From: Gammaproteobacteria bacterium
Lineage (GTDB): Bacteria > Pseudomonadota > Gammaproteobacteria > Pseudomonadales > Pseudohongiellaceae
Assembly: GCA_029244985.1 (NCBI GenBank)
Contig: JAQWQD010000070.1
Location: forward strand, 1-64,000
Direction: 5' to 3'
DNA: 64,000 nt
The notes beneath the pieces are model-generated. The model made no database searches. It was not told the DNA's origin and saw only the letters and a list, made by a program, of their open reading frames with translations. Position 1 is the first letter of the stretch. The number at the start of each line of letters is the position of its first letter. Positions 1 through 64,000 of the stretch are shown one piece after another. The position numbers were made by a program, and so were the translations under genes.

Positions 1-15
1 AAGGACAGAGACACT

Positions 16-1053
16 TTGAGCAAAATATCGGTAATTGGAGGTGGTAGTTTTGGTACTGTCATTGCAAATATTATTGCTTTAAATGGGCATGATGTTCAGT
101 TCTGGATGCGCAGTGATGAGCAAGTAGATCAGGTCAATGAGCATCACGAAAATGCTCAATACCTTCCTGGATACGGACTGAGTGAGAGAGTAGTAGCGAC
201 AGAAAACATGGAAAGCGCTGTGGCTGCCAGCAGAGTGGTCTTCGTGGCAGTCCCGAGCTCCTCGTTTCGTGAAGTTGTCCAACAAGTTGTTAAATTCGCT
301 CCTGCGGACGCTATTTATGTGAGTACTACCAAAGGAATTGAAAGCGGAACCTTTCAATTTATGAGCCAGATACTTTCTAAAGAGGCGCCTCACTCAAAAA
401 TTGGGGTGCTTAGTGGACCAAATCTGGCTAAAGAAATAGCCAATCAACATCTTACGGCTACTGTTATAGCAAGTAATTTTGAAGAGGTTCGAGAAACTGT
501 AAAAGAGTACCTTCGTTCAAATTCATTCCGTGTGTATACCAATGACGATATGTTTGGCGTTGAGCTTGGGGGCTCTTTAAAAAATATCTATGCCATAATT
601 GCGGGGGTTGCAGCAGCGTTGGGTATGGGGCATAACACCAATAGTATGCTGGTTACTCGTGGCCTTACGGAGATGGCACGATTCGGAAGGGAGTTGGGGG
701 CAGATCCCATGACCTTTTTAGGGCTTGCAGGAGTTGGGGATCTGGTTGTAACTTGTTCTACTCCTTTAAGTCGAAATTATCGGATTGGTCAGGCGCTCGG
801 CGCAGGAAAATCAGTTGAGGAAGCTATATTCGAGGTAGGTCAAGTAGCGGAAGGGATCAATACGGTAAAACAAGTTAAAGAAAAAGCAGATGAGTTGAAG
901 GTTTATATGCCCTTAGCATCTGGCTTGTATAACATTATCTACGGAAATGAATCCATAAATAATATTATTTCTTCTTTGATGTTAAGTGAAAAAGCCCTAG
1001 ATGTAGAATTTGCTGCTAATGAAGAGAAAGTATTAAATGGTAAAGAGGGTTGA
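16..1053 (+). CDS. gpsA: NAD(P)H-dependent glycerol-3-phosphate dehydrogenase
   Basis: N-terminal GGGSFGTVIA Rossmann motif, GPNLAKEI and ELGGSLKNIYAIIAG motifs typical of GpsA. Confidence 0.96.
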   Translation: MSKISVIGGGSFGTVIANIIALNGHDVQFWMRSDEQVDQVNEHHENAQYLPGYGLSERVVATENMESAVAASRVVFVAVPSSSFREVVQQVVKFAPADAIYVSTTKGIESGTFQFMSQILSKEAPHSKIGVLSGPNLAKEIANQHLTATVIASNFEEVRETVKEYLRSNSFRVYTNDDMFGVELGGSLKNIYAIIAGVAAALGMGHNTNSMLVTRGLTEMARFGRELGADPMTFLGLAGVGDLVVTCSTPLSRNYRIGQALGAGKSVEEAIFEVGQVAEGINTVKQVKEKADELKVYMPLASGLYNIIYGNESINNIISSLMLSEKALDVEFAANEEKVLNGKEG

Positions 1054-1496
1054 TAATGCCAGATGAACTAAATGAAATTGTAGACAACCTCCGTAAGCCT
1101 GCAGTATGGATTCGCATAGTATTTATGGTGGCTTTTGCTGTTGTGCTTTATCTGATAATCGCCCCAGTGATTCTCGTTGTTATAACGGCTCAGATTTTTT
1201 TCGTATTTATTACTGGTTATCCAAATTCAAATCTGCGAGATTTTAGTATTGCTTTAGTGGAGTATATTTTTCAAATTCTAAAATTTCTTATTTATGCTAC
1301 TGATAATAAACCATTTCCATTTTCAAATTTTCCATCAGTACAAGATGATAAATTTAATATAAGTAATGAGCCCGAGATTAAAAAAGATACCAAAGTGATG
1401 GCTGAAGAAGAGCCAGAGGAAAAGGATGAAGACGCAGAGGTTGAAATAAAACCTGCTAAAAAAACTGCGGTCAAAAAGCGGCCAAAAAAAAAGTGA
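1050..1496 (+). CDS. DUF4389-type small membrane protein with charged Lys/Glu-rich C-terminal tail
   Basis: Two hydrophobic segments followed by a QILKFLIYATDNKPFPFSNFP motif typical of the DUF4389 family; start overlaps gpsA stop. Confidence 0.7.
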   Translation: MIMPDELNEIVDNLRKPAVWIRIVFMVAFAVVLYLIIAPVILVVITAQIFFVFITGYPNSNLRDFSIALVEYIFQILKFLIYATDNKPFPFSNFPSVQDDKFNISNEPEIKKDTKVMAEEEPEEKDEDAEVEIKPAKKTAVKKRPKKK

Positions 1497-1589
1497 GTTC
1501 GTTTAAAGCCAAATCTTCAAATTTGAGTAATAGCGCTTTTGGTACTTAGTGCTCGAAGTCAATTCTTTGCTGAGAACTTAGTGTAGAAG

Positions 1590-2051
1590 ATGCTAATTTA
1601 TTTGATGCGTCATGGTAAAGCTGATCGAAGTGCAACTTCGGATGAGGGGCGAGAGCTTACATCTGAAGGTGTCGCGCAGAATAGGGCAGTGGTAAAAAAG
1701 TTGTTTTCGCAGTCTCCGATTATTGATAAAGGGTTTGTGAGCCCTTTCGAGCGAGCTAAGCAAACAGCAGTCGACTTTCATCTGACATTTCCTGATGTGG
1801 AGCTAGAGGAAACTTGGCTACTTATCCCGGAATCTGATCCTTACGATGTGTTAAACCTACTTGAAGAAAACCAAGACCATCACGTAATCTTAATTGCCCA
1901 CAATCCGCTATTATCGCGTTTATGTTCCTTGCTGGTGGATGGAACTATGGAAGGCACTAGGCAAGTGGAAACAAGTAATGCTCTTTGTATCATGATGGAT
2001 ATTATTGCGCCTGGTTGCGGGGAGCTTAAATACGTATTAAATCATGATTAA
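1590..2051 (+). CDS. sixA: Phosphohistidine phosphatase SixA-like
   Basis: N-terminal LMRHGKAD RHG motif, small single-domain histidine phosphatase. Confidence 0.9.
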   Translation: MLIYLMRHGKADRSATSDEGRELTSEGVAQNRAVVKKLFSQSPIIDKGFVSPFERAKQTAVDFHLTFPDVELEETWLLIPESDPYDVLNLLEENQDHHVILIAHNPLLSRLCSLLVDGTMEGTRQVETSNALCIMMDIIAPGCGELKYVLNHD

Positions 2052-2994
2052 ATTAATTGTAAAAAAATCTATTATAGTTTTAGTATGCTTATCTATGTTG
2101 GCAGTTGCTTCACTGTTATCTGCTCAAAGTTCAATCATTTCGCGTGACCATCCGTTACTTTCTCGATTTCCTGATTCAGTGATAGCTAGCCTGGAATTCG
2201 ATGAAGATATAAATTATCGATTAGTATTGAGCAGCCTGCAGCGCACTCGTGGGTTGGTATCCTCGGAGATATCCGAAAGACTTAGAGGTGACGTTACTAA
2301 AATAGTTTACGAGGTGTCTGAAGAATTTAACGGTCAAGATGTTTATGATTTTTTTCTTGAGCAACTACAAGAGCGTAATTATGAAGAGTTATTTAGCTGC
2401 GCCGGAAGAGAGTGTGGAAGCAGTAACTATTGGGCTAATGACATATTTCGTAATAGGATTCTTTATGGGCCAGAAAGAAATCAATATTACCTCGCAATGC
2501 GCACCGATTCGAGTGTCGAATTTTCACCTCGCATTGCCCTTTATATTATTACAAGAGGGAATAGGCGGCTATATGCTTATATGGAGGTCGTTGAAGTCGG
2601 GGGAGCCGAAACTCGCATAGATATTGCTAGCCCCAATAACTTGCTAGAGAGACTAACGGAGCGAGGTTTTATTATCGTGCCCGACATTGAGTTTCAAGAA
2701 GACTTGGCATTGACTGCCGAGTCGAATTTATCTGCGATAGTATCTTTGCTTCAAGCTGATCCCTCGACTCAAATTTATCTTGTATCTCACTTAAGCGATG
2801 AAGGTGATATCGATACTTTGTTAGAAAGATCTCAGCAGCGGGCAAACGTATTGAGGCAATTGCTTATTGGTAGGGGGATTAATGGTAATCGAATTATAGC
2901 TAGGGGCGTGGGCCCGCTGGCTCCCGATTGCAGTGGTGGTAATTGCGAAGATCGAGTCGAACTTGTATTGCAGCAAAGTTCTGCTATCGACTAA
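2044..2994 (+). CDS. Secreted DUF4892-like protein with degenerate OmpA-like C-terminal domain
   Basis: Signal peptide; C-terminal [30 protein letters not shown] resembles the OmpA peptidoglycan-associated domain. Confidence 0.65.
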
Positions 2995-3526
2995 TCAATG
3001 ACAAAAATTCGTTTCTGGTACTAGCGCTATTTCTAAATGCACCCAGCATACAAGACGTAGTCATCACTGAATTTTGCTTCTCTACACCTCGCATCATCAT
3101 GCACATGTGTTGTGCTTCAATGATTACTGCTGCTCCGGACGCGTGAGTTTTTTCGAGAATACAATTAGCAATTTCATGAGTTAAATTTTCTTGAATCTGC
3201 AGGCGTCGAGCGAACATATCAACCACGCGAGCAACCTTAGATAATCCTATTACTTTGCCTCTGGGTAGGTAGGCGACATGGCACTTGCCAATAAAAGGCA
3301 GCATGTGATGCTCGCACATTGAATAGAGCTCAATGTCTTTGACGATGACCATTTCATCAGAGAGAGAGGGAAATAGAGCATCGTTGATAACCTGGTCGAT
3401 ATCCATTGTGTAGCCCTGCATCAGAAACTGCATTGCAGTGGCTGCCCTTTTAGGGGTGTCTTTTAACCCAGCTCGCTCTGGGTTCTCGCCAATTTTTTGA
3501 AGGATATTTAAATAGGCATTTTCCAT
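2984..3526 (-). CDS. folE: GTP cyclohydrolase I
   Basis: [20 protein letters not shown] and [23 protein letters not shown] motifs. Confidence 0.96.
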
Positions 3527-3634
3527 GAGATTTATTTGCTCCTTAGCACTTAAAAGAGGACGCTACCCTACGATAACTATAACTGAGGGTAAAGAGTTTT
3601 TTGTTCATCAATTAAATCATTTGGGTAAGCTATT

Positions 3635-4513
3635 TTGGACCTAATTAGCTATATTAATAATATCTCTTCTCAATTCGAATCTGCAGAATTATTCTTTGGT
3701 CATGGAACTGATAACGCGTTTGATGAGGCAGTATTTTTAGTCTATGGCATGTTAGGTCTTAACTTCTACCATGAATTAGACGAGGTAAATAGAGAGCTGA
3801 AGGAATCGGAAATAAGCATGATTAGTGAGAAAGTTCGGCAAAGAATAGAGAAGCATCAACCAGTAGCTTATCTATTGAAGCAGACACTTTTTGCTGGCCT
3901 AAATTTCAATTGTGATGAGCGGGCGCTCATTCCTCGCTCACCAATAGCGGAGCTAATTCTTAATGGCTTTCACCCTTTGTTAAGTTCGACGCCAAAGAGG
4001 GTGCTGGATTTATGTACCGGCAACGGCTGTATTGGCATAGCAATCGCAAATCAATTTAACGAATGCGATGTTGATTTGGCCGACATAGACGAATTAGCTT
4101 TGGAATTGGCGAGCAGCAATGTTGCCCTTCATGGATTTGGAGATAGAGTGACTACATTCCAGTCGGACTTGTTTGAAAATTTGGAGGGTCTTTATGATCT
4201 AATAGTCTGCAACCCTCCCTATATATCGACTTATGAGTATGAAAATTTGCCTGAGGAATACATGGCCGAGCCAGTTTTGGGTTTGGTAGGGGAGGAGCAA
4301 GGTTTGGCAATTCCATTAAGAGTATTGAGAGAGGCTGCACAGTATTTGCAGCCTGGCGGGTTGCTAATATTAGAAGTAGGATTTTCTAATGAGCTATTGA
4401 GCCAGCGATTGGCGGGCGTGTCTATTCGTTGGCTGGAGTTTGAGAATGGAGGAGAGGGCGTACTCGCAATGGATTCTGGGGAGCTCGAGCAGTACAGTGG
4501 GGCGTTTAATTAG
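3635..4513 (+). CDS. prmB: Ribosomal protein L3 N5-glutamine methyltransferase (PrmB/HemK family)
   Basis: VLDLCTGNGCIGIA SAM-binding motif, NPPY catalytic motif, aroC neighbour. Confidence 0.93.
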   Translation: MDLISYINNISSQFESAELFFGHGTDNAFDEAVFLVYGMLGLNFYHELDEVNRELKESEISMISEKVRQRIEKHQPVAYLLKQTLFAGLNFNCDERALIPRSPIAELILNGFHPLLSSTPKRVLDLCTGNGCIGIAIANQFNECDVDLADIDELALELASSNVALHGFGDRVTTFQSDLFENLEGLYDLIVCNPPYISTYEYENLPEEYMAEPVLGLVGEEQGLAIPLRVLREAAQYLQPGGLLILEVGFSNELLSQRLAGVSIRWLEFENGGEGVLAMDSGELEQYSGAFN

Positions 4514-4561
4514 TGTACAATGCGCTGCTTTTTTGTCCGCAGCTAATTTGCATCACTCAGT

Positions 4562-5662
4562 GTGAGCGATCTTATGTCCGGTAATACATTTGGTAAGCTA
4601 TTTTCGGTGACGAGCTTTGGTGAAAGCCATGGTCCTGCACTCGGCTGCGTTGTAGACGGTTGTCCTCCAGGTTTGGAGTTGACAGAAGCAGATATGCAGA
4701 TTGATCTAGATCGACGCAAGCCGGGGCAATCTAGGTTCACCACTCAGCGTCGTGAAGACGACGCCGTTAAAATTCTCTCTGGTGTGTTTGAGGGAAGGAC
4801 GACCGGTACACCAATCGGTTTGTTGATTGAGAATATTGACCAACGCCCCAAGGACTATAGCAAAATTAAAAACCAGTTTAGGCCGGCCCATGCTGACTAC
4901 ACCTATTGGAAAAAATACGGAATTAGGGATTATCGTGGCGGTGGTAGGGCTTCAGCTCGAGAAACCGCGATGCGAGTTGCTGCGGGTGCTATTGCCAAGA
5001 AATTTATGCTGACACATCACGGAATACAAATTCAGGGTTATTTGAGTCAGTTAGGCCCAATTAAGATCGAAACCATTGACTTTGCTGAAGTTGAGAATAA
5101 TGCATTTTTCTGCCCAGATGCTTCTAAAGTAACGGAAATGGAAACATTTATGGCCGCTCTTGGCAAAGAAGGTAACTCGATAGGTGCCCGAATTACAGTT
5201 CAAGCAAGTAATGTCCCTGCAGGGCTTGGTGAGCCAGTATTTGACCGACTTGATGCTGATATAGCAAAGGCTCTAATGAGTATTAATGCGGTTAAAGGTG
5301 TCGAAATAGGAGCCGGTTTTGCCTCAATTGACCAGAAGGGATCTGAGCATAGAGATGAAATTACACCAAACGGTTTTTTAGGCAATAATGCCGGTGGAGT
5401 GCTCGGAGGCATCTCGAGTGGTCAAGATATCTTGGCTAGTATCGCGCTTAAACCTACCTCCAGTATTAGGATCCCAGGCAAATCGGTTAATGTAGATGGC
5501 AAGTCAGACGAAGTGGTCACCACTGGCCGCCATGATCCCTGTGTGGGTATTCGTGCGACTACTATCGCTGAAGCCATGTTGGCATTGGTATTAATGGACC
5601 ACCTGCTCAGAGATCGAGCGCAAATTGGTATAACCCGAAATTCCACTTCGACCATTGCTTGA
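4562..5662 (+). CDS. aroC: Chorismate synthase
   Basis: [28 protein letters not shown]-terminus; [23 protein letters not shown]. Confidence 0.97.
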
Positions 5663-5734
5663 ATCTTGAATTTCTAGAAATTAAATATCATTAAAAACAG
5701 TAGTTTATGATCTTAGGTTCAATTTATATATTAA

Positions 5735-7171
5735 ATGGGTAAGAACATGACAGGTAAGACGCTTTACGACAAAATTTGGGATGCCCACTTAGTTAGCCAG
5801 CGAGAAGACGGAACGGCGCTGATTTATATCGATCGTCATCTAATCCATGAAGTAACTTCGCCTCAGGCCTTTGAGGGTCTGCGTATAGCTGGGCGAAGGC
5901 CATGGCGTGCGGGTGCTAATTTGGCTGTTCCTGATCACAATATCCCAACAACTAAAGAAGAGCGAAACCAGGGTTTGGCAGGCATTAAGGATCCTGTATC
6001 CAAAATCCAAGTGAAGACTCTTGATGAAAATTGTCGAGAATTCAATATCTTTGAACTCAAAATGAATGATTTACGTCAAGGTATCGTTCACGTTGTTGGC
6101 CCAGAGCAGGGGGCTACCCTACCCGGCATGACTATCGTTTGTGGAGACTCCCATACCTCTACTCACGGCGCCTTGGGAGCGCTTGCGAATGGTATCGGGA
6201 CCTCAGAAGTTGAGCACGTGTTAGCCACTCAGTGTCTTATGCAGAAAAAGATGAAGAATATGCTAGTTCGAGTTGACGGCACTCTCAATGTCGGAGTCAC
6301 GGCCAAAGACGTAGTGCTCGCAATAATAGGTGAAATTGGCACTGCGGGCGGGACAGGCTATACCATTGAATTTGCGGGAGAATCTATTCAATCCTTGTCG
6401 ATTGAAGGGCGGATGACTGTCTGTAATATGGCAATAGAAGCGGGGGCTAGAGCAGGACTGATTGCGGTCGATGAAAAAACGCTTAAATACATCAAGGGCC
6501 GGCCTTTTGCTCCAGCAGGTGAGTTGTGGGACCGAGCTGCCAATGCCTGGAGGGAATTGGTTTCAGATACGGATGCTTTTTTTGATCGCACTGTTGAGTT
6601 AAACGGTGCGGATATTGAGCCGCAAGTCACTTGGGGAACCTCTCCAGAAATGGTCGCGTCTGTAAATGGAAGCATCCCTGATCCGCTAGCAGAAACGGAT
6701 ACCATAAAGCGCGGAAATATTGAGCAGGCACTTAACTATATGGGACTGAACGGCGGTACACCCATTAAAGATATTAAGTTGGATTGTGTATTCATTGGTT
6801 CCTGCACCAATTCTCGCATCGAAGATCTAAGGGAGGCAGCACAGGTTGTCGAAGGCAAACAGGTAGCAGACTCGGTGGAATTGGCTATGGTTGTGCCGGG
6901 CTCTGGACTGGTGAAGCAACAAGCTGAGGCAGAAGGCTTGCATAAAATATTTCTGAGTGCAGGTTTGGAATGGCGTGAACCTGGATGTTCAATGTGCTTA
7001 GCCATGAATGCTGATCAGTTAGGCGAAGGTAAACATTGTGCCTCCACGTCAAATCGTAATTTTGAAGGCAGGCAAGGCTTTGGCGGTCGCACACATTTGG
7101 TAAGCCCAGCGATGGCCGCAGCGGCAGCAATTTATGGACATTTTGTGGACATTAGACAACTTAATATATAG
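5735..7171 (+). CDS. leuC: 3-isopropylmalate dehydratase large subunit
   Basis: [14 protein letters not shown]-terminus, [34 protein letters not shown] motifs. Confidence 0.97.
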
Positions 7172-7197
7172 CAATATCAGAATATTACGAGAGTATT

Positions 7198-7851
7198 ATG
7201 AGAAAATTTACTAAAGAAAAAGGAGTTGTGCTTCCACTAGATCGAGCCAACGTTGATACTGATTTCATTATCCCGAAGCAATTTCTTAAATCGATCAAGC
7301 GATCTGGGTTTGGTGTCAATTTGTTTGACGAACATCGATACCTCGATAAAGGAGAGCCTGATGCAGACAACAGCAACCGCCCCATAAATAAGGACTTTGT
7401 ACTCAATGTTCCAAGATATAGGGGCAGTCGTGTGTTGCTGGCACGCGATAACTTTGGTTGCGGATCGTCTCGAGAGCATGCTCCCTGGGCCTTGGATGAT
7501 TATGGGTTTAGGGTAGTAATTGCACCGAGTTACGCCGATATCTTCTTTAATAATTGTTTTAAAAACGGTTTGTTGCCGATCGTACTCAATCGGAACACGG
7601 TTGATCAGTTATTTCTGGAAGTGGAAGCAAAAGAGGGCTATCAGCTAGAAATTGACTTAAATACTCAAAAAATCATCAAACCTGATGGTTCTCATCTAGA
7701 ATTTTCAGTTGATGCATTCCGTAAGCATTGTTTATTGAATGGGTTAGATGATATCGGGCTGACCCTGGAAGATGCTGATGCGATTAAATCTTTTGAAGCT
7801 AACTGGCAGGCGCGGTCGCCTTGGTATTTTAATAAGACGGAAACGCGTTAA
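7198..7851 (+). CDS. leuD: 3-isopropylmalate dehydratase small subunit
   Basis: [13 protein letters not shown] and [16 protein letters not shown] motifs; adjacent to leuC. Confidence 0.97.
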
Positions 7852-7913
7852 GAAGCTCTAAAATAAACTAACTCAGGCAGTCTAAACCTGACTAATGACT
7901 GTGAGAATAAATC

Positions 7914-8933
7914 ATGAGTAAATACAATGTTGCCCTAGTGGGCGCAACTGGTGCGGTTGGAGAGGTTTTGCTAGAAATACTGGCAGAGCGCAATTTTCCC
8001 ATAGAAGAACTCTATCCTCTAGCGAGTGAGCGCTCAGCCGGCAAGACTGTGATGTACAAAAACAAACCCTTGTTAGTTGGTAATTTGGCAGAATTTGACT
8101 TTTCGAAAGCTCAAATAGGTTTATTTTCGGCTGGCGGAAAAGTTTCTGCGGAATTTGCGCCTATTGCTGGAGAGGCGGGCTGCATCGTCATCGACAATAC
8201 TTCCCATTTTCGATATGACGAAGATATTCCATTGGTCGTGCCAGAAGTGAATCCGGATAAAATTGCGGAATACACCAATCGCAATATTATTGCTAACCCG
8301 AACTGTTCAACAATTCAGATGTTAGTCGCATTAAACCCTATCCACGAGGCTGTGGGTATTAAACGTATTAGCGTAGCTACTTATCAAGCGGTCTCTGGCT
8401 CTGGAAAGGAAGCAGTAAAGGAGTTAGCAAAACAGACCGCGGAGCTATTAAATGGTCGCGAGGCTGAATATAGGGTATACCCGCGTCAAATAGCTTTTAA
8501 TGCCATTCCTCATATCGATGAATTCATGGAAAACGGTTACACCAAAGAGGAAATGAAGATGAATTGGGAAACTCGAAAGATCTTTGGTGATGACAGCATC
8601 GAACTTTCGGCGACCTGTGTTCGTGTCCCGGTGTTCTTTGGGCATTCTGAGGCAGTGCAAATAGAAACCCATAAGCCGATTAGTGAGAAAGAAGTAAGAG
8701 AGATATTGTCCGAAGCAACAGGAATTACTGTAATTGATGAGCGAGAAGATGCTGGTTACCCGACAGCAGTCCATGAATCTGCTGGTCAGGACTCCGTATT
8801 TGTAGGGAGAATTCGGCAGGATATATCGTTTCCTAATGGCTTAAACCTTTGGGTGGTGTCTGACAATGTGCGAAAAGGGGCGGCATTGAATTCGGTACAA
8901 ATAGCTGAAGAGTTGATAAAAAGCTACTTATAA
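7914..8933 (+). CDS. asd: Aspartate-semialdehyde dehydrogenase
   Basis: VALVGATGAVGEVLLEILAERNFP, NPNCSTIQM active-site Cys, RVPVFFGHSE motif. Confidence 0.95.
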   Translation: MSKYNVALVGATGAVGEVLLEILAERNFPIEELYPLASERSAGKTVMYKNKPLLVGNLAEFDFSKAQIGLFSAGGKVSAEFAPIAGEAGCIVIDNTSHFRYDEDIPLVVPEVNPDKIAEYTNRNIIANPNCSTIQMLVALNPIHEAVGIKRISVATYQAVSGSGKEAVKELAKQTAELLNGREAEYRVYPRQIAFNAIPHIDEFMENGYTKEEMKMNWETRKIFGDDSIELSATCVRVPVFFGHSEAVQIETHKPISEKEVREILSEATGITVIDEREDAGYPTAVHESAGQDSVFVGRIRQDISFPNGLNLWVVSDNVRKGAALNSVQIAEELIKSYL

Positions 8934-9074
8934 TGAATACTTCAAAGCACTAATAAAGGAAAGAAATTAATTCGGGTTTAGATGCTTGTTAATGTCCAAC
9001 AAGCATTATAACGCTCTAATTAAACTGTAGGGTTTCAGGAAAAACGGGCAATCTATTGAGAGAAAATAGGCACG

Positions 9075-10640
9075 ATGCTGCGTAAATCCGTCGTTATCTT
9101 AGCGATGTTGCTAAGCAGCATGGCGATACAAACCTTTGCCTTGGAACTTGGTGCTGTTAGTGTCGAATCCAGTCTTAACCAGCCACTTATTGTCCGCATA
9201 GAAATCTTGGAGCTTGGCGATACGCGTCTGCAAGATGTCGTTGTCCGGATGGCTTCTGCGGATGATTTTGAGCGTTTCAATATTGATAGGATAGCCTTTC
9301 TAGCCAGCATCCGTTTTTTGGTAGATGCCTCGGGCCAAGACAATTACGTCATGCTTAGGTCGGGCCAGATAGCAGAAGGGGCCAATCTCAGTTTTGTATT
9401 GGATACCCGTTGGCCGAATGGGCGCTCGTTAACCGAGCATTCTGTTACTCTAAGCCCTCAAATATTTCAAGATCAAAACGCTGATGTTGTTCGCCAGAAT
9501 CAGCAAGCAGTTGACGTACAGCCTTTAACAACCCCGGCAGTTGCAGCACCAGATCAAAAGGAGCGTATCAGCGGGCAGCTTAGTATAATAACTACTGATT
9601 CAGATACAGTTGGTGCTAGAAGCGCGGCAACCGAATCTGTTGCGCTCGATCGTCGTATTGTGGAGCTGGAAAATCTTTTAACCTTACGTCAGGAAGAGGC
9701 TGACCGGGCCAAGATTGAGCGCGAAGAATTGGACTCGCGTTTAGCTGCTCTCGAGGCTCAAATTGATGCTTCCCAAGAAATAATTAGATTGCAAGACATG
9801 CAGTTAGCTCAGCTACAAGCCCAGCTAGCTGAGGCCGCAGCATTAGCGGCGACAGAAGCTGCTATAGCCCCTCAATTACCAACTACCCAGGCCAGCTTAA
9901 CTAGTAACCTTATGCGAATTCTATCTGGCAACACTATGATGGTATTACTTGGCGCGGGGTTTGTTATATTGCTCTTGGTGATATTTTTGCTGCGGCGCAA
10001 CAAGGCAATTAGCCCTGATATTGAAGATTTCGATGAATTAGCAGAAAAAGAATTTCCAAGTGGTCCGACCGGTCAACATATAAATAATCTGGCCCGAGTT
10101 GCTGATAGGAAGATGGGATCAGAAGATAATGCTGGCGTAAGTGAAGCGAATGAATTATTAAGAAAAATGCAGATTGATGAAGCTGTAACAAGCAATGAGG
10201 AAGGGAAATTAGATATAGAAGGGACTGCCGTTGAGGAAATGCCGGCAGCTTATTCTGGTGGTTTCGATCAGAAAGAAAAAGAAAGCACAGTTGATATACG
10301 TGAAATTTTGGACGGTTTCGATGATAATTTAGAAATCAATGCAGGCGAAAATAAGTCAGAACTAAATGTCATTGAAGTAGAAAATGATATATCAAGCTTG
10401 GGATTTTTATCTGAAGATGATGAGCTGGAAATAGGCTTGATTGAAGAAGTAAAAGAAGTCGACCTTCTGTCAGGTGCTGATGAGACTGCTACTAAATTGG
10501 AACTAGCTTATGCCTATCAAAAAATGGGTGATACTGATGGCGCTAAAGAGATTCTACAAGAAGTTGTTAAAGAAGGCACCGATGAACAGGCTAGAGAAGC
10601 AGAACAACTTATGATCTCGCTCGATCAGCTTGTTGAATAA
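9075..10640 (+). CDS. FimV-like protein (short form)
   Basis: FimV-type N-terminal domain (LELGAVSVESSLNQPLIVRIEIL), coiled coil, TM segment, acidic region and C-terminal TKLELAYAYQKMGDTDGAKEILQEVVKEG motif; between asd and truA as in Pseudomonas. Confidence 0.85.
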   Translation: MLRKSVVILAMLLSSMAIQTFALELGAVSVESSLNQPLIVRIEILELGDTRLQDVVVRMASADDFERFNIDRIAFLASIRFLVDASGQDNYVMLRSGQIAEGANLSFVLDTRWPNGRSLTEHSVTLSPQIFQDQNADVVRQNQQAVDVQPLTTPAVAAPDQKERISGQLSIITTDSDTVGARSAATESVALDRRIVELENLLTLRQEEADRAKIEREELDSRLAALEAQIDASQEIIRLQDMQLAQLQAQLAEAAALAATEAAIAPQLPTTQASLTSNLMRILSGNTMMVLLGAGFVILLLVIFLLRRNKAISPDIEDFDELAEKEFPSGPTGQHINNLARVADRKMGSEDNAGVSEANELLRKMQIDEAVTSNEEGKLDIEGTAVEEMPAAYSGGFDQKEKESTVDIREILDGFDDNLEINAGENKSELNVIEVENDISSLGFLSEDDELEIGLIEEVKEVDLLSGADETATKLELAYAYQKMGDTDGAKEILQEVVKEGTDEQAREAEQLMISLDQLVE

Positions 10641-11493
10641 TTCAGTTTGTCGCAGCATGCCTTCTACTAAAACACTTTCTAGTCTTAATAACCACCGCAT
10701 AGCATTAGCAATCGAATACAGTGGCTCGGACTTTTCTGGCTGGCAAAAACAAGCTTCACCTGATTTGCTGACGGTGCAGTCAGTTGTCGAATCTGCTATC
10801 AGTCAAATTGCAGATTCGGAAATTATTAGCAGTTGCGCTGGCAGAACAGATGCTGGAGTCCATGCTACATGTCAGGTAATACACTTTGACTCTCCGATAG
10901 ATCGTGGGGAAAAAGCTTGGACTAGGGGCGTAAATAGTCTTCTGCCAGATTCGGTTCGTGTAATTTGGTCGAAGCCAGTTGACGCCGGTTTTCATGCGCG
11001 ATTTTCAGCCACAGCGAGGCAATATAATTACGTCATTTATATAAATAAAGTAGCTTCAGCGATTTTAAATAAAAAAGTTACTCATATGCGTCGTCGGTTA
11101 AATTCAGCGGCAATGGAAAAAGCGGCTCAAGCTTTGCTTGGTGAACAGGATTTTACTTCTTTTCGAGCTGCCGGTTGTCAGTCTAAGTCATCGTTCAGGA
11201 ATGTTGAACATGTTCATGTTAGGGCGCAAGGTTCCTTTTTGGTACTGGACATCAAAGCCAACGCTTTTCTGCAGCATATGGTGAGAAATATCACTGGCGC
11301 TCTTATAGAGATTGGGCTTGGGGAGAGGAGTTCCTCATGGTTAGAAGAGCTATTAGAAGCGAAGGATCGGAATCTGGCTGGAGTGACAGCGCCACCTGAT
11401 GGCCTATACCTTGTCGCGGTGGATTATCCAAATAAATTTGGGCTCTCTGAGAGTCAAAGATTTCCTTTATTTCTCCCTGTAACCGTAGGCTGA
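10630..11493 (+). CDS. truA: tRNA pseudouridine(38-40) synthase TruA
   Basis: IALAIEYSGSDFSGWQKQ, CAGRTDAGVHATCQV, FLQHMVRNI; the actual start may be the internal Met at about 10657. Confidence 0.95.
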   Translation: MLNNSVCRSMPSTKTLSSLNNHRIALAIEYSGSDFSGWQKQASPDLLTVQSVVESAISQIADSEIISSCAGRTDAGVHATCQVIHFDSPIDRGEKAWTRGVNSLLPDSVRVIWSKPVDAGFHARFSATARQYNYVIYINKVASAILNKKVTHMRRRLNSAAMEKAAQALLGEQDFTSFRAAGCQSKSSFRNVEHVHVRAQGSFLVLDIKANAFLQHMVRNITGALIEIGLGERSSSWLEELLEAKDRNLAGVTAPPDGLYLVAVDYPNKFGLSESQRFPLFLPVTVG

Positions 11494-11544
11494 ACACGAC
11501 AGATTTGATAGAATGCTTTGCTTTTACGGCGAAGCTGACCTGCC

Positions 11545-12174
11545 TTGTCTAGACTCTGGATTAAAATTTGCGGCATCACTCTCAATAGCGACGCAATTGC
11601 TGCTGCTGGCTATGGGGCAGACGCGATCGGATTGGTGTTTTACCCCCAAAGCCCTAGAGCTGTGAAGAAAAAAAGTATTGCTGAAATTACAACTGGGTTG
11701 CCAAGTTGGGTAGATGTTGTCGCCCTGTTTGTTGACCCAAGTGAAGAGGAGGTGCGACAAGTATTGGCAACAAATACTATTAATCTGTTGCAGTTTCATG
11801 GGCAAGAATCAGAAGCTTTTTGTAAGTCATTTGATGTGCCTTATATAAAGGCAATTAGGGTAAAAAATTACGGCACAATTTCTAATGTAATTAATGCATA
11901 TGGATCTGCAGAGATGCTATTGCTAGATAGCCATAGCAAAAAAGCGCCAGGTGGAACTGGAAGTAAATTCGATTGGAAAATTGGGAAGTCAGTAACAGAA
12001 AAAACTACAAGTAAGATTGTTGTAGCAGGCGGCCTGAATCCAAATAACGTACAAAAAGCAATTCAGAAAATAAAACCCTATGGCGTTGACGTTAGCAGTG
12101 GTGTAGAGCAAAGCCATGGAGTAAAAAGATTGAGCAAAATGAAAGCGTTTATAGAAGGAGCGAGAAGTGTCTAA
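11545..12174 (+). CDS. trpF: Phosphoribosylanthranilate isomerase
   Basis: KICGIT N-terminus, [36 protein letters not shown] motifs. Confidence 0.96.
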
Positions 12175-13387
12175 AGTTGGTGTCAAACCATCTGATTATG
12201 ATGGTCCAGATGAGTCAGGACATTTTGGGCTCTATGGCGGAATCTTCGTCGGTGAAACACTAATTGCTGCGGTTGAAGAGCTAGCTGAGGTTTATGAAAA
12301 ACTTTCTAAAGATGCTGATTTTTGGCATGAATTTGATCAACAATTAAAATTTTATGTAGGGAGGCCATCTCCGCTTTATTTTGCACAACGAATTACAAAT
12401 CATTGTGGTGGTGCAAAAATATATTTAAAACGAGAGGACTTGAATCATACAGGCGCGCATAAAATTAATAACACCATTGGCCAGGCATTATTGGCTAAAT
12501 ATATGGGCAAATCTCGCATTATCGCTGAAACTGGTGCAGGACAGCACGGAGTAGCTAGCGCGACTGTTGCTGCGCGCTTAGGTTTGGAATGCCACGTCTA
12601 TATGGGTGCGGACGATATCATAAGGCAAGCACCTAACGTTTATCGTATGAAGTTACTGGGAGCTACTGTTGTTTCTGTAGAGTCGGGTTCCCGTACACTA
12701 AAAGACGCAATGAACGAGGCATTGCGAGATTGGGCGACCAACGTAGATAATACGTATTACATAATTGGAACCGTAGCTGGCCCTCACCCTTATCCAATGC
12801 TGGTGCGAGACTTTCAATGTGTAATAGGTCGTGAAGCGAGAGAGCAATCGTTAGAACAAATCTCGGGGTTACCAGATGCCTTAGTTGCCTGTGTTGGTGG
12901 TGGCTCAAATGCCATTGGATTATTTCACCCTTTTTTAAATGATAAAAAAGTCTCTATGTACGGTGTTGAGGCAGGGGGAAGGGGGCTTGAAACAAATGAG
13001 CACGCAGCGCCACTCAGTGCGGGGCAACCAGGAGTCCTCCACGGGAATCGCACCTATTTAATGACGGATACGAGTGGACAAATTATGGAAACCCATTCCG
13101 TTTCTGCAGGGCTGGATTATCCTGGCGTGGGCCCGGAGCATTCGTGGCTAAAAGACATTAATCGAGTGAGGTATGTGGCTGCTACTGACGCAGAGGCACT
13201 TGATGCATTCCATAAATTAACTCGCTTAGAGGGTATAATTCCTGCCTTGGAAAGCAGTCATGCTGTTGCCTATGCCATGAAATTAGCTGCCAATATGAAT
13301 GACACCCAGTCAATAGTGATCAATTTGTCGGGCCGTGGGGACAAGGATATAGAGACTGTAGCAAAAATTGAAAAAATTGCACTTTAA
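12167..13387 (+). CDS. trpB: Tryptophan synthase beta subunit
   Basis: [18 protein letters not shown]-lysine motif, [22 protein letters not shown] start overlapping trpF end. Confidence 0.97.
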
Positions 13388-14215
13388 TTGAGAGCTATGA
13401 GTCGTATTAAAGACATTTCGGAAACAGCAAAAAGGCAGGGATCAAAGCTATTAATTCCCTATCTCGTTGCTGGAGATCCAAATATTGCGGTTACCCTGCA
13501 GCTCATGCATCAATTGGTGGCTAGCGGAGCTGATCTTATAGAGCTTGGTGTTCCATTCAGTGACCCTTCATCGGATGGCCCGGTCATTCAGCGGGGCATA
13601 GAACGTTCTCTCGCTCAGGGCACCACACTAAAAGATACAATTGAAATAGTACGCTCTTTCCGCGAAAAGAATTCAACAACCCCTGTTGTTCTTATGGGGT
13701 ATTTGAATCCTATTGAGATTATGGGCTATGAATTATTTGCTGAATCGGCGGCAGGTGCGGGAGTAGATGGAGTGCTCATCGTTGATATGCCCCCGGCCGA
13801 ATCTCAAGCCTTACGTCAAGCCCTTCAAAAAGCTGAAATAGATACGATTTATTTAGTGGCTCCCACGACCAAGGCTACTAGAGCGAAATCGATTACAGAG
13901 GTTTCTAGTGGCTATTTATACTATGTGTCTTTGAAGGGTGTCACCGGAGCCGCGTTAATAGACAGTGACTCTGTTCGAGAAAATATTGTCTCTTTGCGAA
14001 AATTGTGTGATTTACCCATCGTAATTGGTTTTGGTATAAAAGATGGTTGCAGCGCAAAAGCAATGGCAATGCAGAGTGACGGTGTCGTAATTGGAAGCGC
14101 TTTAGTGGAAAAAATTGCTACTTTGTCTACAGGCTCAGTACTTACTGAAAATGAGTTGAGCGTCACTACCGCAATTATAAAAGAAGTTAGAGAGGCTATA
14201 GATACTCTATCTTAA
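13388..14215 (+). CDS. trpA: Tryptophan synthase alpha subunit
   Basis: LIELGVPFSDPSSDGPVIQ motif; follows trpB; likely start at the internal MSRIKD. Confidence 0.96.
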   Translation: MRAMSRIKDISETAKRQGSKLLIPYLVAGDPNIAVTLQLMHQLVASGADLIELGVPFSDPSSDGPVIQRGIERSLAQGTTLKDTIEIVRSFREKNSTTPVVLMGYLNPIEIMGYELFAESAAGAGVDGVLIVDMPPAESQALRQALQKAEIDTIYLVAPTTKATRAKSITEVSSGYLYYVSLKGVTGAALIDSDSVRENIVSLRKLCDLPIVIGFGIKDGCSAKAMAMQSDGVVIGSALVEKIATLSTGSVLTENELSVTTAIIKEVREAIDTLS

Positions 14216-14240
14216 TATATGGATCTAAAAAGGAATTAAA

Positions 14241-15113
14241 GTGAGTTGGATAGATAAAATCCTGCCCTCTATTGCAAATACGAGATCTGCATCCAAGAGA
14301 CGTGTCTCGGTGCCGGAAGGTGTGTGGAAAAAATGTCCCCGCTGTGAAGCGATGCTTTACAAGAAGTCGCTTAATGAAAATTGTGATGTCTGTCCAAAGT
14401 GTGAGCACCATTTACGTATCACTGCACGCCGGCGTATCGAGTTATTTTTGGATCCAGGTGATCAAATAGAATTAAACACGAAGCTAGAGCCGGTTGATTT
14501 GCTCAAATTCAAGGACCTTAAACGTTATAAGGACCGCATTTTTGCTGCTCAGAAGGGTACCGGAGAAAAAGATGCTCTGGTGGTCGTAAAAGGACAGGTC
14601 AAGGGCATTGGAGTCGTGGTGACGGCTTTCGAATTTGCTTTCATCGGGGGCTCTATGGGAGCCGTAGTGGGCGAAAAATTCGTCCAAGCGATAAATACCT
14701 GTATCGAGCAAAATTTACCTTTAATTTGTTTTTCAACCAGCGGTGGGGCGCGTATGCAGGAGGCTTTGGTTTCTCTTATGCAAATGGCAAAGACTTCGGC
14801 GGGTCTAGAGAAGTTAAAGCAACATTCATTGCCCTATATTTCCGTTTTAGTAGACCCGGTCTATGGCGGGGTCTCTGCTAGTTTGGCAATGCTCGGGGAT
14901 ATAAATATCGCCGAACCTAATGCATTGGTGGGATTTACGGGGCCAGATGTGATTCGCCAAACCGTGCGGGTGAAACTTCCGGAAGGATTTCAGCGCAGTG
15001 AATTCCTGCTGGAACACGGTGCCGTAGATATGATTGTTCATCGACGTGACATGCGGGACAAGATTGCCTCTATTCTCGGAAAGCTTTTGCACTACGAAAC
15101 CACAGTTTCTTAA
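14241..15113 (+). CDS. accD: Acetyl-CoA carboxylase carboxyltransferase beta subunit
   Basis: Zn-ribbon [23 protein letters not shown] and carboxyltransferase core [20 protein letters not shown]. Confidence 0.96.
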
Positions 15114-16444
15114 TGTCTACCAACTGCGCTGAAGTCCAAGGTCTAGATTCCTGGTTGGATTACATTTCTACTGTGCATCCCAGTGAGATAGAACTTGGGC
15201 TAGATAGAGTGCGAACGGTTGCAAACAATATGGGGCTGAAGAAAATTGCCCCGAAAATTGTAATTGTAGCAGGAACAAATGGAAAAGGGTCGTGTGTCAC
15301 TTTAATGGAGGCGCTGCTGATTGAGTCAGGGCGTTCAGTGGCTAGTTATACATCGCCTCATTTAAGCCATTATACAGAGCGAATTAAAATAGATGGAAAA
15401 TCAATAGATGAGGCATCTGTCTGTATTGCATTTACTCATATAGACGCATGTCGTGAAGGCGTTTCCCTCAGCTATTTTGAATTTTCCACCCTGGCTGCAT
15501 TATGGATCTTTTGCCAAGCTAATATTGATGTTGCTTTGCTCGAGGTTGGTCTAGGTGGCCGGTTAGATGCTGTAAATATTGTCGATGCCGATGTGACGAT
15601 TATTTCATCAATTGCTTTAGATCATCAAGATTGGTTAGGCGATAATCTGGATTCAATTGGCCGCGAGAAAGCCGGTATTTTGCGCTCTGGCGTTCCTTTG
15701 GTTTATGGAGACGCAGAACCAGTCGGTAGCATTATTGGCTTAGCCCATAAGCTAGGCGCGCCCGTCTATTTGATTAACAAGCATTTTCAATGGGAAATAA
15801 CTAAAAATGGCTGCCATTGGCGGTGGAGTGGCTGTAATGAGGGTCGAGATTTATCGCTGCATGAATTAGTAATGCCTGCGCTACATCTTAATAATGCTTC
15901 AATCGCTTTACAGACACTTAGTCTGCTCAATATTGATCTGGCCAAGGTGAATGTTCAGAAAGTGTTTAAAACCTTACATTTTCAAGGTCGCCAAGAGCAC
16001 AGACTTGATGCGGAAACTGGGGTCGATGTAATTCTTGATGTGGCGCACAACCCAGCGGCGGCAAAGTTTTTGGCAGCTGCTATGAGTTCTAAAAAAGCCC
16101 TAGAGCCAGAGTTTTCCCAAATATCTGTAGTGATAGCAGTGATGGCAGATAAAGATATAGAAGGAATCGCTCTAGCCTTAGAATCCTGTGCAGACATCTG
16201 GTATATTTCGCAAGTTGAAGAATCCCGGTGCATGCCTTCAGAAGAGGTCGAGAAGCGGTTCCAAAGTAGCGGGCATCTGCGACAATGGGTTAGGACAGAG
16301 TCGGTTATCAATGCCTACCGCCAAGCATGTAAAGATAGTTGCTCCTTTGCTCGCGAGAATCCAGGCAAGAAGCAATTAGTAGTGGTGACGGGATCTTTTT
16401 ATACCGTAGCGGCTGTCCGAAATTTGAGCAACTCAGTAGGGTGA
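15113..16444 (+). CDS. folC: Folylpolyglutamate synthase / dihydrofolate synthase
   Basis: VAGTNGKGSCVTLMEALL P-loop, SYTSPHLSHYTERI, DVAHNPAAA. Confidence 0.95.
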   Translation: MSTNCAEVQGLDSWLDYISTVHPSEIELGLDRVRTVANNMGLKKIAPKIVIVAGTNGKGSCVTLMEALLIESGRSVASYTSPHLSHYTERIKIDGKSIDEASVCIAFTHIDACREGVSLSYFEFSTLAALWIFCQANIDVALLEVGLGGRLDAVNIVDADVTIISSIALDHQDWLGDNLDSIGREKAGILRSGVPLVYGDAEPVGSIIGLAHKLGAPVYLINKHFQWEITKNGCHWRWSGCNEGRDLSLHELVMPALHLNNASIALQTLSLLNIDLAKVNVQKVFKTLHFQGRQEHRLDAETGVDVILDVAHNPAAAKFLAAAMSSKKALEPEFSQISVVIAVMADKDIEGIALALESCADIWYISQVEESRCMPSEEVEKRFQSSGHLRQWVRTESVINAYRQACKDSCSFARENPGKKQLVVVTGSFYTVAAVRNLSNSVG

Positions 16445-16509
16445 AAATTGCTTTTTAGCGATTCAAACATAGAGCGTACTATTGTTAGTTTAGTCGGGGA
16501 CTCTCCAGA

Positions 16510-17082
16510 TTGAACCAAAGCACTAAGCAGCGAATAGTAGGAACGGTCGTGCTACTCGCTCTAGCATTAATATTTTTACCTATTATCTTTGATGGGCAGG
16601 GGAGTTATCAGGTTCAATTGTCCAGCCGTATCCCCGATGAACCAATAATCCCTGTCTTGCCAGAGCCCACCCAGTCGAGGCCTATCGTTATAGCTGATGT
16701 CGAAGCTAGCCCATCAACCGACCCCGAAGAAATCGGAAATACTGCCATAAACGAAACTGAAGACCCCGTTCCAGTAATTACTTCGGAGCCCGCTTATACG
16801 CGGGAAGTTCCTCGTTTGGACGAAGCAGGGCTGCCTCAAGGATGGAGTCTCCGCATGGGCGCTTTTGCAGAAGAAGACAATGCCTTGAATTTAATGGATC
16901 GCCTCCGGGCCGCCGGTTACAAAGCTTATATACGGAGTGGAGAAAGTGGTCAGAGCAATTTGACGAGAGTTTTCGTTGGCCCTTGGCTAGATCGGGGTCT
17001 TGTTGATCAATACCGGGAAGAGTTGCGGAATGAATTCAGTTTGGCGGGTGACATAGTGCGTTTTGAAATTGAGCAATTGTAA
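16510..17082 (+). CDS. SPOR-domain protein (DedD-like)
   Basis: N-terminal TM, C-terminal SPOR-like repeat (WSLRMGAFAEEDNALNLMDRLRAAGYKAY...RVFVGPW); conserved position between folC and cvpA. Confidence 0.85.
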   Translation: MNQSTKQRIVGTVVLLALALIFLPIIFDGQGSYQVQLSSRIPDEPIIPVLPEPTQSRPIVIADVEASPSTDPEEIGNTAINETEDPVPVITSEPAYTREVPRLDEAGLPQGWSLRMGAFAEEDNALNLMDRLRAAGYKAYIRSGESGQSNLTRVFVGPWLDRGLVDQYREELRNEFSLAGDIVRFEIEQL

Positions 17083-17104
17083 ATAAGGAATTTAGTCGCG
17101 AGTA

Positions 17105-17590
17105 ATGAACGGAGTAGATACCGCAATATTAGTAATTACTACTCTGTCTTTTTTGTTCGGTCTGTGGCGTGGATTGATTAAAGAAGTGCTGTCATTGTTG
17201 ACCTGGGTCGCAGCTTTGATAGTGGCAAGGTTATATAGTGAGGCTTTATCAGAGTTATTAGTAAATATAATAGACAGTAGTAGTATTCGCTATGTGAGCG
17301 CATTTGCGATGATTTTCATAGTAGTGATGATGCTGGGCACATTTCTAAACTACCTGATGTCAAAGCTGCTAACTATAACTGGATTAAAATTCGCAGACCG
17401 ATTGCTAGGCGGTGTATTTGGCGTTGCTAGAGGGGTCATTATAGTTTTAGTTATTTTGTTCATATCTGGGCTATTCCTGTCTGAAGCTGAGCAATGGCAA
17501 CAGTCGACTCTTATCCCTTACGGGCTGTGGATGACAGAATGGTTACGAATGTTTGTCGGAGACACGAATAGTGTTTATTTGACACAATAA
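17105..17590 (+). CDS. cvpA: CvpA family protein
   Basis: [31 protein letters not shown]-terminus; immediately upstream of purF. Confidence 0.92.
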
Positions 17591-17616
17591 CGTTAGGGCT
17601 AGGGACGGAGTATTCT

Positions 17617-19143
17617 ATGTGTGGATTGGTTGGTGTGGTTACTAGTAAAGATGTTGGTGTTTGTATTTATGACACGCTAACTGTTTTGCAGCATCGAGGA
17701 CAGGATGCTGCTGGCATTATGACCAGCGACAATGGTAAGTTAAATTTACGCAAGGATAATGGGCTCATAAAAGATGTGTTCAGAACTCGACATATGCGGA
17801 GACTCATCGGCCAAATGGGGATTGGCCATGTCAGATATCCAACCGCTGGAAGTTCCAGTCCAGCATTAGCTCAACCCTTCTATGTCAACTCACCTTATGG
17901 TCTTTCCTTAGCTCATAATGGCAATCTTACTAATGCTAACGAACTTAGCAGAGAATTATTCAAAGGCGACCTGCGTCATATTAATACTGATTCAGATTCA
18001 GAAGTTTTGTTAAATGTTCTTGCTCACGAATTACAACAAAAAGGGAAAATTAAACCGACACCAGAAGACATTTTTGCCGCCGTGTCCCGCGTCTTTGATC
18101 GTTGTCGTGGTGGGTTCGCAGCAATAGTAATGATCACGGGTTACGGTATTTTAGGTTTTCGAGATAAAAATGGTATCAGACCTTTGGTGTTTGGAAGTCG
18201 TCAAACTGAGCGTGGCAAAGAATATATGATAGCTTCAGAAAGCGTCGCATTAGATTCGCAAGGGTTTTCTATCGAAAGAGACGTAGCTCCGGGCGAAGCA
18301 GTTTACGTTGATGTGCTTAATAATTTGCATTCAAAGCTCTGCACTGAACCCGGCGAACATACACCTTGTATTTTCGAACATGTTTATTTCGCGCGACCGG
18401 ATTCCTTGATGGATGGTATTTCAGTTTACAAGGCGCGTTTGCGAATGGGTGAAAAGCTTGCCGATAAGTTGGATAAATTACGGCCGAATTATGATATCGA
18501 TGTGGTTATTCCAATACCTGATACAAGTCGAACTTCCGCGCTAGAGCTTGCTAATCGTTTGGGTATTAAGTATCGAGAGGGGTTTGTAAAGAATCGCTAT
18601 ATTGGCAGAACCTTTATAATGCCAGGGCAAAGTCTGCGGAAGAAATCAGTTCGCCAGAAACTTAATGCCATTGAGTTAGAGTTTAAGGGGAAAAACGTAT
18701 TGCTAGTCGATGATTCAATCGTAAGGGGCACAACCTGTAAGCAAATAATCCAGATGGCTCGAGATGCTGGTGCAAAAAAAGTGTATTTTGCATCTGCTGC
18801 TCCCGCAATTCGCTACCCTAACGTCTACGGTATAGATATGCCTGCTGCTTCTGAGTTAATCGCTGCAGGGAAGACTGATTCAGAAGTTGAAGAGTTGATT
18901 GGAGCAGATTGGCTTATCTATCAAGACTTAGAAGATCTTATTTCAGCGGCGGCAGAGGGAAATCCAAAGATCTCTAAATACGAATGCTCGGTCTTTAATG
19001 GTGATTACGTTACCGATGATGTCGATGAGGTTTATTTAAAGCGTCTGGCAAACATTCGAAGTGAAGCGGCAAAGATGAGTAAGAAAAAAAACAATCAGAC
19101 TCGCAAGCAGAATTTAGTTGCTGATCTTAATACTGATGTTTAG
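17617..19143 (+). CDS. purF: Amidophosphoribosyltransferase
   Basis: MCGLVGVV Ntn N-terminus, [28 protein letters not shown]-binding motif. Confidence 0.97.
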
Positions 19144-19243
19144 AGTTGTGTAGCGGACTTAAAAGAAGAAAAATTAAAAGACACTTTTGTGTCGGCTGGG
19201 TCCTTAGTAGCGTGGCTTTGTTAAGACTGGCTGAGGGGTGTAT

Positions 19244-19591
19244 TTAGCCACCAGACAATTTTACTTTTTTCCCGCTTTTTTCGAAAAAACATTTGATGAT
19301 CTCTCTTTTATCTCCCTGAATTTCAATTTGTCCGGATTTAGTAGTACCTCCGACACCGCATTGGATTTTGAGCTTTTTGGCAATTTCCTTTAATTCGGTG
19401 GGATTGATATTCAAGCCGGATATTACTGTAACGCCAGCACCCTTTCTGCCTTTGGTCTCTCTCGAAATTCGCACAACGTCTTCTTTAGTTGTTGATTGGG
19501 TTTCTGTGCATTTGCATTTTCGGAGGACTTTGCTGCAGGTTGAGCAAATATTGCTTTCATCAGTCGAGTAGACAAGCCTGGAGTTTGCCAC
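19244..19591 (-). CDS. SUI1/eIF1-like translation factor (YciH family)
   Basis: Cys-rich N-terminus ([13 protein letters not shown]) and [10 protein letters not shown]...[29 protein letters not shown] motif. Confidence 0.9.
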
Positions 19592-19593
19592 GA

Positions 19594-21378
19594 CTAAGTT
19601 CTATAGAGTGGAGGCAGGGCGAAGCGTTTTTCTCTTGTAGCTAATTTGTCAGCAGAGAGTTTTGATCTCCGTAACTGAGAAACATCGTTGAGAAATTCTG
19701 AAGGGTTAAAGTCCTTAGCTAGCTTTCTTCCGTCAGCATTGTTGAAAAGGTCAGTTTGAATTTGGGTGACATATTTATGCAATTCAGTACATTCTCTTTG
19801 CTGTAATACATCATCCATGGTTATTACGACTCTTGTATCCAAGAAATGGTTGCACCATTGAGTTAATGCTTCTCTGATACTATTTAAGTCGGATTTCCGG
19901 CAGGCTGACTGGAGTAGTTTAAAGGCTGTGCGCTCATTATTTACTGGGCTATACCTAGCTTCGAATCTTTCTCGTTTGTCTGCCATGTAGTCGCTAATCT
20001 CTTTGGTGTGTGGCGCAATTACTAGGCGGTAAATGCTGTAAGCTACAATAAGAAAGGCGAGGGCGATGAAGTAGTTCATCCAGGATGCATCGACTTCAAT
20101 AAACTCGGCTTCGCCTTGTTCGTCGATCATGTCTTGATCGACTACTGGTGCAGAAGCGAGCAATTCTTCGATGTTCTCTGAGCTCAATAATGCTTGTTCT
20201 GATGGGATATCCCCCTCGATAGTAGCAACTTGAATTCGCGTTGCAGGGACGATCGTTGACTCTATTTGGTCTGTATTTATGTTCCACCATGGGATAGTAA
20301 TTTGCGGAATCTCTATTTCGCCGGAAGTTATTGGAACAATGGTTGAGGATTCAATGCGGGTGCCGACAATACTTCCATCGACAAATGTTCGTTGAATATC
20401 AGGTGGTTCTGAGTAGACATTGACACCTTCGAACTCTTCGGGAGTAAAAGGTGGAAGGACTGCGCCGTCGAGTCCATCTGCTACCATCGTTATTGTTCGG
20501 ACGACAGAATCGCCGACTCTCAAATTGGTAATATCAGTACTAAACTCTTCTTCGAGTGTCAGATTGCTAACAGGTAGCCAAAAATTTTCCCCTTGAACCG
20601 CTGATGGTCTTTCGTCCACATTGATAGTTATTCCATCAATAAATGCGGTTACCCTGCGTGTGTTTAGGTTTCGAAACACAAAGTTACTTGACCCATCGGT
20701 AACTTCACCCCTGAATAATATGTCAGGAATTTCTAATGGACCACTGCGCTGCGGGAAGATGACATAGCGTTTTTCATAAACCCCGAATCGTACACCTTCG
20801 ATTAGTTCTTCGTACTGATTAGGAGATCCAATCAGCTGAATAACCGTATCGGGCATTTCCAGCTCTGTAAATTGCGGATTTCTAATTCCATTAATGGTGT
20901 AGAAGAGGCGAACGGTAAATAATAGTTGCTCTTGAACATAGACTGAATCTTTGTTGACCTCGATATTCAAGTATAATTCGTCGCTGTTCTGATTAGATCG
21001 TGGACCTTCGTTTACAACAGAAATTACAATTGGGTCCGTTACAGCATTGTTTACTTCTATTGAGGGTATCGTAAGCTCTCCCTCAGCGAGAGGAAAGAGG
21101 GTGACGATGTAGTCTGTCCATGATTCGACGGAGCCATTCACGCTTCGAATTTGACTAGAGGTGCGAGTACCTAAAACATCAAATTCATCAGTTAGAGGGG
21201 TTAGGTCTAATTGCATCCCCTGGCGTTGGTCAAATACCCGAATGGTATAAGTTAAAGTCTCTCCCCGGGCTAATTCATTGCGATCGACTGTTACTTCTAC
21301 TTCCTGGGCATTCGCGGCAAAAGTGATTAAGAATAGAGGGAGTAGCAAGAGTTGGAGGACTTTGGTCATGTACTTCAC
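19594..21378 (-). CDS. BatD family protein
   Basis: Signal peptide, [22 protein letters not shown] BatD start, C-terminal TM; last gene of the moxR/Bat operon. Confidence 0.88.
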
Positions 21379-23159
21379 CAGATCTGGCCTCCATTTTGGA
21401 TGCTGTTCGCTGTGCCGTTTAATTGGCGTTGGCGATATTGATAGCGAAATTTCCGACGCAATAGTTCACCAGGGTCATCTTCAATTCTGCGTAACCATTG
21501 TTCGAGTGCTTGCTGCTCTTCAAATTCTTCATTGCTAGATTGACTCGGCGTATTTTGTTCGCTATTTGATTCAGAGCTTTCTTGTTCTTCAGGCGCTTCA
21601 TTTTGTTGCTCGTTTTGTTGCTGATCTTCGTTGCCTTCTTGACTTTCTTGGTCTTGGTTTTCAGAGTTTTCGTTCTGTTCTTCTGATTCGTTTTGCGAAT
21701 TTTGTTCTGACTGGTTTTCTTGGTTTTCACCTTCTTGATTTTCGCCTTGTTCTGACTCTTGTTCTTCAAGGAGTTGTTCGATAATGGTTTTATTGCTTAT
21801 TGCATCTGAATGTTCCGGCTCCAAGCTAATAGCTATATCGTAAGCAGCAATAGCTTCTGCATAATTTCCTGCGAGAGCCAAGGCATTGCCACGATTGTAA
21901 TGTCCATCTGGAGTATCGCTAGCACTAAAGGCGGCTATAGCGGATTCGTAGTCTTGGGCGCGGTAACTTGCTGCACCCCGCCAATCACTCGTGTCAAATA
22001 AAGCAGCAGCAAGGGAATGATCGTTAACTGCAAATGCCTCTGCAGCTTGTTGGTCTTTGGTCTTCCAAAGGTCTCGCCATTCGAAGGCCTGAGCCGGTTG
22101 ACTTGGGAACAGCAGACCACCGCCTGTGAGTAAGACAATGCTAAATAGCCAGCCACGCCGGAAAGTAAATGCAGCAAGCGGTAAAACTAATAATAAGAGA
22201 AAGGGTCCAGCTTCATTCCATACATCGAACTCTTCTTCGACTTCCGTTAGCTCTTGATCATCAAGTAATTGGTTTTCAGATAATAAGAAAGCTAAATCTG
22301 CATTAGAGAGTTGTATGTCGTGATAGCGGCCATTAACTCGATTGGCTAATGATTGCAATACGTTTTTGTTTAGCGTAGGCACCACCATAGCGCCATTTTC
22401 ATCCGTAAGAAAACTACCATCACTTGTGCGGATTGGCGCGCCTTCTTCGGTACCGATGCCCATGACCAATAATTCATAGTCAGTTTCTTCGAGTTGTTCA
22501 GTAATCAGAAGTTCTTGATCGAATCCGCTGATGCCGTCTGTCATTAACATTATCCGCCCGTCTGTGGATTCGACGTCGTCGAGTAAACCTACTGCCATGT
22601 CGATAGCTGACATTGGGTTACTGCCAAACAAAGGCATGATGTTTGGACTAAGTGACGAAACTAAAGCGTCTATGGTCACCACGTCATCCGTTAACGGAGT
22701 AACTGTATGAGAGTCACCTGCATAAACAACTAAGGCAGTCTGTCCTTCCTGACGCAATGCCAAAATATCTCGTAGTTTACGTTTAGCTAAATCGAGACGA
22801 GAGGGGTTATGGTCGGGTGCGAACATGGATAGTGATAGGTCCATTACGATTACCAAAGCATCCTCTCGTTTCTGCACTGGTTGAGGTAATTGCTCCCATA
22901 CCGGTCCGGCCATAGCGACAGTGGATAGTATCCAGGCACAAAATAGAAGTAACAGAGGGGTACGTTGAGCAGCATTTTTGCTGCGATCTAATAAATAGGG
23001 AAGTAGGTTCTTGTCGATAGCCTTATCCCAAGCCGTGACCACCGTATTAATTCGCCACATGGCTATAAAGAATATTAAAGCGGGTATCAGCCCAAGTAAC
23101 CAGATAGGGCGTAGAAAATGGAAATCCTGAACGATGTTTGCGGGGATTAGAATATCCAT
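21375..23159 (-). CDS. BatB/BatC-like VWA-domain protein with TPR region and Gln/Glu/Asn-rich linker
   Basis: VWA MIDAS-like DLSLSMFAPD, TPR (GHYNRGNALALAGNYAEAIAAYDIAISLEPEHSDA), low-complexity EQGENQEGENQEN tract. Confidence 0.88.
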   Translation of the reverse strand: MDILIPANIVQDFHFLRPIWLLGLIPALIFFIAMWRINTVVTAWDKAIDKNLLPYLLDRSKNAAQRTPLLLLFCAWILSTVAMAGPVWEQLPQPVQKREDALVIVMDLSLSMFAPDHNPSRLDLAKRKLRDILALRQEGQTALVVYAGDSHTVTPLTDDVVTIDALVSSLSPNIMPLFGSNPMSAIDMAVGLLDDVESTDGRIMLMTDGISGFDQELLITEQLEETDYELLVMGIGTEEGAPIRTSDGSFLTDENGAMVVPTLNKNVLQSLANRVNGRYHDIQLSNADLAFLLSENQLLDDQELTEVEEEFDVWNEAGPFLLLLVLPLAAFTFRRGWLFSIVLLTGGGLLFPSQPAQAFEWRDLWKTKDQQAAEAFAVNDHSLAAALFDTSDWRGAASYRAQDYESAIAAFSASDTPDGHYNRGNALALAGNYAEAIAAYDIAISLEPEHSDAISNKTIIEQLLEEQESEQGENQEGENQENQSEQNSQNESEEQNENSENQDQESQEGNEDQQQNEQQNEAPEEQESSESNSEQNTPSQSSNEEFEEQQALEQWLRRIEDDPGELLRRKFRYQYRQRQLNGTANSIQNGGQIW

Positions 23160-24230
23160 TTAGGCATTCCCACCGCTGGTGGCTACTTTGTTATCTCCTT
23201 CTAGGTCCTCTTCATAATCCTCTATACGTGCTCTTCCTGCCAATGACAGCCAGGGAATAGAAACTAAAGCGAGTATGAAGCTAATGATGATCGAAGCCCC
23301 AAGTGGCCAGTAAAACAAAACGCGGGTAGGGCGATAGGTTTGTTCGTCTTGCTCGATCGCTTCGAGGAGGTCTAACTCTTCATAAATATCGACTAAATCA
23401 TTTACATCGCGAGCGCGAAAATATCGACCACCAGTTGATTCGGCAATGCGAGTTAATACTGCTTCATCAAGTTCGGCAGAAGGATTGATTGCGCGAGCAC
23501 CAAAGAATGTTCGTTGCACTACCTGATCCGCACCTATACCAATTGTATATATCTTAATATTTTCCTGCTGTGCTAATTGACCTGCTTGTTCTGGTGAAAC
23601 CGCGCCCGCATTATTTACTCCATCGGTCAGCAGTACTAGTACACGGCTATTTTCCGGACGCGTGCGAAGATGAATGACCGCGAGCCCAATAGCATCCCCA
23701 ATTGCTGTAGCCGACTCTTCGATGATGCCTATCTCCGCTTCTTCCAATAAAGTGCCAACGGTTCCACGGTCGAAAGTAAGCGGTGCTTGAATGTAGGCGT
23801 GAGCGGCAAAAAGGATAAGACCAAGGCGGTCGCCTTCTCTGCGCTCAACGAAATCACCGACCACAGCTTTTACCACGTCGATTCGGGAGGCTTGGCGATT
23901 ACCAACGACCATATCTTGAGCTTCCATACTCCCCGAGATATCCACTGACAACATCAGGTCTCTGCCTGTAGAGGGCAATTGGACAGGCTCGCCCAGCCAC
24001 TGTGGCCTGCTCGCAGCAAGTATGATTAGCAACCAAATCAAAGTGCAGCAAATGAGATTTAGTAAACGGCCGCTAGATAAGTTTTCATTGTCTGACTGAA
24101 GACGCGATAATACTCTAAAAAAGGGTACATAGAGTGCCGCGTCTTGTCTTGGAGCTCGAGCAAAAAGCTTATATATAAGAATGGGTAAGGGCAGAACTAG
24201 AAAGACCCAGGGCCACGTGAATTCAAGCAT
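23160..24230 (-). CDS. BatA-like VWA-domain protein
   Basis: MIDAS motif DISGSMEAQDM, LLTDGVNNAG, aerotolerance-type TM arrangement. Confidence 0.9.
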   Translation of the reverse strand: MLEFTWPWVFLVLPLPILIYKLFARAPRQDAALYVPFFRVLSRLQSDNENLSSGRLLNLICCTLIWLLIILAASRPQWLGEPVQLPSTGRDLMLSVDISGSMEAQDMVVGNRQASRIDVVKAVVGDFVERREGDRLGLILFAAHAYIQAPLTFDRGTVGTLLEEAEIGIIEESATAIGDAIGLAVIHLRTRPENSRVLVLLTDGVNNAGAVSPEQAGQLAQQENIKIYTIGIGADQVVQRTFFGARAINPSAELDEAVLTRIAESTGGRYFRARDVNDLVDIYEELDLLEAIEQDEQTYRPTRVLFYWPLGASIIISFILALVSIPWLSLAGRARIEDYEEDLEGDNKVATSGGNA

Positions 24231-24759
24231 TAGCTGCTGAATCCTGCTGGTCTGAGTCGGTCTGTTTTCCTAAATAAAGACTCTTGATCCATGCTTTTCC
24301 AAGACTGTTCATTTTAACTACGTCAACTTCACAATGTGTTTGAAAACGCCCGAAGCTCAGGGCTGAGGCAATTTCTTCATTTAGCTCGGAAGAGTCTCCT
24401 TTTTGTCTTATAAAATCAACCCAAGCTTTGCCGCCGAGACTGGCAACTTTAGCATGAGGAAAATGCACTAACGCAACTCGCCGCATGACAGAATTCACTT
24501 CATTTACATAGCGCATTTGATTGCTGGGGTCGGTGGAATCGCTTTCAGCAAGTTGCAAATAACAGTTTTCGAGCTCTATTAATGCGTGTCGGCAAACTTG
24601 CTGTAAATTTCTAAATTGAATAAATCGGAGAGACAGGAATATCCCTCCTGCCAATAGCATAAAGGCGAGTATCCACCACCCAGGTGCGGGCGGCCAATAG
24701 CTGATTTCAACTGGCAGATGAATATCTGCGAGTTGTTCTAATAACTCTTCGCTATCCAT
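24223..24759 (-). CDS. DUF4381 domain-containing protein
   Basis: LEQLADIHLPVEISYWPPAPGWWIL N-terminus typical of DUF4381; in Bat operon. Confidence 0.88.
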   Translation of the reverse strand: MDSEELLEQLADIHLPVEISYWPPAPGWWILAFMLLAGGIFLSLRFIQFRNLQQVCRHALIELENCYLQLAESDSTDPSNQMRYVNEVNSVMRRVALVHFPHAKVASLGGKAWVDFIRQKGDSSELNEEIASALSFGRFQTHCEVDVVKMNSLGKAWIKSLYLGKQTDSDQQDSAANA

Positions 24760-25718
24760 TGTCGAATTTGCTCCACCACGAGCTGGTTGGTCCGCATTTT
24801 GATCAATTGGATCTGTAATTTATCAAGTTCACCACCAAGGTGCTCGATACGCTCATGGAATTGTTCTCGATATCGTATTCTTGCCTTGCTGTTGTGAGTA
24901 TTTAAGGCTCCTTTGCGGTTGCCATCGGTAATGCTATAGATGCCAGGAACAGGTAAAGATTCCTCTAAAGCGTCATATACCAAGCAACAAATTACATTGT
25001 TATGGCGAGACAGTTGATTAAGATATTGCAGTGCTTTTTCATCTAAGCTGACGAAATCTGAAATTATATACAGAGTGCTGCCGGGTTTTGTAATTCGTCG
25101 AATTTGCCCAAGAGCGTGGGCTAAACCGGGACGAAAACTAGAATCTGTTGGCTCCTGATTCTCTGGGTCTCCGATCTCGGTGAGTTTCTGGTTGTATTGG
25201 AAAACCTGATTTAGTAAATGCAACGCTGAACGACGGCTTCGTTTTGGGCGTACCAAACTGGAGTCCACATCCGAAAAAACAAGACCACCGACCCGATCAC
25301 CATTATCGATGGCAAGCCAGCAGAAGAGCGCTGCTGCTTGCGCTGCAATAACTGATTTAAAGGCAATCTGGCTGCCAAAATACATATTATGAGTTTGATC
25401 TACTGCGATGATGACGGGCCTTTCTCGTTCTTCCCTGAATACCTTGGTGAATGGACGACCTGTGCGCGCGGTGACACGCCAATCGATTAAGCGTATATCA
25501 TCCCCTGCCTGATAGGGTCTAAACTCTTCAAAATCGATTCCACGACCTCTCATCTTGGATAGATGCAGTCCGGAGATCCCCGCAATAGACCTAGTATGGG
25601 CAACGTATTCTAAATTTTTAGCAGCATAGCGCTGCACTAGCAAATGTTGCAGGCTAATTACAGCCCCTTTGCTCTGGTAGCGTGACTGGTGCGGGTCAAT
25701 TTGAATCTTCGCCGACAT
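24738..25718 (-). CDS. DUF58 domain-containing protein
   Basis: GRGIDFEEFRPYQAGDDIRLIDWRVTARTG motif. Confidence 0.93.
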   Translation of the reverse strand: MSAKIQIDPHQSRYQSKGAVISLQHLLVQRYAAKNLEYVAHTRSIAGISGLHLSKMRGRGIDFEEFRPYQAGDDIRLIDWRVTARTGRPFTKVFREERERPVIIAVDQTHNMYFGSQIAFKSVIAAQAAALFCWLAIDNGDRVGGLVFSDVDSSLVRPKRSRRSALHLLNQVFQYNQKLTEIGDPENQEPTDSSFRPGLAHALGQIRRITKPGSTLYIISDFVSLDEKALQYLNQLSRHNNVICCLVYDALEESLPVPGIYSITDGNRKGALNTHNSKARIRYREQFHERIEHLGGELDKLQIQLIKMRTNQLVVEQIRQWIAKSY

Positions 25719-25736
25719 TAGCGCGTCCTTGCAGGT

Positions 25737-26696
25737 TTAAGCTGAAGGCACACGTTCGCGAATTGTCTCTAAAACCTTGTCTGGGGTCACCCCACTGGCT
25801 TCAGCCTCGAAGCTTAGCAATATACGGTGGCGTAGCACGTCAAACATGATTTCCTGGACATCGTCAGGGCTAACAAAATCGCGTCCTTGGATCCAGGAAT
25901 AAGCTCTTGCGCATCGATCGAGTGAAATTGTTCCTCGGGGGCTGGCACCATATTCCAGCCATGAAGCCAGGTCGTCTCCATAAAGTTGAGGTTGTCGAGA
26001 TGCCATAATTAGCTGGATTATGTATTCCTCAACTTCAGGAGCCATGTGCATGGATAGTATTTCTTGACGGGCCTCGAATAGATCTTCTTGAGCAATTTGT
26101 TTTGGCGGCTCGCTTTGTTGATTTTGTGCCTCGCTTCTAACCAAATGTAAAATGTCTCGTTCTGCTTCGATAGCTGGATAGTCAATAGTGGCGTGCATTA
26201 GGAACCTGTCTAGCTGAGCTTCGGGCAGCGGATATGTTCCCTCTTGCTCGATAGGATTTTGTGTTGCCATAACAAGAAAAAGAGGTGGCAAGGTAAAGGA
26301 TTCTCTGCCAACACTAACTTGACGTTCTCCCATGGCTTCTAGTAGCGCAGATTGCACTTTGGCTGGAGCCCGGTTGATTTCATCGGCCAGCACTAAGTTA
26401 TGGAATATAGGGCCCTGTTGAAAGCGGAAAGAACCATCTTCGGGTCTAAATACTTCAGTGCCCGTTATATCACTTGGCAATAAATCAGGCGTGAATTGTA
26501 TTCTATGGAAATCGCCTTCGACGGCTCGAGAGAGATCTTTAATAGCTTTAGTTTTCGCTAGACCAGGAGCCCCCTCAACGAGTAAATGCCCATCGGCCAA
26601 TAATGCAATTAACAAACGATCAAGTAGACGTTCTTGTCCTATGATTTGTTGAGATAACCAGCTTTTTAACTCTGTTATTATTCCATGATGGCTCAT
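25737..26696 (-). CDS. MoxR family AAA+ ATPase
   Basis: Walker A GAPGLAKT, LADEINRAPAKVQSALLEAM, ATQNPIEQEGTYPLPEAQLDRF. Confidence 0.95.
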   Translation of the reverse strand: MSHHGIITELKSWLSQQIIGQERLLDRLLIALLADGHLLVEGAPGLAKTKAIKDLSRAVEGDFHRIQFTPDLLPSDITGTEVFRPEDGSFRFQQGPIFHNLVLADEINRAPAKVQSALLEAMGERQVSVGRESFTLPPLFLVMATQNPIEQEGTYPLPEAQLDRFLMHATIDYPAIEAERDILHLVRSEAQNQQSEPPKQIAQEDLFEARQEILSMHMAPEVEEYIIQLIMASRQPQLYGDDLASWLEYGASPRGTISLDRCARAYSWIQGRDFVSPDDVQEIMFDVLRHRILLSFEAEASGVTPDKVLETIRERVPSA

Positions 26697-26966
26697 ATGA
26701 AGAATTCTCTGTTATAAATGGACCACGTAACGCGAAGACAGGGATTGTAAACGTTTTATAAGGGATGTCTAGACGAACATTGTATCGGAATGTAGCGCAT
26801 CTGCAGGGATGTAGCTCTTTTTTGGTAGTGCTAATCTAAACCTTTTTAAGTCAGTCAACATTCTAATTTGTTGGATTTTTACATGTTCAAAAGAGGGAAG
26901 GGCTATGAGCGGGCAGATCAAGCTGGTAATTGATATTAGCCTTTGCTCCGGGCATGCTAGTAAGTA

Positions 26967-27200
26967 ATGCATGCTCTGATCTTATATACCACCGACGGCT
27001 GTCATCTGTGCGAATTGGCGGAAAATTTACTGATTGAATTGGAATTTTTCAAAGAATTTCATCTCGAGTCAATTGATATCAGCGCAGATGAATCATTGGT
27101 GAAAAGTTATGGGGTTAGGATTCCGGTGGTTAAGAATAAGCAAACCAATAAAGAAATAGGTTGGCCATTTCAATTGGAAGATCTTCTTAATTTATGTTGA
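26967..27200 (+). CDS. Glutaredoxin-like (DUF836) family protein
   Basis: LYTTDGCHLCELAENLL CxxC motif, 77 aa thioredoxin fold size. Confidence 0.8.
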   Translation: MHALILYTTDGCHLCELAENLLIELEFFKEFHLESIDISADESLVKSYGVRIPVVKNKQTNKEIGWPFQLEDLLNLC

Positions 27201-27324
27201 TGTACCAAGGTTCGGGGCGGAAACGAAATGATCTTTAATTTAAAGGATCGATTATCATTATTGTGATAAGAATGTCCTGGAGGAGCGAGAGAACGAGGCG
27301 TTCGAGAAAGATTGCTGCTATCTC

Positions 27325-28137
27325 CTATGCGGTTGTTAGGGGCAAACTCACGGGCAGCCTAAACAGGCGGATTGCGTTCTCTGTGGAGCTCTTCACCACA
27401 TCGGCTAACTCTCGATCGCTATGCTGAGCAATGCTTTTGGCAACTTCAATTAAGTGAGCCGGCTCGTTTCTGCGGGATTTTGGTTTCGGGTGCAGGCTGC
27501 GAGGCAGTAAATAAGGAGAGTCGGTTTCTATAAGAAGTCGATCTTTGGGAATCTTGTATACGGCTCGTTGTAGTTCTTGCCCCCGTCTTTCATCACAAAT
27601 CCAGCCAGTGATGCCGATATACATGTCTAATTCTAGATAATCATGCAATGCTCGAGCAGTATCGGTAAAGCAGTGGACAACCCCACCCACTAAATTAGGT
27701 CGGTATTTCTGCAGCAAAGGAAGAAACTCGTCGTGAGCATCTCTTTGGTGCAAGAAAATGGGCTTTTGTAACTCTGCGGCCAACTCTAGATGATGCTCAA
27801 AAATCCGTAATTGATCTTCTTTCGCTGAAAAATTCCGATTGAAATCAAGTCCTGTCTCTCCAATCGCGGCAACATGATCAGCACAACTGAGGAATTTTGC
27901 AGCAGACAGTTCGATTGAGCTAACGGATTTGGCGATATGAGGATGAAAACCAACGGTGCTACTGAAAAAGTCAGGTTGTTTCGCTGCCATCTTTTGAGCG
28001 GCTTTACTGGTAGCCAAGTCTGTTCCTGTAAGGATGATATGGCTCAGTTTTGCTGATTTGGCGTCAGCAACGACCTGCTCAAAATCATTCTCGAATGATT
28101 CGTGAGTGAGATTTGCTCCGATATCTATTAGCTGCAT
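27325..28137 (-). CDS. tatD: TatD family metal-dependent DNase
   Basis: LIDIGANLTH N-terminus, GETGLDFNRNF, HQRDAH, ETDSPYLLP. Confidence 0.93.
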   Translation of the reverse strand: MQLIDIGANLTHESFENDFEQVVADAKSAKLSHIILTGTDLATSKAAQKMAAKQPDFFSSTVGFHPHIAKSVSSIELSAAKFLSCADHVAAIGETGLDFNRNFSAKEDQLRIFEHHLELAAELQKPIFLHQRDAHDEFLPLLQKYRPNLVGGVVHCFTDTARALHDYLELDMYIGITGWICDERRGQELQRAVYKIPKDRLLIETDSPYLLPRSLHPKPKSRRNEPAHLIEVAKSIAQHSDRELADVVKSSTENAIRLFRLPVSLPLTTA

Positions 28138-28274
28138 AGTTCTTAATGTCGGAAAAACGCCAGAGTCTAACTGAAGCGACTTGGCATCGCTACTGGATCA
28201 CAAACGAGGATCCTAGATATTAATGTGCTTATACCGGATAATATGTTGCTAGCTATTTTTACAACTGAGATATT

Positions 28275-29327
28275 TTGGAATTGGACGCGAAGGTGAATAA
28301 GAAAGCCCTCAATTGGGCTCAATTAGGTTTTCAGTATTCAAAAACTGATTATCGGTTTACTGCAACCTATGAAAATGGGACTTGGAATGCAGGGTCTTTA
28401 GTTGATGACGAAATGATATTAGTTCATGAAGGCGCGCCATCACTGCATTATGCGCAACAATGTTTCGAGGGTATGAAAGCTCAATCCGCTGAAGATGGCC
28501 GAGTGTTGTTGTTCCGCCCAGATTTAAATAGCGAGCGCATGAATTTAACTACACAGCGGCTATTGATGCCTGAAGTCCCAAAGCGATTGTTTATTAGGGC
28601 TATTGAAGAAACGGTTCGTGCTAACTCAGCTTGGATTCCTCCTTATGGGTCAGGTGCTTCTTTATATATACGGCCGATGTTAATTGGTGTTGGTGAAAAT
28701 CTTGGGCTTAACCCTGCCCAGCAGTATGAATTCCGAGTATTTGTGTCGCCGGTAGGTCCCTATTATAAAGATGCAGGATTGGCTGTGATCAGCCTTGCGG
28801 TTTCAGAGATGGATCGCGCTGCACCAGCAGGAACTGGTAGTTTTAAAGCAGGTGCTAATTATGCTGGGGGGCTATTGGCCACCTTGAAAGCAAAGGAATT
28901 AGGTGCCAATGAAGCTTTATATTTAGATTCGGCAGAGCATCGTTATATTGATGAAGCTGGATCAGCGAATATTGTCATTGCAATGAAAGATGGTTCTTTT
29001 ATAACACCTTCCTCAAACGCAATTCTGCCAAGTATCACGCGACGGTCATTAATGCATTTGGCTGGCAAACAGCTATCTATGAAAACTGAAGAGCGTCCGA
29101 TTGACTTGCGTAAAGAGTTTGCACAATTCGAAGAGGTTGCAGCCTGCGGCACAGCTGCTGTGTTATCACCGGTTGGAAAGATTTGGTTTGATAAAAAATG
29201 GCACACTGTTTGTCAAGATGGTCAAACTGTTGGACCTATCATGCAAGAAATGTATGACCTGTTAGTGGGCATTCAAAAAGGTGAGCTTGCAGACAATTTT
29301 AACTGGTTACATGAAGTGGAAATCTAA
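28275..29327 (+). CDS. ilvE: Branched-chain amino acid aminotransferase
   Basis: CFEGMKAQSAEDGRVLLFRPDLNSERMN, SFKAGANYAGGL, EAGSANIV, CGTAAVLSPVG. Confidence 0.93.
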   Translation: MELDAKVNKKALNWAQLGFQYSKTDYRFTATYENGTWNAGSLVDDEMILVHEGAPSLHYAQQCFEGMKAQSAEDGRVLLFRPDLNSERMNLTTQRLLMPEVPKRLFIRAIEETVRANSAWIPPYGSGASLYIRPMLIGVGENLGLNPAQQYEFRVFVSPVGPYYKDAGLAVISLAVSEMDRAAPAGTGSFKAGANYAGGLLATLKAKELGANEALYLDSAEHRYIDEAGSANIVIAMKDGSFITPSSNAILPSITRRSLMHLAGKQLSMKTEERPIDLRKEFAQFEEVAACGTAAVLSPVGKIWFDKKWHTVCQDGQTVGPIMQEMYDLLVGIQKGELADNFNWLHEVEI

Positions 29328-29684
29328 ATCTTTTAATTGGTTCTTTAAAAACATCGTCTTTGAAATATTTAGGCGCCATGTAACATTTTTTTACCTTAAA
29401 TTATGAGTAGCTGTTAGCAGTATTATCTCGTCTAATGTCTCCTGACATTTGGTCGAGTAAGGTTAAGTGGTTTTTCTTGCCTTGGTAAGGAAATCTTCTA
29501 ATTCCTCCCTTTCATTTGCATACATTTGGCTCATTCGAGTTATCTCTATTTCAAATTGTTGTGTATTTTTTTAAGAGAAAACTTGACCGGGCGGAAACTT
29601 GGCCTTATATATGTGCGCTGTTTGAGGTGGCAGAATTCAATTTTGCTCAATTTTTCAACAACTCCTTAGTAAGCAAATCATTAG

Positions 29685-32348
29685 ATGCCTAGATCGCTCG
29701 TCATAGTAGAGTCGCCCGCAAAAGCCAAGACTATAAACAAGTACTTAGGTCCTGAATTTGTGGTGAAGTCTAGCGTTGGTCATATACGTGATTTGCCGAC
29801 TAGCGGCAGCGGTAAGCCTATAGATACAAAAGCTCGCGCGGCCGCCGCGGCAGCTACGCGCAAAATGAAGCCGGAAGAAAAAATAGCTTTCAAGAAAAAG
29901 AAGGCTAAACAACAACTTGTAACCAGAATGGGAATAGATCCAGGCAAGGACTGGAAAGCAAACTACCAGATTCTGCCAGGCAAAGAAAAAGTTGTCGCTG
30001 AGTTAAAGAAGCTGGCGAAAGATGCTGAAAATATTTATCTGGCCACGGATTTGGATAGGGAAGGAGAGGCTATTGCTTGGCATTTGAAAGAATCTATAGG
30101 CGGGGACCCAAATCGCTACAAGCGGGTTGTTTTCAATGAAATTACCAAGCGCGCAGTCACTGAAGCTTTTTCAGAACCTGGCGAGGTTGATATGCGCTAT
30201 GTTGAAGCCCAACAGGCAAGACGATTCCTTGATAGGGTAGTGGGCTTCATGGTTTCACCATTATTGTGGGCTAAAGTCGCCAGAGGGTTATCTGCAGGCC
30301 GCGTTCAGTCGGTAGCTGTGCGCTTGGTGGTTGAGCGTGAGCGAGAAATCCGAGCCTTTATACCAGATGAATACTGGGAAGTGTTTGCAAATTTAGTTAC
30401 TCCTGATTCTGCTAAACTGCGTTGTCAGGTTACTAAAGAACAAGACAATAATTTTCGCCCTGACAACAAGTCTGATGCTGATGCAACCTTGGCGATCTTA
30501 AATGCGGCAGAATTTGAAGTTCTAAAGCGCGATGATCGACCAACCTCTTCGAAAGCGAAGCCGCCTCTGATTACATCTACTTTGCAGCAGGCCGCCAGCA
30601 CTAGATTGGGGTTCGGCGTTAAGAAAACGATGATGATGGCCCAGCGCCTCTACGAGGCTGGCTACATTACCTATATGCGTACTGACTCGACGCACTTAAG
30701 TAATGATGCCGTGTCTATGTGCAGGAATTACATTGAGTCTAATTTTGGAAGCCAATACTTACCTGAAGAGCCTAAAAGTTATAGTTCCAAAGAAGGGGCA
30801 CAGGAAGCGCATGAAGCAATCCGTCCCAGTGAGGTAAAAGTAGAGGCCGACAACTTAATGGGTATGGAGCCAGATGCAGTTCGTCTTTACCGTTTAATTT
30901 GGCAGTATTTCGTTGCCTGTCAAATGCCCCCAGCTAAATATTTAAGTAGCAGTATTATTGTTGGTGCAGACAAGTTTTCACTTCGTACAAAAGGTCGGAT
31001 TATGCAGTTCGATGGTTATTTAAAAGTTATGCCATCACAAGAAGAAGACGTAGTACTGCCTCATGTAGAGGTTGGGCAGACCTTGAAATTAGACACGTTA
31101 GAACCTTTCCAAAACTTTACTAAGCCTCCGGCTCGTTTTACTGAAGCAAGTCTAATAAAGGAATTAGAAAAGCGTGAGATTGGTCGACCGTCTACTTACG
31201 CTTCGATTATTTCAACTATTCAGGATCGAGGCTATGTCCGAGTAGAAAGCAAGCGCTTCTACGCCTTGAAAATTGGTGACATCGTCGCCGAAAGACTACA
31301 AGAAAGCTTTACCGATCTAATGGACTATGATTTTACCGCTAAGATGGAAGACTCATTGGATGAAGTGGCTGCAGGTGAGAAAGATTGGAAGAAACTACTT
31401 AATGATTTTTTCGAAGAGTTTACCAGTCAGTTGGCGAAAGCAGAGGCAATTGATGGGGGTATGCGCACTAATGACCCCACAGGAGTAGATATTCCTTGCT
31501 CTGACTGCGGGCTTACTATGCAGATAAGAACAGCATCTACTGGCGTTTTTCTAGGTTGTTCGGGGTATTCTTTACCGAAGAAAGAACAATGTAAACACAC
31601 TATTAACTTGACCCCAGGTGAAGAAGCTATCCGAACGGATACGGCCGAAGAAGCAGAAGCGCAAGAGAATATACTTCTCCGCACGAAGCGTCGGTGCGCA
31701 GCGTGTAATACAGCAATGGACTCTTATCTCATAGATGAAAAACGCAAATTACATGTGTGCGGAAACAACCCAGATTGCTCCGGATATGATGTTGAAAATG
31801 GTGCATTCAAAATTCGTGGTTATGAAGGGCCGGTTATCGAATGTGACAAATGCGGCGCTGACATGCAGCTTAAAACCGGACGATTCGGAAAATACTTTGG
31901 ATGCAGTAATAAGGATTGTCCAAATACGCGTAAGTTATTGCGTAATGGGGAAGCAGCTCCGCCAAAGATGGACCCAGTGCCAATGCCAGAACTCATCTGT
32001 GAGACGGTAGAGGACCATTATATTTTGCGTGATGGAGCATCTGGTTTGTTTTTAGCGGCGAGTAAATTTCCCCGCAATAGAGAAACGCGAGCCCCATTTG
32101 TTGAAGAGTTAATTCCCCATAAGGATAAAATTGACCCAAAATATTTGTTTCTATTCGATGCGCCTACTCAAGATGATAAAGGGAATAAGACTCTGGTTCG
32201 TTACAGTCGGAAAACAAAAGAGCAGTACGTTCAAACTGAAGTAGATAAAAAAGCGACTGGATGGAAAGCTATTTACAAGGATAGTAAATGGGTAATAACC
32301 AAAGCGCCGAGGAAAAAGAAAGTGGCTAAAAAGAAAGCTACAAAATAA
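29685..32348 (+). CDS. topA: DNA topoisomerase I
   Basis: [18 protein letters not shown] Toprim start, [13 protein letters not shown] active-site Tyr, C-terminal zinc-finger CxxC repeats. Confidence 0.97.
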
Positions 32349-32449
32349 AGGTAAAGATTACATTTTCTTGTTCGTTCTTGGGTTTGGTAGCCAAAACTAA
32401 TATGTGAACTGTTAGTGAAAACCCTTTCTCATTGATTGCGCTATAGCGA

Positions 32450-33079
32450 TCAAAGGCCTCGGCGAATTACACCGACGCTTATTCCCTCGATTGCAAAATC
32501 ACTACTACGCACATCTACTTCTATAGGTGAGAAATCAGGATTCTCAGCTATTAAATTCACTTTATATTTGCTTCTGCTAGTCTCTAATCTTTTTACAGTA
32601 ACCTCGTCATCAATTCTGGCGACAACTATGTCTCCATTATTGGCATTGTCTACTTTGTGTACCGCGAGCAAATCGTCTTCATAGATTCCTATTCCCACCA
32701 TGCTGGTGCCTTTTACCGTTAATAAGTAATCAGCCTTTGGTGTAAACATATCGGGTGGAATATCACAGTAATCAGCGATAGATTCTGCAGCTAAAATTGG
32801 GCTGCCCGCTGCAACCTGACCAATAATAGGTAGGCCTAGTTGTTCATTAATGGGCAATTTTATACCTCGAGAGGTGCCTGGCATCATTTCAATGGCCCCT
32901 TTTCGAGCGAGGGCCCGGAGATGCTCTTCTGCCGCATTAGGTGACCTAAAGCCCATTTGTTGCGCTATTTCTGAGCGAGTTGGTGGGAATCCTGTTTCTT
33001 GTAAATAGTCTTTGATATAGCCGAGTATTTCTTCCTGCCGGGAAGTTAACTTGTGCATCCGAGAACCCTCTGTAAGCAA
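32450..33079 (-). CDS. lexA: LexA SOS repressor
   Basis: [47 protein letters not shown] cleavage site ([11 protein letters not shown]); Ser (GTSMVGIG) and Lys (EVTVKRLE) dyad. Likely start is MHKLTS at 33058. Confidence 0.97.
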
Positions 33080-33083
33080 ACAA

Positions 33084-33099
33084 CTGTAATTATATACAG
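33084..33099 (-). promoter_or_regulatory. LexA-binding SOS box CTGTAATTATATACAG
   Basis: Exact CTGT-N8-ACAG palindrome 25 bp upstream of the likely lexA start (MHKL). Confidence 0.9.
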
Positions 33100-33718
33100 T
33101 TGTCTGTCAATCTCAAGATAACTTTAATGATGCCTAGCTAAATAGCTTCTTGAGAGGAAATAGACAATTGGAGAAATTTGCTGCCGGAGATAAAGAATCC
33201 GAAAGTCCTCGCTGAGTTGGATTAGCTAATAAATAGTGTTGGAAAGGCCCTTAGGTATGTTCTCTGACAGGGTGGTTTGATGAGCGTAAACCTATTTCGG
33301 CTTTCAATTTCTATGAGCAAGGCCAATTTTTAGATGAGTCTGCAGCTGCAGGAGAAGACTGTTTCTATCTAGTCGCATTAGGTTGACCAACTTCACTATC
33401 TATCATTCGGTTTTCAGCAGTACTACTAGCTTGCTCTACTGCGTATACTTACATGCAGTCTATCGCTAAAAGTTACAGTTATGAGGTTTTTCATAAACAT
33501 AGCCTTTGCTAAAGGCGTAATAGTTTTTTATAAACACCTGAGAATTCTTCTTTCGATTATTTGTTTTGAGTACATTTTCAAACAAAACATACTATTTGAG
33601 AAAAATTGTGGCAAGCTTACATGTAGAATTAATATTAGAAGCTAAACTATTGTGCGCTTTAAAAATTTATTTTCTCTCATTAAACTTCTGTGATAATCCA
33701 ATTTCTTAATATCAAATA

Positions 33719-34756
33719 GTGTCAATGACTAAACAAAATAATCCTCCTGGTGTGCTTATGTTAGATCTGGAAGGAACTTCAATCTCTTCCTTCGAATATG
33801 ATCTCTTGCAAAGGCAAGCTGTGGGCGGATTAATTTTATTCAGCCGTAATTACGACTCACCGCTGCAGCTTAAAGAGTTAATTGCAACAGTGCGCGAGTG
33901 CAGAAAAGGATTGTTAATAGCCGTTGATCAAGAGGGCGGCAGAGTTCAAAGGTTTCGTGAGGGTTTTTTAAACTTGCCAGCTTTGCGATTAATAGGAGAG
34001 GCCGTATCGGAAAATAAAAAGCACGGTTTGGAAGTCGCAAAACAGTGTGGCTGGGCGATGGCAGCGGAAGTGCTCCATTACGGCCTCGATCTCAGTTTTG
34101 CTCCGGTATTAGATTTGCTTACTACAAAAAGTCAAGTTATCGGAGATCGTGCTTTTGCAAATGATGCAGATGCGCTAGTGCTAACTGCATCGGCTTATAT
34201 CGATGGAATGAATGCTGCTGGCATGAAGGCCACGGGTAAACATTTTCCAGGTCATGGAACCGTCGTAGCAGATTCTCATATTGAACTTCCTTGTGATGAT
34301 CGTACTTCTGAAGAAGTGCTAAATAACGATTATCGCGTATTTGCAGAGTTAGCTCCTAAATTGGGTGCTCTTATGCCAGCTCATGTCAGATATCCTGCTG
34401 TCGATGAAAATTGTGCCGGCTATTCAACGCTATGGATTCAAGAAAAAATCAGAGATGAGCTAAAGTTCGAGGGAGTAGTATTTTCAGATGATTTATCCAT
34501 GACTGCGGCGCATGGAGCAGGCGATGCGGTAGATAGAGCTGCCCTCGCGCTTGATGCTGGCTGTGACATGATACTAGTATGCAATGATCGAGCTGCGGCT
34601 TTGAATGTTGCAGATTGGATAGAGTCTTCGGGTATCGAAGGGAATTCAAGAATCTCAGGTATGCGTTCAAAGCCAGCAGCAGAGATTAGTAACTTATACA
34701 ATGAGCCGAAATGGCATGCAGCAAAGGACATGGTTACGTCTTTAACATCGAATTAG
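33719..34756 (+). CDS. nagZ: Beta-N-acetylhexosaminidase
   Basis: AVDQEGGRVQRFREGF, TGKHFPGHGTVVADSH, VFSDDLSMTAAHGAGD. Confidence 0.95.
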   Translation: MSMTKQNNPPGVLMLDLEGTSISSFEYDLLQRQAVGGLILFSRNYDSPLQLKELIATVRECRKGLLIAVDQEGGRVQRFREGFLNLPALRLIGEAVSENKKHGLEVAKQCGWAMAAEVLHYGLDLSFAPVLDLLTTKSQVIGDRAFANDADALVLTASAYIDGMNAAGMKATGKHFPGHGTVVADSHIELPCDDRTSEEVLNNDYRVFAELAPKLGALMPAHVRYPAVDENCAGYSTLWIQEKIRDELKFEGVVFSDDLSMTAAHGAGDAVDRAALALDAGCDMILVCNDRAAALNVADWIESSGIEGNSRISGMRSKPAAEISNLYNEPKWHAAKDMVTSLTSN

Positions 34757-34771
34757 CAAGAGGAAGAAATT

Positions 34772-35875
34772 GTGGATTGGTTATCTCTAGACAATTTGAG
34801 TGATCTTGGTTGGGGCATAGAGGTATTTGCTGTCGTCACTGTTACCCTAATAGTGCGCTACTTAGCGATGCGTATACTTAATATTTTAGAGCGTCATTTG
34901 CAGAAAACTGACAATGTTTGGGATGATGCTTTGTTTGAAGCAGCCCATAAACCATTATCATGGTTTATCCTGATTTTTGGTTTGCTGTGGGCAGTTCGAA
35001 TTAGTACAGGCTACATAGAGTCTGATCTCTTTGCCTCAAGTAATCTTGATTTGGTGGGACAGCTTGCGTTTATCGTTCTTATTATGATTTTTCTTGTGCG
35101 CTTTATTAGTTCTGCTGAAGCGCGCATTCTTGAGAATCTCCAAAGACAGCCAGGCTCAGAGCAAACTCGCTTTGATCCGACGACTCTTCACGCTCTCGCT
35201 AAATTACTACGCCTTTCCACTGTAATTTCAGCTGCACTGGTGGCTATGCCCACTGTAGGCATTGAAATTACGGCTTTACTGGCATTTGGTGGTGTCGGTG
35301 GTTTGGCTGTGGGGTTTGCTGCGCAAGACCTTCTTTCTAATTTCTTTGGAGGGTTGATGATCTATCTCGACCGCCCATTTGCGATAGGTGACTGGATTCG
35401 GTCGCCTGACCGAGACATTGAAGGCACAGTAGAAAGTATAGGTTGGAGGCTAACGGTGGTTAGAACTTTTGACAAAAGACCTTTGTATATACCTAATTCT
35501 GTTTTCACCACCTTAGCTTTAGAAAACCCTTCGCGCATGACGAATAGAAGGATTTACGAAACAATCGGTATTCGTTATCAAGACGCAGACAAGATGGCGT
35601 TAATTGTTGAGGGGATAAAAACAATGTTGCAAAACCATGACGATATTGATTCCTCTCTAACCCTGATTGTGAATTTTAATACTTACGCTGCTTGTTCTCT
35701 GGATTTATTTGTATATACCTTCACTAAAACCACTGATTGGATTCAATTTCATGAAATCAAACAAGATGTCATGCTGAAAATTATTGAGATAGTCCATTTT
35801 CATGAAGCGGACTTTGCATTCCCAACCACTACTCTCGACGGCATTGAAGGACTAGTTCCTGAAATGCGCTCGTGA
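34772..35875 (+). CDS. MscS family mechanosensitive ion channel protein
   Basis: GGVGGLAVGFAAQDLLSNFFGGLMIYLDRPFAIGDWI pore/beta-domain motif. Confidence 0.93.
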   Translation: MDWLSLDNLSDLGWGIEVFAVVTVTLIVRYLAMRILNILERHLQKTDNVWDDALFEAAHKPLSWFILIFGLLWAVRISTGYIESDLFASSNLDLVGQLAFIVLIMIFLVRFISSAEARILENLQRQPGSEQTRFDPTTLHALAKLLRLSTVISAALVAMPTVGIEITALLAFGGVGGLAVGFAAQDLLSNFFGGLMIYLDRPFAIGDWIRSPDRDIEGTVESIGWRLTVVRTFDKRPLYIPNSVFTTLALENPSRMTNRRIYETIGIRYQDADKMALIVEGIKTMLQNHDDIDSSLTLIVNFNTYAACSLDLFVYTFTKTTDWIQFHEIKQDVMLKIIEIVHFHEADFAFPTTTLDGIEGLVPEMRS

Positions 35876-35897
35876 GATTTGCAAAGGTACTTATTAG

Positions 35898-36461
35898 ATG
35901 CAGAACGTAACATCTGCCGGCATGCAAGAAGTCGTAAACCGGGCTGATTGTCTTTATTCGGATACGCAGGTTGGAGCGGCAATAGATAAACTAGCAGAAC
36001 AGATCTCGGCACAGCTGTGCGTCAAAAATCCAATAGTGTTATGTGTCATGAATGGCGGCCTAATACTCTGTGGTAATCTCTTAACACGCCTTAATTTCCC
36101 GTTGCAAATAGACACTATCCAAGTCAGCAGATATCGAAAGAGAACCACTGGGTCCGAATTGCAGTGGAATAGTTACCCAATGCTGGAGCTTAGGGAAAGA
36201 ACAGTATTGATTGTCGATGATATCTTCGATGAAGGCGCTACCATGGAAGCTATTGTAAGGTATTGTAAAGGGGAGGGAGCTGTAGAAGTTTACACTGCCG
36301 TTTTGGTGAACAAGGTTCATGATCGAAAGCTGACAGCAATGAAAACAGATTTTGTAGGCTTGGAAGTTGTAGACCGTTATTTGTTCGGCTACGGTATGGA
36401 TTACAAAGGCTATCTCCGCAATGCTAAAGGTATATTTGCTATTGCAGACGAAGATAAGTGA
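35898..36461 (+). CDS. Hypoxanthine-guanine phosphoribosyltransferase
   Basis: VLIVDDIFDEGATM PRPP-binding motif; ~187 aa HGPRT-like, VGLEVVDRYLFGYGMDY. Confidence 0.9.
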   Translation: MQNVTSAGMQEVVNRADCLYSDTQVGAAIDKLAEQISAQLCVKNPIVLCVMNGGLILCGNLLTRLNFPLQIDTIQVSRYRKRTTGSELQWNSYPMLELRERTVLIVDDIFDEGATMEAIVRYCKGEGAVEVYTAVLVNKVHDRKLTAMKTDFVGLEVVDRYLFGYGMDYKGYLRNAKGIFAIADEDK

Positions 36462-36484
36462 TCAGCAATTACAAGTATCTGGTG

Positions 36485-39400
36485 TTAAACCTCAATAAGT
36501 TTTTGAATGCTCGTAAATAGAATAGCGGTTTTGGTTTTTCGATTTTCTAGTTCAGCAAACAAAGATCTGTATCGATATAACTGGGATTCATGCGCTATCT
36601 TCTGCTTAATGATGAAATCTGCTTCCTCTTCGTTAACTGGGATTCCAGTTTTATAGTCAATAATCCAGCGTACACCGTTATTATCAACCAAAGTCCTGTC
36701 AATAATATGCTCGTGGATTTTTCCTTGGGATATTGAAGTGATTGGATATTCACTGTGACACTCTGTGTAATCATGGCTAAATATCCATTTTAGACCATTG
36801 TCATGCAGCAGTTTTTCTAGAGTTCTTTCTATAAAACTTAGCGATTCAGTTAGTTCAAGTTTCGATGTTACTTTATTGCGGAGTAAAAGTTTCCAGTACG
36901 CCTTTTGTGAATCGAGGTTGGATAGAAATATTTCCTTGTCCTTACTATTAGAATAGTCTTCCAAAACTGAGTGAATAAGGCTGCCAATAGCTGCATTTAA
37001 GATTCCTTCCTTTTGTGATGATTCCTGTGTCAGAGTTAAGTCTGTTTCAGCGTTTGGTAGTTGCTGTCGCAACTGGAGGCGTTCTTTTGGCTCGAAGGCG
37101 GGAGAATTGGTGAATCGTGTAATTAGGGTCGGTAAGGGGACACCTAGTCTTGTGGGATTATCTTTAGAGTTGCACTTTGATGCTAGGAGCTCTGCAGAGT
37201 GAACCTGAAGAGAGTTGATCCCCTTATGTGCTTCACTCTGAATTTCCCGCCAAATTCTACTCAATAAGCTACTGGATGGAATTTGTAATTCTTGTTTTTT
37301 ATTTACGCCTACGGCTGCAAATAGTTTTGCTGATTTTTTCGCTCGGGTAATTGCTATGTAAAGTAAGCGAGTGTTTTCCAAGTAAGATTTATACTGCTTC
37401 TCATGGCGCAAGAGAGAGTATAGCTTGTCTTCTTCTTCGCCAGTTTCGGTTAATGCCGCCATGAAGAGCCTAGCTTGTCCTCGACTATTAATTCTTTCAT
37501 GCCATTCAAGGAGAGGGTTGTTATCACTTCTTGTAAGCTTAGCCAAGCCGGGAACTATTATATGATCAAATTCTAATCCCTTGGCTTTATGCATTGTTAG
37601 TAATTGAATTGGGGTGCTTTCGGTGGGTCTTTCATGCTGAATGGAAGGTGGTATAAAAGCGCTAAATACCTGCTCTTGAAACTGAGCAATATTACTTATC
37701 CCGCCAGCGACTTCATGCTCATTAAGTAAATCAAAATAGTGACGAGCACTGGTTATTTCCCGCTCGCTAGCAAGAGTGGCTGCACCGCGTAGAAGGCACC
37801 ATATCGTTTCAATTAGTACTCTTAATGAAATACGATATCTATACTGCATCCCATATCCAATAGCCTCTATAAAGTGCGGAAGTCGCTCCCTGGCATCTTT
37901 TGATAGTGAGACTAGGTGATCCAAATGTTGAAGGGTGTCCCAAACACTTTTCTCGCTAGCTTTTTTTGCAATGACAAGAAGGTCTGAAGTTCGCAGGCCT
38001 AACCAGGGCGCTCGTAAAAGCGCTAGCCAAGAAAGACGATCGGCGGGGTTGAGCAGTGCTTTGGTTAGACTGAGCAAGTCTTCAATAGATTGCAGGGCTT
38101 GCATACGATCGATATCGGTAGATTGCCATTCAATATTGTGCTCAGTAAGAGCAGGGATTATTGCGTTCAGGTGAGCTCGGTTGCGCACCAGTATGGCAAT
38201 AGATTCACTGGGGGCATTATTTTTTAATGTCTTTACGTGATCGATTATTTTTCTTGCTTCTTCAGTATTTGCTATTGATCGATCTTCCTCGTTATAGCAG
38301 ATAATTTCAGTAGTAATTGCGGTTGAGAGATATTCTGATTTTACTGCTTCTGAAGAGGTGTAAGGGACTGCTCCTCTTGATATATTTACCTGTGCCGGAA
38401 AAGCAGTAGAAAAATGTCTGTTAATCCAGTCGACCACGCCAGAGTCGGAGCGAAAATTAGCACTAAGTTGAAGTTTTCGTAAGCTGACTTGTGGAAGGCC
38501 ATGCTTTTGGACATTTAAATAGATGCCTACATTGGCATTCCGAAACCCGTAACAAGACTGCATGGCGTCACCGACTAAAAATAGAGAACGATGATCCCTA
38601 GGCTCCCAGCCACTTGTGATTTGTTGCAGGATTTCGAGTTGTAATTTCGATGTATCCTGAAATTCATCGACGAGAATGTGATTTATCTTATGATCTAGGG
38701 CAAGAGTGATGTCGGTGGGGTTTTCTTCGGTCCCCAAAGAGCTTCTCGCCGCTGCACCAGTTTCTGTGTGGTCAACTTTGCGATATTTTCTGAATGAAAA
38801 TAGTAGCTCGCCACTCAGATGAACGAGTACACGAGTTAGTGCTGTTAAAAAACTCCATTGATTATCGTCTAGAGGAGAGTCTGGTAGAAGTCGAAGAAAA
38901 CTAATTGATTCTAGCAAGTCATCATTGCTGACTAGGCTCTGATTCAATTTGGCAAATTGTTGTTTGTGTAATTTGCAAAGTGCCTGATGATCTGAGTCTG
39001 TCTCATCACCGGTCGGAAATCCGATGTTTTTATTCACTACTCTTCGCCAAGTTCCTTTTTTGGTTGTCAATAGCTCGATAATAATTTGCCAATCAGACAA
39101 GGCATGAAATGTCGACTCGGGTAAGCTGTCAAGAGAAATGAAATTTGGATAATTAGGTGGCTTATTTTGTTGCAAATTCATCACAGAAAAATTGACTAAT
39201 TCTATCAAATCGTCTGAATAGGGTTTTAATGCCTCTCGGGCTTCATCGATTGATTCGACAATTAGTTCGGTCAAGCAGCCTTGCAAGTAATTCTTTGCTT
39301 CGTCACTGCTATTTCCTAGTTCTAAAGTATAAGGGAGCCATTGATCACGGCTTTGAAGCAGGCCAATTAACAATCTTTCAATTCGAGCAATGTCGTTGTC

Positions 39401-39961
39401 CAGTTGACTTAACACTCGTTCGACGTCTGAGCTTAATGCTGAATCACTTTCTAATTGTAAAAGCGTATTGGCAATGGCATCTCTAAAACATAATTCAACA
39501 TCCGTACTTACATTAGGGTTGCCGCCAATTTGACTTAACACTGGCATTCTGTTCGCCAGATAAAAACAAAAACTGTCAATTGTTTGAACTCTTAACCGTG
39601 AAGGATTGTTAAGAAGCTGCCATTTCAGTTCCTGGTCACGACTAAGCACAGCTTTAGCGATTCTTAATCTCAGTACGTCGTAGTTGTTTTTTATAGACGT
39701 ACTGTTGCCAATATGTTCCGCCGCCCACCAAAGGGTGTTGATAATGCGATCTCGCATCTCACTTGCGGCTTTTCGGGTAAAAGTAATAGCAAGAACTTGT
39801 TCTGGCTGCTCGCATACACTCAGCAACCTAAGAAACCTCAATGTGAGTAGGCCTGTTTTGCCAGAGCCAGCGGGTGCTTGGACAATGAAAGACTTTTCAA
39901 TATCCAAGGCCTGATCACGTTCGAGCTGGTCTGCTGGTGTTATGTTTGTTTGTGCTCCCAT
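36485..39961 (-). CDS. UvrD/Rep-family helicase with C-terminal PD-(D/E)XK nuclease (AddA-like)
   Basis: Walker A VQAPAGSGKTGLL, VLAITFTRKAASEMRDRI, ILVDEFQDTS, LLTMHKAKGLEFDHIIV, C-terminal WIIDYKTGIP nuclease motif. Confidence 0.92.
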   Translation of the reverse strand: MGAQTNITPADQLERDQALDIEKSFIVQAPAGSGKTGLLTLRFLRLLSVCEQPEQVLAITFTRKAASEMRDRIINTLWWAAEHIGNSTSIKNNYDVLRLRIAKAVLSRDQELKWQLLNNPSRLRVQTIDSFCFYLANRMPVLSQIGGNPNVSTDVELCFRDAIANTLLQLESDSALSSDVERVLSQLDNDIARIERLLIGLLQSRDQWLPYTLELGNSSDEAKNYLQGCLTELIVESIDEAREALKPYSDDLIELVNFSVMNLQQNKPPNYPNFISLDSLPESTFHALSDWQIIIELLTTKKGTWRRVVNKNIGFPTGDETDSDHQALCKLHKQQFAKLNQSLVSNDDLLESISFLRLLPDSPLDDNQWSFLTALTRVLVHLSGELLFSFRKYRKVDHTETGAAARSSLGTEENPTDITLALDHKINHILVDEFQDTSKLQLEILQQITSGWEPRDHRSLFLVGDAMQSCYGFRNANVGIYLNVQKHGLPQVSLRKLQLSANFRSDSGVVDWINRHFSTAFPAQVNISRGAVPYTSSEAVKSEYLSTAITTEIICYNEEDRSIANTEEARKIIDHVKTLKNNAPSESIAILVRNRAHLNAIIPALTEHNIEWQSTDIDRMQALQSIEDLLSLTKALLNPADRLSWLALLRAPWLGLRTSDLLVIAKKASEKSVWDTLQHLDHLVSLSKDARERLPHFIEAIGYGMQYRYRISLRVLIETIWCLLRGAATLASEREITSARHYFDLLNEHEVAGGISNIAQFQEQVFSAFIPPSIQHERPTESTPIQLLTMHKAKGLEFDHIIVPGLAKLTRSDNNPLLEWHERINSRGQARLFMAALTETGEEEDKLYSLLRHEKQYKSYLENTRLLYIAITRAKKSAKLFAAVGVNKKQELQIPSSSLLSRIWREIQSEAHKGINSLQVHSAELLASKCNSKDNPTRLGVPLPTLITRFTNSPAFEPKERLQLRQQLPNAETDLTLTQESSQKEGILNAAIGSLIHSVLEDYSNSKDKEIFLSNLDSQKAYWKLLLRNKVTSKLELTESLSFIERTLEKLLHDNGLKWIFSHDYTECHSEYPITSISQGKIHEHIIDRTLVDNNGVRWIIDYKTGIPVNEEEADFIIKQKIAHESQLYRYRSLFAELENRKTKTAILFTSIQKLIEV

Positions 39962-42720
39962 TAGCTTACCTGCTTGGAGGAATCATCTTTAATAGCATTG
40001 GTAATTTTGTTTAGCTTATTAGAGCTTAGTTCTTGAATTCGGCATAAGGATTGAAGTCCGCAGTAAGTGCAGGTAGCAGTGGATTCAGCAGGGTTAACAT
40101 CTGCAACACCTTGATTAAATTCATGGGCAAGATATTCGACCTTGCTCGACCAAGATTTTGTGACCTCACTCCATGACATCTCTGTTCCCTTTTGGGACCC
40201 AATTGATCGGACCTGATGGGAGAAATTATCGGATGCCGTGATACCTGAATGGCCAATTTTCTCAGCATGTAAATGAGCTATTGATACAGTGTCAATAGGA
40301 GAAATATCACTTGCAGATGCTACGGAGTGATAAAGAGGGAGTTGCATATCTTTTGGTCTTTCATCCATCCAGCCTTTAGGGGAAACGCTGTATTTGCCAG
40401 TTTTATAATCAATCAACGCCAATGTTCCGTCGTTAAGCTGGTCGATGCGATCGATCCGAATATTAAGTAAAAAGTTGTCAAATTGCTGAGTGAAGGCTCG
40501 TTCTCGAGCAAGCACTTGAAATGGCGGTCGATTTCTTTCTACTTGAATGAATTTGCGTAATAGTTTCTTTATCCTGCTCTGTTCGATTGATTGAAATTTT
40601 GGAGTCATTATGTCGCGATGATTTAGGCTGAGATACTCGATGGCTTCAACCGCGGCTTGATTGCATAACTCTAAAACTTGATTTTCAGTTTGGCTGATTA
40701 ATTCATCATGGCTCCGGATCTCTGCAAATAAATATTCCAGGGCGATATGAATTGCACTTCCTCTGGCCATTTTACTGAGGCCTGCTTCTAACCTGGGAGG
40801 GGAATAGGCCTTTAAACGATTTAGCGCAAATGCTCGGAACGGGCAGGCAGATTGATCACTGAGAACACTAGCACCTCCCTGTAAGGTTTCTTCAGCTTCG
40901 AGCCTAGTGGATTCATCAATGATGGTGGAGATTGGTAAAGTATTTAACTGCCTTGTTGCCTTGTTGCTCAACTCTTGTAGTTGGAAGGTATGAGTTTTGT
41001 GTTCTAAAAAGCATTTTAAGAAACCGCTCGGCCGATAATTTTGGTCGCGATCAGTCGAGTAGTAACTGGCCTGAATAGAGACGCGAGTTGATCTAATGAG
41101 TTGATCAAATTGCCTTTTTGCGATTGAGATTTGTATGTCGTTGTGGCTGCCTGGTATGTTTGCCATTTTTTGTATGTCATAGGGTAAAAAAGGTGATGGA
41201 TTGACTGGTTCCGGCCACTGTTGATCGTTTAGCCCTAGAAACCGAATGTAATCAAACTCCAAGCCTATCGCTTCGGTTGCCGTGTAGTAAGAGAGGGCTA
41301 GAGAAGAATCAAATGGTTTGCGTTGTTTCTCTTGAGCGCAAAGCAAACGAAGTTTTGCTAGTGCCTTAGAGTAAGTTAGTGGGGCCACTAACTTAGAACT
41401 ACCTTTATACTCAGAAAATAACTTATCCCATTGCTTTAAGAAGCGCTGCTCCTTATTGCTAGCAATTGGCCCAGGCCATTCCAGAATTTCAAATATTGCC
41501 TCAAATACTTTGCTCCATACTAATGGAGACGCGAGATTTTTTATTTTTCGAATCTCAGTCCTCACCTCAACTAATTTTTGAGAGAAAGACGGGCAGCTGT
41601 AAGCCTTTTCTTTGCTGTTGGCATGGTAAGAAATATCTCGGCCGCTAATAGTGGAAGAACCTTTTATTTGTAGGTGGGCAACTAGGTTGAAACGGTTCTC
41701 AGGCTCTTCGTCACTAAAGCTCAAATATGGTGATTGCAGTATCCTGCAAATATCTTCTGTATTGTGCTGATCTTGACCTAAACTAAGCAAGAGTAGGCCG
41801 TCGTAAATTATAGGCGCATCAAGTAAATTCTTACTTGCCGAGGTAGTATTGAAGACCGCTTGGTCGTCAATGTCAGCGAACATCCCATTTGGGGAAAAAT
41901 CGTCGGCCAGCAGTTGTTCTAATTGCCTCTGTTCTAACAATTTATTACAAGTTATTAAGCCAATATGAGCTGAGGGGCTTTTGGCTAAAAGGTCTTTAAC
42001 CCAATTAGCACAATGGCGTAATTCCGACTCGGGGCTGCTAAAATTAATTTTAACCTTAGGAATTTTGTCATTGGGTTTGTGCTTGATAGTTAGAACTGAT
42101 TCTAGCTGTGGTACTACAGAAAAGAAGTGCTCGTATAGCGGTGGCGGCTCGTAAAAATTTACCAATACGGTTTTCTTGGGAAAATAAGTCAGTTTTTTCT
42201 GTTCTAGTAATCTTGACAGTTCTTTAGTGCAATCTACTAAACTAATTCGCTGATGTTTCTCGCAATAGTTTTTAAATTGAAGAGTCCATTTATCAAAAAC
42301 AGCAATATCTTTGATCGCAGAATTTGCTCTGAGTTCATTATTTAAAATGTCTGGGTCAAGCCATTGCCTGCTAGTCTGGTAACTGCGCGCAACAACTGAC
42401 GCAGTTTCACCAGGGTTCAAAAGTGGAATATCAGTTAAGCTAGATTCTATGATTTCATGCCAAACGAGGAATTCTTCGACGGCTGACAAAGGCTGCAAAT
42501 TGGCACAGGGTGCTACACCTAGGCGAGCATTCTTGCTCCAGCATTTAAGAATAAATACATCGACAGCATATATCTTAAGGGTGGGTGCAACATTTTTCGT
42601 TAAACTATCCAGGTGCCCGGCAGTAATAGCATCTTTTATTCTTAAATTAGGGACAAGTATGGTGGCGCCATTACTGATATGGGGCCAAATTTGCTCTATA
42701 TCTATTCGCTTAATAGCCAT
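39961..42720 (-). CDS. AddB-like PD-(D/E)XK nuclease-family DNA repair protein
   Basis: Stop/start overlap with AddA-like gene; nuclease motif LALIDYKTGKYS; Fe-S-type cysteines (SACPFRAFA ... CTYCGLQSLC); no obvious N-terminal Walker A. Confidence 0.87.
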   Translation of the reverse strand: MAIKRIDIEQIWPHISNGATILVPNLRIKDAITAGHLDSLTKNVAPTLKIYAVDVFILKCWSKNARLGVAPCANLQPLSAVEEFLVWHEIIESSLTDIPLLNPGETASVVARSYQTSRQWLDPDILNNELRANSAIKDIAVFDKWTLQFKNYCEKHQRISLVDCTKELSRLLEQKKLTYFPKKTVLVNFYEPPPLYEHFFSVVPQLESVLTIKHKPNDKIPKVKINFSSPESELRHCANWVKDLLAKSPSAHIGLITCNKLLEQRQLEQLLADDFSPNGMFADIDDQAVFNTTSASKNLLDAPIIYDGLLLLSLGQDQHNTEDICRILQSPYLSFSDEEPENRFNLVAHLQIKGSSTISGRDISYHANSKEKAYSCPSFSQKLVEVRTEIRKIKNLASPLVWSKVFEAIFEILEWPGPIASNKEQRFLKQWDKLFSEYKGSSKLVAPLTYSKALAKLRLLCAQEKQRKPFDSSLALSYYTATEAIGLEFDYIRFLGLNDQQWPEPVNPSPFLPYDIQKMANIPGSHNDIQISIAKRQFDQLIRSTRVSIQASYYSTDRDQNYRPSGFLKCFLEHKTHTFQLQELSNKATRQLNTLPISTIIDESTRLEAEETLQGGASVLSDQSACPFRAFALNRLKAYSPPRLEAGLSKMARGSAIHIALEYLFAEIRSHDELISQTENQVLELCNQAAVEAIEYLSLNHRDIMTPKFQSIEQSRIKKLLRKFIQVERNRPPFQVLARERAFTQQFDNFLLNIRIDRIDQLNDGTLALIDYKTGKYSVSPKGWMDERPKDMQLPLYHSVASASDISPIDTVSIAHLHAEKIGHSGITASDNFSHQVRSIGSQKGTEMSWSEVTKSWSSKVEYLAHEFNQGVADVNPAESTATCTYCGLQSLCRIQELSSNKLNKITNAIKDDSSKQVS

Positions 42721-42731
42721 TGCGTTATTTT

Positions 42732-43862
42732 TTATAGTGCTTTATCAATGTGTATCGCCCAATTGAGAAATTCATCTTTGCAGCCTCGAAAAACTATGCG
42801 ACCTGATTTTTTCGTGATCTGGTATTCATACATGGGGTCATAGTAATTTGTTAGTAATTTTTTAATCCAAATCCAATGGATTTCCCTGCCTTTAATGGTT
42901 TTCTCCGTTGCCAAGGCTTGATCCATAAGTGCTTTAATTTCCGAGTAATTTTCTTCACCTAGTCGGCGCCGAATCCTGGATAAACTAGTTAACAAGAACT
43001 CCGAAAAAAGCCTTGAGCCTTGTTCAGGTGAGAAGACTTCAAATTCTCTGTGATTGGAAATTATGTAGTCATCAAGAATTGTGGTGATTCGCGATTCAAT
43101 TGTTTCTTCGATAAGTGCGATTGGAGACATTTTCATTTCGTGAATTAGCAAAGATGGTACGCTGAGCGAGCCTATGGCTTTGCTTTCATCTTCTAAAAAT
43201 ATTTTGTTGGCTGTTTCAAAACCTATCTCTAATAATTTGCTAGCAATTCGATTTTCAAAATTTATTTGATTCGGTTGGTCTAGTACTCGACGTCCAAAAG
43301 CAGAGCCGCGATGATTGGCGGCCCCCTCCAAGTCTATGGAATGGTATAGTTTATTGAGCAAATGGGTTTTTGCAGAGCCAGTTTTTCCTCCAATGATGAG
43401 AAATTTCTTCAAGTTAACGGCTTGCTCAACTGTGTTAAGACTGAATCTTCTGAGAGATTTGTAGCCACCCTCAACTATGGGAACTTCAATCCCTTCAGCT
43501 GCGAGCCAGCTTTGAACTATTTTGGACCTTAGACCTCCTCGGAAACAATAGAGAAGAGTATTAGGGTGTGCGTTTATAGTGCAACACCACTTTTCCATAC
43601 GCTCGGTTTTAATTTTTCCGGAAACTAGCTTTTCTCCCAAGAGAATTGCAGCTTCCTGCCCGGATTTTTTGTAACAAATACCGACGTCTTTTCTTTCCTG
43701 ATCAGTAAGTAATGGCAAATTTATCGCATTAGGAAAAGCGCCTTTATTGAACTCTGCAGGGGAGCGAAGATCCAGAAGAATTTGTTTTCTCTCGGATAGC
43801 GCGGTGCTTGCTGTAACTGATTTAATGTCAGGCATGAAGGAGGGTCGACGATAGCCTGGCAT
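42732..43862 (-). CDS. mnmH: tRNA 2-selenouridine synthase
   Basis: Rhodanese domain with LLYCFRGGLRS active Cys, P-loop GGKTGSAKTHLL. Confidence 0.94.
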   Translation of the reverse strand: MPGYRRPSFMPDIKSVTASTALSERKQILLDLRSPAEFNKGAFPNAINLPLLTDQERKDVGICYKKSGQEAAILLGEKLVSGKIKTERMEKWCCTINAHPNTLLYCFRGGLRSKIVQSWLAAEGIEVPIVEGGYKSLRRFSLNTVEQAVNLKKFLIIGGKTGSAKTHLLNKLYHSIDLEGAANHRGSAFGRRVLDQPNQINFENRIASKLLEIGFETANKIFLEDESKAIGSLSVPSLLIHEMKMSPIALIEETIESRITTILDDYIISNHREFEVFSPEQGSRLFSEFLLTSLSRIRRRLGEENYSEIKALMDQALATEKTIKGREIHWIWIKKLLTNYYDPMYEYQITKKSGRIVFRGCKDEFLNWAIHIDKAL

Positions 43863-44070
43863 TGTAAGTGATCACTCATCAAGTGTAACACCAGCTATTG
43901 TTGCATCTCTAGAACAGATTAACCCATGATCAAATTCTGGTGTATCTATAGCTCTCGATAAGTCATCCTGATTTCAAGCTGGCATTAAATGAGTATAATC
44001 TTGTCTTCGGTTACAAGATATTTCTCACAACTAGCATTTTCCGTAGGGTAATTAGATTACAAAGTCAAAG

Positions 44071-44640
44071 TTGGAACAGGAAGGTCAGCCGTTAGTGCCG
44101 ATAGATCCTTTTAAATTAGTTGCCCGAATCAAAGATAGGGGTCCTGCTCCTCTACACCTATGGGATCCACCTTTTTGCGGTGACATTGATATACGTATTG
44201 CCAAGGATGGAACTTGGTTCCATGAAGGTAGACCTATTCGTCGTCAAGCCATGGTGAAACTGTTTTCCACTATTTTGATAACTGACGACTCGGGTGAGTT
44301 CTTTCTCATTACCCCGGTGGAGAAAGTTCGGATCCAAGTTGAAGACTGCCCTTTTGTCGTCAATCAAATGGATATAACTCAACGTGGCGGCCAACAGCAG
44401 ATTGTATTTACTACAAATGTGGGAGAGACCCTAGTTGTCGATACCGATCACCCAATAGTAGTAACGAATACTAATTTGAGCTCTGAGCCACATCCTACAG
44501 TGCATGTGCGGAATGGGTTAGAGGCCTTGATCAATCGTCCTGTTTTTTATCGTCTAGTTGAAGTCGCCGTAAATAATGCCAGCAATGAATTGGGAGTTTG
44601 GAGTGAAGGCAAATTCTTCAGTCTCGGAAAAGCGGAGTAA
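44071..44640 (+). CDS. DUF1285 domain-containing protein
   Basis: APLHLWDPPFCGDIDIRIAKDGTWFHEGRPIRRQAMVKLFSTIL motif. Confidence 0.92.
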   Translation: MEQEGQPLVPIDPFKLVARIKDRGPAPLHLWDPPFCGDIDIRIAKDGTWFHEGRPIRRQAMVKLFSTILITDDSGEFFLITPVEKVRIQVEDCPFVVNQMDITQRGGQQQIVFTTNVGETLVVDTDHPIVVTNTNLSSEPHPTVHVRNGLEALINRPVFYRLVEVAVNNASNELGVWSEGKFFSLGKAE

Positions 44641-45199
44641 GTTAACTCTGCTTTATTCGGGCATGAGGATCTTTGCGATAGTGAAATTCCTGATAAGGAA
44701 TCTAGAGTTAATGATTAATTTAGATCTTCACCAGAGCGTTAATTAACTATTCGATGCATATATAGAGAGTGGAATTTTGCTGGATATCTGCAATGGCTTC
44801 AGAGTCCTGAGTTGACTTATTCTGAACATAAATTATCACTTTCAAGAAGTCTTGATGTTGGTATTCGTTATTTTCATGGAGTTACTTGCAAGCTCTACTC
44901 CGACCAGTCCTGTTCGAACCGCTAGAAATGGACAGCCATTAAGCATCGGACAAGGCAGAAAGAGACAGTAAGTTCTATAGATGATGTTTTCATAATTTCA
45001 CTTCATTCTTCAATTATGGATAATCACTCTGGGTTTTATCTTGCCCTAAAGTCTGATTATTTTACGGTGTCTGTGATTGGCAGAATGGTTTGGTTCGATT
45101 TGACCTAACCCTCTAAAAGCGGCATTATTAGCCCCCTTTTTTTTGGCCCGACAATGGAATAATGTCTAGCCTACCTAACAATCTATCTTTCGTTATTAT

Positions 45200-45964
45200 T
45201 TGTGTGGGGAATCCATGAAGATTCTTGTTGGTGTTAAGCGCGTTGTAGACGCGAATGTGAAAGTCAGAGTTAAATCTGATGGTACAGGAATGGATCTTGC
45301 TAACGCGAAAATGGCAATAAATCCGTTCTGTGAAATCGCTGTTGAAGAAGCTATTCGCATGAAGGAAGCAGGTGTTGCCGATGAGATCATTGCTGTTTCG
45401 GTAGGCCCTCAGGTTTGTCAGGAGCAAATTCGTACAGCACTAGCTTTAGGTTCAGATCGTGGAATTCTAGTTGAGACTGAGGGCCAAACAGATCCGCTGG
45501 CAGTTGCTAAGATATTCAAGGCAATTATTGAGAAGGAAGAAATTGACCTGGTAATACTGGGTAAGCTTTCAATTGATACGGATAACAATCAAGTCGGCCA
45601 AATGCTAGCCGCTCTATGCAATTACCCTCAAGGAACTTTCGCCTGCAGTACGGAAATAAAAGAAGGGAAAATTGAAGTTAGTCGTGAGATTGATGGTGGT
45701 GAGCAGACTGTATTGCTAGATCTACCCGCCATAGTCACTACAGATTTAAGACTTAATGAACCGCGCTACGCATCGCTTCCGAATATTATGAAGGCAAAGA
45801 AAAAGCCTATTGATATCATCCAGCCTAGTGATTTAGGTGTCGATATTAGTTCGAATCTCAAAACTTTGGGAATTGAAGCTCCAGCTGAGCGTTCCGCTGG
45901 CGTAAAAGTTGAGTCAGTTGCAGAGCTGGTTGACAAGCTTCGTAACGAAGCGAAGGTAATTTAA
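45200..45964 (+). CDS. etfB: Electron transfer flavoprotein subunit beta
   Basis: MKILVGVKRVVDANVKVRVK, NPFCEIAVEEAIRMKE, LGKLSIDTDNNQVGQM; likely start MKILVG at 45215. Confidence 0.96.
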   Translation: MCGESMKILVGVKRVVDANVKVRVKSDGTGMDLANAKMAINPFCEIAVEEAIRMKEAGVADEIIAVSVGPQVCQEQIRTALALGSDRGILVETEGQTDPLAVAKIFKAIIEKEEIDLVILGKLSIDTDNNQVGQMLAALCNYPQGTFACSTEIKEGKIEVSREIDGGEQTVLLDLPAIVTTDLRLNEPRYASLPNIMKAKKKPIDIIQPSDLGVDISSNLKTLGIEAPAERSAGVKVESVAELVDKLRNEAKVI

Positions 45965-45979
45965 GGACAGGAATACCCC

Positions 45980-46912
45980 ATGGCAATTTTAGTAGTTGCA
46001 GAGCACGATAATAGTTCACTGAAGCCAGGTACCTTAAATGCTGTATCTGCCGCTCAACAGATAGGTGGCGACGTTAACGTATTGGTAGCCGGGAGTGACT
46101 CTAGGGCAGTTGTGGAAGCGGCAGCTCAGTTAACCGGAGTCGTAAAAGTAATTCATGCAGACAATGCTTGTTACGAACATCAACTCGCCGAGAGCGTGGC
46201 GCCACTAATAGCAGAGTTTGGGAAGAATCATACTCATGTGTTAGCTGCTGCGACTACTACTGGGAAAAATTTACTGCCCAGAGTGGCAGCGCTCTTAGAC
46301 GTTGCACAGATTTCTGACATTGTGGAAATAAGATCTGAAGATACTTTTGTCAGGCCTATTTATGCGGGTAATGCATTAGCAACTGTGCAGTCTTCGGACT
46401 CGATTAAAGTTCTAACTGTTAGAACTACGGCATTTGCAGATGCGGTAATCGGTGGCGAAGCGATAATCGAAGATACTGATTTCGGAGTAGAACAAGGCTC
46501 CACGGAATTTTTGGGTGAAACTCTCTCCGTTTCGGCACGACCTGAGCTCACATCAGCATCGATAATTATTTCAGGCGGGCGAGGGATGCAAGATGGTGAA
46601 AACTTCGTCTTGCTAGAAAAAGTAGCCGACAAGCTTGGGGCAGCTATTGGCGCTTCTCGCGCTGCTGTAGATGCAGGCTTCGTACCCAATGATTATCAGG
46701 TTGGGCAAACAGGTAAAATTGTAGCGCCGGATCTGTATGTTGCAGTGGGAATTTCAGGGGCGATCCAGCACTTAGCCGGAATGAAAGATAGTAAAGTTAT
46801 AGCAGCTATTAACAAAGATGAAGAAGCTCCAATTTTTCAGGTTGCTGATTATGGCTTAGTAGCTGATTTATTTAAGGCATTGCCGGAATTAGAAGAGTTA
46901 CTTACCGATTAA
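45980..46912 (+). CDS. etfA: Electron transfer flavoprotein subunit alpha
   Basis: C-terminal FAD motif [42 protein letters not shown]. Confidence 0.97.
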
Positions 46913-46930
46913 AAAGTAGTTAGTAAAAAA

Positions 46931-46950
46931 AAGCCCGGAGGTCCGGGCTT
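46931..46950. terminator. Bidirectional rho-independent terminator shared by convergent etfA and rne
   Basis: Perfect inverted repeat AAGCCCGGA-GG-TCCGGGCTT flanked by an A-run upstream and TTTAT downstream. Confidence 0.9.
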
Positions 46951-46958
46951 TATTCACG

Positions 46959-49829
46959 TCACTCTTTAGAGTTTTGTTCTTGACGCTTACGAACCTCTCT
47001 AGGATCGTTGGATGCGCGTCCGCTACTAGGTGACTTGGGAACTTGAGCTTGTTCTTTGGTTACTTCCTTTGCTGCACCGGCGTCAACCTGAACCGAATCA
47101 GTGGGATCTAATGCAACATTCACGTCTGTTCTAGAACCCTCTATCTTGATGGCTTCGGATTTGGTTTCCGGAATCATAGTTGATTGTTGGGATTCGTTAG
47201 AATTAGTTGAGTTGCCTGACATTGCATTTTCACTGGTGATATTTTTGTCTACTTTTTCGGATGTTGTATCTTCCGTTTGGGCTACTTTAGTAGGAATTAA
47301 AGAAAGATCTTCTATATCGGAAGCCTTGTTAGTATCAGCTGTTGATTTTGCTGCCGGCGCATCACTGTGAGATGAGGTATCCTTTTGAACATTGCCTTGA
47401 GATTTTGAACCGACTGAATCCTTCTGGCTAGTGGAATGTTCTCCCTCAGCAGAGAGCATCTGAGTTGCTATTGAGGTGTCGGTTAAAAAGCTATCAACAA
47501 TTGGCGGCGATTTCTCACTCACGTTAAATTCAATCGGGCTTCCAGCTCCACTAGAAGGGTTCTGGTCAGATGAAGTTTGGCTGATCTCTGTTGTTATCGG
47601 CGTTGATTCTTGGTTTTCATTTGCTGTTTCAGTAATAGGTCGGGTGGTGGCCTGGTCTATTTTTGGCGCCTGCTGCTGCCTAGTTTTACTCGTTGGCCTT
47701 CTAGAGTCGTGGTTTCCGGTTTTATTAGACTGCTTTTCTTGTGGTGTCTGACCTATTGTCTGGTTAGCAGTAGCTTCATTTTCAGTACTCTTGTTTCCAT
47801 TGGGTTCGGTTTGAGACTCTGGACGGGGTCCGCGTCTTCGCTGGTTTGTATTTTTGGAGCGCTTATTTGGTGGGCGACGCTGTGCCTTGTCGCCAGACCT
47901 GCCTTGTCTTTCATTCCGATTATCGTTGCTGTCATCCTTATTTCGCTGCCGCTCATCGCTGTTTCTGGACTTCTGTGCAGAGTCATTGGTCTTATTTTGA
48001 TTTTGTTTACGGCGTTGTTGATTACCTTTCTTATTCTGGTTGTCGTGGTCATCACTGCGTTCATTTCGCTGTTGTTTGCCTCGCGTTTGCTGACCTCTTT
48101 GATTTCGATTACCTTGCCGACTTCTATTGCGATTTTGTTGTTGTCGATTTCGACCTTGTGGTTTTGCTTTTTTCTTGACGCCTCCACCAAATAATGCCGC
48201 CAAAATTGAGGCAAATAGGCCTTTTTTGGGGGGAGGTGGTCTTTGCGCAGATCCGCCACTAACCGATGGTTTTTCCACTGCTGCCATATCGACTGATGGT
48301 TTTAAGTTGGGGGCTGGTTCGGGTACTGCAGTTATTTCGACATCATAAGTCTCGGCCTGCTGATTTAGTCCAGTTATTTCATAGTGGGGTGTTTCCATTT
48401 TAGGACTAGGGACGATAACAATACGAGTTTTGCTTTGTTGTTCTATTTCGGAAACAGCGAGACGCTTTTCGTTAAGTAGATATGACGAGACGACTAATGG
48501 AACTGTAGCTTTTATTTCCTGGCTCTTTTGCTTATTCGCTTCTTCTTGAAGGATTCGCAGTATTGATAAGGATAGAGACTCTACATCCCTAATAGTGCCT
48601 TGACCACTACAACGAGGGCAGACAATGGCGCTAGTTTCGCCCAGCGATGGGCGCAGTCGTTGGCGGGACATTTCCAAAAGACCGAAGCGGGAAATTCTTC
48701 CAACTTGAACGCGGGCTCGATCAGATTCTAGAGCGTCTCGCATGCGATTCTCAACTTCTCGTTGATTACGATTCGACAACATGTCAATGAAGTCGATAAC
48801 TACTAAGCCGCCCATATCACGGAGCCTAAGTTGACGAGCGATTTCGTCTGCAGCTTCCAGATTGGTGCTTAGTGCTGTTTCTTCAATATCGGAACCTCGT
48901 GTTGCACGTGATGAGTTGATATCAATAGAAATAAGTGCTTCTGTTGGGTCAATTACGACAGATCCACCAGAAGGTAGCTTTACCTCTCTTTCAAAAGCGC
49001 TCTCAATCTGACTTTCGATTTGATAGCGATTAAACAAAGGTAATTTCTCTGTATAGAGTTTGATACGATTTTCATACTGGGGCATTACCTGATTTATAAA
49101 TGAAATTGCTTCTTTGTAAGAGTCTTCAGTGTCAAAAAGCACTTCACCTATATCTTTGCGCAGGTAATCACGAATCATTCGGATTATTACGTTACTTTCT
49201 TGAAAGATTAAGAAGGGGCTTGATTTTTCTTCAGAGGCTTCCATGATTGATTGCCAAAGAGCTAACAAGTAGTCTAAATCCCATTGTAATTCTTCTTGAT
49301 CTTTGCCAACGCCGGCGGTGCGGACAATTAGGCCCATGCCATCCGGAATAGTGAGGCTGCGCAGAGCTTCTCTTATTTCGGAGCGATCATCACCCTCAAT
49401 TCGACGGGATATTCCTCCCGATTTAGGGTTGTTCGGCATTAATACCAGGTAGCGTCCCGCGAGGCTGATATAGGTAGTTAGCGCCGCACCTTTGTTGCCG
49501 CGCTCTTCTTTTTCAACTTGGACTATAACTTCAGTGCCTTCTGGGAGGAGCTCTTTGATATTACTTCGGTCTCCGCTTCCCTTAACATCTCGGGAATAGT
49601 ATTGCCGAGATATTTCTTTTAGAGGAAGGAATCCATGTCGTTCAGCACCAAAGTTGACAAATGCAGCCTCTAGACTAGGCTCAACACGAGTCACTTTGCC
49701 TTTGTAGATGTTCGCCTTTTTTTGAATTCGCGTACGGTTTTCGATGTCTAAATCGTAAAGCTTTTGCCCGTCGACGAGGGCGACACGCAACTCTTCTTCT
49801 TGCGTCGCATTAATTAGCATTCTTTTCAT
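46959..49829 (-). CDS. rne: Ribonuclease E
   Basis: [30 protein letters not shown] start, S1 domain, DFIDM...[19 protein letters not shown] Zn-link, disordered R/N/Q-rich C-terminus. Confidence 0.97.
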
Positions 49830-50100
49830 AATTAGTTCACATTCCGTATAAATTACAGAGAGTAAACTTAGGAGGGAAATTCAACCTAACGCAGACAGCT
49901 ATTAGCTCTTTTAGCTACTTACAAAGTGCATGAAGAGGTATTCGTACTATCAACCCAAAAACTTGGGACTATGACAACAAGTGTAGACTATGTTTGATTG
50001 TGCAAACTCAGTGTTAACAGTACCTATAAAGGTGTTGTATCTACGATATAACTTGCTGTTTTAATTAAATAAAGCCCATTATTTTTGATCTTGCTTCAGG

Positions 50101-50133
50101 CCCCGCTATACGCTTTTTAGGTTATAGCCGGGG
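50101..50133. other. GC-rich hairpin in rne/recombinase intergenic region
   Basis: CCCCGCTATA ... TATAGCCGGGG, near-perfect stem with one bulge, followed by TTT; could be a terminator or a leader hairpin. Confidence 0.5.
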
Positions 50134-50167
50134 TTTCAAATTAGAATTCCTAAGTTCTCTCTTATTA

Positions 50168-50186
50168 AAGTCTTTTCGAAAGACTT
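50168..50186. other. Hairpin AAGTCTTT-TCG-AAAGACTT in rne/recombinase intergenic region
   Basis: Perfect 8 bp inverted repeat. Confidence 0.5.
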
Positions 50187-50194
50187 ATTTTGGG

Positions 50195-50211
50195 TCATGC
50201 TTAAGGCATGA
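50195..50211. other. Hairpin TCATGC-TTAAG-GCATGA in rne/recombinase intergenic region
   Basis: Perfect 6 bp inverted repeat directly following the previous hairpin. Confidence 0.4.
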
Positions 50212-50779
50212 ATAGTAAATATTTAGTTATTTTGGCGGTGCTGGGCACTTTCCGCTAGCTATTTTAGCCAGTCTTAAGAAGATTCGAGCCCACCAATACT
50301 TATATATCGGCTGCTTGCCTCATTTCCAGATGAGCGCTTTATTTGGCGGGGATCAGAAAATGGTTCAACATCGCTAGCTGTATGTTCAGAACTGCAGGAG
50401 CGATAAGTACATCTCTTACCCAAATTATGGGTGAGCTGTAGCTGCAATATAACAGTTCAATTCAAGTATAACAACTTATAGGACAGGTTTTTTATTCAGA
50501 ATTTCCCGTAAAAACAATGGCATGCGGAAATGATTGAATATCCCTCTCAAAGTAAGGATTGAACTGAAATCGATTGCTTGATTATGAAAATAGCATATGG
50601 TTAAAATACCGGCCCACGTGGCTTTGTCAGTACGCAGACACATAAGTTTATAGCCATAACAAGAATAATTTAGGGCACGTAACTAAAATTATGTATTAAA
50701 AACGATTTTTGGTGATGGAATTCCCATCGCCAAGACCGATTTCCGCTTAAAATTTTGCGGACGGCACTGATTCTTTAAG

Positions 50780-51475
50780 GTGGTGGACAAAATAATGACA
50801 ATTTATTCTTATTGCCGAACATCCGAACTCGAAGCGACGTTTGAACAAGATCAACTTGAAGCAATCCTAGAGCCAGAATTACTAGCCATTCAAACATATT
50901 GTTTAACTAACCGTTGGTTTATGACAGAAACCCTGAGAGACTCGGATTGCAGTTGGGGCCTTGAATTCAAAAAGCGAGAAAATGGCAAGAGGCTAATGGG
51001 CATGCTGCAGTCAGGAGACGTTATACTCTGTAGCAAGCTAGAGAGAATAGTCAGCTCAAGCCAGGAAGCTGTAAAATTATTTAGTGTTCTGAGAGAAAAG
51101 CAGGTTCAGCTGCATGTAGTTGAGTTAGGTGGAAATATTACTGATTTAGAATTCAATGTTAATTTTGCAAAAACCGCGATTTTGTTTTCTTCATTGGAAA
51201 AACGTAAATCAGCAGAACGTATCAAGAGCGTTAAGCAGCGGCAGCGCAAGCAGGGAAGATATCTTGGAGGTAGTCGTCCATTTGGTTTCATGATTCATGA
51301 GAATGGGCGGCTAATTGAGCACCCATCTGAACAACGTGTCTTGCGAAAAATTATGGATTTGAAAAAGCAAGGCAAGTCTTTGCGTGTAATTTCTAATGAA
51401 GTGTCTACTCCTGTAATGCCGGTCAGCTTTAAGACGGTACAGCGGCTATTGCAGCGCCACGCCGATCAATTTTAA
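50780..51475 (+). CDS. Serine recombinase (resolvase/invertase) family protein, divergent
   Basis: YSYCRTS (cf. YxRVS), GDVILCSKLERI (cf. GDVILVKKLDRL), RKQGRYLGGSRPFGF recombinase-domain motif; start may be the internal ATG at about 50795. Confidence 0.85.
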   Translation: MVDKIMTIYSYCRTSELEATFEQDQLEAILEPELLAIQTYCLTNRWFMTETLRDSDCSWGLEFKKRENGKRLMGMLQSGDVILCSKLERIVSSSQEAVKLFSVLREKQVQLHVVELGGNITDLEFNVNFAKTAILFSSLEKRKSAERIKSVKQRQRKQGRYLGGSRPFGFMIHENGRLIEHPSEQRVLRKIMDLKKQGKSLRVISNEVSTPVMPVSFKTVQRLLQRHADQF

Positions 51476-51498
51476 AGTTGATGGTTTAATGCCCTTGG

Positions 51499-52800
51499 AT
51501 GGAGTCTAGGGAAAAGCCAGGCTGTTCGTTGCCTTTTATTAAAACAATCTGCAAACTGCTCTGCATGTTTAAACCTTACTCTGTGTTTATCGGCCTTCGA
51601 TATTCTTTAACGAAAAAATACAATTTTCTGCTTTCGTTTGTCTCCTTAATCTCTATGCTCGGAGTAAGCCTTGGTGTCCTTATTCTGATTGTTGCGCTTT
51701 CAATCATTAATGGATCGATTGCTACGATGCGCGGTGAATCTCTTAAGTCTGTCCCCCATGTTACGGTCGCGAGTGTGAGCATGCTCGATGAATGGGAAGG
51801 ACATGTGGCTCGCATCGTGCGCTCGCCGGATATATTGGCGGCTGCTCCATTTATAGAGGGTGAGGCAGTGATACGGTATCAAGGGGAGAATCAATTTATT
51901 CGACTGAGGGGTGTCGAGCCAAAACTAGAGGCAGACGTTGTTGAAAATAGTACCGCGAGATACCGGGAGTTACTTGAAATTTTACATCAGACGGAAAATG
52001 GCATTGTTCTCGGTACTCAGTTAGCGGGTTCGTTAGGGATTTACAGCAGTGAAGAAATTAGTGTCACAAGTCTAGGCAGTTTATTGCAGAGGTCTTTAGA
52101 CGAGACTCAGGCATTTAAAGTGGTCGGCTTTGCAGATTTTGGTATTTATGGAAACAACAACATTGCTTTAATAAATCTGCATCCGGCACAAGAATTACTT
52201 GCAAATGATCGAGCCATTGAAGTCCAGCTTCGATTGAAAGTTAACGATGTTTTTCGAGCACAACAAATAGCTCAATCGGTATTTGTTGAGAATGAAATCG
52301 ATTCAATAGTCCCGTGGAACGAAGCCCAAGCAAATTTATTTAATGCTTTAAATATGGAGAAGGTCTTAACCGGTTTTATGTTATTGATGATCGTTATTGT
52401 TGGTGCTGTAAATATTATTTCGACCCTGGTTATGGTGGTTTCAGATAAGAGTGCAGATATTGCAATTTTGCGAACTATGGGAGCGACTCGAGCAAGTGTT
52501 ATGAAAATATTCGTGCTACAAGGTATGGTGGCAGGAATTTTTGGCACAACCCTAGGGGCGATATTGGGCTTACTATTAGCAGCGTACATTACTGATTTGA
52601 GTTTGTTGGTTGAGAGTTTAATAAATTCTATTTTCAGTGGTGCTGATATTTATTTGATCTCCCATCTTCAAACTAAAACTAACTTTTCAGAAGTTGCCTT
52701 TGTTTGTATTGCGGCTTTGGGAATTACTTTTTTCGCTACCCTATATCCTGCTTATAGAGCCAGCAAAATTCAGCCTGCAGAAGTATTACGTTATGAGTAG
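51499..52800 (+). CDS. lolC: Lipoprotein-releasing ABC transporter permease (LolC/E)
   Basis: [39 protein letters not shown] and C-terminal FtsX domain; likely start MFKPYS at about 51568. Confidence 0.93.
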
Positions 52801-52829
52801 AGAGCCGAACAAATCAGGAAACTTTCAGG

Positions 52830-53513
52830 ATGAATGAGGACCAAGTAGTTCTTAGCTGTAATCATTTGCAAAAAACATATTCTCAAGGTCCTCAGATTGT
52901 TGAAGTGTTAAAAAACATTAATCTGCAGATCTTGCCTGGTGATCAAGCAGCCATTGTCGGTAGTTCGGGCTCCGGTAAAACAACTCTGTTGAACCTTCTG
53001 GGTGGTTTAGATCTTCCTACGGGGGGTGCAGTGTACGTGGGAGGGAAAAGCCTTGCAGAAGTGAATGAAACCGAACGTGGTTATTTGCGTAATAAGTATC
53101 TAGGGTTTGTTTATCAATTTCATCATTTGTTAGGGGAATTCTCGGCTCTTGAAAATGTTTGTATGCCTATGTTAATTGGCGGTCTTAGTGTCGAAGCCGC
53201 AACAGAGAAGGGCGCAGAAATGCTGGCTAGAGTTGGCCTAGGCAGTCGAGAAGAGCATAAACCTGGTGAGCTTTCTGGTGGAGAGCGGCAGCGGGTTGCA
53301 ATTGCAAGAGCCTTGGTTACACAACCCCAGTGTGTGCTATTAGATGAGCCTACGGGGAACCTTGATCGCCAAACCGCAGAAGAAATTAAGGAGTTAATGT
53401 TAGAGCTAAACCAAGTACTGAACACTAGCTTTATTGTAGTAACTCATGATGAAGTTATGGCCAGCTCTATGAAGAGGAAGCTTGTATTAGAAGACGGGCA
53501 ATTACATGAATGA
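52830..53513 (+). CDS. lolD: Lipoprotein-releasing ABC transporter ATP-binding protein
   Basis: Walker [45 protein letters not shown]. Confidence 0.96.
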
Positions 53514-54765
53514 GAGCTCGGTTTCTATTCCTAAATATATTGCGTTGCGATATGTGAGTGTTGGGAAACATTCACATCTCGTTTCGTTTATGTCGGTAAT
53601 ATGTATTGCCGGTTTATCTTTAGGCGTAGCGATTTTAATTACTGTGCTTTCGGTTATGAATGGTTTTGATATTGAGATGCGAGAAAATATACTTGGAATC
53701 GTTCCGCACGTTACGGTTTCTTCTGACGAAAATCTAAGTAGTGAGCAGTGGCAAAACATTTCTCAAATTATCCATGGATCGCCGACAGTTATTTCCTCTG
53801 CGCCGGTGATCGAGGTTGCTGGAGTCATAGCGACAGAGCAGAGTAGTAAAGGTGTGTTAGTAAATGGCATTAACGCTGAGCTGGAGCCATCGGTTTCCGC
53901 GATCAGAAGATTCATAAATAGTGGTAGTTTGTCAGCCCTTGAGGAAGAACGTTGGGGAATCGTAATAGGACAAACATTGGCTGAAAGATTAAATGTGAGC
54001 CTTAATGATCGAATAGATCTTTATTCGCCATCAATTACATTAAACCCACTTACTCCTCTCGCAAATTTTAGGAAGTTTGAAGTCGTGGGTATTTTCCGTG
54101 TTGGCGCGCAGGAATTAGACAATGAGTTAGTGATGATAAACATTGCTGCCGCCAGGGCTTTGTTCCGATTAAGAACTCCCTATAACGGTTTACGTATCCG
54201 GACTTCGGATGTATTGCAAGCAGATACAACCCGGTCCCAGCTAGCTGCTGAATTGCCAGGAATAGTAAGGACCTCAAGTTGGACAGCACAGTTTGGCGCT
54301 ATCTATGAAAATATTCGATTTTCCCGCAGTATTATTAGTTTTATGTTGTGGCTACTTATCGTGGTGGCGGCTTTCAATTTGATTGTTAGCCTGATTATGA
54401 TTGTTCGGGACAAAACTGGCGATATTGCGATACTCCGGACTTTAGGGGCGAGCCCAAAACTTATTAATCGAATATTTATGTGGCAAGGTTGTCTTATTGG
54501 TGCCATAGGTATAGTAATTGGGGTGGTGCTAGGAATAATTGGTTCGCTACAAGTTACTAATATCGCAGAATTTATTGAGCGCAGATTGTCGATACAATTG
54601 TTAAATGCAGAAGTCTACCCAATAGATTTTCTACCTTCACAGCTCAGCGCTATCGATGTGTTTTTGGTCACTGTGGGTGTTTTTTCTCTTTCGCTCCTAG
54701 CAACTATTTATCCGGCTCGACGAGCTGCCGCGATTCAACCAGCTCAAGCTTTGCGCATAGATTAA
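53506..54765 (+). CDS. lolE: Lipoprotein-releasing ABC transporter permease (LolC/E)
   Basis: [44 protein letters not shown]; FtsX C-terminal domain; follows lolD. Confidence 0.93.
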
Positions 54766-54848
54766 CCCTATCCGAATTTGGAATTCCTAGATCCCTAAGT
54801 AATACCCGAATATGGTAATCTATCGGGCCGATTGGAGGGAGATTTTAA

Positions 54849-55472
54849 GTGGTAGAGATAGTTAGAGCAGGGGGGTGGCTAATGCAGCCTATACTGCTCT
54901 GTTCGATATTGGCTATCGCCATCGTCATAGAAAGATTTTGGACGCTCAGCGCGGCACGTATTTCTCCGAAATACGTGTTGGCTCAGGTTTGGACTTGGCT
55001 AAAGAATAATCAACTCGACTCGGTGAGATTGACTGAGTTACGATTGTCTTCACCTCTTGGTCAGATACTTGCCGCCGGCTTGTTGAGCTCCAAGTATGGT
55101 CGCGCAGCAATGATTGACTCTATTGAGCAGGCTGCGGCCCAAGTTGTGCATGACATGGAACGGTATTTAAATACACTTGGGACTATAGCAGCTATTACGC
55201 CCCTTCTTGGTTTATTAGGAACTGTAGTTGGCATGATTCGCGTATTCAGCGAAATCATGCTGCAAGGAACCGGAAATGCAAATGCCCTGGCCGGCGGAAT
55301 ATCTGAAGCCTTGATAACAACTGCTGCTGGATTGACGGTGGCAATACCAACTTATATGTCCTACCGTTATTTTTCTCGCAAAGTTGATTCTTTGGTGCTG
55401 AGCCTCGAGCAAGAGTCGATGAAACTTGTTGATGCTATTCATAGTGATAGACGGGTAGAAGTAAAACAATAA
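54849..55472 (+). CDS. exbB: MotA/TolQ/ExbB proton channel family protein
   Basis: LGTIAAITPLLGLLGTVVGMIRVFSEI and GGISEALITTAAGLTVAIPTYMSY motifs. Confidence 0.93.
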   Translation: MVEIVRAGGWLMQPILLCSILAIAIVIERFWTLSAARISPKYVLAQVWTWLKNNQLDSVRLTELRLSSPLGQILAAGLLSSKYGRAAMIDSIEQAAAQVVHDMERYLNTLGTIAAITPLLGLLGTVVGMIRVFSEIMLQGTGNANALAGGISEALITTAAGLTVAIPTYMSYRYFSRKVDSLVLSLEQESMKLVDAIHSDRRVEVKQ

Positions 55473-55922
55473 ATGAAATTTAAGCGTACATTAAGAGAAG
55501 AGTTGTCTATCAATATAACTCCACTTATTGATGTTGTTTTTTTGCTATTAATCTTTTTTATGTTGACAACGACGTTTAGCAGAGAAACTCGTCTTTTGAT
55601 AAATTTGCCTGAGGCAAACGCTGATACTGCAGAAAACCAGTCGCCTCAAATTGAAATAACAGTAGCTCGCGAGGGTAGCTACACTATTAATGGTAGGGCT
55701 TTGATTAACAGCAGAATTGAAACATTGATGCGGGGATTAGAGTTAGAATCTGGCGGCGATCTTAATGTTCCGATCATTCTGGTTGCGGATGCGGAAGCTA
55801 CTCATCAATCAGTAGTGACCGCCATGGATGCAATTAGCCAATCTGGATTCATAAGAATGAATATAGCAACTCAGTACTCTGAGGGCCTTGAACGAGCTAC
55901 AGTGGACCGAACAAGCTTCTAA
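55473..55922 (+). CDS. exbD: ExbD/TolR family biopolymer transport protein
   Basis: INITPLIDVVFLLLIFFMLTTTF motif. Confidence 0.94.
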   Translation: MKFKRTLREELSINITPLIDVVFLLLIFFMLTTTFSRETRLLINLPEANADTAENQSPQIEITVAREGSYTINGRALINSRIETLMRGLELESGGDLNVPIILVADAEATHQSVVTAMDAISQSGFIRMNIATQYSEGLERATVDRTSF

Positions 55923-57697
55923 TGGGCAAGCAAAAACTTAACCATCATAAATACAATGGCTGGCAGCTTTATGGCAGGTTATTTGCCTACGTCAAGGTTT
56001 ATCAACTTGCGTTGATTGGCAGTATTTTCGGATACATTGTGTTTGCTGCAACGTCGCCGCTTACAGCTTGGTGGCTTGGGATGACGGTCGATGCAATCAA
56101 TGCGGAGAACTATGAAGAATTGCGAATTATTAGCCCAATACTGTGCGTTTTAATAGTTATAATTAGAGGCGCGGGTGGGTTTCTAGGTAGTTATTCTTTG
56201 GCGACGATCGCGAATAATGTAATTCATAAATTGCGCTGTGAATTGATAGATCACCTGATCACTTTACCTTCAAGTTATTTTGACAAAGTAACACCAGGTA
56301 AACTTGTGTCGAAATTCACTTACGATGTGACTCAAATTACTGGCGCTGCATCAAATGCCTTTGCTGTTATCGTTCGAGAGGGGTTCACGATAATTGGTTT
56401 ATTGGTTTATCTAATGATAGTGGATCTGCAATTAAGCTTAACTTTTTTAATTATTGCGCCGTTTGTTGCGTTAATTGTAAATATAGCCTCTAAGCGATTT
56501 CGGCGCTATAGCACGCAGATGCAAGACTCGATGGGAGAAGTGACTCAGATCACCAGTGAATCGATAAAAGGGCATCGCGTCATCCGAACTTTTAATGCAG
56601 AAGATTTTGTAGGTGATCGACTGTTAGAAGCAAGCGAAAAAAATCGACGGCAGAACATGAAGATGGCTTTGACTAGAAGTGCAAGTACTCCTTTGGTGCA
56701 GCTTATTGTCAGTATGGCGCTTGCTTTGCTGGTTTGGTTGGCGATGTCTCCGGAATTCTTTGCAGATAAAACGCCAGGTGACTTCGTTGCTTTTCTTGGT
56801 GCCGCAAGTTTGCTAGCTAAACCTATTCGTCAGCTAACACAGATTAATTCAGTTATACAAAGAGGACTCTCTGCGTCTTATAGTATTTTTACTCTGCTAG
56901 ACGAAAAGCCCGAGATCGATGACGGTGATTTTCAAATTGAACGGGCAAAAGGCGATATCAAGTTTAGTAATGTAAGTTTTGGCTATAATGAGTCCTCTCG
57001 CGCACTTAATGAAGTAAGCTTTAATTCTAAAGCTGGCCAGACAATCGCTTTAGTTGGCAAATCGGGTAGTGGTAAATCTAGCCTGGTAAGTTTAATTCCA
57101 CGGTTCTATAACACTAATTCCGGTGTTATTTCTCTAGACGGGATTCCTATTGAGGAGTACAAGTTATCGAATTTGCGAGATCAGATATCTTTGGTGACCC
57201 AACAAGTGGTGCTATTCAATGGCTCAGTTGCAGAGAATATCGCTTATGGAGAAAAGGAACTGGATTTTCAAAAAATTGAAGCGGCGGCAGAGAATGCCTA
57301 TGCAATGGAATTCATCAAGAATCTGCCAGATGGGCTCAATACTCAAGTCGGTGATGACGCAAGCTTGCTTTCGGGTGGCCAGAGGCAACGAATAGCGATA
57401 GCTCGAGCATTACTAAAAGATGCACCAATTTTGATATTTGATGAAGCGACGTCAGCCCTCGATTCGCAATCGGAACAACATATTCAAGATGCATTGCAAA
57501 TCTTGATAAAGGGGCGCACAACTTTTGTGATTGCTCATAGATTATCTACTATTGAAAATGCAGATTTAATATTGGTTATGGACCAAGGAAAAATTGTAGA
57601 ATCAGGAATTCACACTCAGTTGCTTAATCAAGCCGGGCAATATGCCAGATTGCACAAGATTCAGTTTTCGGAGAATGATACGGCAACAGGCGAATGA
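55922..57697 (+). CDS. msbA: Lipid A ABC exporter, ATPase/inner membrane subunit
   Basis: ABC exporter fold; Walker A VGKSGSGKSSLVSLIPRFY, LLSGGQRQRIAIARALLKDAPILIFDEATSALD; upstream of lpxK. Confidence 0.95.
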   Translation: MGKQKLNHHKYNGWQLYGRLFAYVKVYQLALIGSIFGYIVFAATSPLTAWWLGMTVDAINAENYEELRIISPILCVLIVIIRGAGGFLGSYSLATIANNVIHKLRCELIDHLITLPSSYFDKVTPGKLVSKFTYDVTQITGAASNAFAVIVREGFTIIGLLVYLMIVDLQLSLTFLIIAPFVALIVNIASKRFRRYSTQMQDSMGEVTQITSESIKGHRVIRTFNAEDFVGDRLLEASEKNRRQNMKMALTRSASTPLVQLIVSMALALLVWLAMSPEFFADKTPGDFVAFLGAASLLAKPIRQLTQINSVIQRGLSASYSIFTLLDEKPEIDDGDFQIERAKGDIKFSNVSFGYNESSRALNEVSFNSKAGQTIALVGKSGSGKSSLVSLIPRFYNTNSGVISLDGIPIEEYKLSNLRDQISLVTQQVVLFNGSVAENIAYGEKELDFQKIEAAAENAYAMEFIKNLPDGLNTQVGDDASLLSGGQRQRIAIARALLKDAPILIFDEATSALDSQSEQHIQDALQILIKGRTTFVIAHRLSTIENADLILVMDQGKIVESGIHTQLLNQAGQYARLHKIQFSENDTATGE

Positions 57698-58710
57698 ATT
57701 TTTTAGAGAGAGCTTGGTACAGAAAAGCAGGGTGGTTAATTCTCTTGTGGCCAATAGCCTTTTTTTTTCAAGGCTTAACGAAATTTCGCCGCACCTTTCA
57801 ACAAGGAAAATCTCGTCCTACAAAGCATAATGTCCCGGTTGTCGTGATAGGCAACATATCTGTCGGTGGGACTGGGAAAACCCCGTTACTTATCGCAATC
57901 GCGCAGCAACTGCAAACTGTGGGCCTGCATCCCGGTATTATCAGCCGTGGCTTCGGGGGCAAAGGCGCGGACTATCCAATGCAAGTTAATGGTAACGACA
58001 ACCCTGCAATAGCAGGGGATGAACCAGTGCTCATTGCCCGCAAAACTAACTGTCCGGTGGTGATAGACCCTGACCGTAGATCGGCCCTTGATTACCTATT
58101 AGATTCAAACAAAATAGACGTTGTGCTAAGCGATGATGGCCTGCAGCATTATAAGCTTTTCAGAAATATTGAAGTTATTGTAGTAGATGGTCAGCGCCAA
58201 TTTGGCAATGGGATGTGTTTTCCTGCAGGCCCTTTAAGGGAACCTATTAAGCGTTTGCAGGAGGCAGATTTTATCGTGGTAAATGTTACAGGCCTGACTA
58301 GTGAGCAGATGGTTAGCTCATCGGCGGCAATGACTATGGAGCCCAAAGGTTTAGTCAATATGTTAACCGGCGAGAAACGACCTTTTGATGGCGCGCCATT
58401 TAACATGGGAAATAAGATTCAGGCAGTCTCAGGTATAGGTAATCCCAAAAGATTTTATAACTTATTAGATAAACTGCCGTATCGAATAATCCCAGTGGAG
58501 TTCCCGGATCATCATCAGTTTTCGGAAAGTGATTTTCAGTCTGGTATATTTGATGAACATCAACCAATAGTTATGACAGAGAAAGATGCTATTAAGTGTG
58601 AAAAGTTCGCAAAGAATAATTTCTGGTATTTACAAGCGCAAGTGAGGCTTCAGGGCTCATTTTTGGAGAAGTTTACAAATAAAATAAAAACATTTATTAA
58701 TGCAAGCTAA
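57694..58710 (+). CDS. lpxK: Tetraacyldisaccharide 4'-kinase
   Basis: VVVIGNISVGGTGKTPLLIAIAQQL, GIISRGFGGK, DDGLQHYKL. Confidence 0.95.
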   Translation: MNFLERAWYRKAGWLILLWPIAFFFQGLTKFRRTFQQGKSRPTKHNVPVVVIGNISVGGTGKTPLLIAIAQQLQTVGLHPGIISRGFGGKGADYPMQVNGNDNPAIAGDEPVLIARKTNCPVVIDPDRRSALDYLLDSNKIDVVLSDDGLQHYKLFRNIEVIVVDGQRQFGNGMCFPAGPLREPIKRLQEADFIVVNVTGLTSEQMVSSSAAMTMEPKGLVNMLTGEKRPFDGAPFNMGNKIQAVSGIGNPKRFYNLLDKLPYRIIPVEFPDHHQFSESDFQSGIFDEHQPIVMTEKDAIKCEKFAKNNFWYLQAQVRLQGSFLEKFTNKIKTFINAS

Positions 58711-58719
58711 TAAAAATGA

Positions 58720-58920
58720 TTGAGACTCATCATGTTGGATAAGAAACTATTAAGTATTTTGGTCTGCCCTTTATGTAAGGGGAATTTGACTTATAATAAA
58801 GATTCTCAGGAATTGATTTGCTTAAGGGATGCGTTAGCATATCCGATTAAAGATGATATTCCGGTAATGCTTAGTAACGAGGCAAGACAAATGTCGTTGG
58901 AAGAGCGAGAGAAATATTAG
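58720..58920 (+). CDS. Trm112 family protein (YcaR-like)
   Basis: [29 protein letters not shown]...[12 protein letters not shown]; between lpxK and kdsB. Confidence 0.93.
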
Positions 58921-59654
58921 TGAGCTTTACTGTAATAATTCCAGCACGCTATGCAGCGCAACGACTCCCAGGCAAACCATTATTAGATATTAATGGTAAA
59001 CCTATGTTGCAACATACTTACGAGCGAGCTTGCTCTAGCGACGCTAAGAACATCTATATTGCGACTGATGACGATCGCATTAGATACAGTGCAGAAAACT
59101 TTGGTGCGAAAGTGTTTATGACCTCCCAAACGCACCGTTCGGGCACAGATCGAATTCAGGAAGTTTCCCAGCACCTTCGGTTAGGGGAGGATGAAATTGT
59201 TGTAAATGTTCAAGCGGATGAACCTCTTATCCCACCAAGCGCCATCAATCAAGTTGCAAACAATTTGTTAAATAGTAAAGATGTGGGAATTGCGACATTG
59301 TGCGAAATAATTTCTTCTCAAGAAGAGATAGAAGATTGCAACGCAGTAAAAGTTGTAATGAATGAACGAAGTCATGCCTTGTATTTTAGTCGAGCAACCA
59401 TTCCTTATCAGGCAAGTGCTTCCGCAAAAAACTGTTTTCGACATATTGGTATCTATGCTTATCGAGTGAGTGTTTTAAATGAATACGTAAGGTGGCCGCC
59501 TTCTGAGCTAGAAATTTCTGAGAAACTTGAGCAGCTGAGAGCTTTGTATAACGGAGTAAAAATGCACGTCGCCGTAAGCGGCGTCCGGGTTCCGGCCGGG
59601 GTCGATACAAAGAAAGATCTTAACGCAGTACGGGCATTGCTTTCTTGCGAGTGA
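58920..59654 (+). CDS. kdsB: 3-deoxy-manno-octulosonate cytidylyltransferase
   Basis: FTVIIPARYAAQRLPGKPLLDINGKPMLQHTYERA, VNVQADEPLIPP. Confidence 0.96.
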   Translation: MSFTVIIPARYAAQRLPGKPLLDINGKPMLQHTYERACSSDAKNIYIATDDDRIRYSAENFGAKVFMTSQTHRSGTDRIQEVSQHLRLGEDEIVVNVQADEPLIPPSAINQVANNLLNSKDVGIATLCEIISSQEEIEDCNAVKVVMNERSHALYFSRATIPYQASASAKNCFRHIGIYAYRVSVLNEYVRWPPSELEISEKLEQLRALYNGVKMHVAVSGVRVPAGVDTKKDLNAVRALLSCE

Positions 59655-59737
59655 GCACAGATTTAATTAGCCTAAATCTATCAATGTATTAGTGGTTTGC
59701 TTAGGCAGTATTTGCCCTATCACCGGCACGCCAAATT

Positions 59738-60751
59738 ATGAAAATCCAGCGAACAATAGACCTACAACAATTTAATAGTTTTGGTGTCCCAGCAATAGCC
59801 ACCTTTTTCGCTGCTGTGGAAAATCAAACTGATTTGGAGGTAGCCTTACGTTTCGCTGAGACTGAAAACTTGCCCGTTCAGGTGCTTGGCGGCGGCAGTA
59901 ATACCCTCTTTGTCCATGATTTTCCAGGCCTGTTACTGCATGTTGCAAATAAAGGTGTCGATTGGCGTGATCGATCGGAAGGCGGTGCTACTAGTATTCG
60001 AATAGCTGCAGGTGAAAATTGGCATGAATTGGTTGGTAGTTGTTTACAAAAAGGCCTGTATGGGCTGGAGAATCTCGCGCTTATACCTGGCACCGCCGGT
60101 GCTGCTCCTATTCAAAATATTGGTGCCTATGGGGTTGAGTTAGCGGACTTCTTCCTAGACGCAACGGTGTACGACCGTGAGACTGGAAAATGGCGCGTTA
60201 TGAGTAAGCAAGATTGCGAGTTTGCTTATCGCGACAGTTTATTCAAAGGTGACGGATTCGGTAGATACATCATATTTGACCTTCGCCTTAAATTGGACAC
60301 ACAGTGGGTGCCGAATTTGAGTTATCAAGGTTTGGAAGAAGCATTGGCTAGCTCTAAACCAACCCCAGAAGAGGTATTCGAAACAGTATGTCAGATTCGC
60401 CGCTCGAAGTTACCAGACCCTAGAGAAATAGGAAATGCAGGTAGCTTTTTTAAAAATCCAATTATCTCTATTGAAAGGTTTAAAGCGCTTGAAAAGCAAT
60501 TACCAGGATTGCCAAATTATGCTCTCGAACAAGAAGGTTTGACTAAGATTCCAGCGGCTTGGTTATTAGAGGAACTTGGCTGGAAAGGCAGAACTCGAGG
60601 TGCTGCTGCCGTTTATAACAAACATGCTCTAGTAATAATAAACTCTGGTGATGCAGATGGAGAGGATATTTTATTGTTAGCCCAAGAGATGAGCAGTTCG
60701 GTTCTGGAGGCCTACGGGATTGCACTGGAACCGGAAGTTCGAATTCTTTAG
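59738..60751 (+). CDS. murB: UDP-N-acetylenolpyruvoylglucosamine reductase
   Basis: VLGGGSNTLF, LIPGTAGAAPIQNIGAYGVEL, NAGSFFKNP. Confidence 0.96.
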   Translation: MKIQRTIDLQQFNSFGVPAIATFFAAVENQTDLEVALRFAETENLPVQVLGGGSNTLFVHDFPGLLLHVANKGVDWRDRSEGGATSIRIAAGENWHELVGSCLQKGLYGLENLALIPGTAGAAPIQNIGAYGVELADFFLDATVYDRETGKWRVMSKQDCEFAYRDSLFKGDGFGRYIIFDLRLKLDTQWVPNLSYQGLEEALASSKPTPEEVFETVCQIRRSKLPDPREIGNAGSFFKNPIISIERFKALEKQLPGLPNYALEQEGLTKIPAAWLLEELGWKGRTRGAAAVYNKHALVIINSGDADGEDILLLAQEMSSSVLEAYGIALEPEVRIL

Positions 60752-60848
60752 ATGGGAAGACTAAAAATTAGAATAAAGTCGTTAGTTAGGCCTTTTCCAA
60801 CCTCCAATGCTTTTGCCTTTTTAGTGGCGAAGGGGGTTCAGTAAGCTT

Positions 60849-62696
60849 ATGTCGACAGACGAACATAAAATATTTGATCACAAAAACTATCTTGCCACAT
60901 TAACCCGCCGGCCAGGCGTTTATCGCATGATAGATGCTAAAGGTGGCGTCATTTATGTTGGTAAGGCGCGCAATTTAAAAAACCGCGTAGGGAGCTATTT
61001 TAGAGCCTCTGGACTGGCCTCTAAAACCATGGCGATGGTTGAGAAGATTGCTGCTATTGAAGTTACTGTCACTGGCAGTGATACCGAAGCGCTTTTGTTA
61101 GAGCAGAGCCTAATTAAAGACAATCGACCAGCCTATAATATTCAGCTAAGAGATGATAAATCATACCCTTATATACTTCTCACCGACGCTGACACTTATC
61201 CAAGATTAAGTTTTTATCGCGGCAGCCGGAAGCGCAAAGCGCGATATTTTGGTCCGTACCCCAGTGCTCATGCAACTCGAGAAACACTTCAAGTACTGCA
61301 GAAAGTATTTCGCATAAGACAATGTGAAGACTCATATTTTAGCAATAGATCACGACCTTGCCTGCAGTACCAAATTAAACGTTGCACTGCTCCCTGTGTT
61401 GGCCTTATAGGCCCGGACGAGTACGCCAAAGACGTGCGCTACTCGACTTTATTCCTACAAGGTAAAAGTGACCAACTCACAAAAGAGCTTACTCTAAATA
61501 TGGAGGCGGCTGCAGAGCAAGAGGATTTTGAAGCCGCTGCAATTTTGCGCGACCAAATTATCGACCTAAGGCGGATTCAAGAGCAGCAATTCGTGGCTAA
61601 TCATGGCAATGACGCAGATATTTTAGCGGCGGCGTTAGAGCAACCCTATGTTTGCGTTCATATAATCTATGTTCGCGGAGGAAGAGTCATTGGGAGCAAA
61701 GCATTCTATCCGCGCTTCAAGCTGGCTGAAACCGCTGCAGAGGTGCTCAATGCGTTTATTTCTCAGAATTATCTCATCGATGAAAAAGCAACGACTATAC
61801 CGACTGAGGTCATTGTGCCTGGGAATTTAGAGGAAGCTGAGGAATTACAGGCAGCACTGTGTTATGTGGCCAAGCGGAAGATCAAATTATCTCAACGCGT
61901 TCGTGGCTATAGAGCAAAATGGGTTCAATTGGCGACTACAAACGCTAGCCAGTCCTTGAAAGCCCATATAAGTGATAAGCAAAATATCCTAAAGCGTTTC
62001 AGAGATCTACAGAAGTCTATTAATTTAGAATCTCAACTTCTTCGTGTTGAATGTTTTGATATCAGTCATACGTCGGGAGAAAGTACTGTGGCTTCTTGTG
62101 TGGTTTTTGACGATACAGGTGCTGTTAAATCGGATTATCGCCGCTTTAATATCACGGACATTACCCCCGGGGATGATTTTGCGGCGATGGAACAAGTGCT
62201 TGATCGCCGTTTCACGAGGCTTAGTAAAGGCGAGGGAAAAGTTCCCGACATTCTTTTAATTGATGGTGGTAAGGGGCAGTTAACGCAAGCTAAGCGAGTA
62301 CTGGAGAAGTTTCAATTGCCGGAGGTCTGCTTATTAGGCATTGCCAAAGGTATTAGTCGTCGCGCAGGGCAGGAAACTCTGTTTTTAGACACCGAACATG
62401 GCTATCAGGAAATTGTCTTAGCTACTGATTCGCCGGCATTGCACTTACTGCAACAGATTAGAGATGAGGCACATCGTTTCGCAATTACTGGTCATCGGCA
62501 ACGTCGTGGTAAAGCAAAGAAGCACTCCCTGCTAGAACAGATTCCTGGCCTCGGCCCCAAACGACGGCGTGATTTGCTTAAACATTTTGGGGGGCAGCAG
62601 GAAATAAAGAAGGCGAGTGAGGCAGAAATGACAAAAGTTTCTGGGATTAGTAAGAAATTGGCCGAAAACATTTATGAATATCTTCACAATAATTAA
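60849..62696 (+). CDS. uvrC: UvrABC system protein C
   Basis: GVYRMIDAKGGVIYVGKARNLKNRVGSYF GIY-YIG domain, UVR motif, C-terminal HhH. Confidence 0.97.
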   Translation: MSTDEHKIFDHKNYLATLTRRPGVYRMIDAKGGVIYVGKARNLKNRVGSYFRASGLASKTMAMVEKIAAIEVTVTGSDTEALLLEQSLIKDNRPAYNIQLRDDKSYPYILLTDADTYPRLSFYRGSRKRKARYFGPYPSAHATRETLQVLQKVFRIRQCEDSYFSNRSRPCLQYQIKRCTAPCVGLIGPDEYAKDVRYSTLFLQGKSDQLTKELTLNMEAAAEQEDFEAAAILRDQIIDLRRIQEQQFVANHGNDADILAAALEQPYVCVHIIYVRGGRVIGSKAFYPRFKLAETAAEVLNAFISQNYLIDEKATTIPTEVIVPGNLEEAEELQAALCYVAKRKIKLSQRVRGYRAKWVQLATTNASQSLKAHISDKQNILKRFRDLQKSINLESQLLRVECFDISHTSGESTVASCVVFDDTGAVKSDYRRFNITDITPGDDFAAMEQVLDRRFTRLSKGEGKVPDILLIDGGKGQLTQAKRVLEKFQLPEVCLLGIAKGISRRAGQETLFLDTEHGYQEIVLATDSPALHLLQQIRDEAHRFAITGHRQRRGKAKKHSLLEQIPGLGPKRRRDLLKHFGGQQEIKKASEAEMTKVSGISKKLAENIYEYLHNN

Positions 62697-62810
62697 CATC
62701 GACCGCTTATTAGTTCCATTTAAATTGATTGACGGTAATAAAACCTTTATAACCGATCTAGCTTTTAGAATGTAAAAGTCTGTTTTAACAGACAATTTCC
62801 GTGATGAGTT

Positions 62811-63356
62811 ATGAATTGGGCTAATCTAGCAACATATTTGCGCATACTTCTAATTCCAGTTGTAATTGCCTGTTTTCACTCGACGTTTCCCTCCGCAAAT
62901 ATATGGGCTGCTATCTTGTTTTCTGTCGCCAGTGCGACTGATTGGCTGGACGGTTTCTTAGCGAGGAAGTTAGATCAAGGTTCAGAGTTCGGAGCATTCT
63001 TAGACCCAGTGGCTGATAAGTTATTAGTGACCGTGATTTTAATCATGTTAGTCGCATCCTATCCGGTATTGCTGTTTGCTACGGCAGTCATCATTACCCG
63101 GGAATTATTGATCTCAGCATTACGAGAATGGATGGCAGGGAAAGGTAATCGCGGAGTTGTCGAAGTGGCATTTTCTGGAAAACTGAAAACCACTGTACAA
63201 ATGATAGCCATTATCGCCTTACTGTTAGCTAACGACGATTATCCGAGGTGGATTTGGGATGTTGGTTTTTATGCCCTACATTTTGCAGCCCTTCTTAGCG
63301 TATACTCAATGTTGCTATATTTCAAAAATGCTTGGGATTTCTTAAGAGAGGAATGA
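62811..63356 (+). CDS. pgsA: CDP-diacylglycerol-glycerol-3-phosphate 3-phosphatidyltransferase
   Basis: CDP-alcohol phosphotransferase motif DWLDGFLARKLDQGSEFGAFLDPVADK; uvrC-pgsA-tRNA order as in E. coli. Confidence 0.95.
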   Translation: MNWANLATYLRILLIPVVIACFHSTFPSANIWAAILFSVASATDWLDGFLARKLDQGSEFGAFLDPVADKLLVTVILIMLVASYPVLLFATAVIITRELLISALREWMAGKGNRGVVEVAFSGKLKTTVQMIAIIALLLANDDYPRWIWDVGFYALHFAALLSVYSMLLYFKNAWDFLREE

Positions 63357-63478
63357 TCTTCCCTTGACTCGGTTGGCTTTGACATTAAAATAGCGCCTCT
63401 TTCGTGACAGCGGCTTATGAAGAAGAATGTTACAGGACTGCGAAAGAAGTTTAAGCTGCCATAATTGATTGAAACAAA

Positions 63479-63554
<76 letters not shown>

Positions 63555-63650
63555 ATTTTTTCAACTTTATCTTAATTATTCCCCGGTGTATGAATGCTGA
63601 TACTGTTGGGTTTTGGTATAGTTCGGCGGCTTTCAGAATATAGAAAAAAT

Positions 63651-63724
63651 GGCTGGGTGGCAGAGTGGTTATGCAGCGGACTGCAACTCCGTGTACGCCG
63701 GTTCGATTCCGACCCCAGCCTCCA
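63651..63724 (+). tRNA. tRNA-Cys(GCA)
   Basis: GGCTGGG...CCCAGCC acceptor stem, CTGCAAC anticodon loop, GGTTCGATTCC T-arm, encoded CCA. Confidence 0.97.
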
Positions 63725-63757
63725 AAAGCAGCGCAGTAATAAAGTCCATTCCGTATT

Positions 63758-63802
63758 GCCCGGGTGGCGAAATTGGTAGACGCAAGGGACTTAAAATCCC
63801 TA
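63758..63802 (+). pseudogene. 5' part of tRNA-Leu(UAA), truncated after the anticodon stem
   Basis: GCCCGGG acceptor 5' strand, D-arm GCGAAATTGGTAGACGC, anticodon arm AGGGA-CTTAAAA-TCCCT; no T-arm (GGTTCGA) and no CCCGGGC acceptor 3' strand in the remaining ~200 bp. Confidence 0.88.
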
Positions 63803-63854
63803 AGTGGTCCCCGTGGTTAGTGCCTTACAGCGATACTGTCACCCTTATTGCCCC

Positions 63855-63891
63855 CCCTAGCGTCCTGTTACAATCATTAAGAATGCTAGGG
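63855..63891. repeat. Inverted repeat CCCTAGC...GCTAGGG downstream of the truncated tRNA-Leu
   Basis: 7 bp perfect arms separated by 23 bp. Confidence 0.4.
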
Positions 63892-64000
63892 AGTATGATC
63901 TCAGTAACACGAATAGAAATGGTGCCTTTGTCTAGATAAACAGGCATATCCTTTGAGTAAATAAATTACCAAGTTAGTGAATTAATCAATAATTTGCTCA

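What the first reader, a model, noticed from the sequence alone, without database searches (positions are those of the whole stretch)
63758..63830. Broken tRNA-Leu(UAA) gene at the leuZ position: probable edge of an integrated element
The acceptor 5' strand, D-arm and full anticodon arm (AGGGACTTAAAATCCCT) are present. The sequence then becomes AAGTGGTCCCCGTGGTTAGTGCC..., with no recognisable long variable arm, no GGTTCGA T-loop, and no CCCGGGC/CCA 3' end before the window ends. The two upstream tRNAs (Gly-GCC, Cys-GCA) are perfect, and the order uvrC-pgsA-tRNA-Gly-Cys-Leu matches E. coli pgsA-glyW-cysT-leuZ. An intact tRNA-Leu(UAA) is therefore expected here. The break lies just 3' of the anticodon stem-loop, a known crossover sublocation for tyrosine integrases in tRNA genes. 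Most such elements restore the tRNA; this one apparently does not, so the UUA decoder must come from another copy or from the element. A group I intron is less likely because the anticodon loop is uninterrupted.
Basis: partly seen in the sequence, partly recalled or inferred. Interest (0 to 1): 0.75.

Follow-up and report, generated by a model that had tools for sequence, protein, structure and literature searches.

The report
Integrase-less DNA insert splitting tRNA-Leu
The broken leucine tRNA gene at the window's edge is the left scar of a 4-kb inserted DNA element that carries no recombination enzyme of its own and rebuilds a complete tRNA gene at its other end; related species have similar inserts at the same gene, so this is an unusual form of a known way that bacteria gain genes.

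Summary
Window 63758-63801 is nt 1-44 of tRNA-Leu(UAA) in the ancestral Gly-Cys-Leu slot, and it is not a gene. The main inference drawn from it is wrong: the tRNA is restored. The contig continues to 67932, and the genome's only intact tRNA-Leu(UAA) lies at C69:67832-67918, 4074 bp downstream, 44/44 identical over the repeat. Between the copies are a Ser/Thr kinase, a 771-aa secreted protein and conserved end sequences, but no integrase. The crossover maps to the anticodon arm (nt 39 or earlier to 46). The element supplies the tRNA's 5' half and its upstream DNA, the rarer polarity (159 of 3919 islands in Islander). The same anatomy occurs in species G034, G099, G092 and (rearranged) G071, twice in tandem in G034 and G099, with different cargo each time. 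One G099 unit keeps an integrase remnant whose nearest relative (49% identity) is the integrase of a prophage in G075 at the same tRNA. Both share 12-13-bp-spaced TGTNACC repeats at their ends. Contigs of G072 and G020 end exactly at Leu nt 46, suggesting polymorphic populations. Best reading: a decayed or helper-dependent integrative element of the CIME / additive-island kind.

The parts
63479..63554 (+). tRNA-Gly(GCC), intact, upstream neighbour
   Evidence: ARAGORN
63651..63724 (+). tRNA-Cys(GCA), intact, upstream neighbour
   Evidence: ARAGORN
63758..63801 (+). attL: chromosomal 5' half of tRNA-Leu(UAA) (nt 1-44), displaced and non-functional; direct repeat of C69:67832-67875, 4074 bp away
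63802..63881 (+). element left end (LE): degenerate continuation (own AAGTGGTCCCCGTGGTTAGTG, cf. CCGNAGTGAANCCGCGTATTTAGTG in G099 and G071), one TGTCACC arm-like site at 63837-63843, CCTAGCGTCCT at 63856-63866
63882..64000 (+). element interior as far as the window edge. Outside the window on C69: Ser/Thr kinase ORF 64016-64969, internal RE/LE-like junction about 65132-65198, 771-aa secreted ORF 65271-67586, right end (RE) 67734-67831, intact tRNA-Leu(UAA) 67832-67918
62811..63356 (+). pgsA, conserved marker of the locus used to anchor the comparison

Best explanation
A tyrosine-integrase-type element is integrated in the single tRNA-Leu(UAA) gene at its anticodon arm. [quoted passage not shown] Recombination in the anticodon loop left the chromosomal 5' half joined to LE (63758 onward, broken) and joined the element's RE + 5' half to the chromosomal 3' half (67832-67918, intact). 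The element has no integrase now: it has either decayed to cargo plus att sites (CIME-like) or moves with an integrase supplied in trans. An internal RE-LE junction suggests that two units accreted (kinase unit, then 771-aa unit). Shown: the repeat, the restored tRNA, conserved ends, tandem copies and different cargo in relatives, and an integrase remnant in one unit. Inferred: the circular intermediate, the crossover base, promoter function of RE, order of insertion, helper.
For: Intact tRNA-Leu(UAA) at C69:67832-67918 with a 44-bp perfect direct repeat, the only intact UAA gene in the assembly apart from the 141-nt contig-overlap copy on C30. Same anatomy in other species of the genus: G034 (two fragments + intact), G099 (two fragments + intact, a tandem of two units), G092, and rearranged G071. 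A conserved RE block CCTTATAATTCCATTTGGATCTCTACAG..CATAA..ACTGA abuts the Leu copy at the element's right end in carriers and is absent from inspected spacers of intact loci. Repeat identity ends at nt 39 to 46, bracketing the anticodon loop. Integrase remnant inside the LE of G099 unit 1, 49% identical over 105 aa to the G075 prophage integrase at the same tRNA-Leu, reciprocal best for this region within the genus. Exact tandem TGTNACC sites at G099 LE and RE and at both ends of the G075 prophage; none in the 64-kb window; single TGTNACC at all three own ends against 3.4% of random windows.
Against: No integrase in the 4-kb element, and none related to the G099/G075 type anywhere in the bin. 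LE is weakly conserved, and the internal junction lacks a tRNA fragment, so two units is less certain than one. The consensus scan found no sigma-70 promoter in RE. It is a MAG whose contig ends 14 nt past the restored tRNA.
Confidence: 0.88

Rival explanations
1. Helper-dependent cassette rather than decayed relic: these are non-autonomous cargo units still moved by an integrase from a resident prophage or another strain, and they accumulate at tRNA-Leu(UAA) much like integron cassettes.
For: Single- or two-gene cargo, different in each species, all with both ends; shared arm-like repeats with the G075 prophage ends; 44/44 identity of own repeats suggests a recent event; contigs of G072 and G020 end exactly at Leu nt 46, in G072 with a 141-nt overlap to the intact continuation, as expected if a mixed population carries filled and empty sites.
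Against: No helper integrase found in own, G034 or G026; other carriers show decayed fragments and an integrase pseudogene, which fits relics. No circular form or excision seen.
Confidence: 0.3
2. Ordinary duplication: tRNA-Leu was duplicated by homologous or illegitimate recombination, and one copy decayed from its 3' end.
For: Fragment positions in G034 show scattered decay.
Against: Own identity is 44/44 and then stops abruptly; break points in different species fall at the same place (nt 39-46); the same RE block and LE motif recur; tandem units and an integrase remnant are present.
Confidence: 0.06
3. Assembly artefact: a chimeric contig joins the tRNA 5' half to foreign DNA.
For: MAG assembly; the contig breaks nearby and the C69/C30 link rests on a 141-nt k-mer overlap.
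Against: The break at 63802 is inside a contig with 4.1 kb on its right side, of similar GC (0.41 against 0.43), ending in an intact tRNA-Leu; four other genomes show the same anatomy.
Confidence: 0.03
4. Split or intron-containing tRNA (group I intron or trans-spliced halves).
For: tRNA-Leu(UAA) is a classic group I intron host (own knowledge).
Against: A complete, uninterrupted tRNA-Leu(UAA) is present; Rfam finds only tRNAs in the region; the anticodon loop is uninterrupted in both copies.
Confidence: 0.01

Closest known systems
tDNA genomic islands with a displaced 5' fragment (Islander, PMC4383910)
   Same: Intact tDNA and tDNA fragment in the same orientation with the island between; anticodon-centred site; 159 of 3919 Islander islands leave a 5' fragment.
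   Different: Islander requires an integrase in the island; this one has none, and related loci hold tandem units without intact integrases.
CIMEs, cis-mobilizable elements (PMC5704250)
   Same: Retain attL and attR, have lost integration and transfer genes, occur in tandem accretions.
   Different: CIMEs are defined as relics of ICEs or IMEs; here the only integrase relative found is a prophage integrase, and cis-mobilization is untested.
Additive flexible genomic islands with cassettes separated by partial tRNA repeats (PMC7771536 Actinomarinales, PMC10872708 Methylopumilus, PMC5217437 Alteromonas)
   Same: Small variable cassettes at a tRNA hotspot, marked by partial tRNA repeats.
   Different: Where the fragment is specified (Methylopumilus, last 20 bp of tRNA-Lys; Alteromonas, 3' end of tRNA-Met) it is the 3' end; here it is the 5' half and the element replaces the upstream region of the tRNA.
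pTN3-type archaeal integrase sites (PMC8371274)
   Same: attB is the 5' half of a tRNA gene.
   Different: Archaeal, with the integrase encoded by the element.
Prophage of G075 at tRNA-Leu(UAA) (L063/L064)
   Same: Same target, same anticodon-loop region, integrase related to the G099 remnant, similar TGTNACC repeats at both ends.
   Different: 47-kb prophage that supplies the 3' half, leaving a 3' fragment downstream, and has its own integrase.

Membership tests
tDNA genomic island (Islander definition) | Intact tDNA plus a cognate fragment, same orientation, element between | tested here: met
tDNA genomic island (Islander definition) | 5' fragment upstream of the intact tDNA (configuration filter) | tested here: met
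   63758 fragment, 67832 intact, both + strand
tDNA genomic island (Islander definition) | Integrase gene within the island | tested here: not met
   ORFs 64016-67586 are a kinase and a 771-aa protein; the only PF00589 match in the genome is on C54
CIME | Retains attL and attR flanking cargo | tested here: met
   LE and RE with 44-bp repeat
CIME | No integration or transfer genes | tested here: met
CIME | Derived from an ICE/IME and mobilizable in cis | not testable with these tools
   Needs excision or transfer assays; the one integrase relative found is in a prophage
Additive flexible genomic island | Tandem cassettes separated by partial tRNA copies | tested here: inconclusive
   Clear in G034 and G099; in own genome the internal junction has RE/LE sequence but no tRNA fragment
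Additive flexible genomic island | Variable cargo at the same locus among relatives | tested here: met
   kinase/771 aa (own), membrane protein/arylsulfotransferase (G034, the latter also G026), GST-like and others (G099)
Integron cassette array | IntI integrase near the array | tested here: not met
   No integrase near; the genome's single tyrosine recombinase is an orphan next to prc on C54
Integron cassette array | attC sites | not tested
   Only looked at by eye; no attC model was run
Tycheposon | tRNA border with a tyrosine recombinase in the element | tested here: not met
   No recombinase in the element
Group I intron of tRNA-Leu(UAA) | Intron interrupting the anticodon loop of one gene | tested here: not met
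   Uninterrupted intact gene; Rfam shows tRNAs only

The most novel reading that the evidence does not exclude
Probability: 0.25. Interest if true: 0.6.

Novelty: new member of a known kind. Interest (0 to 1): 0.36.

Why it matters
It explains an apparently missing essential tRNA gene and adds an integrase-less example to the rarer class of tRNA islands that replace the 5' half, and with it the upstream DNA, of their target. If the units prove mobile in trans, this would be a cassette-capture system anchored on an essential tRNA, and it would allow a test of how insertion alters expression of that tRNA. A tool that requires an integrase or a 3' fragment will miss such elements.

Tried and rejected
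Looked for an integrase inside the element and in the genome: one orphan recombinase next to prc, also present in seven other genus members inspected (no full-length match in G071 or G026), so not specific to carriers. Searched RE in 343 genomes of the order: no convincing carrier outside the genus; the best outside match (E 2.5e-5) lies inside a protein-coding gene (chorismate-synthase-like) of G259 and is taken as chance, a reminder that short-match E-values are optimistic. Searched IMG/VR with the RE block and the G075 integrase: nothing; a 14-nt LE pattern gave 28 matches that were not followed, as too short. The 38-kb gap between tRNA-Cys and tRNA-Leu in complete genome G077 was fetched but its content was not analysed; its tyrosine-recombinase matches lie outside the gap. 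tRNA-Cys 5' fragments proved to be a different phenomenon.

Full report
WHAT IS THERE. The window is the first 64000 bases of contig C69 (67932 bp) of a 3.20-Mb, 76-contig genome (contig length). ARAGORN finds tRNA-Gly and tRNA-Cys but no tRNA-Leu in the window. At 63758-63801 the first 44 nt of tRNA-Leu(UAA) are present exactly (48/50 over 50 nt), then the sequence departs. The spacer between tRNA-Cys and this fragment is 33 nt; in the intact-gene relatives listed it is mostly 17-53 nt (two outliers at 83 and 113). So the fragment occupies the ancestral slot.

WHERE THE REST IS. Beyond the window edge the contig holds an intact tRNA-Leu(UAA) at C69:67832-67918. The two copies form a 51-nt direct repeat at 96% identity, 4074 bp apart, perfect over the first 44 nt of the tRNA. 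Apart from this gene (seen again on C30 because C69 and C30 share an exact 141-nt end), no other intact UAA gene was found in the assembly.

WHAT LIES BETWEEN. The 4.03 kb between the repeats holds a 317-aa Ser/Thr kinase (Pfam Pkinase E 6e-42; PADLOC PD-T4-6 models up to E 3e-66, which may reflect only a general kinase match) and a 771-aa protein with a likely signal peptide, an HEMIHLWD motif and a weak MopE-type motif. No integrase, excisionase or transfer gene was found. GC is 0.41 against 0.43 for the window. The stretch before the intact tRNA (RE, 67734-67831) and the stretch after the fragment (LE) contain TGTCACC sites; an internal stretch near C69:65132-65198 looks like RE joined to LE, matching own RE at 84% over 31 nt and G099 LE at 82% over 50 nt. 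The simplest reading is two accreted units, with the internal tRNA fragment lost.

RELATED LOCI. A search of the Gly-Cys-Leu cluster in 61 genus genomes and RE and LE searches in 84 found the same design. G034: fragments of nt 1-46 and 1-38, then an intact gene, with a membrane protein and an arylsulfotransferase + DUF3303-like protein as cargo. G099: two fragments (nt 1-42) with end sequences and an intact gene at the end, a clear tandem of two units of about 2.2 and 2.7 kb. G092: one fragment, a cargo remnant, RE and an intact gene. G071: a fragment and RE next to each other, no intact gene seen. G026 holds the G034 arylsulfotransferase unit without a visible fragment. No convincing carrier outside the genus was found among 343 sampled genomes of the order.

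POLARITY AND CROSSOVER. In carriers the upstream copy is the broken 5' half and the downstream copy is whole, with the RE block CCTTATAATTCCATTTGGATCTCTACAG..CATAA..ACTGA directly before the right-hand copy, while spacers of intact loci lack it. Hence the element brings RE and the 5' half, and the chromosome supplies the 3' half. Identity ends at nt 39 (G099 unit 1, G071), 42 (G099 unit 2), 44 (own) or 46 (G034 unit 1), so the exchange was at or before nt 39, that is in the anticodon loop CTTAAAA (inference). This is a recognised sublocation: Islander counts 2083 anticodon-centred sites, and 159 islands with a 5' fragment against 3760 with a 3' fragment (PMC4383910).

THE RECOMBINASE. Own genome has one PF00589 match, a 409-aa orphan next to prc that is also present, at 401-421 aa, in G034, G099, G072, G020, G077, G025 and G012, so it is not specific to carriers. 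In G099 unit 1 a decayed integrase C-terminus (VRLHDLRQTFASW, one stop) lies inside LE, pointing at the att site. Its best relative in the genus is a 313-aa integrase in G075 (49% over 105 aa, E 1e-32 in the pairwise comparison; next best in the genus search E 6e-8) that lies about 90 bp 3' of G075's intact tRNA-Leu(UAA), also pointing at it. The match is reciprocal for this region. In G075 the 3' fragment (nt 26-87) lies 47 kb away beside virion-protein and HNH genes, so that element is a prophage of the ordinary polarity at the same site. Both ends of the G075 prophage and the sampled LE and RE of G099 carry two TGTNACC sites 12-13 bp apart; such tandems do not occur in the 64-kb window, and single sites occur in 3.4% of random 130-nt stretches but in all three own ends. 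I take these as arm-type integrase sites; this is inference.

MOBILE OR RELIC. Contig C29 of G072 ends exactly at Leu nt 46 and overlaps by 141 nt the contig that continues into an intact tRNA-Leu; contig C87 of G020 also ends at Leu nt 46. A de Bruijn assembly breaks so when a third sequence diverges there, which suggests filled and empty alleles in those populations. Own C69/C30 also join by 141 nt next to the restored tRNA. Against this, fragments in G034 are decayed, the G099 integrase is broken, and no helper was found in own bin. I give about 0.3 to current mobility in trans and more to relics.

COMPARISON. Integrase-less elements with both att sites in tandem are known as CIMEs (PMC5704250). 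Cassettes at tRNA genes marked by partial tRNA repeats are known as additive flexible islands (PMC7771536, PMC10872708, PMC5217437). The combination here, cargo-only tandem units of 5'-half polarity, was not found described in the papers searched, but each feature is known. I file it as a new member of a known kind.

LIMITS. All genomes except a few are drafts; no reads were available; RE promoter function rests on conservation only (a consensus scan found none); the order of insertion and the circular form are inferred.

Noticed in passing
L062 3043-2960 and 3266 on (G012, minus strand); L063 2106 on; L065 1168 on; L075 2702 on; L311-L315: A 75-100 nt multi-hairpin element (AAGCTGC..GCAGCGCAGAC..CCCGnAGGG..CGAATC) sits in the T-loop of duplicated tRNA 5' fragments: tRNA-Cys in four genomes (twice in tandem in G012) and tRNA-Arg(ACG) in G012. 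Further copies lie just 3' of tRNA-Arg or near tRNA-Phe. It folds with z = -3.5 and has no Rfam match. Absent from own genome by the pattern used. Possibly a miniature tRNA-targeting repeat.
   Followed up: partly
G000, G077, G104, G025, G012, G075, G072, G027, G029, G101: No XerC/XerD match above the XerD cut-off in ten near-complete genomes of the genus, two of them single-contig; an orphan recombinase of about 400 aa next to prc recurs instead. Its role in chromosome dimer resolution is an open question.
   Followed up: partly
L172 10232-11407 (G092): A 391-aa tyrosine integrase starts 110 nt 3' of the restored tRNA-Leu, so in G092 elements of both polarities seem to sit at the same tRNA gene.
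   Followed up: partly
L005 2272-2650 (N-terminus of the 771-aa protein): The N-terminal domain of about 120 aa recurs in otherwise different proteins in many genus members; the cargo remnant of G092 looks similar by eye.
   Followed up: no
L066 3337-3273 and 13207-13121 (G025); L070 177-122 (G076): Classic 3' fragments of the same tRNA-Leu(UAA): a 10-kb element in G025 and a very short insert in G076, with TGTAGRC direct repeats.
   Followed up: partly
L081/L071 (G023, UBA7449): tRNA-Gly and tRNA-Leu appear split in this public MAG, but the gaps are runs of N.
   Followed up: yes
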